Below are positions 1 through 64,000 of a stretch of DNA of 64,000 nt, in pieces; position 1 is the first letter of the stretch; the number at the start of each line of letters is the position of its first letter. The notes beneath the pieces are model-generated. The model did no database searches, had not been told where the DNA came from, and was given only the letters and a program-made list of their open reading frames with translations. The position numbers were made by a program, and so were the translations under genes. Origin of the DNA: Sutterella wadsworthensis 2_1_59BFAA (GTDB lineage: Bacteria; Pseudomonadota; Gammaproteobacteria; Burkholderiales; Burkholderiaceae_F); assembly GCF_000297775.1 (NCBI RefSeq), contig NZ_JH815517.1:124001-188000 (forward strand), written 5' to 3'.

Positions 1-2441
1 CTGAGCGTTTCGGCACGGGCAGTGCCTTCCCTTTCGTTTGCCTGCGCCTTTGAGAGAGCGTCTTGCGCGACGTGCAGGCGGGCGCGGGCCTCGTTGAGGG
101 CCCGATCGTGAGCGGTGAGCTCTGCTTCGGGATTGCGTTCTCCGAAGGCTTCCGCTCTCAGAGCGACAGCGTCGGTGCATGCCTTCTTCGCTGCGCCGCA
201 CGCTGCCTCCGCGGTGTTCTTCGCTTGTGTTGCCCTGGCGGCATCGGACTGACAAACGGCAAGCGTACGGTCGGCGCGGGTGAGTGCGTCGGCAGCCTGG
301 CTTGCCTGAGCTTCGAGCTTCCTTCGGTTTGCAACGCGGGCTTCGAGCGCGGTGCAGAGCGCGGGGAGATCGAGTTCGGCGTCGCTGTCAGGAAGCTGTG
401 AGCGAAGTTCCTGAGCATGCGTCTTTTCAGCCTCCAAAGCCTTGGAGGCGGCGTCACGGTTCTCGCGGGTATGCCTGAGCTCTCCCTCAAGTTTTTCGAG
501 AAGAGCCTGCGCCTTCCGGAACCTTTCTGCGGATAGGCTTTTGTTTTCCAGCGCCTCGCGCTCCTTGAGCTCTGCGGCACGGCAGGCGCGCTCGCCTTCT
601 GCAAGATCGCTCGTCCACTTGTCCAGTGCGTTTCGTTCTTCACTGAGAGACTTGAGGTGCGTGTTGTCAGGTGTCGACAGCACGGTGCAAAGTCCCGGAT
701 GGCGCTTCTCGATGGCATCAAGGCGCTCTTCGAGACGGTGCAGAAGCCCCTGCATTTCGGGAGCACCCGAGGCCTCCCACCAGATGGGGTCGGCCGATGC
801 GGCCATGCGTGCCGTGCTAGCCTCAATCGTGGCCTTCTGCTGAAGGAGCGTCTCGACGTGGCGTGCGAGTGCCATCTCTTCGGTCAGAGTCTTCATGCGA
901 AGCAGTGTGGCTTCGTAGGAGCTCTTTGCCTGCATGGCGGCAAGGGTCTTGCGAGCCTGTTCCAGAGTGGTCTGACACGCGGCATGGGCTTCGACGGCGG
1001 CCTTCACCTCTGCTTCGAATGACGCCGTCTTGACGCGGCCGAGCTCAAGACGTCCCACGAGGGTGTCGGCATTCTGCTCCTCCTGCCGCAGGCGGGTGGA
1101 GAGCGCTTCAATCGCAGCGGCAGACTGCTTCAGAAGCGCAAGCGGAGTCTCGAGCTGTGCATCGGCAGAAGTGGTGGTCATGCGTTCCTGCAGGCGGGCG
1201 GACTCATCGGCGGCCTTCTTTTGTCGGGCGGCTGCTGTTTCGAGGTCCGCGCATGCGGTCTTCTCAGCCTCGAAGGCTGCTTCGGCAGTCTTTTGTGCGG
1301 TTGACGCCTGATGAGAGAGTCGTCTGATGCCTTCGTCAGCCTCGAGCATGCGGCGGTATTCGGGCATGAAGCCGTCTCTGGTGGCTGCGGCTCCTCGCTC
1401 CGCCGTCGCGGCGGTCTTCAGGGTAGCTTCCAGATCAGGGAGGGCAGTGCGTACCGCTTCAAGCTGAGATTCCGCTTCGGCCAGTTCGGACTTGTTGCGT
1501 GTGAACAGAACCTCGGTCTTGAGAAGCTCTTCATGGCGCTCGACAGGCTTTGCGGCCTGCTCGGCGCGTTCGGCCTTCCTGAGCTCGGGCTCGAAGGCAG
1601 CCTCGGCCGCCTTTGCGGCGGCTTCGACCCTGACGCGGTCTGCAAGGTCGCAGGTCAGTCTGTCGAGTCCCCTGCGCCAGCGCAGTGCTTCGTCCAGCTC
1701 TTTCGAGGCTTTTTCCATGGCGGGCACCTTGAGCGAGAGCTCGGTCACCGTTTGTTCCAGCGCCCGACGATCCTCGTCGGAGAGAATCTGCATGCCCTCG
1801 AGTCTGGCGACGGCCATGTCAAGACTGTCGCGGGCGCTTCGGTTTTTCTCGAAGATCTTCATGCTGACGGCCGAATAAAGATCCGTCCCCGTGATCTTTT
1901 CGAGGAGATTTGCACGCTCGTCGTCGGCAGCCTTGAGGAAGTTGGAGAAGGCGCCCTGCGCAAGCAGCACCGAGCGGGTGAAGATCGGGAAGGACATGCG
2001 CGTGATGCGCTGGATCTCGCTTTCCCACAGGCGCTTCTGACTGGCGATGACGCGTCCCGTCCTGTCTTCGGGGCTTGCGAAGGCCACAAGCTCGACTTCG
2101 TCTTCGGAAAGCCTGCCCGTACGCTTCGTGCGCCGGCTCCATCGCGACAGGTACTCGCGGCCGTCCGCCTCGAATCGAACGGCGGCGCTGGCCGCGCCTT
2201 CCCCCTTCGTCATGACGGGGCAGGCGTCGGGTCCCTCGAACTTGACGTGTGTGTCCGTCATGCGGGGCGTCGTGGCATAAAGCGCGAGCGAGACGGCGTC
2301 GAGAATCGTCGACTTGCCGCTGCCCGTCGGGCCGATGATGGCAAAAAGCGGACTGCGCCTGAAGTCGGCGTTCGTGAAGTCGATCTCCCAGGTGCCCGCA
2401 AGTGAGTTGATGTTCGTGAACCGGAGTTGCAGGAGCCTCAT
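1..2441 (-). CDS. sbcC: SbcC, ATPase subunit of the SbcCD nuclease (3' end outside window)
   Basis: SMC-like ATPase that pairs with SbcD to cut hairpins and protein-blocked DNA ends. The reading frame is open from the ATG at 2441 to the left edge, about 813 codons, so the C-terminal ATPase half is missing. Residues 1-45 read as an SMC N-terminus with Walker A GPTGSGKS, and a Q-loop-like LLAQGAFSNFLKA follows near residue 170. The rest seen is rich in Glu, Ala, Lys and Leu with heptad character, as expected of the long coiled-coil arm. The start overlaps the sbcD stop in an ATGA, so the two are translationally coupled with sbcD first. Family proteins are usually 1000 residues or more, which fits truncation by the window edge only. 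Confidence 0.9.
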   Translation of the reverse strand, partial: MRLLQLRFTNINSLAGTWEIDFTNADFRRSPLFAIIGPTGSGKSTILDAVSLALYATTPRMTDTHVKFEGPDACPVMTKGEGAASAAVRFEADGREYLSRWSRRTKRTGRLSEDEVELVAFASPEDRTGRVIASQKRLWESEIQRITRMSFPIFTRSVLLAQGAFSNFLKAADDERANLLEKITGTDLYSAVSMKIFEKNRSARDSLDMAVARLEGMQILSDEDRRALEQTVTELSLKVPAMEKASKELDEALRWRRGLDRLTCDLADRVRVEAAAKAAEAAFEPELRKAERAEQAAKPVERHEELLKTEVLFTRNKSELAEAESQLEAVRTALPDLEATLKTAATAERGAAATRDGFMPEYRRMLEADEGIRRLSHQASTAQKTAEAAFEAEKTACADLETAAARQKKAADESARLQERMTTTSADAQLETPLALLKQSAAAIEALSTRLRQEEQNADTLVGRLELGRVKTASFEAEVKAAVEAHAACQTTLEQARKTLAAMQAKSSYEATLLRMKTLTEEMALARHVETLLQQKATIEASTARMAASADPIWWEASGAPEMQGLLHRLEERLDAIEKRHPGLCTVLSTPDNTHLKSLSEERNALDKWTSDLAEGERACRAAELKEREALENKSLSAERFRKAQALLEKLEGELRHTRENRDAASKALEAEKTHAQELRSQLPDSDAELDLPALCTALEARVANRRKLEAQASQAADALTRADRTLAVCQSDAARATQAKNTAEAACGAAKKACTDAVALRAEAFGERNPEAELTAHDRALNEARARLHVAQDALSKAQANEREGTARAETL

Positions 2442-3742
2442 GCCGGAACCTCCTCGGCGGTGTTCTTCTCTTGGTTGGGTGTGTCGGCGCTTTCGATGGC
2501 GGGGCGCGTCTCGATGCGCACCTCCTCGACCGCTTCGTCGAGAAGCGGCATGAGCTTGCGATAGGCGTCGTCTGCGCCTTCGCGCGTTTCAAAGCGCTCC
2601 TCAAGAAAGGACTTGAAGACGGATTCGGGCGTCAGGTCGTCGAGGGACGGCGCATTGAGCTCGTCCTCTTCGTATTTGCGTGCGGCCTGCTGGTTGCGTA
2701 CGGCGGTGACGATGACGCCGTGCGCCTCGCCCCAGGCGGTGAGTTCGCCCGCAAGGTCGGGCACGCATTCGTCCGACGTGAGCGTCGCTTCGACGAAGGG
2801 CTTTTCATGTGTTGCGCCGGCCTCGGCAATGTCTGCGCGAAGCTCCTCGAACGTGCCGCTGACACGAACGAATTCACGGGGCTGCCTGACGGGAAGTTCC
2901 TCGAAGGTCATGCCGCCCGTTTCATCGAAGGTGAGCTCGACGATGTGATGGCGGTACGGGATGTGCGAGTAGGAAAGCGAGACGGGAGAGCCGCTGTAGC
3001 GCATGGGAATCTGTGCCTTGACCGTCTGGCTGTTGTGAATGTGTCCGAGGGCGACGTAGTCCCAGTCCGTGCCGAAGGCGTCGGCCGTGACGTTACGAAG
3101 AGAGCCCACGTAGGCACTCTCGTTCGGTGTCGTCGGGTCGTCGTCGGGTCGCAGGCGCGATCCCGTCACGAACAGGTGCCCCATGGCGATTCGGGGTACT
3201 CGTGCGCCGTCGAGCGCCTCGTCCAGAAAGCCGTTAACGGTATCGTAGTGCTTCCTGACGCCCGACTCGAATCTGGCGGCCCTCGTGGCGTCCGTGTCGT
3301 CGATTGAGCCGCCTCTTACGTCGCCCTCGCGCAGGAAGGGAACGGCCGCGACGGCAAGGAGGGGCTCGCCCGCATCGTCTCGGAGAACGAACGCCTGACT
3401 TTCGGGCGACTCGCCCGCGACAAAGCAGTTCATCGTTTCGAGAAGTGCCCTGGGGGCTTCGAGAAAGCGCTGTGAGTCGTGGTTGCCCGCCGTGATGACG
3501 GTGGCCATGACCGACGTGCCCGAGAGGGCGCGGATCATGTCGTAATAGAGGCGCTGGGCACTGTTTGCGGGCATGGACGTGTCGAAGATGTCGCCCGCTA
3601 GAAGAATGACATCGGGCCTGCGCTTCTCGACGAGTTCGAGAAAGTCGCGGATGAAGACCCGGAAGTCGTCCGTGCGGTCGATCGTTCCGAGTTCCTTGCC
3701 GATGTGCCAGTCGGCCGAGTGAAAGATGCGAAGCTTTGGCAA
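2438..3742 (-). CDS. sbcD: SbcD, Mre11-type exonuclease subunit
   Basis: Mn-dependent metallophosphoesterase nuclease of the SbcCD complex. All calcineurin-like motifs are visible: DWH near residues 11-13, LLAGDIFD, TAGNHDS and ALGHIH. Length 434 aa is typical for SbcD. The start is a TTG at 3742, supported by a GGAGG eight bases upstream and by the protein beginning at the first strand of the fold. It overlaps sbcC by four bases and leads the two-gene operon. The last 60 residues are acidic and low in complexity. Confidence 0.93.
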   Translation of the reverse strand: MPKLRIFHSADWHIGKELGTIDRTDDFRVFIRDFLELVEKRRPDVILLAGDIFDTSMPANSAQRLYYDMIRALSGTSVMATVITAGNHDSQRFLEAPRALLETMNCFVAGESPESQAFVLRDDAGEPLLAVAAVPFLREGDVRGGSIDDTDATRAARFESGVRKHYDTVNGFLDEALDGARVPRIAMGHLFVTGSRLRPDDDPTTPNESAYVGSLRNVTADAFGTDWDYVALGHIHNSQTVKAQIPMRYSGSPVSLSYSHIPYRHHIVELTFDETGGMTFEELPVRQPREFVRVSGTFEELRADIAEAGATHEKPFVEATLTSDECVPDLAGELTAWGEAHGVIVTAVRNQQAARKYEEDELNAPSLDDLTPESVFKSFLEERFETREGADDAYRKLMPLLDEAVEEVRIETRPAIESADTPNQEKNTAEEVPA

Positions 3743-3822
3743 AGGAAGGGCCTCCGTGGGTTCTGTGGAACCATTATGACGGAAGCCGCGTCAGGTTGCG
3801 TCGTCTGGCGACGGAGTGGCCC

Positions 3823-5334
3823 TCAGCCGCCCGTTCCTGCCGCAGGCTTCGTCTTCGCGCGCAGCTTTGCCCAGTCTGCGGCTTCGGTGCCCGCGATGCG
3901 GCCGTAGACGATGGCTGCGGTAAGACCTGCACCCTCAAGGCGTCTGGCGCCGAGGACGCCGCCCGTCACTTCGCCCGCAGCATAGAGCCCGGCAATGGGG
4001 CCCTTGTCGCTCAGGACGCGGGCGCGCGGGTCGATCTTGAGGCCGCCGAGTGTCGTGTGAATGCCGGGGCGCACGCTCACGGCGTAGAGCGGGGAGCTGT
4101 CGAGGCGGCTCAGGAGCTGGGGACGGCCGAAGTCCGTGTCCTCCTGACGGTCGACCATGCTACGGTAGCGCACGAGGGTTTCGTGGAACTTTTCGGGAGG
4201 CACGCGGATGCCTCGGGCGAGTTCAAGGTCGGACGTGCCGCGAATGAAGTAGCCCGAGCGGGCGTAGCTCTTGAGAACTGGCATGTCGTCGATCATCGCC
4301 TGATCGAAGATGAGCCAGGCGCGGCCGCTGTTCTTGTCGCGGATCTGCTCCGCCAGTTTTTCGGAAAGCTCGTCGGCGAAGCGTTCGCCCTTGTCGTTGA
4401 CGAGGATCGCGCCGTTGACGCGCACCTGATGAGGCAGGATGAGACCGGAAAAAGGAAGCGTGGTCGGATGAACCGTCACGGCGTGCATGTCGACTGTTCG
4501 GGCCCCCATGTTCTCGGCAAGAAGGATGCCGTCGCCCGTGGCGGCGGGGGAGTTGGTGGACTGCAGGCCCTGCGTGTGGCGTGCGAAACGGGAGACCATC
4601 GCCTCGTTTGCGCTGAAGCCGCCCGTTGCGATGACCACGGCGGGCGCATCAATCCTGTACTCCCTGCCCTTCGTGTTGAGGACGACGACGCCGTTGACGC
4701 GGCCCTCGGCGTCGGTTGTGATTCTCTTGACGGCGGTGCGGGTGCGGATGGGCACACCGTGGGATTCGATCCCGTGCAGAAGGGCGTTGATGATTTCGGG
4801 CCCGATGAGGCCGCGCTTGGGCTGGATGCCGCGCTTGGAAACCGTGCCGTCCTCATTGAGGTTGCAGGCCGTCTGAAGGCTGTCGTCGCGGGTGATGCAG
4901 AGGGGCTCGAGTTCGGCGCCGTAGCTGCGAAGCCATTCAACGGCTTCGCCCGAGCCGGAGACGATGCGTGTGAGAAGGGCCTGATCGGTCGTGCGGCCGC
5001 CCTTGCGGATCATGTCGCTCTCGAGCAGCTCGAGCTCGCGGGGTTCGCCCTTCGGGACGCCGAGCATGAAGCCCGTGGCAAGAACGGTGTTGCCTCCAAT
5101 GAAGGGCATCTTCTCGACGACGATTACCTTCGCGCCCGCTTCGGCTGCGGAGAGCGCCGACGTGAGACCTGAGCCGCCCGCACCGATCACGACCACGTCG
5201 CAGTGCGCGTCGGCGGCAAGGGCCGATGTGGCTGCCGCTGCAAGGCCGATGCCGGCGGCAATGCCCGCCGCGCCGCGAAGGCAGCGCGAAAGAAGTTTGC
5301 CGAGGGTCTGATGACCGTGTCCGCTGTTGAGCAT
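3823..5334 (-). CDS. Periplasmic FAD-dependent reductase, flavocytochrome-c / fumarate-reductase flavoprotein family
   Basis: The mature part opens with a Rossmann FAD motif, VVVIGAGGSGLTSALSAAEAG, followed by EKMPFIGGNT, then the family block GERFADE and a C-terminal GGLKID...GEVTGGVLGARRLEGAG. This is the flavin subunit fold of soluble fumarate and urocanate reductases. There is no haem CxxCH and no FMN-binding domain, so electrons must come from another protein. A Sec-type signal peptide is seen (hydrophobic stretch ending ALA-AD). I start at the ATG at 5334 because it puts the signal at the N-terminus; an in-frame start at 5415 would add 27 residues. The catalytic His (GIHTTLGG) and C-terminal Arg are present, but the proton-donor Arg position seems to be Lys. 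Substrate not assignable. Divergent from the formate dehydrogenase operon. Confidence 0.82.
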   Translation of the reverse strand: MLNSGHGHQTLGKLLSRCLRGAAGIAAGIGLAAAATSALAADAHCDVVVIGAGGSGLTSALSAAEAGAKVIVVEKMPFIGGNTVLATGFMLGVPKGEPRELELLESDMIRKGGRTTDQALLTRIVSGSGEAVEWLRSYGAELEPLCITRDDSLQTACNLNEDGTVSKRGIQPKRGLIGPEIINALLHGIESHGVPIRTRTAVKRITTDAEGRVNGVVVLNTKGREYRIDAPAVVIATGGFSANEAMVSRFARHTQGLQSTNSPAATGDGILLAENMGARTVDMHAVTVHPTTLPFSGLILPHQVRVNGAILVNDKGERFADELSEKLAEQIRDKNSGRAWLIFDQAMIDDMPVLKSYARSGYFIRGTSDLELARGIRVPPEKFHETLVRYRSMVDRQEDTDFGRPQLLSRLDSSPLYAVSVRPGIHTTLGGLKIDPRARVLSDKGPIAGLYAAGEVTGGVLGARRLEGAGLTAAIVYGRIAGTEAADWAKLRAKTKPAAGTGG

Positions 5335-5829
5335 GGTGTGGTTTCGAGCTGAAGACAGTCTTTGAAGGTTGGGCGTCGTTCGCCCTTTGCAGGTCTCGGG
5401 TAAACCCGTAGGCAAAAGAATAGCAAAAAAAGAGAAGGGCGCAGTGGCGTTTTCCGCAAACGCTTCGGGCAGGCGGACTTGAAAACCTGAGAATACCGTG
5501 AATGCGGTATGCCGGCCATGTGATCTTTGGACAACTCGCTATTTTCATTGTGAATAGCGGGGCTCTCCTGCAGAAATGAGTTTCCCGTTGAAGACCCTTC
5601 GTCAGAAGTACCTCTCAGGTGGTAGATGTATTAAAGCTAAGGGAGGGGGCTTTTGGTTGAAAACTACTGCGAGAGTAGGGTTGTCATGAATTCGACATGA
5701 GGGCAGACTCTCTGTGTCGACGGAGTCCCCCTCTGTCATGACGAAAATCACCGCCGCGATGCGCCGCCCCTGATTCGGTGCATCGCTCATGCGACGGCAA
5801 GAACAACAACTTTCCAAGAAGGATCCCCC
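5335..5829. promoter_or_regulatory. Divergent promoter region between the flavoprotein and fdnG, with two dyads
   Basis: About 500 bases without a convincing gene. It must hold promoters for both flanking operons. Two inverted repeats stand out: ATACCGTG-AA-TGCGGTATG at 5493-5511, and arms CGCTATT / AATAGCG at 5537-5559 around a nine-base centre. Either could be an operator. A ribosome binding site AAGGAT lies just before the fdnG ATG. No perfect FNR box was seen here. Confidence 0.45.
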
Positions 5830-8800
5830 ATGGAAGTATCTCGCAGAAGTTTTCTCAAGCGTGGTTTGCTTCTCGGCGGCGGTGCTGCGTCCGGTCTTGC
5901 CGGCGCGGCTGCCCATGCGGCCGGCGGCTCCAAGAAGCCCTACAAGCTCACCAGCGTGAATGAAACGACGAACATCTGCTGCTACTGCTCAGGCGGCTGC
6001 GGCACGATCTGCTCGACGCGAAACGGCGAACTCATCAATCTTGAAGGCGACCCGGATCATCCGGTCAACCTTGGTGGCCTGTGCCCGAAGGGCGCCGCCA
6101 TGTGGGGCCTTCGCAACATCGTGACGAAGGATCGCCGCGCCCAGCTTCATCCGGACCGCGTGCTCTATCCGATGGTTCGCCGTCCGGGCAGCAAGACCTG
6201 GGAGCGTCTTTCCTGGGATCAGGCCGCTCTTGAAATTGCCAGGCACGTCAAGAAGACTCGCGACGCCACCTTCGTCGAGAAGGAAGGCGACGTGACGGTC
6301 AATCGCTGCGACGGCATCGCCAGCCTAGGCGCCGCCCAGCTTAACAACGAGGAAGGCTGGCTCGTGCAGAAGTTCGCGCGCAGCCTCGGCGTCCTCGCCA
6401 TCGACAACCAGACCCGCGTCTGTCACTCTTCGACCGTTTCCGGTCTTGCGCCGTCGTTCGGCCGCGGCTCCATGACGAGCCACTGGTGCGACTTCGCCAA
6501 CTCCGACGTCATCATGTCGATCGGTTCGAACAACGTCGAAAACCATCCGCTCTCCTCCCGCTGGGTCGAGCGCGCCCAAGACAAGGGTGCCACGTGGATC
6601 GTGGTCGATCCGCGCTACTCCCGTTCGGCCGCCCGCGCCGACATCTACGCCCGCATCCGTCCGGGCTCCGACCTTGCCTTCTACGGCGGCCTGATCAACT
6701 ACATCCTGCAGAACGACCTTTTCCAGAAGGAATACGTCCTGCACTACACGAACGCCGCCTGCCTGCTGCGTCCCGACTTCAAGTTCGACGTCGATCACGG
6801 CCTCTTTTCCGGCTGGGATCCGGAAACGAAGCGCTACGACAATGAAACCTGGGGCTACGACGTCGATCACAAGGCCGTCTGGGACACTTCCGAAGGCTCC
6901 GCCTTCGCCTGGGTCAACCGTCCGGGCACGCCGAAGTTCAAGACGCCTGACCTCAAGGTCCTCAAGCGCGACATGACCCTTCAGGATCCGAACTGCGTCC
7001 TCAACGTCATGAAGCGTCACTATGCCCGCTACACGCCCGAGCTCGTCACGCGCGTCACCGGCATGGATCCCGACGTCATGAAGAAGGTCTGGGAGGTCTT
7101 CGCCTCCACCGGCCGTCCCGACAAGGCGGGCTCCATCCTCTACGCCCTCGGTCAGACGCAGCACACCTACGGCTCCCAGAACTGCCGCGCCATGTGCGTC
7201 ATCCAGCTTCTGCTCGGCAACATCGGCATAGCGGGCGGCGGCATCAACGCCCTTCGCGGCGAACCGAACGTTCAGGGTTCGACCGACGTCGGCGCAAGCT
7301 CGCATCAGGCTCCCGCCTATCTCTCCTGGCCGACCGGCAAGGCTCACCCGAAGCTCGCCGACTATCTTTCGAAGGAAACGTACGCCGCGGGCTACTATGC
7401 CAACAAGCCGAAGTTCTGGATCTCCCAGCTTCGCGAATGGTTCGGCGCCAACGCCACGGTCGAGAACGACTACTGCTACGACCTGCTGCCGAAGATCAGC
7501 CCGAAGCTCGACTACGGCGACTACTCCACGATCATGTCGTTCAACGACATGCGCGACAACAAGATCAAGGGCTACTTCTGCTGGGGCATGAATCCGATGC
7601 ATTCCACCCCGAACGGCAAGCACGCCCGCCACTCGATGGCCAACCTCGACTGGCTCGTCGTCGCCGACTGGTTCCAGACGGAGACCTCGACCTTCTGGGA
7701 AGCTCCGGACATGAAGCCCGAGGACGTCAAGACCGAGGTCTACTTCCTTCCCGCCGCGCTCATCTATGAAAAAATCGGCTCCATCAACAACTCCGGTCGG
7801 TGGATCCAGTGGCGTGAAAAGGCCATCGAGCCGCCGGGAGAATGCCGTTCCGACTTCGAGATGATGATGCTTCTCTGGAAGAACATCGTCGAGCTCTACA
7901 AGAAGGAAGGCGGCGCCTGCCCGGATCAGATCCTGAAGACGAACTTCGACTACACGATCGACGGCAAGCCCGATCTGCGCGCCCTCTGCTGGGCCCTCAA
8001 CGGCTACACGGTCGGCGACGGCAAGCTCCTCAAGGGCTACGGCCAGCTTCAGGCTGACGGTACGACCGCTTGCGGCATGTGGATCTTCTCGGGCTACTAC
8101 AACAACGAGTCCCAGAAGCTAGACCCGATGAAGCAGCCGATGACAAACCGCTCGAAGGAAGACCCGACCGGTCTCGGTCTCTTCCCCGGCTGGTCCTTCG
8201 CCTGGCCCGCCAACCGCCGCATCCTCTACAACCGCTGTTCCGCCGACCCGAAGGGCAAGCCCTGGGATCCGAAGCGCGTGCTCGTCGAATGGGACGGCAA
8301 GAAGTGGCTCCAGAACGACGTGGGCGACTTCGTCACGGCCAAGGCCCCCGACGACAACGCCTTCTTCATGACCTGGGAGCAGAACGCCCGTCTCTTCGCC
8401 TACTCGATGGCCGACGGTCCGCTGCCCGAGCACTTCGAACCGCATGAGGCTCCGGTGAAGAACCTCCTCAACGGTGCAGGCGGCAACCCGTGCGCTCGCT
8501 TCACGGAGGACCCGTCGGTCCGCCGCGGCAGCAGCAAGGACTACCCGTACGTGGTCACGACCTACTCCGTCGTCGAGCACTGGCAGTCCGGCACGCAGAC
8601 CCGCAACATCCCGTGGCTCAACGAACTCATCCCGAGCAACTTCATCGAGCTTTCCGAAGAGCTTGCGAAGGAAAAGGGCATTCGTCCGGGCGACAAGGTC
8701 CGAGTCTGGAACAACCGAGGCTCCGTCGTGGTCGACGCCATGATCACCATCCGCATGAAGCCGATGATGATCGACGGCAAGCTCACGCACGTGGTCGGCA

Positions 8801-8937
8801 TGCCGCACCACTTCTCCTGGGCGACGAAGCTCGCCACCGGCGACAACGTGAACGACCTCACTCCCAACGTCGGTGACCCGAACTCGTACATTCCGGAATA
8901 CAAGGCGTTCCTTGTCAACCTTGAGAAGGCAGCCTGA
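5830..8937 (+). CDS. fdnG: Formate dehydrogenase major (catalytic) subunit, Cys type, Tat-exported
   Basis: Molybdenum or tungsten bis-MGD enzyme that oxidises formate to CO2 on the periplasmic side. The N-terminus has a twin-arginine signal (SRRSFLKR, then a small-residue hydrophobic run). A [4Fe-4S] site follows: CCYCSGGC, then C at GTIC, then LCPKGAA. The active-site block is TRVCHSSTVSGLAPSFGRG, with a plain Cys codon (TGT, codon 198) where E. coli FdnG has selenocysteine, so no SECIS is needed. The C-terminal molybdopterin-dinucleotide domain is present, with EHWQSGTQTRN. Length 1035 aa matches FdnG/FdoG. First gene of fdnG-fdhB-fdhC-fdhE-fdhD; the next gene begins 23 bases after the stop. 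Confidence 0.95.
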   Translation: MEVSRRSFLKRGLLLGGGAASGLAGAAAHAAGGSKKPYKLTSVNETTNICCYCSGGCGTICSTRNGELINLEGDPDHPVNLGGLCPKGAAMWGLRNIVTKDRRAQLHPDRVLYPMVRRPGSKTWERLSWDQAALEIARHVKKTRDATFVEKEGDVTVNRCDGIASLGAAQLNNEEGWLVQKFARSLGVLAIDNQTRVCHSSTVSGLAPSFGRGSMTSHWCDFANSDVIMSIGSNNVENHPLSSRWVERAQDKGATWIVVDPRYSRSAARADIYARIRPGSDLAFYGGLINYILQNDLFQKEYVLHYTNAACLLRPDFKFDVDHGLFSGWDPETKRYDNETWGYDVDHKAVWDTSEGSAFAWVNRPGTPKFKTPDLKVLKRDMTLQDPNCVLNVMKRHYARYTPELVTRVTGMDPDVMKKVWEVFASTGRPDKAGSILYALGQTQHTYGSQNCRAMCVIQLLLGNIGIAGGGINALRGEPNVQGSTDVGASSHQAPAYLSWPTGKAHPKLADYLSKETYAAGYYANKPKFWISQLREWFGANATVENDYCYDLLPKISPKLDYGDYSTIMSFNDMRDNKIKGYFCWGMNPMHSTPNGKHARHSMANLDWLVVADWFQTETSTFWEAPDMKPEDVKTEVYFLPAALIYEKIGSINNSGRWIQWREKAIEPPGECRSDFEMMMLLWKNIVELYKKEGGACPDQILKTNFDYTIDGKPDLRALCWALNGYTVGDGKLLKGYGQLQADGTTACGMWIFSGYYNNESQKLDPMKQPMTNRSKEDPTGLGLFPGWSFAWPANRRILYNRCSADPKGKPWDPKRVLVEWDGKKWLQNDVGDFVTAKAPDDNAFFMTWEQNARLFAYSMADGPLPEHFEPHEAPVKNLLNGAGGNPCARFTEDPSVRRGSSKDYPYVVTTYSVVEHWQSGTQTRNIPWLNELIPSNFIELSEELAKEKGIRPGDKVRVWNNRGSVVVDAMITIRMKPMMIDGKLTHVVGMPHHFSWATKLATGDNVNDLTPNVGDPNSYIPEYKAFLVNLEKAA

Positions 8938-8960
8938 CGGCGTGCCAATGGAGATGAATG

Positions 8961-9857
8961 ATGGCAAACACTAAAGAAGTCGCCATGCTGTTCGACTCTT
9001 CGCACTGCACCGGCTGCAAGGGCTGCCAGGTTGCGTGCAAGCAGTGGAACATGCTTCCCTCGAAGCTCGGCCTCAACGAGAACAAGTTCTCGGGCACGTA
9101 TCAGAACCCGCCTGACCTCAACGGCGACACGCGTCTCGTGATGACGTTCGACGAGAAGGAGTCCGGCAACAAGTACCAGCCGATCAACTTCGCAATCGGC
9201 CGCCGCTCGTGCTACCACTGCACGGACGCCGCCTGCGTTGCGATCTGCTCGTCCGGCGCCCTCTACAAGAAGGAGAACGGCGTCGTCGCGTACGACACGG
9301 ACAAGTGCAACGGCTGCACGTACTGCCAGTCCGCCTGCCCGTTCGACGTGCCCCGCTTCCGTCCGATGGACGGCTGCGTGGACAAGTGCACGCTCTGCAT
9401 CGACCGTCTCGAAGAGGGCGGCATCCCGGCCTGCGTCAAGACCTGCCAGCCTGAGGCGCTCAAGTTCGGCCCGCGCGACGAAATGATCGCGCTCGGTCAG
9501 AAGCGAGTCGAGTTCCTCAAGAAGAAGGGCTTTGACAAGGCCGAGCTCTACGGCGTCAACGAGATGGGCGGTCTGCACGTGCTGCAGGTCTGCCAGTTCG
9601 GTCACGAAGCCTATGGCCTCCCGACCGATCCCAAGCCCAACAAGATGATCGGCATGATGAACGCCATGCGCACGGTGACCGGTGTCGGCACCGCTGCGGT
9701 GCTCGCCGGCCTCGCCGTTTCCTTCGTCGCCGCCACCGGCTACCGCCGCGAAAAGGTGACCGTCGAGGAAGCCAAGAAGCACTGGACGCCTGAACAGCGC
9801 GCCACCGCCGATCGTGAAGTCAAGGAGCTTCTTGAAAAAGAAGCCTCCGGCAAGTAA
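8961..9857 (+). CDS. fdhB: Formate dehydrogenase iron-sulfur (beta) subunit
   Basis: Carries electrons from the catalytic subunit to the membrane cytochrome. Four ferredoxin-like cysteine groups are visible: CTGCKGCQVAC, CYHCTDAACVAIC, CNGCTYCQSACPF and CVDKCTLC...CVKTC, enough for four [4Fe-4S] clusters. Near the C-terminus one hydrophobic helix (GVGTAAVLAGLAVSFVAA) anchors it, as in FdnH. Two ATGs abut at 8958 and 8961; I take the second because GGAG at 8950-8953 is then seven bases away. 298 aa. Confidence 0.93.
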   Translation: MANTKEVAMLFDSSHCTGCKGCQVACKQWNMLPSKLGLNENKFSGTYQNPPDLNGDTRLVMTFDEKESGNKYQPINFAIGRRSCYHCTDAACVAICSSGALYKKENGVVAYDTDKCNGCTYCQSACPFDVPRFRPMDGCVDKCTLCIDRLEEGGIPACVKTCQPEALKFGPRDEMIALGQKRVEFLKKKGFDKAELYGVNEMGGLHVLQVCQFGHEAYGLPTDPKPNKMIGMMNAMRTVTGVGTAAVLAGLAVSFVAATGYRREKVTVEEAKKHWTPEQRATADREVKELLEKEASGK

Positions 9858-9870
9858 TAGGAGACTCAGA

Positions 9871-10596
9871 ATGACCAGATACATTCAGCGTCACTCTCTG
9901 CTCACCCGCGTGACTCACGGCGTTGCCGCCGTCGCCTGCATCCTGCTCGCGGTCACCGGCGTGTTCGTGTTCGTTCCGAGCCTCGGCGGCGGCATTATGG
10001 GCGGTGAGTTCACCCAGACCATGCGCATGCTCCATCGCGTCCTCGCGGTTCCGTTCATCCTCGTTCCGCTCTTCGCCGTGCTGAAGTCGCCCGCCGGCTT
10101 CGTGCACCTCTTCAAGGAGGACATCTTCGGCAAGTGGGACAAGGACGACGTGACCTGGGCCATGAAATTCCCGTTCTATCTGTTTGCGCCGGGCAAGGTT
10201 CACATGCCCCCGCAGCACCACGTGAAGTCCGCCCAGCGTCTCGCCGACGGCGCCCTGCTGTTCTTCTGCATCATGCTCGCGCTCTCGGGCATCGTGCTCT
10301 GGCTCAACACGGGTTTCCCGACCGGCTCCGGCCTCAAGGTCGACTTCGCCCCTGAAACGCTGCTTCTTGCACACCTCGTGCATGACGTGTTCTTCTTCCT
10401 CACCGTCTTTGTCGGCATCGCCCACATCTATCTCGGCGCCGGCATCTTCCAGCCGTATCGCGGCACCGCCCGCATCATGTTCGGCGACGGCAAGGTGAGC
10501 GAGTCCGACGCGGTCTACCACTGGGGCTACTGGGCGAATGAGGAAATCGCCCTTGGCAAGAACGTGACCGTTGAAAAGGACGGCAAGGAAAAGTAA
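9871..10596 (+). CDS. fdhC: Formate dehydrogenase cytochrome b (gamma) subunit
   Basis: Membrane di-haem cytochrome b556 that passes electrons from the Fe-S subunit to quinone. 241 aa with four hydrophobic segments and histidines at helix ends (RVTHG, MLHRVLAV, HLVHDVFFF, GIAHIY) suited to bind haem. The start is the ATG at 9871, 13 bases after the fdhB stop and behind AGGAGA. Followed by a 212-base gap with a strong hairpin before fdhE, so the structural and maturation genes may be expressed at different levels. Confidence 0.93.
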   Translation: MTRYIQRHSLLTRVTHGVAAVACILLAVTGVFVFVPSLGGGIMGGEFTQTMRMLHRVLAVPFILVPLFAVLKSPAGFVHLFKEDIFGKWDKDDVTWAMKFPFYLFAPGKVHMPPQHHVKSAQRLADGALLFFCIMLALSGIVLWLNTGFPTGSGLKVDFAPETLLLAHLVHDVFFFLTVFVGIAHIYLGAGIFQPYRGTARIMFGDGKVSESDAVYHWGYWANEEIALGKNVTVEKDGKEK

Positions 10597-10680
10597 GGGG
10601 AAGCTTTTCCGAACTCTCCGAAAGAGCCGCCGGTGCTTCTGCGACGCCGACGACCCCCGGACGGGCCCCGCAGGGGGCTC

Positions 10681-10724
10681 GTCCGGAAAGAGGCCTCTAG
10701 AGACTTGGAGACCTCTTTCCGGAC
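10681..10724 (+). other. Stem-loop between fdhC and fdhE
   Basis: Perfect 13-bp arms GTCCGGAAAGAGG (10681-10693) and CCTCTTTCCGGAC (10712-10724) with an 18-base loop that can pair a little further. No T-run follows, so it looks more like an mRNA-stability or processing element protecting the fdnG-fdhB-fdhC part of the transcript than a full terminator. Its role is inferred from position. Confidence 0.55.
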
Positions 10725-10808
10725 GCCCGAAGAGGCGCCGAATCCACAATCAGAAAACGCGCATTCCGGGCTTACGGCACGGAGTGCCTTGAAAAAAAGG
10801 AAAGTCAC

Positions 10809-11693
10809 ATGCTCAACCGCAAGTCGATCGAAAGGGCCCTTGCCCGTGCCGCCGGTCACCAGGACGAAAGCGTCGTCGCGCGTCTCGCGCTCTTTGCGCC
10901 CGCGCTGCTCAAGGCGGCGGATCTGCGCGCACAGCTTGCCGCTGAAGCTCCCGAGTGGACTGACGAAGAGATCGAGGCCGCCCGTCTGGGCAAGGAGACG
11001 CTTCTCTCGCTCCGTCCCGTCAGGATTGACTCGGAGCGCTTCCTGCAGACGGTCGACGCCATCGCGGCGGCCCTTCTCGACAACGACGAGATCGAGGGCG
11101 ACATGCTCGAAGCCTGCCGAGCCATCGACTGGAGGCGCTTTGCGTCGGCTGAGCTCCTTGAGAGCGCAGGTCGCGATCCGATGGGGTATCTCCATGCCGT
11201 CGAGGTGCACGCGGGCGAGGACGACCTTCTTGACATCTTCCTTCTTCCCGTGCTCGGCCTCGCGCTTCGCGTCTTCCTTGACGAGGCGGCCGACGAAGGC
11301 AGCCGCCGCATCGCCAGAACGGGCACCGACACGACGCATCACAACCGTCCGCTTCACTGCCCCGTCTGCGGCTCCGACGCCGCCGTCGCGAGCGTGACCG
11401 ACACGCCGCTCAACGGACACGTCAAGCAGCTCTGGTGCACGTGCTGCGGCGCACACTGGGTCTTCGAGCGCATCCGCTGCGCCGTCTGCGGCGATCAGGC
11501 CGTGTCGGACCTCTCCTACATCCATGACGAGACCGACGAAACGCGCCGCCTGCACGTCTGCGCCGGCTGTCATGCCGCCTTCCCGACGATCTTCGCGGGA
11601 GAGGAGCTCAACTTCTGCGCCGACGTCGAGCAGATCGTCATGACGGGGCTTGAGCTCTTCTATCAGAACGCCGTTGAGGGCAAGGAAGCCTGA
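10809..11693 (+). CDS. fdhE: FdhE, formate dehydrogenase accessory protein
   Basis: Cytoplasmic maturation factor that binds the catalytic subunit before Tat export. 294 aa. The C-terminal half holds the family's rubredoxin-like cysteine pairs: CPVCG, CTCCG, CAVCG and CAGCH. It starts at an ATG preceded by AAGGAA. It sits after the hairpin that follows fdhC and 55 bases before fdhD, in the same direction. Confidence 0.93.
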   Translation: MLNRKSIERALARAAGHQDESVVARLALFAPALLKAADLRAQLAAEAPEWTDEEIEAARLGKETLLSLRPVRIDSERFLQTVDAIAAALLDNDEIEGDMLEACRAIDWRRFASAELLESAGRDPMGYLHAVEVHAGEDDLLDIFLLPVLGLALRVFLDEAADEGSRRIARTGTDTTHHNRPLHCPVCGSDAAVASVTDTPLNGHVKQLWCTCCGAHWVFERIRCAVCGDQAVSDLSYIHDETDETRRLHVCAGCHAAFPTIFAGEELNFCADVEQIVMTGLELFYQNAVEGKEA

Positions 11694-11748
11694 GGATCAA
11701 TATTTCCGCAACGAGACGCCGCTGGCACGAAACGCACGGGAGACGAAC

Positions 11749-12630
11749 ATGGGATGCGCTTATTTGAACAAGGCCGAACACGCGCTTTCGACCGCCATTG
11801 AGGCGGGGACCTGCATGCCCGTCTCCATGGGCGGCGTCGAGCGTCTGGGGGCCCGCGAGGTCGAGGTCTTTCGCATGAATGCAGACGAGCCTGCGCTCGA
11901 CTGGGTGGCAGAGGAGGTTCCCGTTGCGCTTGTCTACAACGGCATCTCGCACGCCGTCATGATGGCCTCTCCCTCGATGCTCGAAGAATTCGCGCTCGGC
12001 TTCTCGCTTGCCGAGGGCATCATTCCCGACGCCTCGCATCTCTATGCCTGCGAGGTGCGCGAGGCCTGCCGCGGCGGCATCGAGGTGGACCTCACGATTT
12101 CGTCCGAATGCTTCTGGAAGCTCAAGGACCGCCGCCGCTCGATGACGGGCCGCACGGGCTGCGGCATCTGCGGCGTCGAAAGTCTTGGAGAGGCCGTGCG
12201 CGAAAAGCGGGTCGTGCCGCACGAGCAGACCTTCCCGATGGCGGCCTATGCCGACGCCCTCGGCTATCTGGAGCGTGTCGAGCGCCTCGGCGGCATCACG
12301 GGCTGCACCCACGCCGCCGTCTGGGTTCGTCCCGACGGAAGCTTTGCGGGCGGCGCCGAAGACGTCGGCAGGCATGTCGCGCTTGACAAGCTGCTCGGTC
12401 TTCGTGCCCGCAGGGGCTGGCGTGACGGCGCGCTTGTCATCAGCTCCAGAGCCTCCTACGAAATGGTTCAGAAGGCGGCCATGTGCGGCGTCGAGATCAT
12501 CTTCGCCGTCTCCGCACCGACGGCGCTCGCCGTCGAACTTGCACGAGAGTGCGGGATCACGCTTGCGGCCTTCTGCCGTCGCAGCCGCGCCAACGTCTAC
12601 TCCCATCCCGAGCGCCTCATTGGGCTCTGA
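11749..12630 (+). CDS. fdhD: FdhD, sulfurtransferase for formate dehydrogenase
   Basis: Transfers sulfur from IscS to the bis-MGD cofactor so that formate dehydrogenase becomes active. The loop with paired cysteines is TGRTGCGICGVES, and the conserved C-terminal blocks GAEDVGRHVALDKLLG and SSRASYEMVQKAA are present. 293 aa from the ATG at 11749, chosen for its GGGAG six bases upstream; the frame stays open 33 codons further without a better site. Last gene of the formate cluster, followed by two hairpins. Confidence 0.94.
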   Translation: MGCAYLNKAEHALSTAIEAGTCMPVSMGGVERLGAREVEVFRMNADEPALDWVAEEVPVALVYNGISHAVMMASPSMLEEFALGFSLAEGIIPDASHLYACEVREACRGGIEVDLTISSECFWKLKDRRRSMTGRTGCGICGVESLGEAVREKRVVPHEQTFPMAAYADALGYLERVERLGGITGCTHAAVWVRPDGSFAGGAEDVGRHVALDKLLGLRARRGWRDGALVISSRASYEMVQKAAMCGVEIIFAVSAPTALAVELARECGITLAAFCRRSRANVYSHPERLIGL

Positions 12631-12668
12631 GAGAAAAAGGGCGAAGACGGAACAAGTTGTCTTGGAAT

Positions 12669-12747
12669 GCCTTCCGGTTTTTCCTTTTTCTCCGGAAGGC
12701 CTTTTGACAGGCGGAGGACTGGTCTCACGGTCTTCCGCCTCTTTTTC
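12669..12747 (+). terminator. Tandem hairpin terminator after fdhD
   Basis: First hairpin: GCCTTCCGG (12669-12677) and CCGGAAGGC (12692-12700), followed by CTTTTG. Second: AGGCGGAGGAC (12709-12719) and GTCTTCCGCCT (12730-12740) with one G-U pair, followed by CTTTTT. The second is a good rho-independent terminator for the formate operon. Confidence 0.75.
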
Positions 12748-12906
12748 GTCTGTTGTCGTCAGAAGGCGGCGTTACCCTGCGGGGCAGACGCCTTTGGATT
12801 ACGGTGAGTCGAACTAGGCAGTTGTGCTTAGATGGATCGGTTCGCTACTGCTGCAAGCCGGGAAAACATGCCTGATTTTTGTTGACGCAAAATGAGGATG
12901 CGGGGA

Positions 12907-12933
12907 TATACCTGAGCGAGTTGCTCGGGTATA
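12907..12933. promoter_or_regulatory. Near-perfect dyad upstream of the DAACS symporter
   Basis: Arms TATACCTGAGC (12907-12917) and GCTCGGGTATA (12923-12933), five bases apart, 67 bases before the symporter ATG. One non-Watson-Crick position. It may be an operator or a leader hairpin; I cannot tell which. Confidence 0.4.
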
Positions 12934-13000
12934 CACTTCGAAAAGACTGTTGCGGTTCCGCAGCACTGCAGTTTTTCAAAAACAAGAAGGAAACTCCCAG

Positions 13001-14269
13001 ATGACTCAATCCCCCGACGAAGCCAGGCCCCGCGTCAAGGGTTCCCAGACCGCCATGGCGGCCGCCTATCTCGTTGCGATCGTGCTCGGCGTCTGCAGCG
13101 GCCTCTGGGGCGGCGAGACGATCCATGCATTCGCGGACTTCGTGAGCTCGATCTTCATTCGCCTCTTCAAGTTCATCAGCATTCCGATCATCGCCGTGTC
13201 GATCATCGCGACGCTCGCCTCGATCTCCCGTTCGAGCGAGTCTGGCCGCATCTTCCGCCACACGATCTTCTACACGCTCTTCACGACGATTCTGGCGGCC
13301 ACGCTCGCCGCCGTCCTCTACGTCGCCATGTCTCCCGCCAACGTCGCCATGACGGCGGGCGCCATCGCGCCGCAGGTGGCGGAGCACTCCTATCTCGAGT
13401 ACATCCAGTCCGTGATTCCGGATAACTTCCTGGCGCCGTTCCTCTCCGCGAACGTGCTCTCTGTCCTGCTCGTCTCCGCCGCCATCGGCATCGCAATCTC
13501 CCGCCTGCCGCGCGACAGCCGCTCGCAGGAGGTGCTGCTCGCCTTCTTCACGGGCGCTCAGGAGGTCCTCTTCATTCTCGTGAAGTGGCTCATCCGCGTG
13601 CTTCCGATCGGCATCTTCGGCTTCATCTCCGCGCTTGTCGTTGAGATGAACAAGGGCGTTGAGATCGGCGGTCTCGGCACCTATTTCGGCGTCATTCTCG
13701 CCGCCAACTTCATCCAGATGCTCGTCGTGCTGCCGCTTCTCATGCTTGCCCGCGGCGTCAATCCGATCCGCGTCGCCAAGGGCATGGCGCCTGCGCTTGC
13801 CGTCGCCTTCTTCTCGAAGTCCTCCGCCGGCACGCTGCCCGTCACGATGTCCTGCGCGGAAAACAACGTGGGCGTCGCTCGCCCCGTCTCCCGCTTCGTG
13901 CTGCCGATCTGCACGACGATCAACATGAACGGCTGCGCCGCCTTCATCCTCGTTACGGTCGTCTACCTGATGCAGAATGCGGGTGCCGAGGTGACGCTGC
14001 CGATGCTCGCCGCCTGGATCCTGATCTCGACCCTCGCGGCCGTGGGCAACGCAGGCGTTCCGATGGGTTGCTTCTTCCTTTCGGCGAGTCTTCTCGCAAG
14101 CATGAACGTGCCCATCATGCTCATGGGCGTGATCCTGCCCTTCTACGCCGTCATCGATATGATCGAAACGACGCTCAACGTCTGGTCCGACTCCACGGTT
14201 GCAGCCATGGTGAACCATGATCTCGGCAAGGATGAAAAGGATGACGAGGCAGTTCCCGCCGCCGTATAA
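13001..14269 (+). CDS. Dicarboxylate/amino acid:cation symporter (DAACS family)
   Basis: Inner-membrane secondary transporter coupling Na+ or H+ to uptake of an acidic or small amino acid or a dicarboxylate. Family signatures: the serine-rich hairpin appears as KSSAGTLPVT and the ion-binding motif as TTINMNGCA, with a further loop VGNAGVPMG. About eight hydrophobic segments, 422 aa. The ATG at 13001 has AAGGAA upstream; an in-frame start at 12950 is less likely. Single gene with its own terminator. Substrate not resolvable; it is divergent from the second family member at 61446. Confidence 0.85.
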   Translation: MTQSPDEARPRVKGSQTAMAAAYLVAIVLGVCSGLWGGETIHAFADFVSSIFIRLFKFISIPIIAVSIIATLASISRSSESGRIFRHTIFYTLFTTILAATLAAVLYVAMSPANVAMTAGAIAPQVAEHSYLEYIQSVIPDNFLAPFLSANVLSVLLVSAAIGIAISRLPRDSRSQEVLLAFFTGAQEVLFILVKWLIRVLPIGIFGFISALVVEMNKGVEIGGLGTYFGVILAANFIQMLVVLPLLMLARGVNPIRVAKGMAPALAVAFFSKSSAGTLPVTMSCAENNVGVARPVSRFVLPICTTINMNGCAAFILVTVVYLMQNAGAEVTLPMLAAWILISTLAAVGNAGVPMGCFFLSASLLASMNVPIMLMGVILPFYAVIDMIETTLNVWSDSTVAAMVNHDLGKDEKDDEAVPAAV

Positions 14270-14297
14270 GACAGGGACTTTCTCCTGACGTCTTCAG

Positions 14298-14335
14298 GCG
14301 GACCGTTCTCCCGACGTGGAGGCGGTCCGCTTTTT
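14298..14335 (+). terminator. Rho-independent terminator after the symporter
   Basis: GCGGACC (14298-14304) pairs with GGTCCGC (14324-14330), followed directly by TTTTTC. Confidence 0.75.
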
Positions 14336-14517
14336 CTTGTACTCGCGTTTCCTAAGGCTTTGAGGGGGCTTTCGATGGGGGGCAGGTGGTTGCTGTGTTG
14401 TTTGCTGGCGAGGAGAGGGCGTTTGGCTTTTTGCGCTTCATGGCTGGGAGCCATGAACGGAAACGTGCCCGTGCTGTCGTGCAGGGCCCGTTCGGGAGGG
14501 TGCCTTGGTGATGCTGA

Positions 14518-15849
14518 TCAGTGCTCTTCAGTCACGTGGCGGGTGCTTTCGCCGATCAGGTGGGTGCTGTCGTACTCGGCCTGATTGCGGCGGTGCTTGA
14601 GGATGACGAGCAGCATGGAGATGCTCACGAAGACGCCGAAGATCATCATCGTGGCGGGAACCGAGAGGTCGGCCTTGATGAGCAGGGAGTAGACGCCGAG
14701 CATCACGAGGATGGAGGAGTTCTCATTGAAGTTCTGCACGGCGATGGAGCGTCCCGCGCTCATGAGGACATGGCCGCGGTGCTGCAGGAGCGCGTTCATC
14801 GGAACGACGAAGAAGCCCGCGCAGATGCCCACGAGGATCATGATGAGGCCGGCGATCATGACGGCCCAGGAAAGCTCGAAGCCGAAGAGCGAGAGGCCGC
14901 CTGCGGGCGCAATGTCGCGCGTGAAGTAGGAGGCGCCCACGACGAGCACGCCCATGCAGATGCCCATGGGCAGAACGTTGAGGGACTTCTTGAGAGGAAC
15001 CTTGGCGGCGGCGAGGAAGGCGCCGACGGCGATGCCGAGGCTCACGACGGCCTGCATGACGGCACCCTGAGAGAGATCCATGCCGAGCGCGTGGTCGCAC
15101 CATTTGAGAACGAGGAACTGAAGCACTGCGCCTGCGCCCCAGAAGAGCGTCGTGACGGAGAGGGAGATCTGACCGAGACGGTCGCTCCAGAGAAGACGGC
15201 AGCTCTTGACGAAGCCCTTGATGGAGTCGACGGGGTCGAACTTCTGCGGGGGATAGCGCACGCCCGTGTCGGGAATGGCGAGGTTGACGGCCGAGGCGGC
15301 GAGGTAGACGAAGGCGATTGCGAAGATGGCGGCCTCGGCAAAGCTCGACAGGCCGAGAGCATCAAGATGGAACAAATCGAGGATGGACTGTGCGATCTCA
15401 GGCTTGATGAGAACACCGCCGAGCACAACGCCGAGAATGATGGAACCAACCGTGAGGCCCTCGATCCAGCCGTTGGCGACAACGAGCTTCTGCGGCGGGA
15501 GAAGCTCGGTGAGAATGCCGTACTTCGCGGGCGAGTAGGCCGCAGCGCCCACGCCCACGATCGCGTAGGCGAGAAGTGGGTGGCCGCCGAAGAGCATCAG
15601 CAGGCAGCCGACCGCCTTGACGAAGTTCGTCAGGAACATGACGCGGCCCTTGGGCATCGAGTCTGCGAAGATGCCCACCCAGGCGGCGAGGCACACGTAG
15701 CTCACCACGAAAAAGAGCTTGAGGAGCGGCGTCATCCAGTCAGGAGCGTTGATGCTCGTCAGAAGGGCGATGGCAGCGATGAGCAGTGCGTTGTCGGCCA
15801 GAGACGACAGGAACTGCGCGCACATGATGGTATAGAAGCCGCGGTTCAT
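14518..15849 (-). CDS. lplT: LplT-like lysophospholipid transporter (MFS)
   Basis: Major-facilitator protein of 443 aa with about twelve hydrophobic segments. The N-terminus FYTIMCAQFLSSLADNALLIAAIALL and the loop YSPAKYGILTELLP are characteristic of LplT, which flips lysophospholipids inward for re-acylation. In many bacteria an acyltransferase (aas) is fused or adjacent; none is here. Single gene on the minus strand, divergent from alr across 240 bases. Confidence 0.85.
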   Translation of the reverse strand: MNRGFYTIMCAQFLSSLADNALLIAAIALLTSINAPDWMTPLLKLFFVVSYVCLAAWVGIFADSMPKGRVMFLTNFVKAVGCLLMLFGGHPLLAYAIVGVGAAAYSPAKYGILTELLPPQKLVVANGWIEGLTVGSIILGVVLGGVLIKPEIAQSILDLFHLDALGLSSFAEAAIFAIAFVYLAASAVNLAIPDTGVRYPPQKFDPVDSIKGFVKSCRLLWSDRLGQISLSVTTLFWGAGAVLQFLVLKWCDHALGMDLSQGAVMQAVVSLGIAVGAFLAAAKVPLKKSLNVLPMGICMGVLVVGASYFTRDIAPAGGLSLFGFELSWAVMIAGLIMILVGICAGFFVVPMNALLQHRGHVLMSAGRSIAVQNFNENSSILVMLGVYSLLIKADLSVPATMMIFGVFVSISMLLVILKHRRNQAEYDSTHLIGESTRHVTEEH

Positions 15850-16089
15850 AAAAGCCTGTGAATGAGCCTGAATGGTTGGAGGTCAATCCGTTAAGTCTAC
15901 CTTGCCTGAGGGCGTACGTAAACATTCGGTGCAAATTCCTTTCGAGAACGGGGAGAGGCGGGAGGTGGGCCGAGTCACTTTCAAATTGTGAAATTCGAAC
16001 GAATCGCGGCGCAGGCGAGTAACATTAACGGGTTTCTGCACGAGACGCCCCGTGCGGGTTCCCTTGACTTATGAAAGAAGAGTATTCGA

Positions 16090-17172
16090 GTGCCCCGTCC
16101 CATATACGCTGAAATTGATATTCAGGCGCTGAAGCACAATCTTGCCCGCCTTCGTGAGAGTGTCGGCGATCGCACCCTCTGGGCGGTCGTCAAGGCCAAT
16201 GCCTACGGCCACGGTCTTGAGAATGCCGTCGAGGCCTTCGCCGATGCGGACGGCTTTGCGACCATCGACCTGTGCGACGCCGAACGCGCGCGCCGCGCGG
16301 GCTGGCACAAGCGCGTGCTGCTTCTGGAGGGCTTCTTCGATGAAACGGACATCGAGCCGCTTCAGGACCTTGACGTCGAGACGGTCGTCCACTCCATGTG
16401 GCAGATCGACATTCTCAAGCGTCTCCAGCTGCGTGAGGTGAAGGTTCACATCAAGGTGAACTCGGGCATGAACCGTCTGGGCTTCCTGCCCGTCGAGGTG
16501 GGCACGATCTACGACCTCCTCACGTCCATTCCGGGCGTGAAGGTGATGGGCGTCGTCACGCACTTTGCCAACGCCGAGCCGAGCTATCTCGGCGATGCGC
16601 CCGCATCGGTCTCCCGACAGCTCACCCGCATGGGCAGGCTCGCGCATTCCGCCACGGCGGCCTGCATGGCCAACTCCGCTGCCATCCTCTGGCATCCCGA
16701 AGTGGGAGGTGACGGCGTGCGTGCGGGCGTTGCGCTTTACGGCGTGAGCCCTGACTCCCACATTTCCTCCGAGGAGCTCGGCCTCATTCCCGCCATGACG
16801 CTCTCGGCGAAGATCATCGCCGTTCAGGAGATTGCGCCGGGCGAGGCCGTGGGCTACGGCTCGCGCTGGATCGCCAAGCGTCCCACGCGCGTGGGCATCG
16901 TTGCCTGCGGCTACGCGGACGGTTATCCACGTTCGATGCCCGACGGCTCTCCCACGTGGGTCGAGGGCGCCATCGCGCCGCTCGTGGGCGCCGTCTCGAT
17001 GGACATGCTCGAGATCGACATCACCGACATCCCGTCCGCAGGCCTCGGCAGCCGCGTGGAGCTCTGGGGCAGGCACCTGCCCGTCAACCGAGTGGCGGCC
17101 GCTGCAGGCACGATCGGCTATGAGCTCATCTGCGCGCTTGCACGCCGCGTTCCGCTTCAAATCAAGCACTGA
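16090..17172 (+). CDS. alr: Alanine racemase
   Basis: PLP enzyme making D-alanine for peptidoglycan. The PLP lysine is Lys35 in VVKANAYGHG, and the second catalytic base is Tyr256 in VGYGSRW. N-terminal TIM barrel followed by a beta domain, 360 aa, standard length. It starts at a GTG at 16090, where the protein begins with the usual RPIYAEID. radA begins 20 bases after the stop, so the two are probably cotranscribed, an arrangement common in betaproteobacteria. Confidence 0.95.
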   Translation: MPRPIYAEIDIQALKHNLARLRESVGDRTLWAVVKANAYGHGLENAVEAFADADGFATIDLCDAERARRAGWHKRVLLLEGFFDETDIEPLQDLDVETVVHSMWQIDILKRLQLREVKVHIKVNSGMNRLGFLPVEVGTIYDLLTSIPGVKVMGVVTHFANAEPSYLGDAPASVSRQLTRMGRLAHSATAACMANSAAILWHPEVGGDGVRAGVALYGVSPDSHISSEELGLIPAMTLSAKIIAVQEIAPGEAVGYGSRWIAKRPTRVGIVACGYADGYPRSMPDGSPTWVEGAIAPLVGAVSMDMLEIDITDIPSAGLGSRVELWGRHLPVNRVAAAAGTIGYELICALARRVPLQIKH

Positions 17173-17192
17173 CAACCGACATACGGCAACCG

Positions 17193-18590
17193 ATGGCACC
17201 TCGCACGACCAAGACCAGAACCGAATTCGTCTGCAATGAGTGCGGCGGCACGACTGCCAAGTGGCAGGGACAGTGCCCGCACTGCAAGGCCTGGAACACG
17301 CTCCAGGAGTTCAAGGTGTCGCAGGGCGCCGCCGCCCGCTACGGTGCGGGCTCCCCGCGCTCCGCAGGCGGCTTCGTCGACACGACGGGCTCCCTGCAGG
17401 ACCTCTCCGACGTGGCGATCGAGGAGATCCCCCGCACCGTGACGGGACTCGGCGAATTCGACCGAGTCATGGGAGGCGGGCTTGTGAAGGGATGCGTCGC
17501 CCTGATCGGCGGCGACCCCGGCATCGGCAAGTCGACGCTTCTGCTGCAGGTCATGGCCAGACTCGTCGAGCTCGGCCATTCGGCGCTTTACGTTTCGGGC
17601 GAGGAAAGCCCCACGCAGATCGCGCTCAGGGCGCAGCGCCTTCAGCTCGAGCCCCGCGGCCTCACCCTCATGAGTGAAATCGAGCTCGAGCATATCGAGA
17701 GCGTGATTTCTAGCCGCAAGCCCGAGTACGTCGTGATCGACTCGATCCAGACCATCTTCTCAAGCCAGCTTGACAGCGCGCCGGGTTCCGTTTCTCAGGT
17801 GCGCGAGTGCGCCGCAAGACTCACGCGCATGGCCAAGACCGTGGGTACGACCCTCATCTTCGTCGGTCACGTCACCAAGGACGGCTCTCTTGCCGGTCCT
17901 CGAATTCTCGAGCACATCGTCGATACGGTGCTCTATTTCGAGGGCGACCAGCACTCGAACTTCCGTCTCGTGCGCGCCTTCAAGAACCGCTTCGGCGCCG
18001 TGAACGAGCTCGGCGTCTTCGCCATGACGGATCACGGTCTTCGCGGCGTGACGAACCCGTCGGCCATCTTCCTCTCCGAATACAAGTCCGACATTCCCGG
18101 GTCGAGCGTGCTGGTGACGCAGGAGGGCACTCGCCCGCTTCTCGTTGAGATTCAGGCGCTCGTCGACGCCACGCACCTGCCCGCGCCGAGGAGGCTTGCC
18201 CTCGGCGTGGACTCGCAGCGCCTTGCCATGCTTCTTGCGGTCCTGCACCGCCACGCGGGCGTGGGCTGCTTTGATCAGGACGTCTTCGTCAACGCCGTGG
18301 GCGGCGTGAAGATCTCGGAGCCAGCGGCCGATCTCGCGCTTTTGTGCGCCATCTATTCGAGCATTCGAAACAAGCCCCTGCGCCGCGGTCTCGTTGTCTT
18401 CGGCGAAGTGGGCCTCGCCGGAGAAATCAGGCCTGCGCCCAGAGGTCAGGAAAGGCTTCGTGAGGCGGCGAAGCTTGGCTTCGCAAAGGCCGTGATTCCG
18501 CGCGCCAATGCGCCGAGAACGCCCGTCGAGGGCCTCGAGGTCATTGCCGTCGACCGTCTTTCCGATGCGCTGGCGGCCGCTGTCGAATAG
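17193..18590 (+). CDS. radA: RadA, DNA repair ATPase
   Basis: RecA-like motor that promotes branch migration in recombination. Domains in order: a C4 zinc finger (CNECGGTTAKW...CPHC), Walker A GGDPGIGKST, the RadA-specific KNRFGAVNELG motif, and a Lon-like C-terminal domain with AVGGVKISEPAADLA. 465 aa, normal length. Downstream of alr with a 20-base gap. Confidence 0.96.
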   Translation: MAPRTTKTRTEFVCNECGGTTAKWQGQCPHCKAWNTLQEFKVSQGAAARYGAGSPRSAGGFVDTTGSLQDLSDVAIEEIPRTVTGLGEFDRVMGGGLVKGCVALIGGDPGIGKSTLLLQVMARLVELGHSALYVSGEESPTQIALRAQRLQLEPRGLTLMSEIELEHIESVISSRKPEYVVIDSIQTIFSSQLDSAPGSVSQVRECAARLTRMAKTVGTTLIFVGHVTKDGSLAGPRILEHIVDTVLYFEGDQHSNFRLVRAFKNRFGAVNELGVFAMTDHGLRGVTNPSAIFLSEYKSDIPGSSVLVTQEGTRPLLVEIQALVDATHLPAPRRLALGVDSQRLAMLLAVLHRHAGVGCFDQDVFVNAVGGVKISEPAADLALLCAIYSSIRNKPLRRGLVVFGEVGLAGEIRPAPRGQERLREAAKLGFAKAVIPRANAPRTPVEGLEVIAVDRLSDALAAAVE

Positions 18591-18658
18591 CCTTTGCCGG
18601 GCGCAAAGTTTTCTTACACGCGAATGATTCTCTTTGCTTAAAATGGGTAGACACTTGT

Positions 18659-18698
18659 CGGCGCCTGAGGGCGAAGCCTGTCGCTTCGCGAGGCGCCG
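18659..18698 (+). promoter_or_regulatory. Two-tier stem-loop in the leader of the UreE-like gene
   Basis: Outer arms CGGCGCCT (18659-18666) and AGGCGCCG (18691-18698); inner arms GCGAAG (18671-18676) and CTTCGC (18684-18689). It ends about 18 bases before the start codon, just ahead of the ribosome binding site ACAGGA. This is a candidate RNA control element. It does not match a riboswitch class I recognise. Confidence 0.45.
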
Positions 18699-18716
18699 GC
18701 CTCACAGGAATTCAAA

Positions 18717-19475
18717 ATGACGACTTTTACCAAGCTCCTGCCGCCCGAAGCGGCCCCTGCCCAGCCCATTCTCGCCCGCGCCAAGCAGCTCGTTCTCACG
18801 TCCGCCCAGCGCATGGCCTGGGAGGACTCCTTTGAAACGCCCGAAGGCGTGATCGCCGTCTCCGTTGAGGAAAAGCGCCCGCTCTTCGTCAACGACGTTT
18901 TCGTTGACGACGCAGGCCAGTTCTGGGTCGTGCGTCCCGCCGTTGAAAAGGTTCTTCACGTGACGGGCGACCTGCGCACGATGCAGGAGGCCGTCGGCGC
19001 CCTCATCAACCGCGGCGTCGAAGTGGCCGAAGCTCCCGAGGGCTTCGCCGTTCGGCCGCTCCCGAACATCGCCAAGATGCTCGGCATGATCGGTCTCGAG
19101 GTCACCGAGGTCGAAGAGGCCTTCGAACCCGTCCGCATCGAGCGTCATGCAGGCGGTTGCGGCTGCGGCGGTCATCATCACCATCACGGCGAAGAGGAAT
19201 GCGGCTGTGGCTGCGGCGGGCACCACCACGACGAGGAAGAGTGCGGCTGCGGCTGTGGCGGCCATCACCACCATCATGCCGAAGAGGAATGCGGCTGCGG
19301 TTGCGGCGGTCATGACCATCACCACGAGGAGGCGTGTGGTTGCGGCTGTGGCGAACATCATCACCACCATGAAGATGAGTGCGGTTGCGGCGAGCACCAC
19401 CATCATCATGACGGTAAAGAGCATCATCACCATCATCACGAGGAAGGCGCCTGCGGCTGCGGTCACAAGCACTGA
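18717..19475 (+). CDS. Orphan UreE-like metal-binding protein with Cys/His repeat tail
   Basis: Residues 1-140 align by eye with the urease nickel chaperone UreE: an N-terminal beta domain, then a ferredoxin-like domain with MLGMIGLEVTEVEEAFEPV matching UreE DDMLRQFGLTVT...PFEPE. The key dimer-interface His of UreE (in GNRH) is Gly100 here (INRG), and the nearby metal histidines are also gone. From about residue 144 to the end the protein is a repeating tail, units like EEECGCGCGGHHHHH, with dozens of His and more than 20 Cys. No urease or hydrogenase genes are in the window. Most likely a Ni or Zn store or donor; nickel delivery to an enzyme elsewhere is possible but not shown. 252 aa, single gene after a structured leader. 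Confidence 0.7.
   Translation: MTTFTKLLPPEAAPAQPILARAKQLVLTSAQRMAWEDSFETPEGVIAVSVEEKRPLFVNDVFVDDAGQFWVVRPAVEKVLHVTGDLRTMQEAVGALINRGVEVAEAPEGFAVRPLPNIAKMLGMIGLEVTEVEEAFEPVRIERHAGGCGCGGHHHHHGEEECGCGCGGHHHDEEECGCGCGGHHHHHAEEECGCGCGGHDHHHEEACGCGCGEHHHHHEDECGCGEHHHHHDGKEHHHHHHEEGACGCGHKH
19147..19472 (+). repeat. Tandem Cys-Gly / His-rich coding repeat
   Basis: Imperfect in-frame repeat of about 13-16 codons, six to eight units, encoding CGCGCGG followed by HHHHH or HHHDE. Unit length drifts towards the 3' end, suggesting growth or shrinkage by slippage or recombination. Confidence 0.8.
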
Positions 19476-19532
19476 CTTGTGAAGGGGGGCGCACGGCCGC
19501 GCCCCATTTGCCCTGCGGCGGGCTGAATGAAG

Positions 19533-19566
19533 AAAAGGGAGACACTCGGAAGCGTCTCCCTTTTCT
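19533..19566. terminator. Bidirectional terminator between the UreE-like gene and tRNA-Leu
   Basis: AAAAGGGAGAC (19533-19543) and GTCTCCCTTTT (19554-19564) form a perfect 11-bp stem with A-run and T-run on either side, so it can end transcription from both convergent units. Confidence 0.8.
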
Positions 19567-19577
19567 TTCTTAATCCT

Positions 19578-19663
19578 TGGTGCGGGGAATCGGACTCGAA
19601 CCGACACGCCTCAACGGCGTCAGGACCTAAACCTGGTGCGTCTACCAATTTCGCCATCCCCGC
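19578..19663 (-). tRNA. tRNA-Leu (UAG anticodon)
   Basis: On the minus strand: acceptor arm GCGGGGA paired with TCCCCGC, D-loop AATTGGTAGACGC, anticodon stem CCAGG/CCTGA around TTTAGGT with anticodon TAG, a class-II variable arm, T-loop GGTTCGAGTCC, and an encoded CCA. A -10 like TAGAAT lies just upstream (plus 19675-19680). 86 bases. Confidence 0.95.
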
Positions 19664-19726
19664 ACGAACAACGCATTCTACAGGAATTCAGGGCGCGGAT
19701 GTCCTGACCTTGAGCCTGATGGCGTG

Positions 19727-20293
19727 TCATTCGGCGGGAGCGCCCGTCCTGCTTGCATCGTAGACCTCGAGACGGGCGCGGTTGTACTCGGCCCAGGTCA
19801 TGGCGCCCTTGAGAAGCGAGGACTGCAGGGCGGAGATTTTTGGATCGACCATTTCACGGGAATGGCGCGCAAGCTTGATGAGGTGGGCGTCTCCCGAGGA
19901 GATCATCAGGCTGCGGGTGTCCTCGTTGAGCTTGTGCAGGCTTGCAAAGACGCGCTCAGCGACGCGTCGCGCCTCCGGGGTGATGCGCGAGCCGTCCTTG
20001 AGGTGAGCTTCCGTCATGCCCGAGGGCAGGCAGGGCGTCTTCGCATAGTAAGGACGGTTTGCTGGCGAGGTGCAGATGGCGCGTATGTCCCTTGACACCT
20101 GAGCGATCCTCTCGTTGTAGAGTTCGTTGTCGGTGGTCTTTGCAAAGCGTTCTGCGGTCGTGTGACGGCGGGTACTCGTGACTTCCTGTTGCGTCCCCGC
20201 ATCAGTGTTCGTCCCCCTGGGCGCAGTTGCGCAGCCTGCAAGAAGGGAGAGCATGGCGAAGGAGATGGTCAGAAGGGAAAGACGGGACCGCAT
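19727..20293 (-). CDS. Predicted lipoprotein of unknown function
   Basis: 188 aa from the ATG at 20293. That start puts a lipoprotein signal at the N-terminus: MRSRLSLL, a hydrophobic run, and lipobox LLAGC. The mature protein is mostly polar and probably helical (ERIAQVSRDIRAIC, ARRVAERVFASLHKLNEDTRS), with three Cys beyond the lipobox. I do not recognise the family. It is monocistronic, between tRNA-Leu and the tig promoter. A longer frame to 20509 exists but lacks any signal logic. Confidence 0.65.
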   Translation of the reverse strand: MRSRLSLLTISFAMLSLLAGCATAPRGTNTDAGTQQEVTSTRRHTTAERFAKTTDNELYNERIAQVSRDIRAICTSPANRPYYAKTPCLPSGMTEAHLKDGSRITPEARRVAERVFASLHKLNEDTRSLMISSGDAHLIKLARHSREMVDPKISALQSSLLKGAMTWAEYNRARLEVYDASRTGAPAE

Positions 20294-20526
20294 GGTTCTG
20301 AAGGCAGGAGGAAGATGAGGGCCGGCGCAGGCCGGATTGAACGGGAGAAAAATTCTAGCAAGCTCGAAAGAGCCTCGTCGCAGGAATTGTAAGCAATTGG
20401 CCGTGCGGATGCGGAGGAAGGCGTCTCCTGCACAAGAGGAGGACGGCGCCTGAATCGAGGCCGAATTCAGTGCGGGGAGCGGGTTTCCCGCAGGAACCCG
20501 TTGAAACAACAGCTGAATTTCTCCGC

Positions 20527-20580
20527 TATAATTAAAAAATTCAGGTCCGCCGACATCAGAAGCCGGCGGATGCTCTTTTT
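20527..20580 (+). promoter_or_regulatory. tig promoter -10 and early leader hairpin with T-run
   Basis: A consensus TATAAT sits at 20527-20532; a weak TTGAAA lies about 20 bases upstream. A hairpin follows within the first bases of the expected RNA: TCCGCCG (20546-20552) and CGGCGGA (20564-20570), then TGCTCTTTTT. This resembles an attenuator, about 150 bases before the tig start. Confidence 0.5.
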
Positions 20581-20728
20581 ATAGAAGAGAACGAACGACG
20601 GTCCGCCGCATGCGGGTGCGCTTCGCTCTGGAAAGGATTTTTCACGCGGTCCGTTCTGCAAAGGGACGGATCTCTTCCACAAATTCCGCCGCGCGTCAAG
20701 CGGGCGGACTTTTATAAAGACTACTGCG

Positions 20729-22057
20729 ATGACTGAACAAGAAACCGTCAAGACCGAAGAGGTCGCCAAGGTCAACCCGCTCGAACGCACGCTCGATCTG
20801 GTCGTTTCCTACGCTTCCGCTGAAGAACTCACCGAAAAGGCCCTGAAGAACTACGGCAAGAACGCCAAGCTCCCGGGCTTCCGCAAGGGTCACGTTCCGG
20901 CCGCTCAGGTCCGCCGCATGTACGGCATGCAGGCCTATGACGAAGCCATCAACCAGCTCGTCGGCGAAGCCTGGCAGAAGGCCGCCTCCGAAAGCGAGCT
21001 CCGCATTGCCGGCTATCCGCGCATCGACGCCGCCAAGAACGAAGAGGACAAGGAGAACATGCACTTCACGGCCAAGTTCGAAGTGTTCCCTGACGTTCAG
21101 GTTCCCGACTTCTCCGCCGTCGAACTCAAGCGCTACGTCTGCCCGGTGACGGACGCCGAAGTCGAAAAGACGATTGACGTCATGCGCCGCCAGCGCGCCA
21201 CGTACAACGTCGTGGAACGCGCCGCCGCCAACGACGACCGCGTCAAGCTCAACTTCAAGGGCAAGAAGGACGGCGTTGAATTCCAGGGCGGTTCCGCCGA
21301 AGGCTACGTGTTCGTTCTCGGCCAGGGCCGCATGCTCCCCGAGTTCGAAGCCGCCGTCACGGGCATGGCTGCCGGTGAAAAGAAGACCTTCCCGATGACC
21401 TTCCCCGCCGACTACGGCATCAAGGAACTCGAAGGTCAGGCCGTTGAATTCGACGTTGAAGTCGTCGAAGTCGCCGAACCCGCCTACCCGGAAGTTGACG
21501 ACGAATTCGCCGCCAGCCTCGGCGTCAAGGGTGGTGTTGAAGCCATGCGCGCTGAAATCCGCGCCAACCTCGAACGCGAAGTCAAGGCCCGCCTCGAAAC
21601 GAAGACCAAGGCCGAAGTGATGGAAGCCGCCGCCAACGCCTGCGACTTCGCCCTTCCGACCGTTCTCGTGAACGACCAGTGCGAAGCCCTCCGCCAGCAG
21701 ATGGAAAGCGACCTCGCCGGCCGCGGCATCGACGTCAAGAAGATGCCCGCCATGCCCGTCGACGCCTTCAAGCCGCAGGCTGAACGCCGCGTGCGCCTCG
21801 GCCTCTTCGTCGAAGCCCTGATCTCTCAGGAAAATATCTCCGGTTCCGACGAACAGGTTCGTGAAATCGCCGCCGATATCGCTTCCAGCTACGAAAAGCC
21901 GGAAGAAGTCATCGAGTACATCATGAAGGACCAGAACCGCGTGGGCAACCTCCGCGCCCAGGCCACGGAAAACAACGTGACCGAATGGATCCTCGCCAAG
22001 GCCAAGACCGTTGAGGAAACGGTTGAATTCGACAAGCTGATGGCCGGCCAGTTCTAA
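20729..22057 (+). CDS. tig: Trigger factor, ribosome-associated chaperone and prolyl isomerase
   Basis: Binds nascent chains at the exit tunnel. The ribosome-binding signature reads [17 protein letters not shown] in the N-terminal domain (residues 50-66). A central FKBP domain (about 150-245, with [15 protein letters not shown] and [11 protein letters not shown]) and a long helical C-terminal domain follow. 442 aa, standard. Heads the conserved tig-clpP-clpX-lon order. Codons are strongly biased (Gln CAG, Lys AAG, Gly GGC), as in a highly expressed gene. Confidence 0.96.
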
Positions 22058-22117
22058 CGAACGGGACAACGTCAGACTTGCGGGCGCGGCCTGCCGCGCC
22101 GGCCCTGATCGACTCGA

Positions 22118-22155
22118 GAGGCATCACGGACAACACGCCGGATGCCTCTTTTTTT
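22118..22155 (+). terminator. Terminator between tig and clpP
   Basis: GAGGCATC (22118-22125) and GATGCCTC (22141-22148), followed by a run of seven T. tig is therefore largely separated from clpPX transcription. Confidence 0.8.
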
Positions 22156-22241
22156 CTTTTCCGTGGTCCGCAGGCGGGAGCTTTTCCGCTCGCTCCGCTA
22201 CAATCGGCAGATACCCCTTTTTCCACAAGGCGAATAAAAAA

Positions 22242-22841
22242 ATGCTAGTCCCTTATGTCATTGAAGACACCGGCCGCGGCGAACGCAGCTACGACATCTA
22301 TTCGCGCCTCCTTCGCGACCGCATCATCTTCCTTACGGGTGAGGTGAACGACCAGTCCGCGAGCCTCGTGATTGCACAGATGCTCTTCCTCGAGAGCGAG
22401 AATCCGGACAAGGACATCTACTTCTACATCAACAGCCCCGGAGGTTCCGTTTCCGCCGGCATGGGCATCTACGACACGATGAAGTTCATTCGTCCGAAGG
22501 TCTGCACGATCTGCGTGGGCCTTGCCGCCTCGATGGGGGCGCTCCTCCTGAGCTCGGGCGAGAAGGGCCGCCGCTATGCGCTGCCGCACTCCCGCGTCAT
22601 GATCCATCAGCCGCTCGGCGGCATCCAGGGGCAGGCGACCGAAATCGAGATTACCGCCCGCCAGATCCTGCGCACGAAGCAGGAGCTCAACCAGATTCTT
22701 GCCGACAACTGCGGCAAGCCTGTTTCCGAAGTCTCCCTCGACACCGAGCGTGACTACTGGCTCGTGGGCGAGGAGGCCATGAACTACGGCCTCGTCGACC
22801 GCATCTTCACGACGCGCGCCGAGCTTGAAAAGGCGCTTTGA
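22242..22841 (+). CDS. clpP: ClpP, proteolytic subunit of ClpXP
   Basis: Serine peptidase forming the tetradecameric chamber. Catalytic Ser97 in [11 protein letters not shown] and His122 in [10 protein letters not shown] are in the standard spacing; Asp lies in [10 protein letters not shown]. 199 aa with little or no propeptide. Overlaps nothing important: clpX begins 20 bases after the stop. Confidence 0.97.
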
Positions 22842-22861
22842 GCGGAATCGAGGTGAATGAC

Positions 22862-24091
22862 ATGCGAACCTGTTCCTTCTGCGGCCGCAGCGAGAGCGAG
22901 TGCAAGGAGCTCTTCTCCGGCATTCGCGGCGAACTGATCTGCGGTGAATGCATCCGCTCGATGAACGACGAGCTCAGGAGCGGCCCCACTCCTGAGAGCG
23001 CTCCCGAGGCGAAGCCCGAGGCTGAGAAGCCCCTGCCCAAGCCCAAGGAGCTCTATGACCTGCTCGACCAGTACGTCGTAGGTCAGGAGCGCGCCAAGCG
23101 CACGCTATCCGTGGCGGTCTACAACCACTACAAGCGACTGAAGAACCAGGCGGACGCTGCGCGCTCCGTCGAGCTTCAGAAGTCAAACATTCTTCTGATC
23201 GGTCCGACGGGCTCCGGCAAGACGCTGCTGGCGCAGACGCTTGCCCGTGCGCTCGACGTGCCGTTCGCCATTGCCGACGCGACGACGCTCACCGAGGCGG
23301 GCTACGTGGGCGAGGACGTCGAGAACATCGTCGCCAAGCTCGTGCAGGCCGCCGACGGCGACATCGAGCGCGCCCAGCGAGGCATCATCTACCTTGACGA
23401 AATCGACAAGATCGCTCGCAAGAGCGAGAACCCGTCGATCACGCGCGACGTGTCCGGCGAAGGCGTGCAGCAGGCGCTGCTCAAGCTCGTCGAGGGCACC
23501 GTGGCAAGCATGCCCGCCCAGGGCGGCCGCAAGAATCCCGGCAAGGCCATGATTCAGGTCGACACCTCGCAGATCCTCTTCATCTGCGGCGGCGCCTTCG
23601 ACGGCATGCAGAGCATCATCAGCCGCCGCACCGAAAGGGCGGAGATGGGCTTTGGAGGCCGCGTCTTCAGCAAGGACGGCGACAAGAGCCTCACCAAGGT
23701 GTACAGCCAGGTCGAGCCCGCCGACCTCGTGAAGTACGGCCTGATCCCCGAGCTCGTCGGCCGTCTGCCCGTGATCGCTGCGCTTCAGGAGCTCGACGAG
23801 GAGGCGCTCATCGCCATCCTCACGAAGCCCAAGAACGCCATCGTCCGCCAGTATCAGGCCCTGCTCGGCATGGAGGACGTCGAACTCGAGTTCACGCCCG
23901 ACGCGCTCAAGGCGGTCGCCGAAAAGGCCATCGCCCGCAAGACGGGCGCCCGAGGCCTGCGCTCCATCGTCGAGGGCGTGCTTCTTGATGCCATGTTCGA
24001 CATTCCGACGCGTGGAAACATCGCGCGGGCGCGCGTTACGCGTGAGACGGTCGAGAAGAGCGCACCCGTTGAGCTCATCGAGCGCGACTGA
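22862..24091 (+). CDS. clpX: ClpX, AAA+ unfoldase of ClpXP
   Basis: Unfolds tagged substrates and feeds ClpP. N-terminal C4 zinc-binding domain (CSFCG...CGEC), Walker A GPTGSGKT, Walker [12 protein letters not shown], the pore and sensor regions, and the ClpP-binding loop region near [15 protein letters not shown] start at the ATG at 22862 because GAGGTG lies six bases upstream; a TTG overlapping the clpP stop would add eight residues. 409 aa. Confidence 0.95.
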
Positions 24092-24187
24092 CGAAACTGA
24101 TCTGCATACGACTTGAAAACGGGGGCTCTGGCCCCCATATATTCAAGACCGAACCGAACATTCACTAGGACTAGAGATTTGGACAAC

Positions 24188-26671
24188 ATGACCGACGGGG
24201 AAGTGATTTACCCCGAACAAATTGAAGTGCCTGCTGTCGCAGTGCGGGACATGGTGATCTTCCCCTCGACGCTGGTGCCCGTCTTCATGGCGCGCGAGGC
24301 TTCCGTCAACGCCGCTAGGAAGGCCTTTCAATCCGACAATAAGTACGTTTTCGTGGTCACGCAGAAGGAGCCCGACACCGATGCGCCCAAGCAGGACGAC
24401 TGCTACGGGGTCGGCACGCTCGCAAGCGTGATGCAGTTCTTCGGCCTGGCTGACGGCACCTCGAAGATGCTCGTCGAGGGCCTCGCCCGCTATCGCGTCG
24501 ACTCGCTCTTCGAGCGTGACGGCTCGCTTGTGGCTCGCTGCACCCGCCTCCATACCGTCTACGCCCCAGAGCGCACGCTTGAGCCGCTGCGCCGCCAGTT
24601 GATGAGTGAGTGGAAGAAATACGGCTCCTTCGGCACCGGAAAGAGCGAGCCTGCGGGCCGTTTCGACGCGGAGACTGATCCCGAGCGTCTGCTTGACCTT
24701 GTCTGTGGCCAGATGTCCGGCCTTGCTGCCGCCAAGATGGAGATGCTTGCCGAGGTCGACCTTGCGGCGCGCTTCCGTCATGGGATCGACTTCCTGCTGA
24801 CCCAGATTGATCTTCAGAAGCTCAATGTTCGCATCGACGGCCGCGTCAAGCGCCAGATGGACAAGAACCAGCGCGACTACTATCTCCACGAGCAACTCAA
24901 GGCCATCCGCAAGGAGCTCGGCGACACGGATGAGGGCGCTGATGAAGAATACGCCGATCTTGAAGCCCGCATCGCCTCGGCGAAGATGCCCAAGTACGCC
25001 GAGGAGACCGTGCGCAACGAGCTTCGCCGCCTGCGCCAGATGCCGGCGATGAGCTCCGAGTCCGTCGTCGTGCGCAGCTACATCGAAACGCTCACGGACT
25101 ATCCGTGGACGAAGAAGTCCCGCGTTTCGCGCGACCTTGAGGCCGCCGCCCGCATTCTTGACGAGGATCACTCCGGTCTCGAAAAGGTGAAGGAGAGGAT
25201 TCTCGAGTATCTCGCCGTTCAGAAGCGCGTGGGCAAGGTGAAGTCTCCGATTCTCTGCTTCGTGGGTGCGCCCGGCGTCGGCAAGACCTCGCTCGGCGAG
25301 TCCATCGCCCGAGCCACGGGCCGCAAGTATGTGCGCGTGGCTCTGGGCGGCGTGCATGACGAAAGTGAGATTCGCGGCCACCGTCGCACCTACGTGGGCT
25401 CGATGCCAGGTCAGATCATCAAGAGCATGATTCGTGCCGGCGTGCGCAACCCGCTCTTCCTGCTTGACGAAATCGACAAGATGGGCACGGATCATCGCGG
25501 GGATCCCGCTTCGGCCATGCTCGAGGTGCTTGATCCCGAACAGAACAACGCGTTTGCCGACCACTACATGGAGATTCCGGTGGATCTCTCCGACGTGATG
25601 TTTGTGGCGACCTCGAACAGCTACGACATTCCGCCGGCCCTGCTGGACCGCATGGAGGTGATTTCTCTTTCGGGCTATACCGAGGAGGAGAAGATCCACA
25701 TCTCCGAGCACCACCTGATTCCCAAGCAGCTTCGCGCCACGGGGCTCAAGGCTGAAGAGGTCGACCTCCCCCGAGAGGCCATCGTCGACATCATCCGCTA
25801 CTGGACCCGCGAGGCGGGCGTGCGCGGACTTGAGCGTCTCATCGGCAAGATCTTCCGCAAGGTTGTGTTCGCCGCCGACAAGAAGGGCGGCAGCATGCCT
25901 GAAAAGGTGGTGATCAAGCCCGAAAGCCTCAGCACCTATCTTGGGCCCGCCAAGTACACGATCGGCCTTGCCAGCAAGGAGCCGCGCGTGGGCGTCGTCA
26001 ACGGCCTGGCCTGGACGTCCGTGGGTGGTGAAATGCTCGTTATCGAAGCTCAGATCTTCCCCGGCAAGGGGGGCGTGCAGCGTACGGGCAGTCTCGGCGA
26101 CGTGATGAAGGAAAGCGTCGAGACGGCCCGCTCCGTCGTGCGCGCCCGTGCGGCCAACCTCGGCATCGACACGAAGCGCTTCTACGAAACCGACCTTCAC
26201 GTCCACTATCCTGAGGGTGCGACGCCCAAGGACGGTCCGTCGGCAGGCATCGCCACGACCACGGCCATCATCTCGGCCATGACGGGAATTCCCGTACGCT
26301 CCGACGTCGCCATGACAGGCGAGATCACGCTTCACGGCGAAGTGCTCGAAATCGGCGGCCTCAAGGAAAAGCTCCTCGCCGCCGTCCGTGCGGGCTGCAC
26401 GAAGATCCTGATCCCCGACGTCAACAGGCGCGATCTTGAGGACGTGCCCGAGACCGCCAAGACTCAGATCGAGGTCATCCCCGTGAAGACCATCGATGAG
26501 GTGATCGCACAGGCGCTCGTCCGCCTGCCCGAGCCTCTCGCGGTCGAAGCTGAAACGGCTGGAGCTGCAGCAGGGGCCGCGACCGGCGAAGCCGCTGCGT
26601 CCGCCGCAGAGGAAAGGTCCTCCAAGGCCAGCAGTGCGGGCAAGACTCCCACGCTTGAGGTCCATGCCTGA
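24188..26671 (+). CDS. lon: Lon, ATP-dependent protease
   Basis: Degrades misfolded and regulatory proteins in the cytoplasm. N-terminal substrate domain from [16 protein letters not shown]+ module with Walker [12 protein letters not shown], and a protease domain with the Ser-Lys dyad: Ser685 in DGPSAGIAT and Lys728 in [10 protein letters not shown]. 827 aa from the ATG at 24188. The last 40 or so residues are an Ala/Ser/Glu-rich tail ([18 protein letters not shown]) absent from E. coli Lon, probably disordered. Separated from clpX by 96 bases. Confidence 0.95.
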
Positions 26672-26721
26672 CCTTGCGGGAAGAGGGCCTTCTGAGAAGG
26701 AGGTTCCTCGCATGAAATGAT

Positions 26722-26805
26722 GTTCGGCCCGTCCGCGCAAGCGGTCGGGCCGAACACGTTTGAGGAATGGCCGAAGCGAGCAAGGCATACCGTGTTTGCG
26801 GTATG
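26722..26805 (+). terminator. Hairpin pair after lon, second one a repeated dyad
   Basis: First: GTTCGGCCC (26722-26730) and GGGCCGAAC (26747-26755), with further pairing inside, a very stable stem but few T after it. Second: ATACCGTG-TT-TGCGGTATG (26787-26805), followed by GTTTTG. The second nearly duplicates the dyad at 5493-5511. Confidence 0.55.
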
Positions 26806-26880
26806 GTTTTGCCTAGGGCATCGTGTACAATCCGAGTTCTGCAGCGCGCAACGAGGCGTCATGCAGGACTTTTACCGTGG

Positions 26881-26956
26881 GGGTGCTTAGCTCAGTTGGT
26901 AGAGCACCGCCTTTACACGGCGATGGTCGGGAGTTCGACCCTCTCAGCACCCACCA
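26881..26956 (+). tRNA. tRNA-Val (UAC anticodon)
   Basis: Acceptor GGGTGCT with AGCACCC, D-arm GCTCAGTTGGTAGAGC, anticodon loop TTTACAC with anticodon TAC, T-arm GGGAGTTCGACCCTC, encoded CCA. 76 bases. Confidence 0.96.
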
Positions 26957-26992
26957 GTCAAAATAGTTGAGGAGTTTTGGAAAAAAAACTTC

Positions 26993-27020
26993 TTGACAGA
27001 TTGGAAAAGTTCTGTATAAT
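26993..27020 (+). promoter_or_regulatory. Consensus sigma-70 promoter for the tRNA-Asp array
   Basis: TTGACA at 26993-26998 and TATAAT at 27015-27020, both perfect, with a 16-base spacer, about 33 bases before the first tRNA-Asp. Confidence 0.8.
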
Positions 27021-27053
27021 ACGCTTCTCTGCTGATGCAAAAGCTCTGAAAAC

Positions 27054-27130
27054 GGAGTGGTAGTTCAGTTGGTTAGAATACCGGCCTGTCACGCCGGGGG
27101 TCGCGGGTTCGAGTCCCGTCCACTCCGCCA
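27054..27130 (+). tRNA. tRNA-Asp (GUC), copy 1
   Basis: GGAGTGG acceptor paired with CCACTCC, D-arm GTTCAGTTGGTTAGAAT, anticodon loop CTGTCAC with GTC, T-arm CGGGTTCGAGTCCCG, encoded GCCA end. 77 bases. Confidence 0.96.
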
Positions 27131-27177
27131 ACGTTTCCGAGCGTACATCGACAGATTGCGACAAGCACATGATGTGC

Positions 27178-27254
27178 GGAGTGGTAGTTCAGTTGGTTAG
27201 AATACCGGCCTGTCACGCCGGGGGTCGCGGGTTCGAGTCCCGTCCACTCCGCCA
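27178..27254 (+). tRNA. tRNA-Asp (GUC), copy 2
   Basis: Reads identical to copy 1 over 77 bases; 47-base spacer of unrelated sequence. Confidence 0.96.
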
Positions 27255-27380
27255 ACAGATTTTAAGAAGAATTCGATACAAAAGTACCGGGTTTTTCAAA
27301 AAAGGCGAAAACCAAAAAAGCAGAAGTTCGCTAAAATATCGGACTTAGGTTTGAGCCGCGTGCGAAAGCACGGCATGTGC

Positions 27381-27457
27381 GGAGTGGTAGTTCAGTTGGT
27401 TAGAATACCGGCCTGTCACGCCGGGGGTCGCGGGTTCGAGTCCCGTCCACTCCGCCA
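27381..27457 (+). tRNA. tRNA-Asp (GUC), copy 3
   Basis: Reads identical to copies 1 and 2; 126 bases downstream of copy 2, and followed by a terminator. Confidence 0.96.
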
Positions 27458-27472
27458 ACAGATTCTGAAAAG

Positions 27473-27501
27473 AGGCGAACCTTGCGGTTCGCCTTTTTTT
27501 T
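27473..27501 (+). terminator. Terminator after the tRNA-Asp array
   Basis: GGCGAACC (27474-27481), tetraloop TTGC, GGTTCGCC (27486-27493), then eight T. Confidence 0.85.
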
Positions 27502-27578
27502 GCTCTAAAAAATCATCGGGAACGAGGCCTCTCTGCGTCCGTCGGGCGACAGTTGGCCAAGACAACAAGGAAACGTTC

Positions 27579-29486
27579 ATGCTTCAGGCATTTCGCGATC
27601 ACAAGCGCTGGCTGATGTTCATCGCCATGGTGCTGATTATTCCGAGCTTCGTCGTGACGGGCATCTACAGCTACAACCGCATGACCCAGGCTGACAACTC
27701 CATCGCCAAGGTCGGCGACAGCTCCATTACGCCGGAACTCTTCGACCAGGCTAAGCGCCAGCAGCTCGAGCGCCTTCGCCAGCAGATGGGCGACCAGTTC
27801 CGTGCAGGCATGCTCGACACGCCTGAGGCCCGCGAAGCCCTCGTGCGCAATCTGATGGACGAGGCCGCCGTCACCCAGACGGTTGCCAGAGAGCATGTCG
27901 GCGTGAGCGAGCAGGAAGCCGTTGCGCTCATCAAGAACGCCGATGCGCTCAAGGAGAACGGTCAGTTTTCTCCCGCGCTCTACGAGCGCTTCCTCCAGAG
28001 CCAGGGCAAGAGCGACCAGCAGTTTGTGGCTGAAGTCCGCCGCGACCTCGCCAAGGAGGCTCTTCTCACGGGCGTGACCGCCACCTATCCCGTGCCGTCC
28101 GCCGTCGTTGAGCATCTGCACAAGATCATCACCGAAGAGCGTGAAGTCCAGACGCTCATCTTCAACATCGACCAGTACATGGGCGACGTGAAGGTGACGC
28201 CCGATGAGGTCAAGGCCTACTACGACGGCCATCAGTCCGAGTTCATGGCCGACGAGCACGTCACGGCCCAGTACGTCGTCCTCTCGCCCGAAAGCTTCAA
28301 GGCCTCCATCAAGCCCAATGAAGAGGACGTTCGCAGCTATTACGAACAGAACAAGCAGCGCTACGCCACGGCTGAGGAGCGTCGTGCCAGCCACATCCTG
28401 ATCAGCTTCGGCGACGACAAGGCCGCTTCCAAGAAGAAGGCCGAAGAAATCCTCGGCAAGGCCAAGGCCGATCCGTCCTCCTTCGCCAAACTGGCCAAGG
28501 AAAATTCCGTCGACACGGGCTCCGCCGTTGAGGGCGGCGATCTCTCCTTCTTCGGCCGCGGCATGATGGTCAAGCCCTTTGAGGACGCCGTCTTCTCCGC
28601 CAAGAAGGGTGACATCGTCGGCCCCGTCGAGAGCGACTTCGGCTGGCACGTCATCTACGTGACCGACATCCATCCGGCCCGCGTGCGTGACTTCAACGAA
28701 GTCCGCGCCGACATCGAGGCCGAATACATCGACCAGATGGCTCTGCGCGAATTCTCCGAAAAGGCAGAAGAGTTCACGAACATCGTCTACGAGCAGGCCG
28801 ACAGCCTCGAGCCCGCCGCCCAGAAGTTCGGCCTCAAGCTCATGACCGCCGAGGACGTTACGCGTCAGGGTCCTGCCGATCCCGAACTGGCTCCGTTCTT
28901 CAACGAACACGTGCTTGAAAACCTCTACGGCTCCGAATGCCTGCAGGAAAAGCGCAATTCCGCTGCCGTCGAAGTGGGCTCCAATCAGCTTGTCGCCGCC
29001 CGCGTCGAGAAGCACTTCCCGAAGGCCGTTCGTCCGTTTGACGAGGTCAAGGGTCAGATCGAGGACGGTCTGAAGCTGCGCAAGGCGGGTGAGCTCGCCA
29101 AGGCCGCCGGCGAGAAGAAGGTCGCCGAGGTCCGCCAGTCGAAGTCTCTTGACGGCTTCAGCAAGGCCGTCTGGGTCTCCCGCCAGAATCTGCTCGGTCA
29201 TCCCGCCCAGCTCGTTGACCGCATGGTTGCGCTTCCCGCCGACAAGCTCCCCGCCTACACGGGCATGCAGGTTGACGGCGGCGCCTACTTCGTCGCGTTC
29301 GTGAACGCCGCCAAGGTGAAGGCTCCGACCGAAAACGAGCTGAAGTCCCTCTCGCGCGAGTTCGCCACGATCTACGGCGAAGCCGATCGCCGCGGTTATC
29401 TCTCCGCCCTCCGCCAGGAGCTCGGCGAAGAGATCCTCCGCCCCGACTTCATCAAGGGCGAGAACAAGGGTGAGGACGCCGAGTAA
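27579..29486 (+). CDS. ppiD: PpiD-like periplasmic folding factor (SurA_N / parvulin)
   Basis: Inner-membrane-anchored chaperone at the periplasmic side of the Sec translocon. A short cytoplasmic N-terminus, one membrane segment (WLMFIAMVLIIPSFVVTGIY), a SurA-N-like region, a parvulin domain (RASHILISF...GGDLSFFGRGMMVKPFEDAVFSAKKGDIVGPVESDFGWHVI split here as two blocks), and a second degenerate half. 635 aa from the ATG at 27579, behind AAGGAAAC; E. coli PpiD is 623. Same neighbourhood (after lon and tRNAs) as in other betaproteobacteria. Confidence 0.92.
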   Translation: MLQAFRDHKRWLMFIAMVLIIPSFVVTGIYSYNRMTQADNSIAKVGDSSITPELFDQAKRQQLERLRQQMGDQFRAGMLDTPEAREALVRNLMDEAAVTQTVAREHVGVSEQEAVALIKNADALKENGQFSPALYERFLQSQGKSDQQFVAEVRRDLAKEALLTGVTATYPVPSAVVEHLHKIITEEREVQTLIFNIDQYMGDVKVTPDEVKAYYDGHQSEFMADEHVTAQYVVLSPESFKASIKPNEEDVRSYYEQNKQRYATAEERRASHILISFGDDKAASKKKAEEILGKAKADPSSFAKLAKENSVDTGSAVEGGDLSFFGRGMMVKPFEDAVFSAKKGDIVGPVESDFGWHVIYVTDIHPARVRDFNEVRADIEAEYIDQMALREFSEKAEEFTNIVYEQADSLEPAAQKFGLKLMTAEDVTRQGPADPELAPFFNEHVLENLYGSECLQEKRNSAAVEVGSNQLVAARVEKHFPKAVRPFDEVKGQIEDGLKLRKAGELAKAAGEKKVAEVRQSKSLDGFSKAVWVSRQNLLGHPAQLVDRMVALPADKLPAYTGMQVDGGAYFVAFVNAAKVKAPTENELKSLSREFATIYGEADRRGYLSALRQELGEEILRPDFIKGENKGEDAE

Positions 29487-29625
29487 TTCCGGCTTTGCCT
29501 GATCCCGCAAAGGGGCGCATGTCCGACGGACGGCGCCCCTTTCCCATTCTTCAAAAGAAGAGGGCGCCCCTCCTGACCGGAACGGGCGTCCGTTCTCGAG
29601 CTGAACGGGATCGAGGCGTTATTTG

Positions 29626-31176
29626 TTATTCGATGGTTCGCATGGCGACGAGGCGGCTGAAGGCGGTCTTCATGTCCTCTCGCACGAGCTTCTGACGCAT
29701 GTCGTAAAGCGTGCGGTAGCGGCTCGTGAGCGCGGGAACGGGTGCATACTCGGCGTCGCGCTCGATGTTGTCAGAGAGCACCTTCCTGACGTCGGGCGCG
29801 TCGCCCACGGCGTGGGCCGCGACGATGCAGTTTGTGAGGACAGCGCCGCCCGCATTGCGAAAGCGCACGACGTCCGCGCCGAGCATGTGGCTCTTGATCC
29901 TGTTCCAGAGCTCGTTGCGCGAACCGCCTTCCGTCACGGTGATGCGGTTGAGGTCGACACCAGCCGCGCGATAGCTGTCGGCAAGGCCCATGTAGTCGTA
30001 GCCGATGGCTTCAAGCACGGCACGCCACATGACGAACTGGTCGTCGTCCATGGTCATGTTGAGGAAGCATCCGCTCGCTTCCTTCTCTTCGCCCGAACCG
30101 CCCGTAAGGTAGGGCAGGAACATCACGCCACGGCAACCTGCGGGCACTTTCTCCGCGCCTTCCGTCATCGGGCCGTAGTAGGCAGCATCGTCCGCCTTCT
30201 TGCAGACGTTGTCCTTGAACCAGCGCAGGGCGAGACCGCCCGTGCGGACGAAGCCCCAGTAGAAGTAGGTGTCGGGGAGCGTGCCCGAATTGAAGATGAG
30301 CCCTGTGCCCGGTTTGGAGAGCTCGGGGATGATGCCCTTCGTCGAGACGCAGAACATAGCGCAGGTGCCCGCCACGTCGACGCCCTGGCCTGCCTCGAAG
30401 ATGCCGGAGCCAAGCATGGACTGCATCGTGTCGCCTGCGCCGCCCAGAATGGGAATGCCCGCCCTGAGGCCCGTGCGTTCGGCCATTGCCTCGGAAAGGC
30501 CGCCGACTTTGTCCCAGGGCTTCACGATTTCGGGCATGTACTTCCTGTCGATGCCGAGAATTTCGAGCTGTTCGTCGGACCAGCACTTTTTCTGGACGTC
30601 GTAGCCCAGGCCCCAGCCGGACATGGCGCCCCAGTCGATGAAGGCGTCCTCGCCCTTGAGGCCCGCGAGATGCATGAGGATGTAGGGGGCGTTGTGCACG
30701 AACTTCACGCCGACGCGATTGAAGGCCTCATTGTTCTTCAGGAACCAGCGGGCGAACATCGCGGGGAACATCGGGGAGGCGACGGAGTTGCCCGTCTCGC
30801 GCCCCCAGATCTCGAGTCCTCGGGCGTTGAGAGCCTCGACGTCTGGTGTCGTGCGGCTGTCAAGATAGTTGATGTAGGGCGTCACGGCATCGCCCTCGGC
30901 GTTGACGCCGACGATGCCGCAGATGATGCCGTCGCCCATGACGGCGCAGACGTCCTTCGGATCCCTGCCCATTTCCCTGAGGGATTGAGCACAGGCGGCC
31001 ATTGACTTTACGGTGATCTCGAGGAACTCGTCGGCGCTCATCTCGACCCAGCCGGGCTGCGGATAGTGCAGGTGCGTGGGCAGGCTGTGGCTCGTGAGGC
31101 AGTTGAACTGCTCGTCATAGACGGCGACCTTGACGCTTTGGGTGCCTGCGTCAAAGCCCATGTAGAGTTTGCTCAT
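29626..31176 (-). CDS. FGGY-family carbohydrate kinase, xylulokinase-like
   Basis: ATP-dependent sugar kinase of the FGGY fold. N-terminal phosphate motif MGFDAGTQSVKVAVYD, catalytic Asp block GGAGDTMQSMLGSG, second ATP motif VAGTCAMF, and C-terminal EGGSRNELWNRIKSHMLGADVV. 516 aa, normal length. No sugar transporter, isomerase or regulator adjoins it, so the substrate (xylulose, ribulose, another pentose or a polyol) cannot be assigned. Single gene on the minus strand, divergent from the lic-like locus. Confidence 0.82.
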   Translation of the reverse strand: MSKLYMGFDAGTQSVKVAVYDEQFNCLTSHSLPTHLHYPQPGWVEMSADEFLEITVKSMAACAQSLREMGRDPKDVCAVMGDGIICGIVGVNAEGDAVTPYINYLDSRTTPDVEALNARGLEIWGRETGNSVASPMFPAMFARWFLKNNEAFNRVGVKFVHNAPYILMHLAGLKGEDAFIDWGAMSGWGLGYDVQKKCWSDEQLEILGIDRKYMPEIVKPWDKVGGLSEAMAERTGLRAGIPILGGAGDTMQSMLGSGIFEAGQGVDVAGTCAMFCVSTKGIIPELSKPGTGLIFNSGTLPDTYFYWGFVRTGGLALRWFKDNVCKKADDAAYYGPMTEGAEKVPAGCRGVMFLPYLTGGSGEEKEASGCFLNMTMDDDQFVMWRAVLEAIGYDYMGLADSYRAAGVDLNRITVTEGGSRNELWNRIKSHMLGADVVRFRNAGGAVLTNCIVAAHAVGDAPDVRKVLSDNIERDAEYAPVPALTSRYRTLYDMRQKLVREDMKTAFSRLVAMRTIE

Positions 31177-31402
31177 AGGGGGCCTTTAGGGGTAGTGAAT
31201 CTGACAATTGTATGCGAACCACAGGGGGCACGACACTGTTTTGCGCAGAATCATCTGTAGCAGAGAAAGGACGCCGTTGGGTGGGAGACATACATTCCCC
31301 GGGCTGCTTCAAGAGTCTGCGGAGGAAATAATGGTAAACTCCGTGGTTGAGCAGTGATTGTTTCCTGATAATTCAGATGTGATATTTAGGAGAAGATGCG
31401 CG

Positions 31403-32476
31403 GTGTCAAACGAGCAAAATAAAATGACAAGAGATCTTTTTGATTGTCTGATGGCCTTGCTTTTGTCTGGAGAAGAAAATCAAAGGCCTGCAAGTGACGC
31501 CTATGAGGTCTGCGTGTGCAAAGGGTGGGCGGAAGGGAGGACTGTCACGGCCGCAGGGTTGGAGGCTCTGAAGCCTTACAAGGTGAGAAACGCCGTCATC
31601 ATGGCTGCAGGGTTCTCGTCAAGATTTGCCCCCTTGTCATATGAATGTCCCAAAGGACTGGTCAAGATCAAGGGGGAGGTACTTGTCGAAAGACAGATCC
31701 GCCAGTTGCAGGAGGCGGGGATTTTAGAAATCATCGTGGTTGTTGGTTATAGAAAAGAAGATTTTTATTATCTTGCCGAAAAGTTCGGTGTTGAGATTGT
31801 GGAAAATTCGGAATATTCGACGAGAAACAATCATTCAAGCCTTATGGCTGTGAAGGAACGAATTTCAAATACGTATGTCTGTTCTGTCGACAATTACTTT
31901 ACAGTAAATCCCTTTAGGTCTTATGAGTGGAAGGCATTTTATTCTGCGCAATGGTCAGAAGGAGAAACTTCCGAATGGTGCATGAGGTCGGATGATACGG
32001 GGAGAATTTCTGAGGTTCAGATAGGTGGTCGCGGGAGCTTCTACATGGTGGGGGCGGCATATTTCGATACTGATTTTTCCAGAAAACTTCTTGATATTAT
32101 TTCGTCAGAGTACTTTGTTCCTTCATCGAGGAGTAAGCTTTGGGAGGATTTCTTTGTCGAGCATCTGGATTCTCTTGATATGGAAATGAAGTGCTTTTCC
32201 GAGGGCTGTCTTCTTGAATTTGACAGCATTGATGATGCAAAAAGCTTTGATCCTGTTTTTCTAAAGGAACAGCAATCTGAAATTCTTGACAGGATAACGG
32301 CTTGTCTGGGTTGCCAGCGAGAGGATATTCATTCCATTGTTTCCTTGAAGTCAGGTCTGGGGAGTGTCAGGATTTCTGTGTCTGGGGAGGTTATTCCAGG
32401 GGCAGCCCAACGAGGCTGCCCTTTGTTTTTTGTGATGCAGTATGCCAGACCTGATGCGATAGCGCGGGTAGTCTAA
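31403..32476 (+). pseudogene. LicC-type CTP:phosphocholine cytidylyltransferase, cut off at the start of a LicA-like domain
   Basis: Residues about 1-55 look like a winged-helix cap (MTRDLFDCLMALL ... TVTAAGLEALKPYKV). A nucleotidyltransferase domain follows: NAVIMAAGFSSRFAPLS, CPKGLVKIKGEVLVERQIRQL, SVDNYFTV. In relatives with this build, a choline/ethanolamine kinase domain starts at a sequence like DRITACLG...IVSLKSGL. Here that start is visible near 32330-32358, but the text then changes to unrelated residues and stops at 32476, just before the IS256 element. The NTP-transferase part itself looks whole and might work. I use the GTG at 31403 (AGGAG upstream); a TTG at 31358 would add 15 residues. 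AT-richer than flanking genes. Product would activate phosphocholine to CDP-choline for surface decoration. Confidence 0.7.
32399..32430 (+). terminator. Hairpin with T-run inside the end of the LicC-like frame
   Basis: GGGGCAGCC / GGCTGCCC (32399-32407 and 32414-32421) around a six-base loop, followed by TTTGTTTTTT. A terminator lying within the last 25 codons of the frame suggests that the end of the frame is not native coding sequence. Confidence 0.6.
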
Positions 32477-33849
32477 TCATACCCCTTGTCTTACTCCATG
32501 GCACCTGTAAAGCGCTCGCCAAACAGCAGAGCGAACTGAGGCATGGCAGCAGACCACCTGGCTGTAGCACGCTTCCAGGAGGTCGTGAAATTCATGATAG
32601 CCAGGTAGATCAGCTTCCGGGCTGCGTCCTCACTAGGGAATAGAGTGCGCGTCTTGATCACCTTCCTGACAGCGCGGTTTAGCCCTTCAATCGCATTGGT
32701 CGTATAGATCAGTGTACGGATCTCTGGCGGGAACTGGAAGAACGGGATCACTTGCGCCCAGGCGCGTTCCCAGATCTGGATGATGGCTGGATACTTCTTG
32801 CCCATGTCCGTGCTTCCAAAACGCTCCAGAGCGCGTTCTGCAGCGTCGGCATCCACTGCCTGGTAGATGGGCTTCAGCTCCTTGCATACGGCCGCCCTGT
32901 CCTTCTGAGAGACGAATGAGGTGGATGCGCGGATAAGGTGGACGATGCAGGTCTGGTGGAGGGTCTGCGGATACACGGTTTCAAGAGCCTCCGTCATGCC
33001 CTTCAGGCCGTCCGTAACGGCGATGAGGATGTCCTCCACGCCTCGGGCCTTGAGCCCGTTGAACACGCTCGCCCAGAAGCTTGCGCCCTCGTTCTCGGCG
33101 ATCCACATGCCCAGAACCTCACGCGTACCGTCCGTGCGAACACCAATCCCGAGATGAACAGCCATGTTCTTTACGGCTGCGCCGCTGCGGATTTTGACTC
33201 GAAGGGCGTCGAAGAAAGCGACGGGATACACACTTGCGAGCGGGCGATTCTGCCACTCCCGGACGTCCTCAAGCACTCTGTCAGTAACCTTGCTGACGTA
33301 GTCGGGGCTGATGTCCACCCCGTAGAGGTTGTCGATGAAGGCCTGGATGTCACGGGTGCTCATGCCCCTGGCGTACATGGCGATGATCTGCTCGTCCATC
33401 TTGCCGAACGAGCGGCTGTGCTTGGGCACGATGATCGGGTCGAAAGTGTTCTGTCGGTCGCGCGGAACGCTCAGCGGCAGAGGACCAAACTCGGTCTTCA
33501 GGGTCTTGTGGCTAAAGCCGTTGCGCTTGTTGGAAAGCTGGGGAAGCTCGTCAGCGGCGACCTCTTCAGGAGGCGTTTCAGTGGGCTGACAGCCTGTGAG
33601 ATGGGCATCCATTTCTCCCTGCAGCATGGCTTCGACGAAGCGTTGGGAGAAGGTACGGACGGCCTCGGAGAAGGCTTCGGGGCCCAGCGGGCGGCCCGAT
33701 GCTCGAAGCTCGGAAACGTACTGGTCGATATGGTTATCGAGGGGGTTGGTGGACTTCTTACGAGAATTGCGTTTGGTATTCGTGTTCATTGGATGCACCC
33801 GATTGGCGGGCTCCGATTATCCCATGGACACAAAATTTCTGACGCTCTC
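32477..33849 (-). mobile_element. IS256-family insertion sequence
   Basis: Holds one transposase on the minus strand. The right end probably lies at 33849: read inward from there it begins GAGAGCGTCAGAAATTTTGT, which looks like an IS256-family terminal repeat. I could not find a matching repeat at the left (near 32420-32490), nor a target duplication, so the left border is uncertain and the left end may be lost. Confidence 0.7.
32491..33789 (-). CDS. IS256-family transposase
   Basis: DDE transposase of the MULE/IS256 type. Catalytic residues fit: first Asp in VAFFDALRVKI, second in IAVTDGLKGM, and Glu in TTNAIEGLNRAVRKV. 432 aa from the ATG at 33789 (a GTG at 33798 adds three residues). No internal stop or frameshift, so it may be active. 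It lies opposite to the lic-like remnants it separates. Confidence 0.93.
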   Translation of the reverse strand: MNTNTKRNSRKKSTNPLDNHIDQYVSELRASGRPLGPEAFSEAVRTFSQRFVEAMLQGEMDAHLTGCQPTETPPEEVAADELPQLSNKRNGFSHKTLKTEFGPLPLSVPRDRQNTFDPIIVPKHSRSFGKMDEQIIAMYARGMSTRDIQAFIDNLYGVDISPDYVSKVTDRVLEDVREWQNRPLASVYPVAFFDALRVKIRSGAAVKNMAVHLGIGVRTDGTREVLGMWIAENEGASFWASVFNGLKARGVEDILIAVTDGLKGMTEALETVYPQTLHQTCIVHLIRASTSFVSQKDRAAVCKELKPIYQAVDADAAERALERFGSTDMGKKYPAIIQIWERAWAQVIPFFQFPPEIRTLIYTTNAIEGLNRAVRKVIKTRTLFPSEDAARKLIYLAIMNFTTSWKRATARWSAAMPQFALLFGERFTGAME

Positions 33850-34275
33850 GCGGTTTTGGGAAGCTACGCAATGAGACACGAGACCGTGGACAATCACGTA
33901 GCTCTCCAGATAAGAAATGCAGTTTCCGCTGCAGCGTACGGTGTTCTCCTGTGGGGCGTGGCGGATGTCGGTGCCGTAAAGCCATTTGGGAGTATTTTGT
34001 ATTTGATCTCAGGTTGTGCTCTTGTGGGAACGATGTCGTATCTCTTTTATTACAAGGCCATTTCCATTTTAGGGGCTTCAAAGGGGATGGCCTTGAATAT
34101 AACTTATTCTGCGTGGGCGTTGCTTCTTGGCTTTGTCCTAAACGATGGCGCAATAAGCGGACTTGCTTTTGTATTCTGCTTTCTTATTGTTGTGGGGACG
34201 ATAGCTTCGGCCACCTCACTTTTACTGCCCAAAATCCCGCTTCTATCCTCTGTACAAAGACGTCAATTTCCATGA
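33850..34275 (+). pseudogene. C-terminal half of a LicB-like EamA/DMT permease
   Basis: The plus-strand frame that begins right at the IS256 end reads GSYAMRH...LQIRNAVSAAAYGVLLWGVAD, then YLISGCALVGTMSYLFYYKAISILGASKGMALNITYSAWALLLGF, the second repeat of a drug/metabolite transporter, closest in feel to the choline permease LicB. About 141 codons remain of a protein usually near 290. No start codon of its own; the first half has been removed. With the truncated LicC-like gene on the other side of the IS, this suggests one deletion event. Confidence 0.75.
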
Positions 34276-34604
34276 AAACGGAACAGTGTACCCAAACACA
34301 CCGTCAAAAAAATCAAAAGTTCCGTAAAACATTAATTCCTCTGAAAACAAAGGATGGTTGTCGCCTTTTTATTTTTAATAAAATTCTCAACAAATTAATC
34401 TTTATATTGCAAACATAATTCGTACCTCAGGAACGAATTATGTGAATCAATACTTCCAATAGTATCTACAATACATATCCGAGAGATTCCGTTGGTGTTC
34501 AGTGGTTCTTTGGTAAATATGCACCCCGTCAGACATGCTTTGAGAGACTCGATGTCCCTTTTTTGTAGAAATTGACGAAAGAAGCGGGATTTTTTTGAAA
34601 GGTA
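34276..34604. other. AT-rich gap with a perfect palindromic hairpin
   Basis: No gene seen. It is the AT-richest stretch of the window. A perfect hairpin lies at 34414-34442: CATAATTCGT, nine-base loop, ACGAATTATG. The rest has no recognisable feature. Confidence 0.5.
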
Positions 34605-35293
34605 TCACGCCTTGTCGGCTGACGCCGTTGTTTGAGCCGCCTGCGCGTTGAGTTCATCTTGCGCCTTCACGGCAGCAATGTAGCTTGCCAAATGCTCTGC
34701 AGACATCAGCTCCCACAGTTCGTCGGCATTGTCGAAGAGTCCTTCGCACCCCAACTCCTTCAGGAGTCCCTTCTGCTTAGAGGTTAGGTTGATCAGCCGG
34801 GTCTGCTGTGTGCGATGGCTTCTGATGGCAACAACACTCTTGAGTTCCGTAAGCATTTCCGAAATGGTGTAGTAGTCGCTGAGGGTGTATTCCTCGTTGA
34901 AGTCCATGATGTCGCAGTCGACTGCACGGATGTTTTCATGGGCGGGTAATTTCCTTTTGAGCATCGTGCGAAGGTTTGCCAGCAAGCTCAAGGCAACGAA
35001 GGTCACCAGAAGCATGCCGTCGAGACTTTGGGAAGCTCTTCAAAAGTACCCTGAACAATCGTTTGCACAGAAATTTAGCCTGTGTAATAGACAAAAGCTC
35101 TCGGAGCGCAAAATTAAAGAGGGCTTTTGAAGAGCTTCCTTTGAGACGATTGCACGCGCGTCGTCCGATGCAGGTCTCCCAACATCAGTCGGAAATTGAC
35201 CTCCACCTCGTTGCGCAACCGGTATTTGTCAAGAAGTTCGTCCAAGCTCTGGTCAGTACCCTGCAAGTCGTCAAAAGATCACTCAAAGCCCAG
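34605..35293 (-). pseudogene. C-terminal remnant of an IS1634-like transposase, interrupted by a MITE
   Basis: Minus-strand coding runs in two pieces. The upstream piece (about 35293-35140) reads LDELLDKYRLRNEVEVNFRL and on to HRTTRVQSSQ, containing the YRxRxxVE-type block around the third catalytic residue. The downstream piece (35030-34605) reads SLDGMLLVTFVALSLLANL to the stop. Removing 35031-35139 plus one TTTG copy joins them in frame as VQSSQ-SLDGM. The N-terminal two thirds of the transposase are gone. Dead element. Confidence 0.72.
35031..35139. mobile_element. 109-bp MITE-like insertion with 16-bp inverted repeats
   Basis: Ends are GGAAGCTCTTCAAAAG (35031-35046) and its exact reverse complement CTTTTGAAGAGCTTCC (35124-35139). 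Flanked by TTTG at 35027-35030 and 35140-35143, a four-base target duplication. No coding capacity. The sequence at 35311-35332 resembles the inner side of its right end (AAAAGCCCTGTTTAAT versus AAAAGCCCTCTTTAAT on the other strand), so a parent element may lie there. Confidence 0.72.
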
Positions 35294-35356
35294 AAACGAA
35301 GTAGACACTTCTCTTAAAAGCCCTGTTTAATCGGGACTTTTTTCTTGCGCCGTGGT

Positions 35357-37166
35357 GGGTGTGTATGATATAATTATATACACCCATTAAAGGAGATCAA
35401 ATGGCAGCTCGGAAGGAGTTCCCGGTCAAAGTTCGCCGTGTGGCAGTAACGAACCAAAAGACCGGCGTCAAATACATCGAGGAACGTCGCTATCAATACG
35501 ATCCGGCAAAGGGCTACAACGTCCTTCTGTCGAGCCGTCGGATGGGTGAAAAAATCCTGGAAGGCGAAACGGTGACAACCCGTTGCCGCCCCAAGAAGAA
35601 GCCAGCCGAAGCGGCTCAGACTGCCGAGCTTTCTGCCAGACGAACCCGTGTAGAGGCTCTGGACTTGATTCGTCATGCCGGGGCAGTGGCCGGACTCGAA
35701 AGTTCGGTCCGCAGGGCGTATCCCAACGGTGGAACCTCCGAGAAGCTGCTCTCTGTCTCTCAGTACTTGGTCGTTACGGGTGAAACTGTTCACAACGTGG
35801 AGGCCTGGCAATGCGAACATGATCTCCCCTACGAAGCCGGCCTGTCCGAGGACATTTGCTACGACCTTTTCCACGAGCTCGGTCTGGATGAATCCGGTTC
35901 ACAGTCTCTCTTCCGGGAACTGGCCCGTACGGCAGGCAACGACGAACAGCCGGCCATCGCATTCGATTCAACCTCGCATTCCGTCTACGGCAACGGCCTG
36001 AAACCGTACGCGCGGCAAGGCTTCAACAAAGACGGCGACGGCTTGGACATCTACAAGATCATCACCTTCTACTCGCTTGATTCCGGTCTGCCCGTTTCTT
36101 TCGAGCTTCAGCCCGGCAACATCCCCGACGTGATTTCTCTCGTCAATGCCGTGCCTCGGGCCAAGGCATACGGCTTGAAGAATCCGGAGTTCTGCCTCGA
36201 CAACGGGTTCTTCAGCAAGGAGAACGTGCTGCGCTTCCTGCGCAAGAATTTCAAGTTCACGATCCTTGCCACGCTCAAGCACGCCTGGATCTACAAGCAC
36301 TTGGACAGCGCCGCCGATGATGGGACCAAACTGAGAGACCACTTCTCGCGGTACGCTTCTCAGTGCCGTTCGACGAGAAGATCAGTGCCGTATCGGTGTC
36401 TGAAATGACGCCGTTTGAATGGAAGCGGCAGCGCACGCGCAATGGCGTAGCCGCCGGGGATACGGAGTCAAAATCCTTCCGACTGTACTTTCACTATTTT
36501 CGCAACAATGCCCGAGCTGTCATGGAAGCTTCAGCCTTCCACACGAAGCTCAAAAGCTACGAAATGAGTCTTGCAACCGGCAAGGAAAATGAAATGGACG
36601 ATGCCGAGCTTAAGTTCGCGCACCGGTACTTCTCGTGGAAGCGTGTTCGAGGCGGAGGCATCAAGGTCATCCCCAACGAAGAGGCCATTCTGGCCGCACA
36701 GAAGGACTTTGGGATTTTCGTCATCCTTTCAAATCTTCATGCGAGCCCGTGGGACGCGCTTCGTCGCTACCGTCGCCGCAACGACATTGAAACCTCGTAT
36801 CGCGTCGTCAAGTCCGACCTTGACGGGCGAAAGCCCCGAGTCTGGACGATGACCAGCGTACGCGGGCAAGAAATCTGCCGACACGTCACACTCGGCTACC
36901 GTTTCGTGCTGCAGAGCATGATGGAGCGCACGGCTCAGGAAGCCGAGCGGCGAGCCAACGATGAGTCGCTCGGGAAGACTGTGCGGAAGCAGTACGAAAA
37001 ACTGACCGCCTGGATTCGATCGATGACGCTCAAGCAGTTGCTCGATTGGTTCGACTGCGTGGAAAGAGTCGAGGTGAGGAACAGGGTGGATCAGTACCGT
37101 TGGTCTACGGAGACGACGGCCAGAGACCAGATGTTCCTCGAGCTCTTCTTCGACGAATCTGACTGA
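35357..37166 (+). mobile_element. IS4/IS1634-like insertion sequence with frameshifted transposase
   Basis: Transposase region with its own promoter: TATAAT at 35369-35374 inside a dyad beginning GGGTGT (35357) and ending ACACCC (35385), and AAAGGAG before the ATG. I could not identify clear terminal inverted repeats, so the borders given are only those of the promoter and coding part. Confidence 0.6.
35401..37166 (+). pseudogene. DDE transposase (IS1634-like), split by a -1 frameshift
   Basis: Two overlapping frames, 35401-36408 and about 36321-37166, together encode one protein of about 588 aa. Catalytic residues: Asp in AIAFDSTSHSVYG, Asp in FCLDNGFFSKENV, and Glu in RRRNDIETSYRVVKSDLDGRKPR. 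The first frame is sensible up to SRYASQ and the second resumes at VPFDEKISAVSV. Restoring one G near 36363 (CAG-TGCC to CAGGTGCC) would join them exactly, so a single-base deletion is the simplest cause. A programmed frameshift is possible, but I see no clear slippery heptamer. Unrelated in detail to the dead transposase upstream. Confidence 0.8.
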
Positions 37167-37384
37167 GTGTAGATTCCACGGTTTTCAGGATCTGATTGGT
37201 TCCCAGTTCATATCAGCTCCCGGTAAACATACGTACAATATTATATAGATGTTTGCGCCAAAAAAAGCAACCCCTTAAAGTAACTTTTTACGCCTTGCCT
37301 TACAGGGGATGAGTGGTCTTCAAGGGGGCAGCGATGAACGGTTGTACAGAGGTGACGCCGGGAGTTTGGGTTACTGGTAAAGCA
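37167..37384. other. Gap between transposase and licD
   Basis: About 220 bases. No gene, promoter or clear inverted repeat that I could support; AT-rich in the middle (near 37225-37290). Confidence 0.4.
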
Positions 37385-38215
37385 TTAATCCATTGAATCC
37401 AGAACTGAGAACTCAATAAGGTGAGTGTGCCTCTTGTCGGCAGGAGGATATTCCATGTAATTTCCATATCCACACCCCTTTAGAACGTTATCGAAATTAT
37501 TTGGTCCAGGGAGAATTAGTCCTCCAAAGTTGTAGACTCTTTTCACAGGAAATATGTCTTCAAATCTCCAAGTTCCTTCTGAAAGAAATAACTTACATAC
37601 AACGATTTTCGTTTTGTCAGTTATTGATATGAACTGCTCTTGAAGAATTTTTTCTGTTTTATTTTTTTTGTTTATGAGACTGGAAAGCTTTATTTTCAAG
37701 AGGCGACGCTTGAAAGAGTATTTTGGTAAGGTTTGTCTATAGTCATGAAGTTCACGAACTTGTCGTATTTCATCGATGTGATTTCGTAAAATGTTTTCTT
37801 GTGCATTAAAACCATCGAGAATGAAGATGTCGATGAACCCGCCATTTGAAATACCGAGGTCGTTGTCGTTTCCTTCCAGGGTATGAACGCGATTGTCACG
37901 AAGCTTGGGGAAATCCAACGGATAAGCAGGGTCATTTTCCTTTCTTTGCAGGCAAAAATAGGAGGGAAGCTGAGTTTCAACGGACAACAGCTTTTCGTAA
38001 TTCTCTCTGGTCATCAAAACGTCAAGGTCGTCATCCCAAGGGATGAATCCTTGATGCCGTACGGCTCCAAGCAGTGTTCCATAGGCAATGACGTACTCGA
38101 TCTGGTGTTCTGTCATGAATCTGTCGAAATCTCCAAGAGTTCGTGTCAGATATTTGTGTACCAAGGCTAAGTCAACGGCGGAGGTCATTTCAAGAAGTAT
38201 TTTGGTGGAGCGCAA
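37385..38215 (-). CDS. licD: LicD-family phosphotransferase
   Basis: Transfers phosphocholine (or a similar phospho-group) from a CDP carrier to a cell-surface sugar. The LicD core is plain: YVIAYGTLLGAVRHQGFIPWDDDLDV near residues 41-66, then FPKLRDNRVHTLEG, FIDIFILDG, and the usual end YPPADKRHTH. 276 aa from a TTG at 38215; an ATG at 38188 would drop nine residues. The frame stays open about 45 codons further upstream without an ATG, GTG or TTG, so the true start is uncertain. Third lic-type gene in the island and the only one apparently intact. Codon use and base composition are AT-richer than parE beside it, which suggests horizontal origin. Confidence 0.85.
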   Translation of the reverse strand: MRSTKILLEMTSAVDLALVHKYLTRTLGDFDRFMTEHQIEYVIAYGTLLGAVRHQGFIPWDDDLDVLMTRENYEKLLSVETQLPSYFCLQRKENDPAYPLDFPKLRDNRVHTLEGNDNDLGISNGGFIDIFILDGFNAQENILRNHIDEIRQVRELHDYRQTLPKYSFKRRLLKIKLSSLINKKNKTEKILQEQFISITDKTKIVVCKLFLSEGTWRFEDIFPVKRVYNFGGLILPGPNNFDNVLKGCGYGNYMEYPPADKRHTHLIEFSVLDSMD

Positions 38216-38533
38216 CAGTCGGTCGAGGACTGCCTTTGCGCTCAGATGATTGATCTTATGAGCGTTAATGATACTGCTGAAGTCGTTTGTCTGGGTTTCC
38301 TTCGGCAGCTGATGATATGGAAGTCCCCGTCCCGTTTCCTCTCCGTCGTGTTTGTTTTATGTTTGGCGGATCGGGAAGCCGGTGTGACTCTTTTCCTTGA
38401 TGACTCAGAGAAGTGTGGGGGAGGGACGTTTTGAAAACATGGGTTACAATCCTTGCACAGTTTTGAGGCGGATGCAGAACGGATCCGCCTCTTTGTTGGA
38501 TGTGTTGAAAATCGGTCGGGTGAATCAGTAATC

Positions 38534-40513
38534 ATGGCGAAGACAAACGGCAGAGCGGAGGACTACGGCGTCTCCTCAATCAAGGTGCTCAAGGGGCTTG
38601 AACCCGTCAAGCAGCGCCCGGGGATGTACACGCTTACGGACAATCCTCTCCACATCATTCAGGAAGTAGTTGACAATGCGACGGACGAGGTCCTTGCAGG
38701 CTTCGGATCACGCATATCGGTGACGCTTCATGCCGACGGGGGCATCACGGTCGAGGACAACGGCCGAGGCATCCCGACGGGGCTTCATCCTGAGGAGAAG
38801 GTGCCTGTTGTCGAGCTTGTCTTCACGAGGCTGCACGCAGGCGGCAAGTTCGCCAAGTCCGACGGCTCGGGTCCGTATTCCTTTGCGGGCGGTCTGCACG
38901 GCGTCGGCGTCTCGGTGACGAACGCACTTTCGACTACGCTCGACGTCACCGTCTGGCGCGACGGCGAGGAGTCGACGATCGGCTTTGCCGACGGCGATGT
39001 CGTCAGCCCCCTCAAGTCCCGCCGTTCTCCGCGTCCGAAGTCCCAGACGGGCACGCGTGTGACTGCTCATCCTGATCCGAAGTACTTCGACAGCCCCGCG
39101 ATTCCCGAGGGTGCGCTCATTCGCCTGCTTCGCTCTAAGGCCGTGCTGCTTCCCGGCTGTGAAGTGGTCTACAAGAATGAGAAGACTGGTAGGGAGGAAT
39201 GCTGGAAGTATGAGGGCGGCCTTCGCGAATACCTCCTCTCCGAGATTGCAGCTGAACCGCTTGTCGCTCCCTTCGAGGCGCATGGTTACGTTGAGGATGC
39301 CGGTGACGGCTATGCAGTGGGCGAGGGCGCGGCCTGGGTCGTCATCTGGACGACCGAGGGAGGGCTTGAGCGCGAGAGCTATGTGAACCTCATCCCGACG
39401 CCGCAGGGCGGCACGCATGAGGCGGGGCTCAAGGACGGCCTGTATCAGGCCATGCTCGCCTTCATGCAGGCGCACGGCCTGCAGGCGAAGAACGTGAAGA
39501 TCCTCTCCGAGGACGTCTTCAGCCGGGCCAACTTCGTGCTGTCCACGAAGGCGCTTGATCCTCAGTTCCAAGGGCAGACAAAGGAGAAGCTCACGAGTCG
39601 CGAGACGATGAAGCTCGTGAGCGGCTTCGTGCGTCCGCAGTTCGAGTTCTGGCTCAACGACCACATCGAGGAAGGCAAGAAGCTCGCGGAGCTCATCGTC
39701 TCTCAGGCACAGGCGCGCCAGCGCCAGTCGACGAAGTACGAGAAGAAGAAGTCCTCGAGCGTTGCGGTGCTCCCCGGCAAGCTCACGGACTGCGAGTCCG
39801 ACGACATTTCCATGAACGAGCTCTTCATCGTGGAGGGCGACTCTGCAGGCGGCTCCGCCAAGTCGGGTCGCAACAAGGAGTTTCAGGCCGTGCTGCCGCT
39901 GCGAGGCAAGATCCTCAACACGTGGGAGGTCGACGCCGACAAGATCTTCGGCAGCGACACCGTGCACGACATCGCCGTGGCGATCGGCGTTGATCCGCAC
40001 CCTGCGGACGGAGCCCCCGACCTCAAGGGACTGCGCTACGGCAAGATCTGCATTTTGTCCGATGCCGACGTGGACGGCAGTCACATTCAGGTGCTGCTTC
40101 TCACGCTCTTTTACCGTCACTTCCCGAAGCTTATCGAACTCGGGCATGTGTACGTGGCCATGCCGCCCCTCTATCGCGTCGACGTGCCGAAGAGGGGCCG
40201 CAAGCCCGAGCGCAAGTTCTACTGTCTCGATGACCGAGAGCTCTCCCGCACCCTGACGGCCCTCAGGAAGGAGGGATTTGAGGAAGACAAGATCTCGATC
40301 TCCCGATTCAAGGGTCTGGGCGAAATGAAGGCTCAGCAGCTCGCTGAGACTACGCTTCATCCCGACACCCGCAGGCTGCTGCCCGTGGGGATGGGCGACG
40401 TCGACGAGGCCGTGACGGGTGAGGTGATGAACCTCCTGATGGCGACGAAGAGCGCGGGCAGCCGCAAGCTCTGGATGGAAGAATACGGCGACCGCGTCGA
40501 GGCGGACGTCTGA
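38534..40513 (+). CDS. parE: DNA topoisomerase IV subunit B
   Basis: GHKL ATPase and TOPRIM subunit that, with ParC, decatenates chromosomes. [28 protein letters not shown] (ATP), [23 protein letters not shown], and TOPRIM blocks [17 protein letters not shown] and [12 protein letters not shown] are all there. 659 aa from the ATG at 38534. 16 bases before parC, clearly one operon. First core gene after the accessory island. Confidence 0.96.
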
Positions 40514-40529
40514 GCTGGAGAGAGACGAT

Positions 40530-43283
40530 ATGGCAAGAAAGAAAGGCGGCCTCAATCCCGAGGTCCAGGACGACGGCGGTCTCTTCGGCGACCAGATGCT
40601 CGTTTATGAAGACGATTTGAAGAAGGCGGAAGAAACGCCGGCAAGGAAAAAATCCGCTGGCGGCAGGGTGGCAAAGGCATCTGCCGAAGCACCCGTTCAG
40701 ACGCCTCTGCTTCCCGAGGTTGAGGAGAGCGTCGAGGTGCAGGCTGACGAACCCGTTCAGGAGACGGCGCCTGAGGAGTCCTCCGCTCGCGAGATCGAAG
40801 AGGACGTGACGGAGGAGGCTCGCATTGAGGAGGATGCTGCAGAGGCTTCCGAAGATGAGGGCGCGTCGCCTCTTGGTGCACGCGTTGACGAGGTGATGAC
40901 GGGCGGTGTCGAATCCGACGGTCAGCTCACGCTCGCGCGCTATGCAAGCCGGGCCTATCTTGAATACGCGATGTCGGTCGTCAAGAGCCGTGCGCTTCCC
41001 GACGTCTCCGACGGCCAGAAGCCCGTGCAGCGCCGCATTCTGATCGACATGGAGCGCATGGGCGTCAAGGCGGGCACGAAGGCCGTCAAGTCTGCGCGCG
41101 TCGTGGGCGACGTGCTCGGCAAGTACCATCCCCACGGCGACCAGTCGGTCTACGATGCGCTCGTGCGCATGGCGCAGAGCTTCTCGCTCCGCTATCCGCT
41201 CATCGACGGCGAGGGCAACTTCGGCAGCAGGGACGGCGACTCTCAGGCTGCCATGCGTTACACCGAAGCGCGCCTCATGCCGATCGCAAGTCTGCTTCTT
41301 GAAGAGGTGGACACGGGGGCAATCGACTTCACGCCCAACTATGACGGCAACTTCCAGGAGCCCGTGGTTCTGCCCGCGAAGCTGCCCTTCGTGCTGCTCA
41401 ACGGCTCGTCCGGCATTGCCGTCGGCATGGCGACCGACATTCCCTCGCACAACCTGCGGGAGGTCGCGGCCGCCTGCACGCTGCTGATTGACAAGCCCGA
41501 GGCAACGCTTGACGAGGTGCTTGAGGTTCTGCCTGCGCCGGATTTCCCGTGCGGCGGCCAGATCATCAGCCCGAGAAGCACAATTCGCGACATATACCGT
41601 ACGGGCAGGGGCAAGCTCACCGTGCGTGCGCGCTACCACTTCGAGGATCTTGCCCGCGGCCAGTGGCAGCTCGTGATCGACGAACTCCCGCCCGCCTCGT
41701 CCTCGCAGGACGTGCTCAACCAGATTGAAGCCATCACGAATCCGAAGGCCAGAAAGGACAAGAAGACGGTTTCGTCGAAACAGCAGCAGGCCAAGAGCGC
41801 CATGCTTGCCATTCTCGACAGGGTTCGAGACGAGTCGACTGAGGAAAAGCCCGTGCGCCTCGTCTTCGAACCCAAGAGCAGCCGCATCGACCGCGAGGAG
41901 TTCGTGGCGGCGCTCCTTTCGCAGACATCGATGGAGTCCAACGTCTCCGTCAACCTCGTCATGCTCGGCAATGACGGCAAGCCCAAGCAGAAGAACCTGC
42001 TCGAGATCATCCGCGAGTGGATCGCCTTCCGCCTGCTGGCCGTTCGCCGCCGCACTCAGGCAAGGCTCGACAAGGTCAACGACAGGATTCACGTGCTTGA
42101 GGGTCGTGCGCTCGTCCTTCTCAACATCGACCGCGTCATCGAGATCATCCGCAACAGCGATGAGCCGAAACCCGCTCTGATTAAGGAGTTCGGTCTCACT
42201 GATCGTCAGGCGGACGACATTCTTGAAATCAGGCTCCGCCAGCTTGCTCGTCTGGCCGCCATTGCGATCGAGAAGGAGCTCGCCGAACTCAACAAGGAAA
42301 AGAGTTCGCTCGAACGCATTCTCGGCAGTGACGGCGTTCTGCGCCGCACAGTGGCCAGGGAGATCGAGCAGGCAGCGAAGACCTTCGGCGACGACCGCCG
42401 CACCCTCATCGAGGAGGCGAGCGTCGTTCAGGCCGAACAGCACGTGGTCGACGAACCCGTTACGGTCGTGCTCTCGCAGAAGGGCTTCCTGAGAACCCGT
42501 CAGGGCCACGGGCACGACTGCACGCTGCTCAGCTACAAGGTGGGCGACGGCTTCGAGCGTGCGGTCGAGTGTCGCACGGTCGACGACATCAGCTTTGTCA
42601 CCGACACGGGCCGTGTCTACACCTGCAAGGTCTCTGCCATTCCCGGCGGTAGGGGCGACGGCTTGCCCGTCACGTCCTTCTTCGATCTTGACAAGGGCAT
42701 GAAGCGATTCGTCGGTGTCTTTGCTGGCCGTGAGAAGGAGGATGTCGTGCTCGGCACGTCGGACGGCCTCGGGCTCAAGTGCACGATCGGCGACCTCAAG
42801 GCCTCGCAGCGCATCGGCCGCACCTTCGTGCGCATGGCCGACGGCGTCACGCTGATGCCGCCCGCCGAGGGCTGCGCCGAGATGCCGCTGATCGCCTGTC
42901 TTACCGAGAAGGGCCGTCTCGTGATCTTCGCACACGACGAGATCCGCAGACTCTCCAACGGCGGCATGGGCGTTTCGCTCGTGAAGCTTGAGTCCGGTGA
43001 AAGGATGATCGGCATGACGCTCGTCGATGAGCGCGGTCTCACCGCCTCCGGCACGGGACGAGGCGGCAAGCCCAGAGAGGTGCAGATCACCCGCAAGTCC
43101 TTTGAGGAGTTCCGCATGCAGCGCGCCCGCAAGGGCCGCCAGATCGGCGTCACCTGGACGGTCGAGTCGATCGCCCCTATCACGCCCGTCAAGCCTGAAA
43201 ACGAAGGCGAAGGCTCGTCGGGTGCCGGCTCCGCGGGAGGCCTCACGATCCAGCTTGAGGACGAAAATCCGCGCCTCATCTGA
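40530..43283 (+). CDS. parC: DNA topoisomerase IV subunit A with long acidic N-terminal extension
   Basis: Breakage-reunion subunit. The conserved protein starts only at about residue 130 ([30 protein letters not shown]). The catalytic tyrosine is Tyr244 in [10 protein letters not shown]. The quinolone-region motif is [21 protein letters not shown]-terminal beta-pinwheel follows. 917 aa against about 750-780 in most relatives; the excess is the first 130 residues, Lys-rich then strongly Glu/Ala-rich, probably disordered. The ATG at 40530 has GGAGAGA upstream and the codon use there is normal, so the extension looks real. Confidence 0.94.
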
Positions 43284-43315
43284 CGCGCAAACGGAACACA
43301 GGAAGGATCTACGTC

Positions 43316-45220
43316 GTGAAACTCAATCCGCTCCGCTTTTTCAAGAGCCTCTCGGCGAGGCTTCTGCTTCTCACGCTCATCTGGGTGAGCTTCATCGTGA
43401 CCACGATCGGGTATACGATGATGCTCAACTGGAAGCTTGAGAGTTCGTCGGCTGCGACGAATATCATCGGGGACATCAGGTTCCATGTCTTCCGCACCGC
43501 GCTTTATGTGCTTCCGCAGTATGACAACAGGGACTTCGACAACGAAGTCCGTACGGTCAACGCAGGGCTTGATCTTCTCCAGAAGGGTGATCAGTGGCGT
43601 CCGCTTCTCGTGCCTGAGACGCAGGCCATCCGTTCGTCGCTTCAGAGCATCGACTCTGAGTGGAAAGAGTCGGTGCTTCCGCACCTTACGGCCGCCCGCG
43701 GCGGCGCCCGCGAACCGATGATGGGCGACGTCAACCTTTATGTCGAGAAGCTCGCCGCGCTGACGAACGACATCGACGAATATCGCGCGCACTTCCTGTG
43801 GCAGCTCCGCTATCTGCAGGGTCTCCTCATCGTGCTTGCGATCGGCAGTCTCTTCGCGATCATGGCGCTTCTGCTCCGCTGGGTGATCCGTCCCCTCGAG
43901 CAGCTCGGCGGCGCCATCGGACGGCTTTCCTCGGGCGACCTGACGGCCCGCACCGAAGTGAGGAGTGAGGACGAAATCGGCGAGATCGCCGCAGGCTTCA
44001 ACGAGATGGCCGCCAGACTCAAGGATTCTCACGACAATCTCGAGCAGAAGGTAGCCGAGAAGACGGCCAGCGTCGAAGAAAAGAACAGCCATCTCGCGCA
44101 GCTCTACGAGATGACCTCCTATTTCACGCAGCGTCGCAGCCTTGACGACCTTGCCGACGGCTTCGTCTCGCGAATCATGCGCCAGACCGAGGCCGATGCG
44201 TGTACGCTCCAGCTGCTCTCGGGCCGTGACGACTCGATGCAGCTCCTCACGGCCGAGGGACTTTCCGTCGACCTCGTCAAGGCGGTCAACGATCTGCCTG
44301 GCGACGCGGGCATCGTGCCCTCGGTGCTCTCGAAGACCTATCCCGTCTGCTTCCAGCTCACCGAGCTTGAGGACGAGTTTTCCAGACGCTTTGCCGACGC
44401 GGGTTTCAAGACGGCCTACAGCTTCCAGATCCGTTCGACGCCGGGCGACCTCGGCATCTTCACGCTCTTCTTCAAGGAAAGCCCGCAGCTCACGACGCAG
44501 GTCATCCGCCTGCTCGAGAACTTCGTGACCCACTTCGGCGTCGCCGTGGCGAGCAACCGCCTCATCGAGCGCGACCGCCAGTTCGCCGTGGTGCAGGAAC
44601 GTCAGCTCCTTGCACAGGGCCTGCACGACTCGATCGCTCAGGCGCTCTCCTTCCTCAACCTGCAGGTGCAGTTCCTGTCGGACGCCATCCGTACTAACGA
44701 CGTTGCGCTGCGTGACGAATCCCTTTCCGCCATTCGCACGGGCGTTCAGGAGTGCTACGAGGACGTGCGCGAACTCCTTCTCAACTTCCGCGAGCGTTTG
44801 CACAAGGAAGGCTTCATCGAGGGCGTACGGACCGTGATTGATCGCCTCGAGGGACAGTCCCGCATGAACGCGCGTCTTCGAGTCTCGGGGCGTGGCCCGC
44901 AGCTTACGCCGCGCCAGAAGCTTCAGGTGATCTTCATCATTCAGGAGGCGCTCTCCAACGTCCGCAAGCATTCTCATGCCGAAAACGTCGACATCCGCAT
45001 CGAGAACGACGCCGACCTCAAGGTGACGATCACCGACGACGGCGTCGGCATCGATGATGCGCTCGTCACCGAGCGAAAGGGCCAGCACGTGGGCCTCTCG
45101 ATCATGGCCGAGCGCGCATCCCGCATCGGCGCCTTCGTCGACGTCGAGCGCGTCTCGCCCGCAGGCGGCACCCGAGTCGTGCTCATCCTCTCCGAGGAGG
45201 CCAGACACGAGCAGCAGTAG
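43316..45220 (+). CDS. NarX-like membrane histidine kinase, orphan
   Basis: Sensor kinase of the HisKA_3 group. Order: TM1 (about residues 15-40), a periplasmic four-helix region, TM2 (LLIVLAIGSLFAIMALLLRW, about 165-185), HAMP, coiled coil, a GAF-like domain (about 270-420), the phospho-acceptor His437 in QGLHDSIAQALSFLNLQVQFL (split at H), and the HATPase with DDGVGID and GLSIMAERA. 634 aa; GTG start. This is the NarX/NarQ architecture, but the nitrate P-box was not recognisable. It follows parC by 32 bases, and no response regulator lies on either side. Confidence 0.87.
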   Translation: MKLNPLRFFKSLSARLLLLTLIWVSFIVTTIGYTMMLNWKLESSSAATNIIGDIRFHVFRTALYVLPQYDNRDFDNEVRTVNAGLDLLQKGDQWRPLLVPETQAIRSSLQSIDSEWKESVLPHLTAARGGAREPMMGDVNLYVEKLAALTNDIDEYRAHFLWQLRYLQGLLIVLAIGSLFAIMALLLRWVIRPLEQLGGAIGRLSSGDLTARTEVRSEDEIGEIAAGFNEMAARLKDSHDNLEQKVAEKTASVEEKNSHLAQLYEMTSYFTQRRSLDDLADGFVSRIMRQTEADACTLQLLSGRDDSMQLLTAEGLSVDLVKAVNDLPGDAGIVPSVLSKTYPVCFQLTELEDEFSRRFADAGFKTAYSFQIRSTPGDLGIFTLFFKESPQLTTQVIRLLENFVTHFGVAVASNRLIERDRQFAVVQERQLLAQGLHDSIAQALSFLNLQVQFLSDAIRTNDVALRDESLSAIRTGVQECYEDVRELLLNFRERLHKEGFIEGVRTVIDRLEGQSRMNARLRVSGRGPQLTPRQKLQVIFIIQEALSNVRKHSHAENVDIRIENDADLKVTITDDGVGIDDALVTERKGQHVGLSIMAERASRIGAFVDVERVSPAGGTRVVLILSEEARHEQQ

Positions 45221-45359
45221 CTCCGAACGGCTGCCCGCATGGCGGCAGGCGGGCAGCCCGGGAATCCTGCCGGTTGTCCGTCCCGACACCTTCAAGGTAT
45301 TCGATGGAAACGACAGCAGGACAGGGGAGCCTAAGGATTTGTACGGATGGATTTCAAGG

Positions 45360-45373
45360 TTGACGCATGTCAA
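45360..45373. promoter_or_regulatory. CRP/FNR-superfamily-type palindrome TTGAC-N4-GTCAA
   Basis: TTGACGCATGTCAA, perfect 5-4-5 dyad with the spacing of FNR-family sites (FNR itself prefers TTGAT-N4-ATCAA). No annotated gene start is near; it sits 57-70 bases upstream of the candidate small RNA. Confidence 0.5.
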
Positions 45374-45411
45374 TGGAGTACGCGTTTTTCCGCAAACTCT
45401 CTTAAGTGGTA

Positions 45412-45428
45412 TTGAGAATTATTCTCAA
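45412..45428. promoter_or_regulatory. Fur-box-like 8-1-8 palindrome
   Basis: TTGAGAATTATTCTCAA is a perfect 17-bp palindrome and fits the 7-1-7 Fur pattern TGATAAT-N-ATTATCA except for symmetrical T-to-G and A-to-C changes. Confidence 0.5.
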
Positions 45429-45429
45429 A

Positions 45430-45613
45430 TGCGGCAAGATACGTTCAACGACAGCGAACGCAGGCCTCTCACCAAAGGACAACGGGGGGCGTCCGAGAGG
45501 CAGGCGATGGAGGGACTCCTTGGTTCTCTCCTGACGGGTACATCTCCGCCCGGCGCTGTTGGGGGTCTGAGAGAGCGGCGGATGCGTGCAATGCGCACCC
45601 GCCGCTCATTTTT
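45430..45613 (+). ncRNA. Candidate small RNA, ends at a terminator
   Basis: After the two palindromes comes a structured stretch. A two-tier hairpin is formed by GCCTCTC (45464-45470) with GAGAGGC (45495-45501), enclosing GGAC (45477-45480) with GTCC (45491-45494). A stable terminator follows: GAGCGGCGG from 45573 with CCGCCGCTC to 45607, then ATTTTTTG. A transcript of roughly 180 bases is predicted. The 5' end is a guess; no clear -35/-10 pair was found. Purely inferred from structure and position. Confidence 0.4.
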
Positions 45614-45636
45614 TGTTGTTCACCTGTACGCCTCAC

Positions 45637-45676
45637 AAAACGGGGAGCCTTGCACAGCGGCAGGACTCCCCGTTTT
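45637..45676. terminator. Bidirectional terminator, end of the arg operon
   Basis: AAAACGGGGAG (45637-45647) and CTCCCCGTTTT (45666-45676), perfect 11-bp arms, 34 bases past the argD stop on the minus strand. Confidence 0.8.
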
Positions 45677-45709
45677 CGATGGTGTGTTGCAAGACAGGTC
45701 GGAGGCGGC

Positions 45710-46897
45710 TTAGTGTGCGGCTTCCTGAACCTCGCGAATGGCGGCTGCAAGCCTCAGCAGGCCGTCAGAAAGCTCCTCCTCGGTGATGGCGAGCGGCGGG
45801 AGCAGGCGCACGCGGTCCTTGGCGGTGAGGACGACGAGACCGTTGTCGAGGGCCTTTGCCTTGATGTCGGCAGACTTGCAGCCCTCGACCGAGAAGCCGA
45901 GCATGAGACCGAGCCCGGAGACGTCCTTCACGCCGGGGATTTTTTCCAGTTCGGCGGTGAGCCAGGTACCCTTCTGTTTGACGGCCTCAAGGAAGGCGTC
46001 GTCGATCTGCTCAAGCACGCTGAGTGCGCCTGCACAGGCGACGGGGTTGCCGCCGAAGGTGGAGCCATGCGTGCCGGGCGTCAGAACCTCGGCTGTCTTC
46101 GAGCCCATGAGCGTCGCGCCGATGGGAAGGCCGTTGCCGAGGCCCTTGGCGGTGGAGACGAGGTCGGGTGAAAGGCCGAACTGCTCGTAGGCGAACCAGG
46201 TGCCCGTTCGGCCGTTGCCCGTCTGCACTTCGTCGACGCAGAAGAGCACGTTCTTTTCGTGGCAGAGCGCCTCTACGGCCTTCAGGTAGTCCGCGTCGAG
46301 CGCGCGCACGCCACCTTCGCCCTGAACGATCTCGACGAGAACGGCGGAGCAGTCCTCGGCGTCAAGCTGCCTTTCGAGTGCGGCAAGGTCGCCCGCGGGC
46401 ACGTAGCGGAATCCCGGCGTGAAGGGCCCGAAGAACTTGTGGAACGTGTCCTGCCCCGTGGCGGTGACGGTCGTGAGCGTGCGGCCGTGGAAGCTGTTGA
46501 CGAGCGTGACGAAGGGATGCTCGCCTTCTCCCTTGGTGTCGGAAGCCCACTTTCGGGCGGTCTTGATCAGGCACTCGTTGGCCTCGGCGCCTGAGTTGGA
46601 AAGAAAGACGCGCTCGAAGTGCGTGCGAAGCGCAAGGCGTCCCGCGAGCATGGCGGTCTTCTCGTTGTAGAAGAGGTTCGAGGTGTGCGGAAGAACTGCG
46701 GCCTGTTCGGAGACGGCCTTCACCCATTCGGGGTTGGCATAGCCGAGGCTCATGACGCCGATGCCGCTGCCGAAGTCGATGTAGTCGCGGCCCTTGTCGT
46801 CCCAGAGACGGGCTCCGCGGCCGCGCTCGAAGACGACGGGCGCGCGCCCGTAGGTGCAGGCGTGGTAAAGGCTGTCGATGGTCTTGATGTCCTTCAT
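45710..46897 (-). CDS. argD: Acetylornithine aminotransferase
   Basis: PLP class-III aminotransferase: N-acetylglutamate semialdehyde to N-acetylornithine. PLP-binding motif VSTAKGLGNGLPIGA with the Schiff-base Lys, CVDEVQTGNGRTG upstream, and THGSTFGGNPVACA. 395 aa. Last gene of argC-argJ-argB-argD on the minus strand, 41 bases after argB. Confidence 0.94.
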   Translation of the reverse strand: MKDIKTIDSLYHACTYGRAPVVFERGRGARLWDDKGRDYIDFGSGIGVMSLGYANPEWVKAVSEQAAVLPHTSNLFYNEKTAMLAGRLALRTHFERVFLSNSGAEANECLIKTARKWASDTKGEGEHPFVTLVNSFHGRTLTTVTATGQDTFHKFFGPFTPGFRYVPAGDLAALERQLDAEDCSAVLVEIVQGEGGVRALDADYLKAVEALCHEKNVLFCVDEVQTGNGRTGTWFAYEQFGLSPDLVSTAKGLGNGLPIGATLMGSKTAEVLTPGTHGSTFGGNPVACAGALSVLEQIDDAFLEAVKQKGTWLTAELEKIPGVKDVSGLGLMLGFSVEGCKSADIKAKALDNGLVVLTAKDRVRLLPPLAITEEELSDGLLRLAAAIREVQEAAH

Positions 46898-46938
46898 GAT
46901 GAATGTCCTTCAGAGAATTCTGTTCGTGGTGCGGCCGC

Positions 46939-47820
46939 TCAGGCGGACGCAGCAGTGCGGGGTCCGGTCTTGACGAGGGTACCGATGCCGCCCTTGGTGA
47001 GCATTTCGACGAGGATGCTGTGGGGAAGCGTGCCGTTGATCATGGCGACGCGCTCAACCCCTGATTCGATGGCGTGAAGCGCGCAGTCGATTTTCGGGAT
47101 CATGCCGCCCGAAATGACGCCCTGTTCCTTGAGCGGACCGATGTCCTCCGTCGTGAGGACGGAGATGAGCGAATCGGGATCCTTCACGTCGCGCATGAGT
47201 CCATTGATGTCGGTCATCAGCACGAGGCGGCGCGCGCCGAGCGCGCCGGCAATCGCTGCGGCCGCCGTGTCGGCATTGACGTTGTAGCTTCGGCCCTCGC
47301 CGTCACCGGCTACGGACGCGATGACGGGAATGCATCCCTTTTCGAGAAGCGTCTCGACAATCGAGACGTCGACGCCCGTGATGTGCCCCACGAGACCGAG
47401 ATCCTCCGCTTCGGGTCGTGCGGTGATGAGACCTGCGTCAAGTCCGCACAGTCCCACGGCCTTCGAGCCCTCGGCGCACAGGAGCTTGACGAGGTCCTTG
47501 TTCGTCTCGCCTGCGAGCACGCGCTGCACGACGCGCATCGTCTCCTCGTCGGTGACGCGAAGTCCGCGCACGAACTTCGATTCGATCCCAAGGGCGGCGA
47601 GCGACTTGTTGATGGAGGGACCGCCGCCGTGAACGAGTACGATGCGGATGCCGATCATCGAGAGGAGCACTAGGTCGTGCATCACCTGCTGCTGCAACTC
47701 GGGGTTCTTCATGGCGTTTCCGCCGTACTTCACCACGACGGTGTGGCTGCGGTAGAGCCTGACGTACTTGAGTGAGTCGCTCAGGAGCCTTGCGATGTCG
47801 AAGTCGGTGAGTTCGTTCAT
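46939..47820 (-). CDS. argB: Acetylglutamate kinase
   Basis: Phosphorylates N-acetylglutamate, the second step of arginine synthesis. VVKYGGNAM, VLVHGGGPSINKSL (substrate loop) and LMTDINGLMRD are typical amino-acid-kinase motifs; GGMIPKIDCALHAIESGVERV is the ATP-side block. I use the ATG at 47820, ten bases after the argJ stop; an upstream in-frame start at 47904 lies inside argJ. 293 aa. It has the N-terminal helix seen in arginine-inhibited enzymes. Confidence 0.95.
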   Translation of the reverse strand: MNELTDFDIARLLSDSLKYVRLYRSHTVVVKYGGNAMKNPELQQQVMHDLVLLSMIGIRIVLVHGGGPSINKSLAALGIESKFVRGLRVTDEETMRVVQRVLAGETNKDLVKLLCAEGSKAVGLCGLDAGLITARPEAEDLGLVGHITGVDVSIVETLLEKGCIPVIASVAGDGEGRSYNVNADTAAAAIAGALGARRLVLMTDINGLMRDVKDPDSLISVLTTEDIGPLKEQGVISGGMIPKIDCALHAIESGVERVAMINGTLPHSILVEMLTKGGIGTLVKTGPRTAASA

Positions 47821-47830
47821 GGTCTTGACC

Positions 47831-49069
47831 TCAGCTGCGGTAGTCGCCGTTGATGCGCACGTATTCATAGGAGAGGTCGCACCCCCAGGCAGTTGCATCG
47901 GCATCGCCGTCGTGGAGCGTCACGATGATGGAGACCTCCTTTTCAAGGAGCACCTTCTTGGCAAGCTCCTCGGAGAAGTCGAGCGCGCGACCTGCGCTGC
48001 AGACGTCGACGATGCCCGCGGAGGAGGCGAACGACACGTCGGCCGCCTCGGGGTTGAACGGTGCCCCGCTGTAGCCGAGCGCGCAGAGCACGCGGCCCCA
48101 GTTGGCGTCGGAACCGAACATGGCGGTCTTCACGAGGCTCGAGGAGATGACGCTCCTGGCGAGCACGCGGGCCGTCGCATCATCAGTCGCGCCCGTCACC
48201 GTGCAGGTGAGGAGCTTGGTCGCGCCTTCGCCGTCTCTGGCAATGGCGCGGCTCAGGTGAGAAGTGACCGTGTGGAGCGCGGCGGCAAACGCGTCGAAGT
48301 CTGCGCCTGCCGCGGTGATTTCGGCGTTGCCCGCAAGGCCGTTGGCCATGACGCTCAGCATGTCGTTCGTCGACGTGTCGCCGTCGACGCTGATCATGTT
48401 GAAGGTGTTCTGAACGTCGGTGCTCACGGCCTTCTGAAGCATCTCGGAAGAGATCGCTGCGTCCGTGGTGATGAAGACGAGCATCGTGGCCATGTTCGGG
48501 TGAATCATCCCGGAGCCCTTGGCGATGCCGCCGACGGTGACGGTTTTGCCGCCGATGTCGACCGTGACCGCGCAGTGCTTGGCCACGAGGTCGGTCGTCA
48601 TGATCGCGGCTGCGCAGTCTTCGCCGCCTTCGTAGGAAAGTGCGTCGACAAGAGGCTTCATGCCGGTGGCGATCGGCTCGATCGGGAGCGGCTGGCCAAT
48701 GACGCCTGTCGAGGCGATGATGACGTCGTCTGCGCTGAGGCCGGACGCTTCGGCGAGCAGCATGCACATCTTGCGGGCGATAGCCTCGCCGTTAGGGGCG
48801 CAGGTGTTGGCGTTGCCGGAGTTGCAGAGCATTGCCTGCGCGCGTCCGTCGGCGATGTTGGCCTTGGTGACGGCGATGGGCGCGCCCTTGACGGCGTTGA
48901 GCGTGTAGACGGCGGCTGCGGCGGCGGGCACGTCGGAGACGATGAGGGCGAGGTCCTTCTTCGTCTTGTTGCGGCGAAGGCCGCAGTGAATGCCCGAGGC
49001 CCGGAAGCCCTTCGGAGTGCAGACGTTGCCATCGGGGAGAAAGGTCACGGCGGTGTTGCTGTCAGTCAT
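47831..49069 (-). CDS. argJ: Glutamate N-acetyltransferase / ornithine acetyltransferase
   Basis: Recycles the acetyl group from acetylornithine to glutamate. It self-cleaves before the Thr in KGSGMIHPNMATML, which becomes the nucleophile; ASTGVIGQPLP and the C-terminal VRINGDYRS end are also typical. 412 aa. Its presence with argC, argB and argD makes the cyclic arginine pathway. Confidence 0.95.
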   Translation of the reverse strand: MTDSNTAVTFLPDGNVCTPKGFRASGIHCGLRRNKTKKDLALIVSDVPAAAAAVYTLNAVKGAPIAVTKANIADGRAQAMLCNSGNANTCAPNGEAIARKMCMLLAEASGLSADDVIIASTGVIGQPLPIEPIATGMKPLVDALSYEGGEDCAAAIMTTDLVAKHCAVTVDIGGKTVTVGGIAKGSGMIHPNMATMLVFITTDAAISSEMLQKAVSTDVQNTFNMISVDGDTSTNDMLSVMANGLAGNAEITAAGADFDAFAAALHTVTSHLSRAIARDGEGATKLLTCTVTGATDDATARVLARSVISSSLVKTAMFGSDANWGRVLCALGYSGAPFNPEAADVSFASSAGIVDVCSAGRALDFSEELAKKVLLEKEVSIIVTLHDGDADATAWGCDLSYEYVRINGDYRS

Positions 49070-49135
49070 GGTGTTCTTCTTGTCGTGGTGCGTTTGGAGT
49101 CGAACGTGTCGACGGAGTGGCTGGAAGAAGCCGGG

Positions 49136-50080
49136 TTAGGAAAGGCTGAGCCCTCGGGCGGGATTGGAGTCCGTCATGAGGTTCAGGCATTCGAGCGCGG
49201 CTCCGGAGGAGCCTTTGCCGAGGTTGTCGTAAAGCGCGGTGAGAAGGACGCGGTGGGGACCGCCCGACACCGCGATCTTCATGCCGTCGTGTCCCGCCAT
49301 CGCGTCGAGGCGCAGGGCGCCGTCCTCAAGAAGGGACTCGAATTCGACGGGGCGCACGACGGGGGAACCCGCGTAGTGCTTTGCCCAGACGGACTGAACG
49401 GTCTCCTTTGTCGTGCCGAGAAGTCCAAGATCGAGTGGAACCGTCACGAGCATGCCGCAGCGGAAACTCCCCACGATGGGCTGGAAGACGGGCGGACGAG
49501 CCAGACCTGCGGCGATCGTCATTTCGGGAAGGTGCTTGTGCGTCTGCGAATGGGCGTAGGGAAGCGGCATGGCCAGGCTGTCGAAGGCCGTGCGGCCTGC
49601 CGTCTCGTAGGCGGAGATCATCTTCTTGCCGCCGCCCGAATAACCCGTCACCGATGTGGCCGAAAGGAAGGCGTCCGGCGCAATGATGCCTGCGGAAACA
49701 AGCGGAGCCACAAGCAGGATGAAGCCTGAGGCGTGGCAGCCCGGCACCGATACTCTGGATGCGCGCGCGATTTCGGCGGCGCGGCCGTTCATGAGTTCCG
49801 GCATGCCGTAGAACCACTCGGGAGCGGTCCTGTGAGCGCTCGAGGCGTCAAGCACGCGGGTGCCGGCTTCGTCTGCCAGCTTCACCGCCTCTCGTGCGGC
49901 GTCGTCAGGCAGGCAGAGCACCGTCACGTCTGCCGCCTTCATCGCCTCAAGACGGGCGTCGGGGGAGCGGCGCTCGTCTGCGGGAAGCGAAATGAGCTTG
50001 AGGTCGGCCCTGTTGGCAATCCGCTCGCGGAGCCTCAGGCCCGTCGTGCCGCTTTCGCCGTCGATGAAGATGGTGGTCAT
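49136..50080 (-). CDS. argC: N-acetyl-gamma-glutamyl-phosphate reductase, type 2
   Basis: Reduces acetylglutamyl phosphate to the semialdehyde with NADPH. N-terminal IFIDGESGTTGLRLRERI, catalytic Cys in SVPGCHASGFIL, and GYSGGGKKMISAYE. At 314 aa it is the short (type 2) form. First gene of the arg operon, 66 bases ahead of argJ; AAGGAAA precedes the ATG. Confidence 0.94.
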   Translation of the reverse strand: MTTIFIDGESGTTGLRLRERIANRADLKLISLPADERRSPDARLEAMKAADVTVLCLPDDAAREAVKLADEAGTRVLDASSAHRTAPEWFYGMPELMNGRAAEIARASRVSVPGCHASGFILLVAPLVSAGIIAPDAFLSATSVTGYSGGGKKMISAYETAGRTAFDSLAMPLPYAHSQTHKHLPEMTIAAGLARPPVFQPIVGSFRCGMLVTVPLDLGLLGTTKETVQSVWAKHYAGSPVVRPVEFESLLEDGALRLDAMAGHDGMKIAVSGGPHRVLLTALYDNLGKGSSGAALECLNLMTDSNPARGLSLS

Positions 50081-50498
50081 GGGTGTTTTCCTTTGTCTTG
50101 CCAGTGGGATTCCGGCGGACCTCGAGGGGCTTTTCCGGAAGTGCGCTGTGCAATCGTAATGAGTTGAACGGCGGATTTCGCAATGAAGAACGGACTAATC
50201 GAGCCTTTGTTGCTTGATGCGAAAACACCTCCTCCAAAGACCTTAGTTTTGGCCTTTTCGATTGAACAAGAGGTCTTTCAAAGGTGTATCTATTGTCGAC
50301 AAAATGGCCTTTCGGGTCGCTTTCGGTTCTGTCTCTGCTCGACAAAAACAAAGCCCGCAGGGAGGCCTGCGGGCCGGAGGGCGGATGTGAAGTATGTGAA
50401 AGGGCCTGACGGTCGATGCCTGTCAGGCCCTTGGCGGCGGAGCGGGCGCACGTCTTGAGCGTGCGCCGCCTGTGTCGGGGAGAAAGATCGGGAAAATC
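50081..50498 (-). promoter_or_regulatory. arg operon upstream region and terminator of the aminotransferase
   Basis: No gene. Left part (50081-50340) should hold the argC promoter; I saw no confident -35/-10 or ARG box. At 50343-50374 a minus-strand terminator for the upstream aminotransferase: GCCCGCAGG with CCTGCGGGC and a T-rich run (TTTGTTTTT on that strand). A second stem, AAGGGCCTGAC / GTCAGGCCCTT, lies at 50400-50432. Confidence 0.6.
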
Positions 50499-51710
50499 TC
50501 AGAGGAAGGTCTTGAGCGCTTCGGCGACGGACTTGATGCCCGCCACGATCTTCTCGGACGGGACCGTCACGAAGGAGAGTCGGCAGTGGTTGACCTCGGG
50601 ATTGTCCGTGTAGAAGGCCACGCCGGGCACGAAGCCGACGGGCACGTCGGACGCGAGGACCTTCTTCATCAGGTCGGCGGAGTCGACGTTCTTCGGGAGG
50701 TTGAGCCAGATGAACATGCCGCCCGTGGGCTTCGTCCAGCTGACTTCGGGGTGTTTGGGCATGAACTCCTCGAGGCTGTCGAGCATGACCTTGGCCTTTT
50801 CGGCGTAGAGGCGTCGGACGGCGGGGAGGTGTTCGCTGAAGAGGTCCTGGTCGAGCACGCGGGCGGTGATGAGCTGGGTGTAGGTGCTCGTGTGCAGGTC
50901 CATGGAGGTCTTCATCTGCTTGAGGGCGTTGAGGACGTGCTTGGGACCGCAGATGTAGCCGAGGCGGAAGCCGGGGGCGAGCACCTTGGACATCGTGCCG
51001 AGGCGCAGCGTGCGCTCGGGTGCGAAGGCTCGCAGGGAGACAGGCGGACGCTCTGCGTAGTAGAGCTCGCCGTAGGGATTGTCCTCGATGAGCCAGAAGT
51101 CGTACTGACGGGCCTTTTCGGCGAGCTTGCGGCGGCGTTCCTCGCTGATCGTGCGGCCGGTCGGGTTCTGGTAGGTGGGCATCACGTAGGCAAACTTGGC
51201 GCCCGCGACGCGGTCGTCGATCAGGTCGGGGTTGAGGCCCTCATCGTCGGTCGGCAGGCTGACGAACTTCGGCTTGCAGAGCTCGAATGCATAGAGAGCG
51301 CCCATGTAGGTCGGCGTTTCGACGAGGACCTTGTCACCCTCGTCGGTGAAGACGCGGGCGATCATGTCGAGGGCCTGCTGGGAGCCGGAGACGATCATGA
51401 CTTCGTCGGGCGTCGTGGGCACGCCGTGGTCGGTCTCGATTTTGGCGATGGCTTCGAGAAGTGCGGGCATGCCGCCCACGGCGGAGTACTGCAGAGCCAC
51501 CTGCGGACACGTCTCCAGAACCCAATCGGCCGCATCCTTGATGGCCTTGACCGGGAAGCCTTCGGCGGAGGGAAGGCCGCCGGCGAAGCTGATCACTTCA
51601 GGACGGGCGGCGAGGGCGAGGATCTCGCCGATCACCGAGCTTTCCTTGGGCTTGCCGATCTGGCTGTAGGAGGGCGTCGGGGTTTGGTGGCATGTGCAGC
51701 TCTTTGTCAT
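50499..51710 (-). CDS. PLP-dependent aminotransferase, class I/II, LysN/AroAT-like
   Basis: Fold-type I aminotransferase of the 2-aminoadipate/aromatic group. VISFAGGLPSAEGFP, SGSQQALDMIARVF, MPTYQNPTGRTIS, and PLP Lys in GTMSKVLAPGFRLGY. 403 aa. The first residues (TKSCTCHQTP) are Cys-rich and unusual. Often annotated as 2-aminoadipate or valine-pyruvate transaminase; the substrate cannot be read from sequence. Stands alone between two terminators. Confidence 0.85.
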   Translation of the reverse strand: MTKSCTCHQTPTPSYSQIGKPKESSVIGEILALAARPEVISFAGGLPSAEGFPVKAIKDAADWVLETCPQVALQYSAVGGMPALLEAIAKIETDHGVPTTPDEVMIVSGSQQALDMIARVFTDEGDKVLVETPTYMGALYAFELCKPKFVSLPTDDEGLNPDLIDDRVAGAKFAYVMPTYQNPTGRTISEERRRKLAEKARQYDFWLIEDNPYGELYYAERPPVSLRAFAPERTLRLGTMSKVLAPGFRLGYICGPKHVLNALKQMKTSMDLHTSTYTQLITARVLDQDLFSEHLPAVRRLYAEKAKVMLDSLEEFMPKHPEVSWTKPTGGMFIWLNLPKNVDSADLMKKVLASDVPVGFVPGVAFYTDNPEVNHCRLSFVTVPSEKIVAGIKSVAEALKTFL

Positions 51711-51808
51711 GATGCTTTTCCTGTTTTCAACTGAATGTTCGAATTCGAGGTTTTCTGTTCGGGGGCGGCCGTCCGAGGGCCTGTCGCCTTCATGTGATTT
51801 TAGGCAGA

Positions 51809-51837
51809 CAAAAAACGCCCGGACATCGTCCGGGCGT
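51809..51837 (-). terminator. Terminator after nth
   Basis: ACGCCCGGAC / GTCCGGGCGT with a three-base loop at 51815-51837, and T-run on the minus strand (TTTTTTG). Confidence 0.82.
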
Positions 51838-51932
51838 CATCCGAAGGGGTTATTTCGACCTCTCTGCGTCTATGTCATGCCGTCTAGGGAAAAGCCGCTA
51901 GGACAAACTGCATAGGCGCTGGAAAACGGGAA

Positions 51933-52604
51933 TCACTCTGACTTCGAGGGGGATCCGAAGTCGGCAAGGCGCTTCTTCTTCTCGGGGGCGTTGCACCACT
52001 GCGCGACGGGGCAGCGTTCGCATTCAGGCGAGCGGGCCTTGCAGCAGTATCGGCCGTGAAGAAGAAGCCAGTGGTGAGCCTCGTGCTTGTAGGCGTCGGG
52101 AATGATTTTCTCGAGCTTGGTTTCAATTTCGTCGGGTGTCTTGCCCTTGGCGAGTCCCGTGCGGTTTGAGACGCGGAAGATGTGCGTGTCGACGGGGATC
52201 GTCGGGTGTCCGAAGGCGACGTTGAGGACAACGTTGGCCGTCTTTCGGCCCACGCCGGGCAGGGCGACGAGCTTGTCGAAGTCCTCGGGCACCTCTCCCG
52301 CGTATTCGTCGCGAAGGATTTCGGAGAGTCTCACGACGTTCTTGGCCTTGTTGCGGTAGAGGCCGATCGTCTGAATGAAGGGCGTGAGGCCCTCGACGCC
52401 GAGTGCGGCGATCTGCTCGGCCGTGTTCGCAACAGGAAAGAGTCTGGCCGTCGCGATGTTGACGCCCTTGTCGGTCGCCTGTGCGGAGAGCACGACGGCG
52501 ACGAGAAGCTCGAAGGGCGTCGTCCAGTTGAGTTCGCTCTCGGGATTCGGGTGCGCGGCGGCGAGCGCCGCCATGAATGCGCCGCGGTCTGCAGCCTTGA
52601 TCAT
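51933..52604 (-). CDS. nth: Endonuclease III, base-excision DNA glycosylase/AP lyase
   Basis: Removes oxidised pyrimidines. Helix-hairpin-helix LPGVGRKTANVVL with catalytic Lys121, catalytic Asp139 in PVDTHIFRVSNR, and a [4Fe-4S] loop CKARSPECERCPVAQWC. 223 aa. Its start overlaps the rnfB stop by four bases. Confidence 0.96.
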   Translation of the reverse strand: MIKAADRGAFMAALAAAHPNPESELNWTTPFELLVAVVLSAQATDKGVNIATARLFPVANTAEQIAALGVEGLTPFIQTIGLYRNKAKNVVRLSEILRDEYAGEVPEDFDKLVALPGVGRKTANVVLNVAFGHPTIPVDTHIFRVSNRTGLAKGKTPDEIETKLEKIIPDAYKHEAHHWLLLHGRYCCKARSPECERCPVAQWCNAPEKKKRLADFGSPSKSE

Positions 52605-53221
52605 GTCAGTCCTCCTCTGTTGTCGCCGGCGTTTGCACGGCGGGCTCGAGCCATGATGTCCGCGATAAGCGCGGAGGGGCCGCCGGCGGCCTTTTCAGCC
52701 GCAGGCTTTCGGAGTGCGTCGAGTCGGGCGAGGTCCTCGGCCTCGAGGCGCTCGCGGCGGGCTGCGGCATTCCGATGGTGCTCTCTCGCCCTGTGCGCAT
52801 CCTCCAGCGTCCACGTCCTTCCGTTTTCGACCATGTCGATCGCGTCCATGGGACAGGCTGGCAGGCAGAGCGCGCAGCCCGTGCAACGCTCCTCCACGAT
52901 GCCGTGCAGGTGCTTGGGAGAGCCTGCAATGGCGTCGGTCGGACAGACGCGGATGCACCAGGCGCAACCGATGCAGTCACGCGCGCGGATGCGTGCGACG
53001 GCGAAGGGCACTTCGCGTCCGTATTCGGGATCGAGCGGCACGACGGGGCGGCCTGTGGCGGCGGCAAGACGGGCGATGCCCTCCGCACCGCCGGGCGCGC
53101 ATCGGTTGATGGCCGCGCCTTCCTCAAGAATGGCGCGGGCGTAGGCGAGGCACCCGTCGCAGCCGCACTGGCGGCACTGCGTCTGCGGGAGCAGGTCGTC
53201 GATTTCCTCAAGCGTAGTCAT
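52601..53221 (-). CDS. rnfB: RnfB-like ferredoxin without membrane anchor
   Basis: Electron carrier with an Fe-S domain (CRQCGCDGCLAYA...CAPGG) and two 4Fe-4S sites (CIGCAWCIRVCP and CTGCALCLPACP). 206 aa. The usual N-terminal membrane helix of RnfB is missing: the protein starts MTTLEEIDDLLPQTQC. No other rnf genes adjoin. In many betaproteobacteria such a gene sits directly before nth, as here, so it may serve another Fe-S enzyme. The C-terminus is Ala/Arg-rich and probably helical. Confidence 0.87.
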   Translation of the reverse strand: MTTLEEIDDLLPQTQCRQCGCDGCLAYARAILEEGAAINRCAPGGAEGIARLAAATGRPVVPLDPEYGREVPFAVARIRARDCIGCAWCIRVCPTDAIAGSPKHLHGIVEERCTGCALCLPACPMDAIDMVENGRTWTLEDAHRAREHHRNAAARRERLEAEDLARLDALRKPAAEKAAGGPSALIADIMARARRANAGDNRGGLT

Positions 53222-53245
53222 GGGTCTGGCGGGGGGAATGGTTGC

Positions 53246-53974
53246 TTACCAAAGGGATTCCACGAGAAGCTGGCCCGGCTTGCCCAGACGCGGCGATACG
53301 ATGCCGCGGGCCTTCATGAGGGCGCGGGTCTCGCGGATGAAGTCGGGGTTGCCGCACAGGAGCAGACGGGCGGATTCGGGCGTGAAAGCGGCACCGGCCT
53401 TCGCTTCAAGGGCACCCGATTCGATGAGCGCGGGAATGCGCCCCGTGAGTTCGCCCGCTTCGCGGGAGGCGGCCGTGAGGATCGTGAGCGGAATCCGAGC
53501 CTCGCTCTCGGCGTAGGCGGCCAGGCGGTCGACCTCCTCACGGGTGCGAGCACCAATGACGAGGATGTGCTTTTTCCAGGCGCCAAGCGTGCCTTCGTCG
53601 CCCGTCATGGCGATGAAGGGCGCAAGGCCGGAGCCCGTCGCGAGCATCCAGACCGTGTCGCCGCCCGGAATGCGGGCGGGGAGAAGGTTCCCCTGGGCTT
53701 CGCCGTCGAGCAGGACTTCGTCGCCCGGATTGAGGGCGCACAGGCGGGGTGAGAGTGCGCCGCCTTCGACGGATTTCACGAGAAAGCGCAGGCCTTCGGC
53801 TTTGGGTGAGCCTGCGATCGAGTAGGCGCGGAAGACGGGCTCGTCGCCGTCGGCGGCAAGGCCGATGCGGGCGAACTGCCCCGCCTCGAAGGTCCAGCCC
53901 TCGGGACGGGGGAAGAGGAGTTCGTAAACGGCGGGCGCGACTTCGCGGCGGCTCGTGAGCTTGACGGTCTGCAT
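53246..53974 (-). CDS. fpr: Ferredoxin--NADP+ reductase
   Basis: FAD flavoprotein moving electrons between NADPH and ferredoxin. FAD block RAYSIAGSP, NADP block MLATGSGLAPFIAM, and a C-terminal LLVESLW with terminal aromatic. 242 aa from the ATG at 53974; the frame extends upstream 17 codons without a good site. 24 bases ahead of rnfB. Confidence 0.9.
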   Translation of the reverse strand: MQTVKLTSRREVAPAVYELLFPRPEGWTFEAGQFARIGLAADGDEPVFRAYSIAGSPKAEGLRFLVKSVEGGALSPRLCALNPGDEVLLDGEAQGNLLPARIPGGDTVWMLATGSGLAPFIAMTGDEGTLGAWKKHILVIGARTREEVDRLAAYAESEARIPLTILTAASREAGELTGRIPALIESGALEAKAGAAFTPESARLLLCGNPDFIRETRALMKARGIVSPRLGKPGQLLVESLW

Positions 53975-54002
53975 GGCGGCAGCCTCCGGGTGGAAGATGA
54001 TG

Positions 54003-54036
54003 AAAAAAATGGCGGCCCTTCGCAAGAGCCGCCATT
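54003..54036 (-). terminator. Terminator/attenuator between fdxA and fpr
   Basis: AATGGCGGC / GCCGCCATT (54008-54016 and 54028-54036) followed on the minus strand by a T-run. fdxA can be expressed without the genes behind it. Confidence 0.75.
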
Positions 54037-54047
54037 GCCAGCGCTTG

Positions 54048-54371
54048 TCAGCGCTTGAGGAACTTCAGCTTGCCCTTGACGCCGTGGTACTGGTCGGCGT
54101 CGTCAGGGTAGGGCTTGCGGCGCGTAATGGAGGGCCATTCGCGGGCGAGCTCGGCGTTGAGCGCGATGAATTCCTGCTGATCCTCAGGGACGTCCTCTTC
54201 GGCGAAGATGGCTGCTTCCGGGCATTCGGGGATGCACACGGCGCAGTCGATGCATTCGTCGGGGTCGATCACGAGAAAGTTCGGGCCTTCGCGGAAGCAG
54301 TCGACAGGGCAGACGTCGACGCAGTCGGTGCGCTTGCAGCCGATGCAGGCTTCGCAGACAACATGAGGCAT
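54048..54371 (-). CDS. fdxA: FdxA-type 7Fe ferredoxin
   Basis: Small electron carrier with a 3Fe-4S and a 4Fe-4S cluster. [21 protein letters not shown] and [12 protein letters not shown] match Azotobacter FdI; the end [15 protein letters not shown] is typical. 107 aa from the ATG at 54371. Divergent from dinB. Confidence 0.94.
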
Positions 54372-54534
54372 TGAAGGAATCTCCTTGGATTTGAGGGTAC
54401 GAAATGTAAGAAAGAGATTGTAGTCCTTTTGCAACCCGCAGACCATGTCCGAAAGACGGAATTTGGAGGTAGACGGCGCCTCGAGGCCCTGCGATCTGAT
54501 TTATCCTGTCGTTCGAAATCCCCCTTTCCCGACA

Positions 54535-55707
54535 ATGACGACCATGGCAACACGTCCTCCCGCTTCACAGTCAGTTCCCGCATGCGTTTCCGCAGGAAAC
54601 GGGGCCGAAGGCCTCACGCTTGTGCGCAACGTCTCGCGCAGGATCGTGCACGTCGACATGGACGCATTCTATGCCTCGGTCGAGCAGCGTGACCGCCCCG
54701 AGCTTCGGGGACGCCCGATCGCGGTCGGACACGCTCAGGGGCGCGGCGTCGTTGCGACGGCAAGCTACGAGGCGAGGCGCTTCGGCGTGCACAGCGCCAT
54801 GCCGAGTTCGAGGGCGCGCGAGCTCTGTCCCGAACTGATCTTCGTCGAGGGACGAATGAGCCACTACAAGGCCGTCTCCTGTCAGATCCACGAGATCTTC
54901 AGGCGCTATACCGACGTGATCGAGCCCATCAGCCTTGACGAGGCCTTTCTCGACGTGACCGTCAACAAGCAGGGGCTCGCCCTCGGCGTCGAGGTGGCGG
55001 TCGCCATCAAGCGCGCGATCCGCGAGGAGCTCGGCCTTGTGGCGAGCGCCGGCGTCTCCTACAACAAGTTCCTCGCCAAGGTCGCTTCCGACTGGCGAAA
55101 GCCCGACGGTCTCTGCACGATCCATCCCGAAAGGGCGATCGACTTCATCGACCGCCTGCCCGTAGAGGCCTTCTGGGGCGTGGGCCCCGCCACGGCCGCC
55201 AGACTCCATGCGCTCGGCATCAGAACGGCGCCTGAACTCCGAGCCGTGCCGCTCTCCGATCTGATGCGCCACTTCGGACAGTCTGGCTACGATTTCTACC
55301 GCTTCGTGCGCGGGATCGACGACAGGCCCGTGAGGTCGAGCCGCGTTCGCAAGAGCGTCGGGTGCGAGAGGACCTTTGAGCGGGACGTCAGGGATCCCGT
55401 GCGCCTGAGGGGGATCATCGGAGAGCTTGCCGCCGAGCTTGCCTTCAGGCTCGGCCGCGCGGACTTTGCAGGAAGCACGCTTTCACTCAAGGTGAGAAGC
55501 CACGACTTCACGACGCGCACGCGCTCGGTGGCGGCCGAGGTTCCCTATGATGCGAACGCCATGACGAGGCTGGCGGAGGATGCCTGCAGGCTTCTGGCGG
55601 GCATGGAGATTCCGAAGGGCGGCGTCAGGCTGCTGGGGCTTGCCGTGGGATCGCCCGCGCAGAGGGACGACGGACAGCCCTCGCTTTTTGAGGGGCTCGA
55701 GGCGTGA
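54535..55707 (+). CDS. dinB: DNA polymerase IV (Y family)
   Basis: Error-prone translesion polymerase. Active-site acids in VHVDMDAFYASVEQR and ISLDEAFLDVT, steric gate region near YASVE, little-finger domain after residue 260, and a C-terminal beta-clamp motif QPSLF. 390 aa from the ATG at 54535; a second ATG follows three codons later. Its first 35 residues are Ser/Pro/Ala-rich and not conserved. Confidence 0.94.
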   Translation: MTTMATRPPASQSVPACVSAGNGAEGLTLVRNVSRRIVHVDMDAFYASVEQRDRPELRGRPIAVGHAQGRGVVATASYEARRFGVHSAMPSSRARELCPELIFVEGRMSHYKAVSCQIHEIFRRYTDVIEPISLDEAFLDVTVNKQGLALGVEVAVAIKRAIREELGLVASAGVSYNKFLAKVASDWRKPDGLCTIHPERAIDFIDRLPVEAFWGVGPATAARLHALGIRTAPELRAVPLSDLMRHFGQSGYDFYRFVRGIDDRPVRSSRVRKSVGCERTFERDVRDPVRLRGIIGELAAELAFRLGRADFAGSTLSLKVRSHDFTTRTRSVAAEVPYDANAMTRLAEDACRLLAGMEIPKGGVRLLGLAVGSPAQRDDGQPSLFEGLEA

Positions 55708-55716
55708 GGATGTGAA

Positions 55717-55740
55717 GAAGGCCGCGGTGACGCGGCCTTC
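55717..55740 (+). terminator. Hairpin after dinB
   Basis: GAAGGCCGC / GCGGCCTTC with a six-base loop, no strong T-run. Confidence 0.5.
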
Positions 55741-55781
55741 CTTGATGATGTCGACAGGGTCGACAATGAGCTCAGGCGGAC

Positions 55782-56561
55782 TCAGTCGAGACGCTCGAAG
55801 AGGTTTTTCGGACCGAAGAGGTCGCGGTACATCGGCCAGACGCAGGCCTGAGCGATCGTCGTGACGAGGATCGCGATGATCGGCGTGATGTAGGTCGTGG
55901 CGCCGCCGAGCCCGGCGGCAAGGCCCGCACCGACGGTGAGAAATACCGCCGCGCTCGTCATCAGCACGAGGAGGACGGCCGTCGTGAGGCAGGCCGAGAA
56001 GTTCCTCAGGATGCCGAAGAAGGAGTAGAAGAAGCTCTTGCCCGCGCCCTGGCCCGCGTCCGCAATGAGAAGCGGCGCGAAGAGCGTCGCCATGAAGAGC
56101 GGAGTGTAGAGGACAAGCGCCGCCGCAACGCCTGCGGACGGGAAGTGTGCCGCGACGCTTTCGGGGTCGATCGCCCCCTCGACCATCTTCCACTGCGCGA
56201 TCTGGTCGGCGGAAAGCAGCTGGAAGACGAGCATGACGAGCTCAAGCACGCCGGCGCTGATGAGGCCCACGGCGATGAGGTGCAGGCGCATGCCCTGCTT
56301 CCTGAAGGCGGCGAGAAGCGGTGCGTATCCGGGAAGCCTGTCTGCGAGCGCCTCGCGGGCGGCAAAACCCGTGAGCACGGCTCCGAACGGCATCCAGACG
56401 CCTGCGAGGATCGTGCCCACGACGGGCAGGCCCGAGAGCAGGCCGCTTATGAGGACGTAGAAGACGACGATGCCGACGAGCCCGAGCGGCCGGTTCCTGA
56501 GGGCGCGGACGCCCTCGCCGAACCAACGCAGGCCGTCGGCGTAATTGAATGCTTGTGCCAT
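55782..56561 (-). CDS. BPSS1780-like integral membrane protein
   Basis: 259 aa with about six hydrophobic segments and a start MAQAFNYADGLRWFGEGVRALRN typical of this uncharacterised betaproteobacterial family. Function unknown. It lies 12 bases after a small DUF2782-like gene on the same strand; this pair beside polA is a recurrent betaproteobacterial arrangement. Confidence 0.8.
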   Translation of the reverse strand: MAQAFNYADGLRWFGEGVRALRNRPLGLVGIVVFYVLISGLLSGLPVVGTILAGVWMPFGAVLTGFAAREALADRLPGYAPLLAAFRKQGMRLHLIAVGLISAGVLELVMLVFQLLSADQIAQWKMVEGAIDPESVAAHFPSAGVAAALVLYTPLFMATLFAPLLIADAGQGAGKSFFYSFFGILRNFSACLTTAVLLVLMTSAAVFLTVGAGLAAGLGGATTYITPIIAILVTTIAQACVWPMYRDLFGPKNLFERLD

Positions 56562-56573
56562 AAAGGGATGCGG

Positions 56574-57017
56574 TTACCAGCCGAGTTCGATGAACTTGGT
56601 CGTGCCGAGCGTACTCTTGGAGTTGCCCGCAGGCGAGGAGTCGATCGGACGTTCGGCCCTGTTCTCGATGCGATAGGGGATCTGGGTGGTGCCCGGCGTC
56701 ACGACGTATTCGGTGACGCGGTTGTTTTCGTCACGGACCTCCTCGATCTTGGTCTGGCGGTCGAACTTGGGCGGCAGATGGCCGTGGGCGCGCTCCTCGC
56801 GGGCCTTCTCCATGTCGGCCTTGCTCGGAAGGAGCGGGTTGGCCTCCTCGGCGGACGGCTTGCGGGCTGCGGGTCCGGACTGCGGAGCGGGCTTCTCGAC
56901 CTTCACGTCGCCCGCGTACGGGGGCGGCGCGTCGTTCGGAGCCGAAGGAGCCGCGCAGGCGGCGGTCGAAACGGCGATGAGACAGAGGGCGGACAGGCAG
57001 TTTCTGGTTTTTGTCAT
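56574..57017 (-). CDS. DUF2782-like exported protein or lipoprotein
   Basis: 147 aa from the ATG at 57017. N-terminal signal ends STAAC-AAPS, which may be a lipobox or a plain signal peptide. A Pro/Ala-rich linker follows, and then the conserved part RQTKIEEVRDENNRVTEYVVTPGTTQIPYRIENR. That domain is short and of unknown function. Divergent from polA across 300 bases; the gap holds nothing I can support beyond the two promoters. Confidence 0.75.
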   Translation of the reverse strand: MTKTRNCLSALCLIAVSTAACAAPSAPNDAPPPYAGDVKVEKPAPQSGPAARKPSAEEANPLLPSKADMEKAREERAHGHLPPKFDRQTKIEEVRDENNRVTEYVVTPGTTQIPYRIENRAERPIDSSPAGNSKSTLGTTKFIELGW

Positions 57018-57317
57018 GGCTAATCCTTTGCGCCGCTCGTCATGGGCTTCGCGGAAGCGGCGGCGCGGTGAAGGGAGGCAGGGCCGGCGGGCGTCAGGCC
57101 CATGAATGGTCGGAATGCGCCTGCGAGACCTCCTGCGGCGCATCGCGGCCCTGTCAGTCCAATTGTGCCACGGCGAGGCGTTCAGAGGCGACAGGCGAAG
57201 TGTGTCCGCATGTATGGATGCGTCTCTGGCTTCGCCGTGGCGGACGGCTTTTTCGGCTATTCTTACGGCAGCCGGTTTTTACGGCCCATTCATACATTTG
57301 CAGCAACGACTTCCAAC

Positions 57318-60161
57318 ATGTCCAAGATTCTTCTCATCGACGGCTCCAACTATCTTTTCCGCGCCTTTCACGGCCTTCCCGACCTTCGCACGAGTTCGGG
57401 CGAGCCGACGGGGGCCGTCCGGGGCTTTCTGGGCATGCTCGGCAAGGTCTGGGCGCTTGCCAAGCCCGATCACGCCGTCATCATCTTCGACGCGCAGGGG
57501 AAGAACTTCCGCCACGAGATGTTCCCCGAGTACAAGAGCAACCGTCCGCCGATGCCCGACGACCTGCGCGTGCAGATCGAACCGCTTCACGGCATTCTGA
57601 AGGACCTCGGCTGGCCCGTCGTTTCGGTGCCCGGCGTCGAGGCCGACGACGTGATCGCGACGATCGCCGAAAAGGCGCGCGCCGCGGGCATGAAGAGCAT
57701 CATCGCCACGGGCGACAAGGACATGGCCCAGCTCGTCGACGACGACATCGTGCTCATCAACACGATGAACGTGAAGTTCTACGACCGCGAGGGCGTCATT
57801 GAAAAGTACGGCGTTCCGCCTGAGCGCATCGTCGACTACCTCTCCCTCATGGGCGACAAGGTCGACAACGTGCCCGGCATCGAGAAGTGCGGTCCGAAGA
57901 CCGCCGCCAAGTGGATCGCCGAATACGGTGACCTTGAGGGCGTCAAGGCTCATGCGGGTGAAGTGAAGGGCAAGGCGGGCGAATATCTGCGCGCGGGGCT
58001 TGCCTTCCTTGACGACGCACGCCGCCTCACCACGATCTGTCGTACGGTCAAGCTTCCCGAGGGATGCGTGCCTGAGGCCCTCGTCGTGAAGCCCGCCGAT
58101 CCCGATGCTGTCTCCGCCTTCTGCCGTCGCTGGGAGATGTCGCTTTCGACCCTCAAGCGCGCCGCGCCTTCCGGCATCGGCGCCTCCGCCGAGCCTGCGG
58201 CGACAGGGACGGCCGAGCCCGACGATCTCGGCGGACTCTTTTCCAGAGAGGCCTTTGCGGCCGAGGCGCTTGCCGCCAAGCCTGCTCCGAAGCCCGCTCC
58301 CGCCAAAAAGGCGGCGCCCGCCGCACCCGTGATGCAGGTGAGCTTCTCGCCCGCGTTGGTCGAGCGTCCCGACGAGCTGCCCGTGACCGAAATCGCCGAC
58401 CGCATGACGCTCGAGCTGTTCGCAGGCAGGCTGCTCGACGAGAGCCGCGCCATGCCCGTCGCGCTTACGATGCTCTGGGACGGCGACGCCCGTCATGCAG
58501 AGCCTGCCGCGCTCGGCGTCGCGCTTTCCATCAAGGACGTCTTCGTGATCCGCTTCACGGAGGAGCTCCCCGTCGCGCACGTCATGGACGTGATGCGTCC
58601 CTGGCTCGAGGGTTCCGCTGCCAAGGTCGCACATGACGCGAAGACGCTCGCGCATGTCTTCCTCGCCCAGGGCGTGAGGCTCGGCGGCATGCTGCACGAC
58701 ACGATGCTGATGAGCTATGTGCTCGAGGCTCATCTGAAGCACGAGCTGCCGCTTCTTGCCGCCCGCTCGCTTGCGCGTTCGATTCCCACCCGCGAGAGCG
58801 TCGTAGGCAAGGGCGCGAAGGCCATTGCGGCAAAGGATGCTGATCCGAAGGCCGTCGTGGAGCTCCTCGGCGAGGAGGCCGCCGCAATCCGTGCGCTTCA
58901 TGCCGTGCTGATGACGAGGCTCGATCTTGAGGATGGGCTGATGGCGATCTACGAAACGCTTGAGCAGCCCCTCATCGGCGTGCTCGGCCGCATGGAGGAG
59001 GCGGGGGTTGCGCTCGACGACTTCAGGCTCTCGCAACAGTCCGAAGCCCTCACCGTTCGCATCGACGGCCTTGTGGCCGACGCCTACAAGGCGGCGGGGC
59101 ATGAGTTCAATCTGTCGAGTCCCAAGCAGCTCGCGCAGGTGCTCTTCACCGAGCTCGGGCTTCCCTCGAGCAAGAAGACGGGTACCGGCACGCCGTCGAC
59201 GGACGAGGAGGTGCTGACGGAGCTCGCTCTCGACTATCCGTTGCCGAAGCTCATTCTCGAGCACCGTCGTCTCACGAAGCTCAAGAGCACCTATCTCGAC
59301 AAGCTCCCGCGCATGGTCGACCCGAAGGACGGCCGCGTGCACACGACCTTCGGTCAGGCCGTCGCCGTGACGGGGCGTCTGGCGAGTTCGGATCCGAACC
59401 TGCAGAACATTCCCGTGCGAACCGACGAGGGCCGTGCGGTGAGGGAGGCATTCGTCGCCGAGTCGGGCAACGTGATCATCTCCGCCGACTACTCGCAGAT
59501 CGAGCTTCGCATCATGGCCCACCTCTCGCAGGACAAGGGGCTTCTGGACGCCTTCGCGCGCGGCGAGGACATTCACCGTGCGACCGCAGCGGAGGTCTTC
59601 GGTCGCAAGCCCGAGGAGGTGACGGCCGACGAGCGTCGAATGGCCAAGGTCATCAACTTCGGCCTCATCTACGGCATGAGCGCCTTCGGTCTTGCCCAGA
59701 ACCTGGGCATCGAGCGCCGCATGGCCGCCCATTACATCGACGAGTATTTCGCGCGCTATCCCGGCGTGCGCGTCTACATGGACGCCAAGCGCGCAGAGGC
59801 GCATGAGCGCGGCTACGTCGAGACGGCGTTCGGCCGCCGTCTCTGGATTCCCGAAATCGCGAGCTCGCGCAAGCCCGTTCAGGCGGCCGCCGAGCGCGCG
59901 GCCATCAATGCGCCCATGCAGGGCACTGCGGCGGACCTCATCAAGAAGGCCATGATTGCGGTCGACGCCTGGCTGAGAGCCGAAGGTCTTCGCTCTAGGC
60001 TCGTCCTCCAGGTGCACGACGAACTGATTCTCGAGGCGCCTGTCGAAGAGGCCGAACTCGTGCGCAGGAAGGTGCCCGAACTGATGGCCGCCGTCGCCTC
60101 GCTCTCCGTTCCGCTCGTCGCCGAGGTCGGCATGGGGGACAGCTGGGGGGCCGCGCACTGA
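57318..60161 (+). CDS. polA: DNA polymerase I, with degenerate proofreading domain
   Basis: Fills gaps and removes RNA primers. 5' nuclease domain: LLIDGSNYLFRAF, FDAQGKNFRHEMFPEYKSNR, GVEADDVIAT, GDKVDNVPGI. An Ala/Pro-rich linker lies about 300-345. Polymerase motifs: A (SADYSQIELRIMAHL, near 721), B (RMAKVINFGLIYG, near 773), C (LQVHDELILEAP, near 897). The middle 3'-5' exonuclease region (about 345-530) keeps length and fold but reads MPVALTMLWDG where E. coli has the DTE ligands, and the other two Asp positions are also changed. 947 aa from the ATG at 57318; the frame is open 72 codons upstream with no protein-like content. Confidence 0.95.
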   Translation: MSKILLIDGSNYLFRAFHGLPDLRTSSGEPTGAVRGFLGMLGKVWALAKPDHAVIIFDAQGKNFRHEMFPEYKSNRPPMPDDLRVQIEPLHGILKDLGWPVVSVPGVEADDVIATIAEKARAAGMKSIIATGDKDMAQLVDDDIVLINTMNVKFYDREGVIEKYGVPPERIVDYLSLMGDKVDNVPGIEKCGPKTAAKWIAEYGDLEGVKAHAGEVKGKAGEYLRAGLAFLDDARRLTTICRTVKLPEGCVPEALVVKPADPDAVSAFCRRWEMSLSTLKRAAPSGIGASAEPAATGTAEPDDLGGLFSREAFAAEALAAKPAPKPAPAKKAAPAAPVMQVSFSPALVERPDELPVTEIADRMTLELFAGRLLDESRAMPVALTMLWDGDARHAEPAALGVALSIKDVFVIRFTEELPVAHVMDVMRPWLEGSAAKVAHDAKTLAHVFLAQGVRLGGMLHDTMLMSYVLEAHLKHELPLLAARSLARSIPTRESVVGKGAKAIAAKDADPKAVVELLGEEAAAIRALHAVLMTRLDLEDGLMAIYETLEQPLIGVLGRMEEAGVALDDFRLSQQSEALTVRIDGLVADAYKAAGHEFNLSSPKQLAQVLFTELGLPSSKKTGTGTPSTDEEVLTELALDYPLPKLILEHRRLTKLKSTYLDKLPRMVDPKDGRVHTTFGQAVAVTGRLASSDPNLQNIPVRTDEGRAVREAFVAESGNVIISADYSQIELRIMAHLSQDKGLLDAFARGEDIHRATAAEVFGRKPEEVTADERRMAKVINFGLIYGMSAFGLAQNLGIERRMAAHYIDEYFARYPGVRVYMDAKRAEAHERGYVETAFGRRLWIPEIASSRKPVQAAAERAAINAPMQGTAADLIKKAMIAVDAWLRAEGLRSRLVLQVHDELILEAPVEEAELVRRKVPELMAAVASLSVPLVAEVGMGDSWGAAH

Positions 60162-60200
60162 CGGCTTTCGATCCTCTTCCCCGAGAGTTGATGCAAAAGA

Positions 60201-60234
60201 AAAGGGAGGCCGTGAAAACGGGCCTCCCTTTTTG
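60201..60234. terminator. Bidirectional terminator, polA and META-domain gene
   Basis: AAAGGGAGGCC (60201-60211) / GGCCTCCCTTT (60221-60231), with T-run and A-run on the two sides. Confidence 0.8.
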
Positions 60235-60252
60235 GAATGGTGAATCCGGATC

Positions 60253-60678
60253 TTATTTGCAGACGCCGGGGGCTTCGGGCACGAGCGTCATGACGAGCTT
60301 GCGCTCGGCGTCAAGGAGCCTGACCTTGTCGCCTTCGGTCTCGACGTAGACGGTCTTTCCAAGGTTGGAGAGGAAGGCGTCCTCCATCTTCATGAGTTCG
60401 GGACCGCACATGCGGCGGGTGGAGCCGAGCTGAGAGAGGTCGAGCTTGTCGCCCTGGAGTGTCCAGCCGCCGACGAGAAGATTGCAGCCTGCGTTGCCGG
60501 AGACCTTGCCGTCGGCGCCGAACTTGATGGACGGCGGGACTTCACATTCCTCGGTGGCACCGTCGGTCCACATTAGGGAGCGGCCCGCGAGGTCGGCGTT
60601 CTGGGTGCTGGTGACGGCGGTGCAGGCGGTGAGTGCGATGGCGCACGGGACGATCGCGGCGGCGTGGCGCAGCTTCAT
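60253..60678 (-). CDS. META-domain (HslJ-like) lipoprotein
   Basis: Outer-envelope lipoprotein of 141 aa. Signal and lipobox: MKLRHAAAIVPC...ALTAC. The META fold is seen in LAGRSLMW, VSGNAGCNLLVGGWTLQGDKLDLSQLGSTRRMC (two halves) and LLDAERKLVMTLVP. HslJ proteins are tied to stress or novobiocin tolerance; the precise role is unknown. I start at the ATG at 60678 because it begins the signal. Single gene. Confidence 0.8.
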   Translation of the reverse strand: MKLRHAAAIVPCAIALTACTAVTSTQNADLAGRSLMWTDGATEECEVPPSIKFGADGKVSGNAGCNLLVGGWTLQGDKLDLSQLGSTRRMCGPELMKMEDAFLSNLGKTVYVETEGDKVRLLDAERKLVMTLVPEAPGVCK

Positions 60679-61000
60679 GGCAGTTTTTCTCCTTTTTTTT
60701 GATGCGGTCGGGACTTGACCGCAACAGGCAAAACATACCATATTGGAGATATGAACCGACGTTTGCATCTGTATCAGAGCGTGTCATTCAATTACGGGAT
60801 TTCACGGCATCTCTTGCCCTAGGGCAAGCATCGGCGCATGCTTCACACGCCGCAAAGGCGCAAAATGATGGCCCATGAGAATGTGGCGCAGGCAACCCTC
60901 ACGGGGCTTCAGGTGAATCCTCCGCGCCGGCGCCCGTTCGTTCATCAATCACGCATCCACGCAGGCGTTCCTCTGGGAGCGTGCCTGCAAAGGAGAAGAA

Positions 61001-61357
61001 ATGTTCAAGTCCTGTCTGGCAGGCCTTGCGCTTGCCCTCGCACTCGGCGGCGCTCAGGCCGAGGTCACGGCGCGCCACGCCTACGTCAGCTTTGACACGG
61101 TGGCCGCCGCTCAGAAGAACGCCCGGGCCGACGAGCTCGTCTACTTCAGGGGCCACATCACGGCTGAGCCTGAGGACGGCGTTTACGTCTTCGAAGACGG
61201 CACGGGTAACGTGCGCGTCGAGATTCCGAACGAGGCCCGCACGGGCGTCACTCTGAGAAGGGACGTCCGTTACGAGGTTTTCGGCAGGGCCCTGCGCCTG
61301 CCCTTTGAGGAGTTGCGCGTTCAGGCCGAGACTCTGACGCCGATTTCGGGCAAGTAG
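61001..61357 (+). CDS. YgiW/YdeI-type periplasmic OB-fold protein
   Basis: 118 aa with a clear Sec signal (LAGLALALALGGAQA) and one small OB-fold: VYFRGHITAEPEDGVYVFEDGTGNVRVEIPNE, then VRYEVFGRA. The family is linked to stress tolerance and cationic or metal stress in enterics. Excellent ribosome binding site AAGGAGAAGAA. Single gene. Confidence 0.82.
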   Translation: MFKSCLAGLALALALGGAQAEVTARHAYVSFDTVAAAQKNARADELVYFRGHITAEPEDGVYVFEDGTGNVRVEIPNEARTGVTLRRDVRYEVFGRALRLPFEELRVQAETLTPISGK

Positions 61358-61378
61358 TCCGACGATCCGATTCCGAAA

Positions 61379-61418
61379 GGAAAACGCCCCTGCAGTCAAG
61401 GCTGCAGGGGCGTTTTCC
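61379..61418. terminator. Very strong bidirectional terminator
   Basis: Perfect 17-bp arms GGAAAACGCCCCTGCAG (61379-61395) and the complement at 61402-61418, six-base loop, T-run on both strands. Ends the OB-fold gene and the symporter on the other strand. Confidence 0.88.
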
Positions 61419-61445
61419 TGGTTTGTCAGAGCGGTTCAGCGAACC

Positions 61446-62678
61446 TTAGTCCGCTCCCTCGACATAGGGTTCGGAATTGAGGTCGCCCTCCATCTTGGTG
61501 ACGATGACGGCGGCGGCCACGTCGCCGACCACGTTGATGGACGTGCGGATCATGTCGAGAATACGGTCGACGCCGGCGATGAGCGCAACGGCTTCGAGCG
61601 GAATGCCGACCTGCGTGAAGATGATCGTCGTCATGATCAGACCTGCGCCCGGAACGCCGGCGGTGCCGACGGCGGCGAGAACGCCCATCAGAACGATGGT
61701 GAGCTGGTCGGCCATCGTGAGCGGAAGACCGTAGACTTCAGCCGCGAAGATCGAGCAGACGCCCATGTAGATGGCCGTACCGTTCATGTTGATCGTATTG
61801 CCGAGCGGGATCGAGAAGGAGGAGATCGCCTTCGTGGAGCCGAGCTTGCGGGCGGCGTTCAGGTTGGCCGGAAGGGCGGCGGCGGACGAGCAGGTCGTGA
61901 AGGCGACGAGCCACGGTTCGAAGATGCCCTTGAGGAAGGTCATGATCGGTATGCCTGTCGCGATGCGCACGAGCGGCAGCAGGATCATACCGACGAACAC
62001 GACGGTCGCGAGGAAGGCCGTGAGAATGAGGGCGCCGAGCGGAAGCAGGACGGCGAGGCCGTGACGGCTGACCGTGAACGAGATGAGGCCGAAGACGCCG
62101 ATCGGGGCGTAGAGCATGACCATGTGGGTGACGCGGATCATCACGTCGCCGACGATTTCGAAGAAGTGAAGCACGGGCTTGCCGCGTTCACCAAGGCCGG
62201 AGAGGGCGAAGCCGAAGATCACCGCGAAGAAGATGATCTGAAGCATGGAGCCTTCGGCCATGGCCTGCATGGGGTTGATCGGGACGATGGCGAGCAGCGT
62301 CTTGACGAGCGGGGGCGCCACGACTTCCTTGGCCTGAAGGCCTTCGGTGGAGAGGTCAAGGCCCATGCCCGGCTGGATGATGCCTGCAAAGAGCAGGCCG
62401 CAGGCCACGGCGATGCCGGTCGTCACGGCATAGACGAGAAGAACCTTGACGGCGACACGACCGAGCTTGGACGTGTCGGAGATGCCGGCGGCGCCGGCAA
62501 TGATCGTTGCCAGAACGAGAGGAACGACCACCATTCGGATCAGACGAATGAAGAGGTCGCCGAGCGGCTGAAGCCACGTCTGGGCGAAGGAGGAATCAAC
62601 GAGCGCGCCGACTACGATACCGAGCGCGAGCCCGATCATCATCTGCCAGGCCAGACTGATTTTTATTTTGGAGGACAT
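61446..62678 (-). CDS. Dicarboxylate/amino acid:cation symporter (GltP/DctA-like)
   Basis: Second DAACS transporter. Serine-rich hairpin TTCSSAAALPANL, ion site GNTINMNGTAIYMG, and VGTAGVPGAG. About eight membrane segments, 410 aa. The start is taken at the ATG at 62678 with AGGGG eight bases away; a GTG three codons earlier is possible. Closer to glutamate/C4-dicarboxylate carriers than the first copy, whose hairpin is SSAGTLP. Terminated by the strong hairpin. Confidence 0.88.
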   Translation of the reverse strand: MSSKIKISLAWQMMIGLALGIVVGALVDSSFAQTWLQPLGDLFIRLIRMVVVPLVLATIIAGAAGISDTSKLGRVAVKVLLVYAVTTGIAVACGLLFAGIIQPGMGLDLSTEGLQAKEVVAPPLVKTLLAIVPINPMQAMAEGSMLQIIFFAVIFGFALSGLGERGKPVLHFFEIVGDVMIRVTHMVMLYAPIGVFGLISFTVSRHGLAVLLPLGALILTAFLATVVFVGMILLPLVRIATGIPIMTFLKGIFEPWLVAFTTCSSAAALPANLNAARKLGSTKAISSFSIPLGNTINMNGTAIYMGVCSIFAAEVYGLPLTMADQLTIVLMGVLAAVGTAGVPGAGLIMTTIIFTQVGIPLEAVALIAGVDRILDMIRTSINVVGDVAAAVIVTKMEGDLNSEPYVEGAD

Positions 62679-62911
62679 AATCTCCACCCCTAGCTGTTGT
62701 TACTCTTATATAGCCGCCGCACGGTTGGAAAGAGGGTGCAACGACGCTGACGGAATGTTTGCTCCCGCTTTGACTCGATTCTATTCACCTAGCTCATATA
62801 TAAGACCTAGGGTAAACGCGTATTCGTCGGTGCGTGCTTCAGTTTGCTTTTGCGGGAGTTTCCGAAGGGGGCGCCCAATGTACGTGGATTGCGGCGTGAT
62901 GTTGATTTCGA

Positions 62912-62925
62912 TCAAAAGGCAGCCA
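62912..62925. promoter_or_regulatory. Perfect FNR-type box
   Basis: TTGATTTCGATCAA, exact match to TTGAT-N4-ATCAA. It sits in a 390-base gap between divergent genes, 144 bases before the ZIP start and 233 bases from the symporter start. Rest of the gap: AT-rich patches, no gene. Confidence 0.65.
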
Positions 62926-63069
62926 ATGATTATTTACCTATTGGCATGGGTGCTCTTATAGGGAGCGTGCATGATGGTCGGGGCTCGGCGCTCTGTCGTA
63001 AAATAGCAACGCCCGAAAACAGGGTTTCAAGGCTGCCCTCCGCCTCTTTGACAGTCAATAGAAAACAAC

Positions 63070-63888
63070 ATGGATACTCTTCTACACATCCTTGCCGCAG
63101 GCGTTTTGACGAGAGTCCTTTCGATTTCCGTTGCCGCGCTGCTTTCCTGCCGATGGCTTGCGGGCCTCTCCGAGCAGCTCCTCGCGGTCGCCTGCGGGCT
63201 GCTTGCCGCAGTTGCGCTCACGCACCTCATTCCCGAGGCCTTTGAGATGCCCGGGGTCGAGGCGCATGATCTGGGACTCGTCATGCTCGGCACGGTCCTG
63301 CTCTTTCTGTTTCTGGAGCGGATCTTCACGCATCACGGGCACGAGGGATGCGGCGAGGCTCATCCGGGGCGTGCGGTCGCGACGGCCGTGATGACGGGAG
63401 CGGGACTGCACAACTTCGTCGACGGCGTGCTGATCGCCAGCACCTTCCTCATGGACGAGCGTGCGGGCTGGCTGGTGGCGCTTGCCGTCTGCTGCCACGA
63501 GATTCCCCAGTCGACGGGCTACATGGTGATTCTGAAGAACTGCGGACTCGATGCTCGCCGCGCCGTGCTCTGGTGCGTGGCCGCGGCGCTACCGACTCTG
63601 GCGGGCGGCGTCGCGGGCTGGGCCGCCGTGAGCTTCTCGCGTGAGGCGCTGCCCTTTGCGCTTGCTGCCTCCGCCGCCTCCTTTCTCTTCATCACGCTTC
63701 ATGCCCTGCTGCCCGAGGTCTTCAGGGACTGCAGGACAAGGCGAGACGGCCTCAGGCAGCTCGTTCTCTTCATTGCGGGCGTGCTGCTGAGCACCGTCAT
63801 CCTCGGTATTGGGCATGACCACGGCCACGAGGGACATGAGCATGAGAAGCCCGGCGTCCAGCTGCAGGCGGATCCTCACGGGCACTGA
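63070..63888 (+). CDS. ZIP-family divalent metal transporter
   Basis: Imports zinc or another divalent metal. Core motifs are on the membrane helices: HNFVDGVLIAS (TM4) and HEIPQSTGY (TM5), the metal relay of ZIPs. A His/Glu loop HHGHEGCGEAH precedes TM4, and the C-terminus is His-rich (GHDHGHEGHEHE). 272 aa, about eight hydrophobic segments. Single gene; with the UreE-like His/Cys protein it is the second metal-handling gene of the window, though they are not linked. Confidence 0.88.
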   Translation: MDTLLHILAAGVLTRVLSISVAALLSCRWLAGLSEQLLAVACGLLAAVALTHLIPEAFEMPGVEAHDLGLVMLGTVLLFLFLERIFTHHGHEGCGEAHPGRAVATAVMTGAGLHNFVDGVLIASTFLMDERAGWLVALAVCCHEIPQSTGYMVILKNCGLDARRAVLWCVAAALPTLAGGVAGWAAVSFSREALPFALAASAASFLFITLHALLPEVFRDCRTRRDGLRQLVLFIAGVLLSTVILGIGHDHGHEGHEHEKPGVQLQADPHGH

Positions 63889-63963
63889 TCCTGAAAGACC
63901 TGAATGCAAGAAGGGGCCGTATGGCGGGGTCATGAGTCCTAGCGTGCGCCCCTTTCGTTTTCA

Positions 63964-64000
63964 TCAGGACTTCTTTTTGGCGATGACGGCGGCCCAGACG
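63964..64000 (-). CDS. C-terminal end of an unidentified gene
   Basis: The minus strand reads VWAAVIAKKKS and a stop at 63964. Only 11 codons are inside the window, so neither product nor reality is certain. A hairpin AAGGGGC / GCCCCTT (63911-63954) just beyond could be its terminator. Confidence 0.35.
   Translation of the reverse strand, partial: VWAAVIAKKKS

Follow-up and report, generated by a model that had tools for sequence, protein, structure and literature searches.

The gap between two convergent genes of Sutterella wadsworthensis 2_1_59BFAA probably holds the gene of a trans-acting small RNA (sRNA) that spares iron. The predicted gene occupies positions 45446-45614 of the 64,000-nucleotide stretch analysed here (the window) and, judging from its sequence, would be repressed by Fur and would block the mRNAs of iron proteins. 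It appears to represent a new sRNA family that works like RyhB and PrrF and matches no Rfam family, and the FNR-type input on some of its copies is its most unusual trait. The locus has a promoter of sigma-70 type with a Fur box lying on it, and its RNA shows covariation, carries G-rich motifs and a UCUCC element, ends in a terminator and has paralogues. An unannotated sRNA was what the original prediction had proposed here, and the covarying RNA, with 16 copies in nine genomes, supports it; the range given for it, 45400-45620, fits the block from Fur box to terminator (45410-45614). The features of the locus are as follows.

43316-45220, plus strand: upstream neighbour, gene of a NarX-like sensor kinase with HAMP, HisKA_3, HATPase_c and PilJ domains
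45221-45709: the gap, between the NarX-like kinase gene (plus) and the argD-like gene (minus), which converge
45360-45373, plus strand: FNR/DNR-type palindrome TTGACGCATGTCAA, a perfect dyad whose centre lies at about -80 relative to where the RNA is predicted to start
45412-45428, plus strand: Fur box TTGAGAATTATTCTCAA, a perfect dyad that includes the -35 element TTGAGA (45412-45417)
45435-45440, plus strand: weak -10 element CAAGAT, 17 bases past the -35 element
45446-45614, plus strand: predicted sRNA of about 169 nt, which would begin at CAACG and include the whole T-run
45449-45456 paired with 45554-45561, plus strand: closing stem P1, all eight pairs of which are changed on both sides in some copy
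45477-45494, plus strand: apical hairpin GGAC/GUCC with loop AACGGGGGGC, the first G-rich motif
45535-45552, plus strand: hairpin with UCUCC in its loop (45543-45547), complementary to a GGAGA Shine-Dalgarno sequence
45561-45572, plus strand: linker GGGGGUCUGAGA, the second G-rich motif and, on the basis of alignments, the proposed main seed
45573-45614, plus strand: intrinsic terminator with T-run (hairpin 45573-45586/45594-45607, then ATTTTTT), whose helix covaries
45637-45676, strand not given: separate hairpin with A/T flanks
45710-46897, minus strand: downstream convergent neighbour, an argD-like class III aminotransferase gene

The gap had been described as holding no believable gene, and this agrees with what we found. 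The longest frames over the sRNA (219 aa on the plus strand, 93 aa on the minus strand) both read through the terminator, other open reading frames overlap only its ends, and the window copy has no closed frame of at least 12 codons inside the RNA. The hairpins and the T-tailed terminator described there were recovered as well; the second hairpin (45637-45676) is probably the argD terminator and lies outside the sRNA. The NarX-like kinase gene is preceded by parC (read as such), and no response regulator gene adjoins it on its downstream side.

Both dyads named in the original prediction are indeed perfect and 38 bases apart. The Fur-type 17-mer has a single match in the window, even with three mismatches allowed, where shuffled sequences give 0.18 expected matches and at least one match in 16 of 100 shuffles. 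For the FNR-type pattern TTGAY-N4-RTCAA, two sites are present in the 64 kb against 0.15 expected. A second perfect FNR-type palindrome in the window, TTGATTTCGATCAA at 62902-62915, is flanked by genes of a dicarboxylate/glutamate-type transporter (61446-62687, minus strand) and a ZIP-like metal transporter (63070-63888, plus strand), names that come from reading the translations. From the -35 element TTGAGA and the -10 element CAAGAT with their 17-base spacing, we infer that transcription starts near 45446 and that the sRNA is expressed from this promoter. A generic promoter and terminator scan of the window reported neither the sRNA promoter nor its terminator; the probable reasons are a promoter score of 8 of 12, where the scan needs 9, and a mismatch in the terminator stem.

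The fold of the RNA is maintained by compensatory changes across the family. Of the cells in the 16-row alignment, 93.5% are paired, against 40.6-50.5% with slid partners; 26 of 27 base pairs are changed on both sides somewhere, and covariation scores 0.781, where slid partners reach 0.09-0.14. The fitting of this alignment to the structure favours these figures. The 9-row alignment gives 94.8% pairing, both-side changes in 20 of 27 pairs and a score of 0.781. When each copy was folded singly, all ten of the 16 copies that were compared with shuffles had z values of -3.4 to -5.9; the predicted window transcript folds better than 200 of 200 shuffles (z -3.4). It also matches covariance model R3 with 133 bits (E 2e-34), a model in whose building this copy itself was used.

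The usual layout starts with CAA, P1, a branch whose apical hairpin shows GGGGUC, and one or two more hairpins, the last of them with UCUCC in its loop, and continues with the return strand of P1, the linker GGGGUC(U/C) and the terminator. The first G-rich motif reads GGGGUC in most copies and GGGGGGC in the window copy. UCUCC is present in all 16 copies, with an unpaired probability of at least 0.88 in 14 of them, and the G-rich motif of the linker, with 0.28-0.68 over the copies where this was measured, is partly free in the predicted folds. Departures are seen in C1, G003b and G003d, whose minimum-energy folds deviate in the apical hairpin (GGGGUC is missing from it in G003d), in G029, which has no clear P1, in G009, which lacks the last hairpin, and in G010b, where the linker motif is lost.

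The promoter geometry is common to 15 of the 16 copies: a TTG-type -35 element, a 17-base spacer and a -10 element with A2 and T6, the boxes starting at -34/-35 and -11/-12 and matching 7-10 of 12 consensus bases. Conservation of both palindromes had been suggested as a check on the original prediction, and it held for the Fur box and in part for the FNR-type site. A Fur box with at most one mismatch from the patterns, which were written after the copies had been seen, precedes 13 of the 16 copies; nine of these boxes start at -34/-35 and four, all of them in G003, at -46. The exceptions are G009, with three mismatches, G010b, with a degenerate box, and G029, whose box coincides with the start of the model match. 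Six of the 16 copies (the window copy, C1, G002, G008, G010a and G029) have a perfect FNR-type site upstream, two-mismatch sites are found at -86 in G009 and G010b, and the remaining eight copies have none. The centre of the perfect site lies near -80 from the predicted start, or near -71 in G010a, and these are distances used by class I activators. Between the FNR-type and Fur-box centres there are 53.5 bases in the window copy and C1, 54.5 in G002 and G008, and 44.5 in G010a; the site of G029 is at another spacing.

Covariance-model and pattern searches together yielded the 16 copies in nine genomes, from Sutterella and two other genera. A DNA search found a second copy on another contig of the window's genome (G000), with 75% identity from the Fur box through the terminator (E 8e-27), and one relative matched at the Fur box and RNA start. 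The first covariance model, made from three sequences, led to copies in two more genomes and to a third copy in G000, and a motif pattern and two improved models found further copies. Models R1-R3 were refined stepwise; training copies match by construction, and copies outside the training sets weigh more. G000 has three copies, G003 four, G010 and G026 two each, and G002 (an uncultured Sutterella from dog), G005, G008, G009 and G029 one each, with two tandem pairs in G003 and one in G026. RNA length in the family is 140-193 nt. Gene neighbours vary among the copies examined, with the exception of G002 and G010a, which share a site behind adk. The second tandem pair of G003 (L018, 1046-1928) sits behind the 5S rRNA gene that closes an rRNA operon.

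Copies were found in seven of the 12 genomes searched within the window's genus and, with R3, in two of 37 family genomes outside it (G026 and G029, of two different genera). Searches with R1, R2 and one pattern gave no convincing copy in G001, G004, G006, G007 and G011. An order-wide search, with seven candidates scored per genome, missed the known member G026. Matches that had no Fur box and motif layout were rejected; these were the model matches L011, L031-L033, L035, L036, L039-L042, L044, L048, L049, L054 (which reads as a tRNA gene), L057, L060, L061 and window 32262-32431, and the pattern matches L017, L019, L024, L026 and L062-L064. The count of 16 also leaves out the reverse-strand terminator matches L010, L043 and L045-L047 and the window match at 12627-12749 (14.3 bits). 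At gathering scores, Rfam gave only tRNA and rRNA families over the window and the 12 loci with the other 15 copies, and tRNAs only over the window alone. Its best sub-threshold match, ctRNA_pGA1, scored 29.1 bits where 45 are required (E 0.0004 for a search of 261 bases) and was taken as chance.

The motifs of the RNA suggest how it may find its targets. GGGGUC and UCUCC are complementary to GGAGACCCC-type ribosome-binding sites, and in the copies of G003 and G008 the linker reads GGGGUCUC(C), which would pair with (G)GAGACCCC, where a C-run follows a Shine-Dalgarno sequence. A screen for AGACCCC-N1-14-ATG in G000, G002, G003 and G008 returned 128 rows for 124 distinct sites, all of which were fetched. 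Seed sites before ATG are in excess over the reversed control in G002 (43 versus 18) and show no excess in the other three genomes (15 versus 33 in G000, 40 versus 47 in G003, 30 versus 40 in G008). Twenty sites precede starts that we judged to be true and that have a family assignment, and ten of these belong to iron or haem proteins. Nine of the 12 starts with GAGACCCC are of iron or haem proteins or their assembly, against one of the eight starts without it (Fisher p 0.01, for a split made after the seeds had been seen). All nine come from two relatives: sodB, ccmE, a class I fumarase gene and ttdA from G008, and ccmE, hcp and the genes of a flavocytochrome c, an OmcA/MtrC-like multihaem cytochrome and a dmsA-like Mo/Fe4S4 reductase from G003. 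The other GAGACCCC starts are dcuB (G000), a FixJ/TtrR-like regulator (G003) and lpxB (G008), and the lone iron case among the eight is a tetrahaem cytochrome of G008. The screen gave no iron protein in G000 and G002; the window's own genome yielded tctB, dcuB and a doubtful permease, and the target evidence within it is thin.

Starts were first filtered by upstream frame, and relisting of the dropped sites added the dmsA-like gene and hcp; the dcuB, regulator, GDT1 and napD starts had been seen before these two were added. NapD was classed as not iron, and a background of 10-20% iron proteins was assumed. The count of 20 excludes five frames without a Pfam family (L084, L158, L163, L188 and L194). 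Of 18 further frames that continue upstream, most match a family that begins upstream, two of them iron families (aconitase and a 4Fe-4S protein), and were left out as internal. L221, a weak HisKA match, was excluded by eye, L231-L234 were not used, and L069, L099 and L222 are doubtful starts. In L171 (G003), another of the 18 frames, GGGAGACCCC precedes a membrane protein without a family at what looks like a true start; we know of no iron link for this protein, and if it is counted the GAGACCCC figure becomes 9/13. L164 has family matches below cut-off only, its haem motif having been read by eye, and the nearest model to the screened SodB is Fe-SOD, with a score below cut-off.

Orthologues were looked up by protein in 13 genomes. 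GACCCC lies within 30 bases upstream of the ccmE start in six of them (G003, G004, G006, G007, G008 and G026), where chance is below 1% per gene; of the six, G003 and G008 belong to the screen from which ccmE was picked, and G004 and G007 are alike. The ccmE leaders of G007 (L117), G004 (L118) and G006 (L119) carry GAGACCCC or GGAGACCCC, and these genomes, in which R1, R2 and one pattern found no copy, probably hold an sRNA copy that R1 and R2 missed.

Duplex energies were computed between sRNA segments and leaders, and each was set against 300 dinucleotide shuffles, with counts that differ between runs (0 and 3 of 300 for sodB of G008, 5 and 16 for ttdA). At most 17 of 300 shuffles did as well as the real leader in seven of 26 gene-genome pairs, namely sodB, ccmE, ttdA and fumarase in G008, ccmE and ttdA in G026, and sodB in G000. 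The predicted pairing of G008 is -32.2 kcal/mol for ccmE, with 0 of 300 shuffles as good, and -23.6 kcal/mol for sodB, with the two counts above; its fumarase gives 1 of 300 at the likely true start versus 48 of 300 at the screened start. In G026 the values are -22.0 kcal/mol (3 of 300) for ccmE and -23.3 kcal/mol (1 of 300) for ttdA. For sodB of the window's genome, the predicted pairing of the linker covers 14 leader bases at -21.1 kcal/mol and is marginal (17 of 300), and pairing with ccmE (251 of 300) and ttdA (187 of 300) of this genome is no better than with shuffles. Next in rank are sodB of G009 (23 of 300) and ccmE of G003 (37 of 300), and the remaining seventeen pairs stand at 53 of 300 or more. 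Among the 13 screened targets, seven were reached by at most 16 of 300 shuffles, one of them lpxB of G008, a non-iron gene whose pairing is as good as that of the iron genes (4 of 300); ccmE and the dmsA-like gene of G003 are outside these seven. Our confidence in the iron-sparing reading is slightly lowered by the fact that shuffles are beaten in only some of the pairings, that of lpxB included.

These observations suggest a mechanism for the sRNA. When iron is present, Fur-Fe2+ would occupy the -35 element and block transcription, and when iron is absent the sRNA would be made. FNR bound at class I distance upstream of the window copy, C1, G002, G008 and G010a may raise the sRNA in the absence of oxygen. 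Pairing of the GGGGUC(U/C) linker and of the loops with GGAGACCCC-like ribosome-binding sites would block translation of mRNAs that encode superoxide dismutase, Fe-S hydro-lyases, multihaem cytochromes, Fe-S reductases and proteins of cytochrome c maturation, possibly saving iron for essential uses. As a tentative extension, which we rate somewhat below an even chance, the family would read two signals, iron through Fur and oxygen through FNR, reaching full output only in anaerobic, iron-starved cells. UCUCC would then sit on the Shine-Dalgarno sequence and GGGGUC on the adjoining C-run, and the siblings, multiplied and diverged, some through loss of the FNR input or drift of the seed, may split the regulon by oxygen state.

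The oxygen input is the part of this proposal with the most serious competitor. It is quite conceivable, if on balance doubtful, that the sRNA is Fur-controlled and iron-sparing while the FNR-type dyad serves another regulator of the CRP/FNR family (DNR/NnrR-like, responding to nitric oxide) or is idle. TTGAC-N4-GTCAA also resembles the sites of NO-sensing DNR, and half of the copies have no FNR-type site. Against this reading, five perfect sites lie at one or the other of two distances from the Fur box that are about one helical turn apart. An unlikely alternative would be that a real Fur-controlled RNA acts by binding a protein, for example of the CsrA/RsmE-like type, through its G-rich repeats and not by mRNA pairing. 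The repeated G-rich elements, the multibranch fold kept in most copies and the seed complement that shows no overall excess before ATG in three of four genomes would suit such a role. CsrA sites carry an ANGGA loop, whereas the loops here carry GGGGUC, and titration of a protein would not predict the iron-rich list of genes with GAGACCCC.

Two further explanations would remove the sRNA altogether. That the palindromes serve a hidden short protein gene or leader peptide, the RNA being its mRNA, seems very improbable to us: the 219-codon frame spans the gap but passes through the terminator, and it is the base pairs that are conserved. Seven of the 16 copies do contain a closed frame of 12-46 codons; these frames, however, vary in start, length and place and have no Shine-Dalgarno sequence by the test used, and nine copies have none. 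We give almost no credence to chance dyads beside a leftover terminator in a convergent gap. Each dyad taken alone is modestly likely in 64 kb, at the expected numbers given above, but paralogues and relatives with a covarying fold and the same layout contradict this explanation.

The iron-sparing sRNA proposed here can be placed among known RNAs. PrrF was found by a Fur site and a terminator, has sibling copies that are tandem in some species, and blocks the expression of iron-protein genes (PMC4211561). The Sutterella sRNA is like PrrF1 and PrrF2 of Pseudomonas in its Fur site, terminator, siblings and tandem copies, and unlike them in its G-rich seeds, the FNR-type site on some copies and its up to four copies per genome. 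Rfam includes PrrF, and the Sutterella sRNA differs from both PrrF and RyhB in having no Rfam match. With RyhB of enterobacteria, for which fumarase is also a target and whose seed and fold we take to differ, it shares predicted Fur control and sodB among the candidate targets. The original prediction had likened it to RyhB or FnrS, and since its likely targets resemble those of RyhB and PrrF, it is probably RyhB/PrrF-like rather than FnrS-like.

The sodB gene is a confirmed RyhB target, and BrrF of Burkholderia cenocepacia, a member of the same order, is a low-iron sRNA that acts on sodB, fumA and others (PMC7377471). Mutating successive G residues near the 5' end of BrrF abolished or reduced most effects, and BrrF is cut from the hemP transcript, behind hemP, without a Fur box of its own (PMC7377471). 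The Sutterella sRNA, in contrast, has its own Fur box and a NarX-like kinase gene and argD as neighbours, and it is by this promoter and these neighbours that it is set apart from BrrF. IsrR of Staphylococcus aureus is Fur-controlled, pairs with ribosome-binding sites through several repeated motifs and regulates Fe-S enzymes used in anaerobic nitrate respiration (PMC11257911). Its motifs are C-rich, and those of the Sutterella sRNA are G-rich plus UCUCC.

FnrS of enterobacteria is an sRNA with an FNR-type site upstream. The window copy is like it in this respect; unlike in FnrS, the Fur box is the constant feature of the Sutterella family and the FNR-type site belongs to some copies only. Iron-sparing sRNAs arise unrelated in many lineages, and the family looks like an independent instance of this strategy, which bears on why unrelated RNAs recur across lineages. 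We found no report of an iron sRNA in Sutterella in the open-licence literature. Sutterella are common gut bacteria, and the family, with multihaem cytochromes and Fe-S/Mo enzymes among its candidate targets, would give them a concrete iron-sparing circuit, in which one sRNA promoter receives both an iron input and what appears to be an oxygen input. In G003, the gene of the FixJ/TtrR-like response regulator (L086) begins with GGAGACCCC, a possible route from the sRNA to the control of anaerobic respiration.
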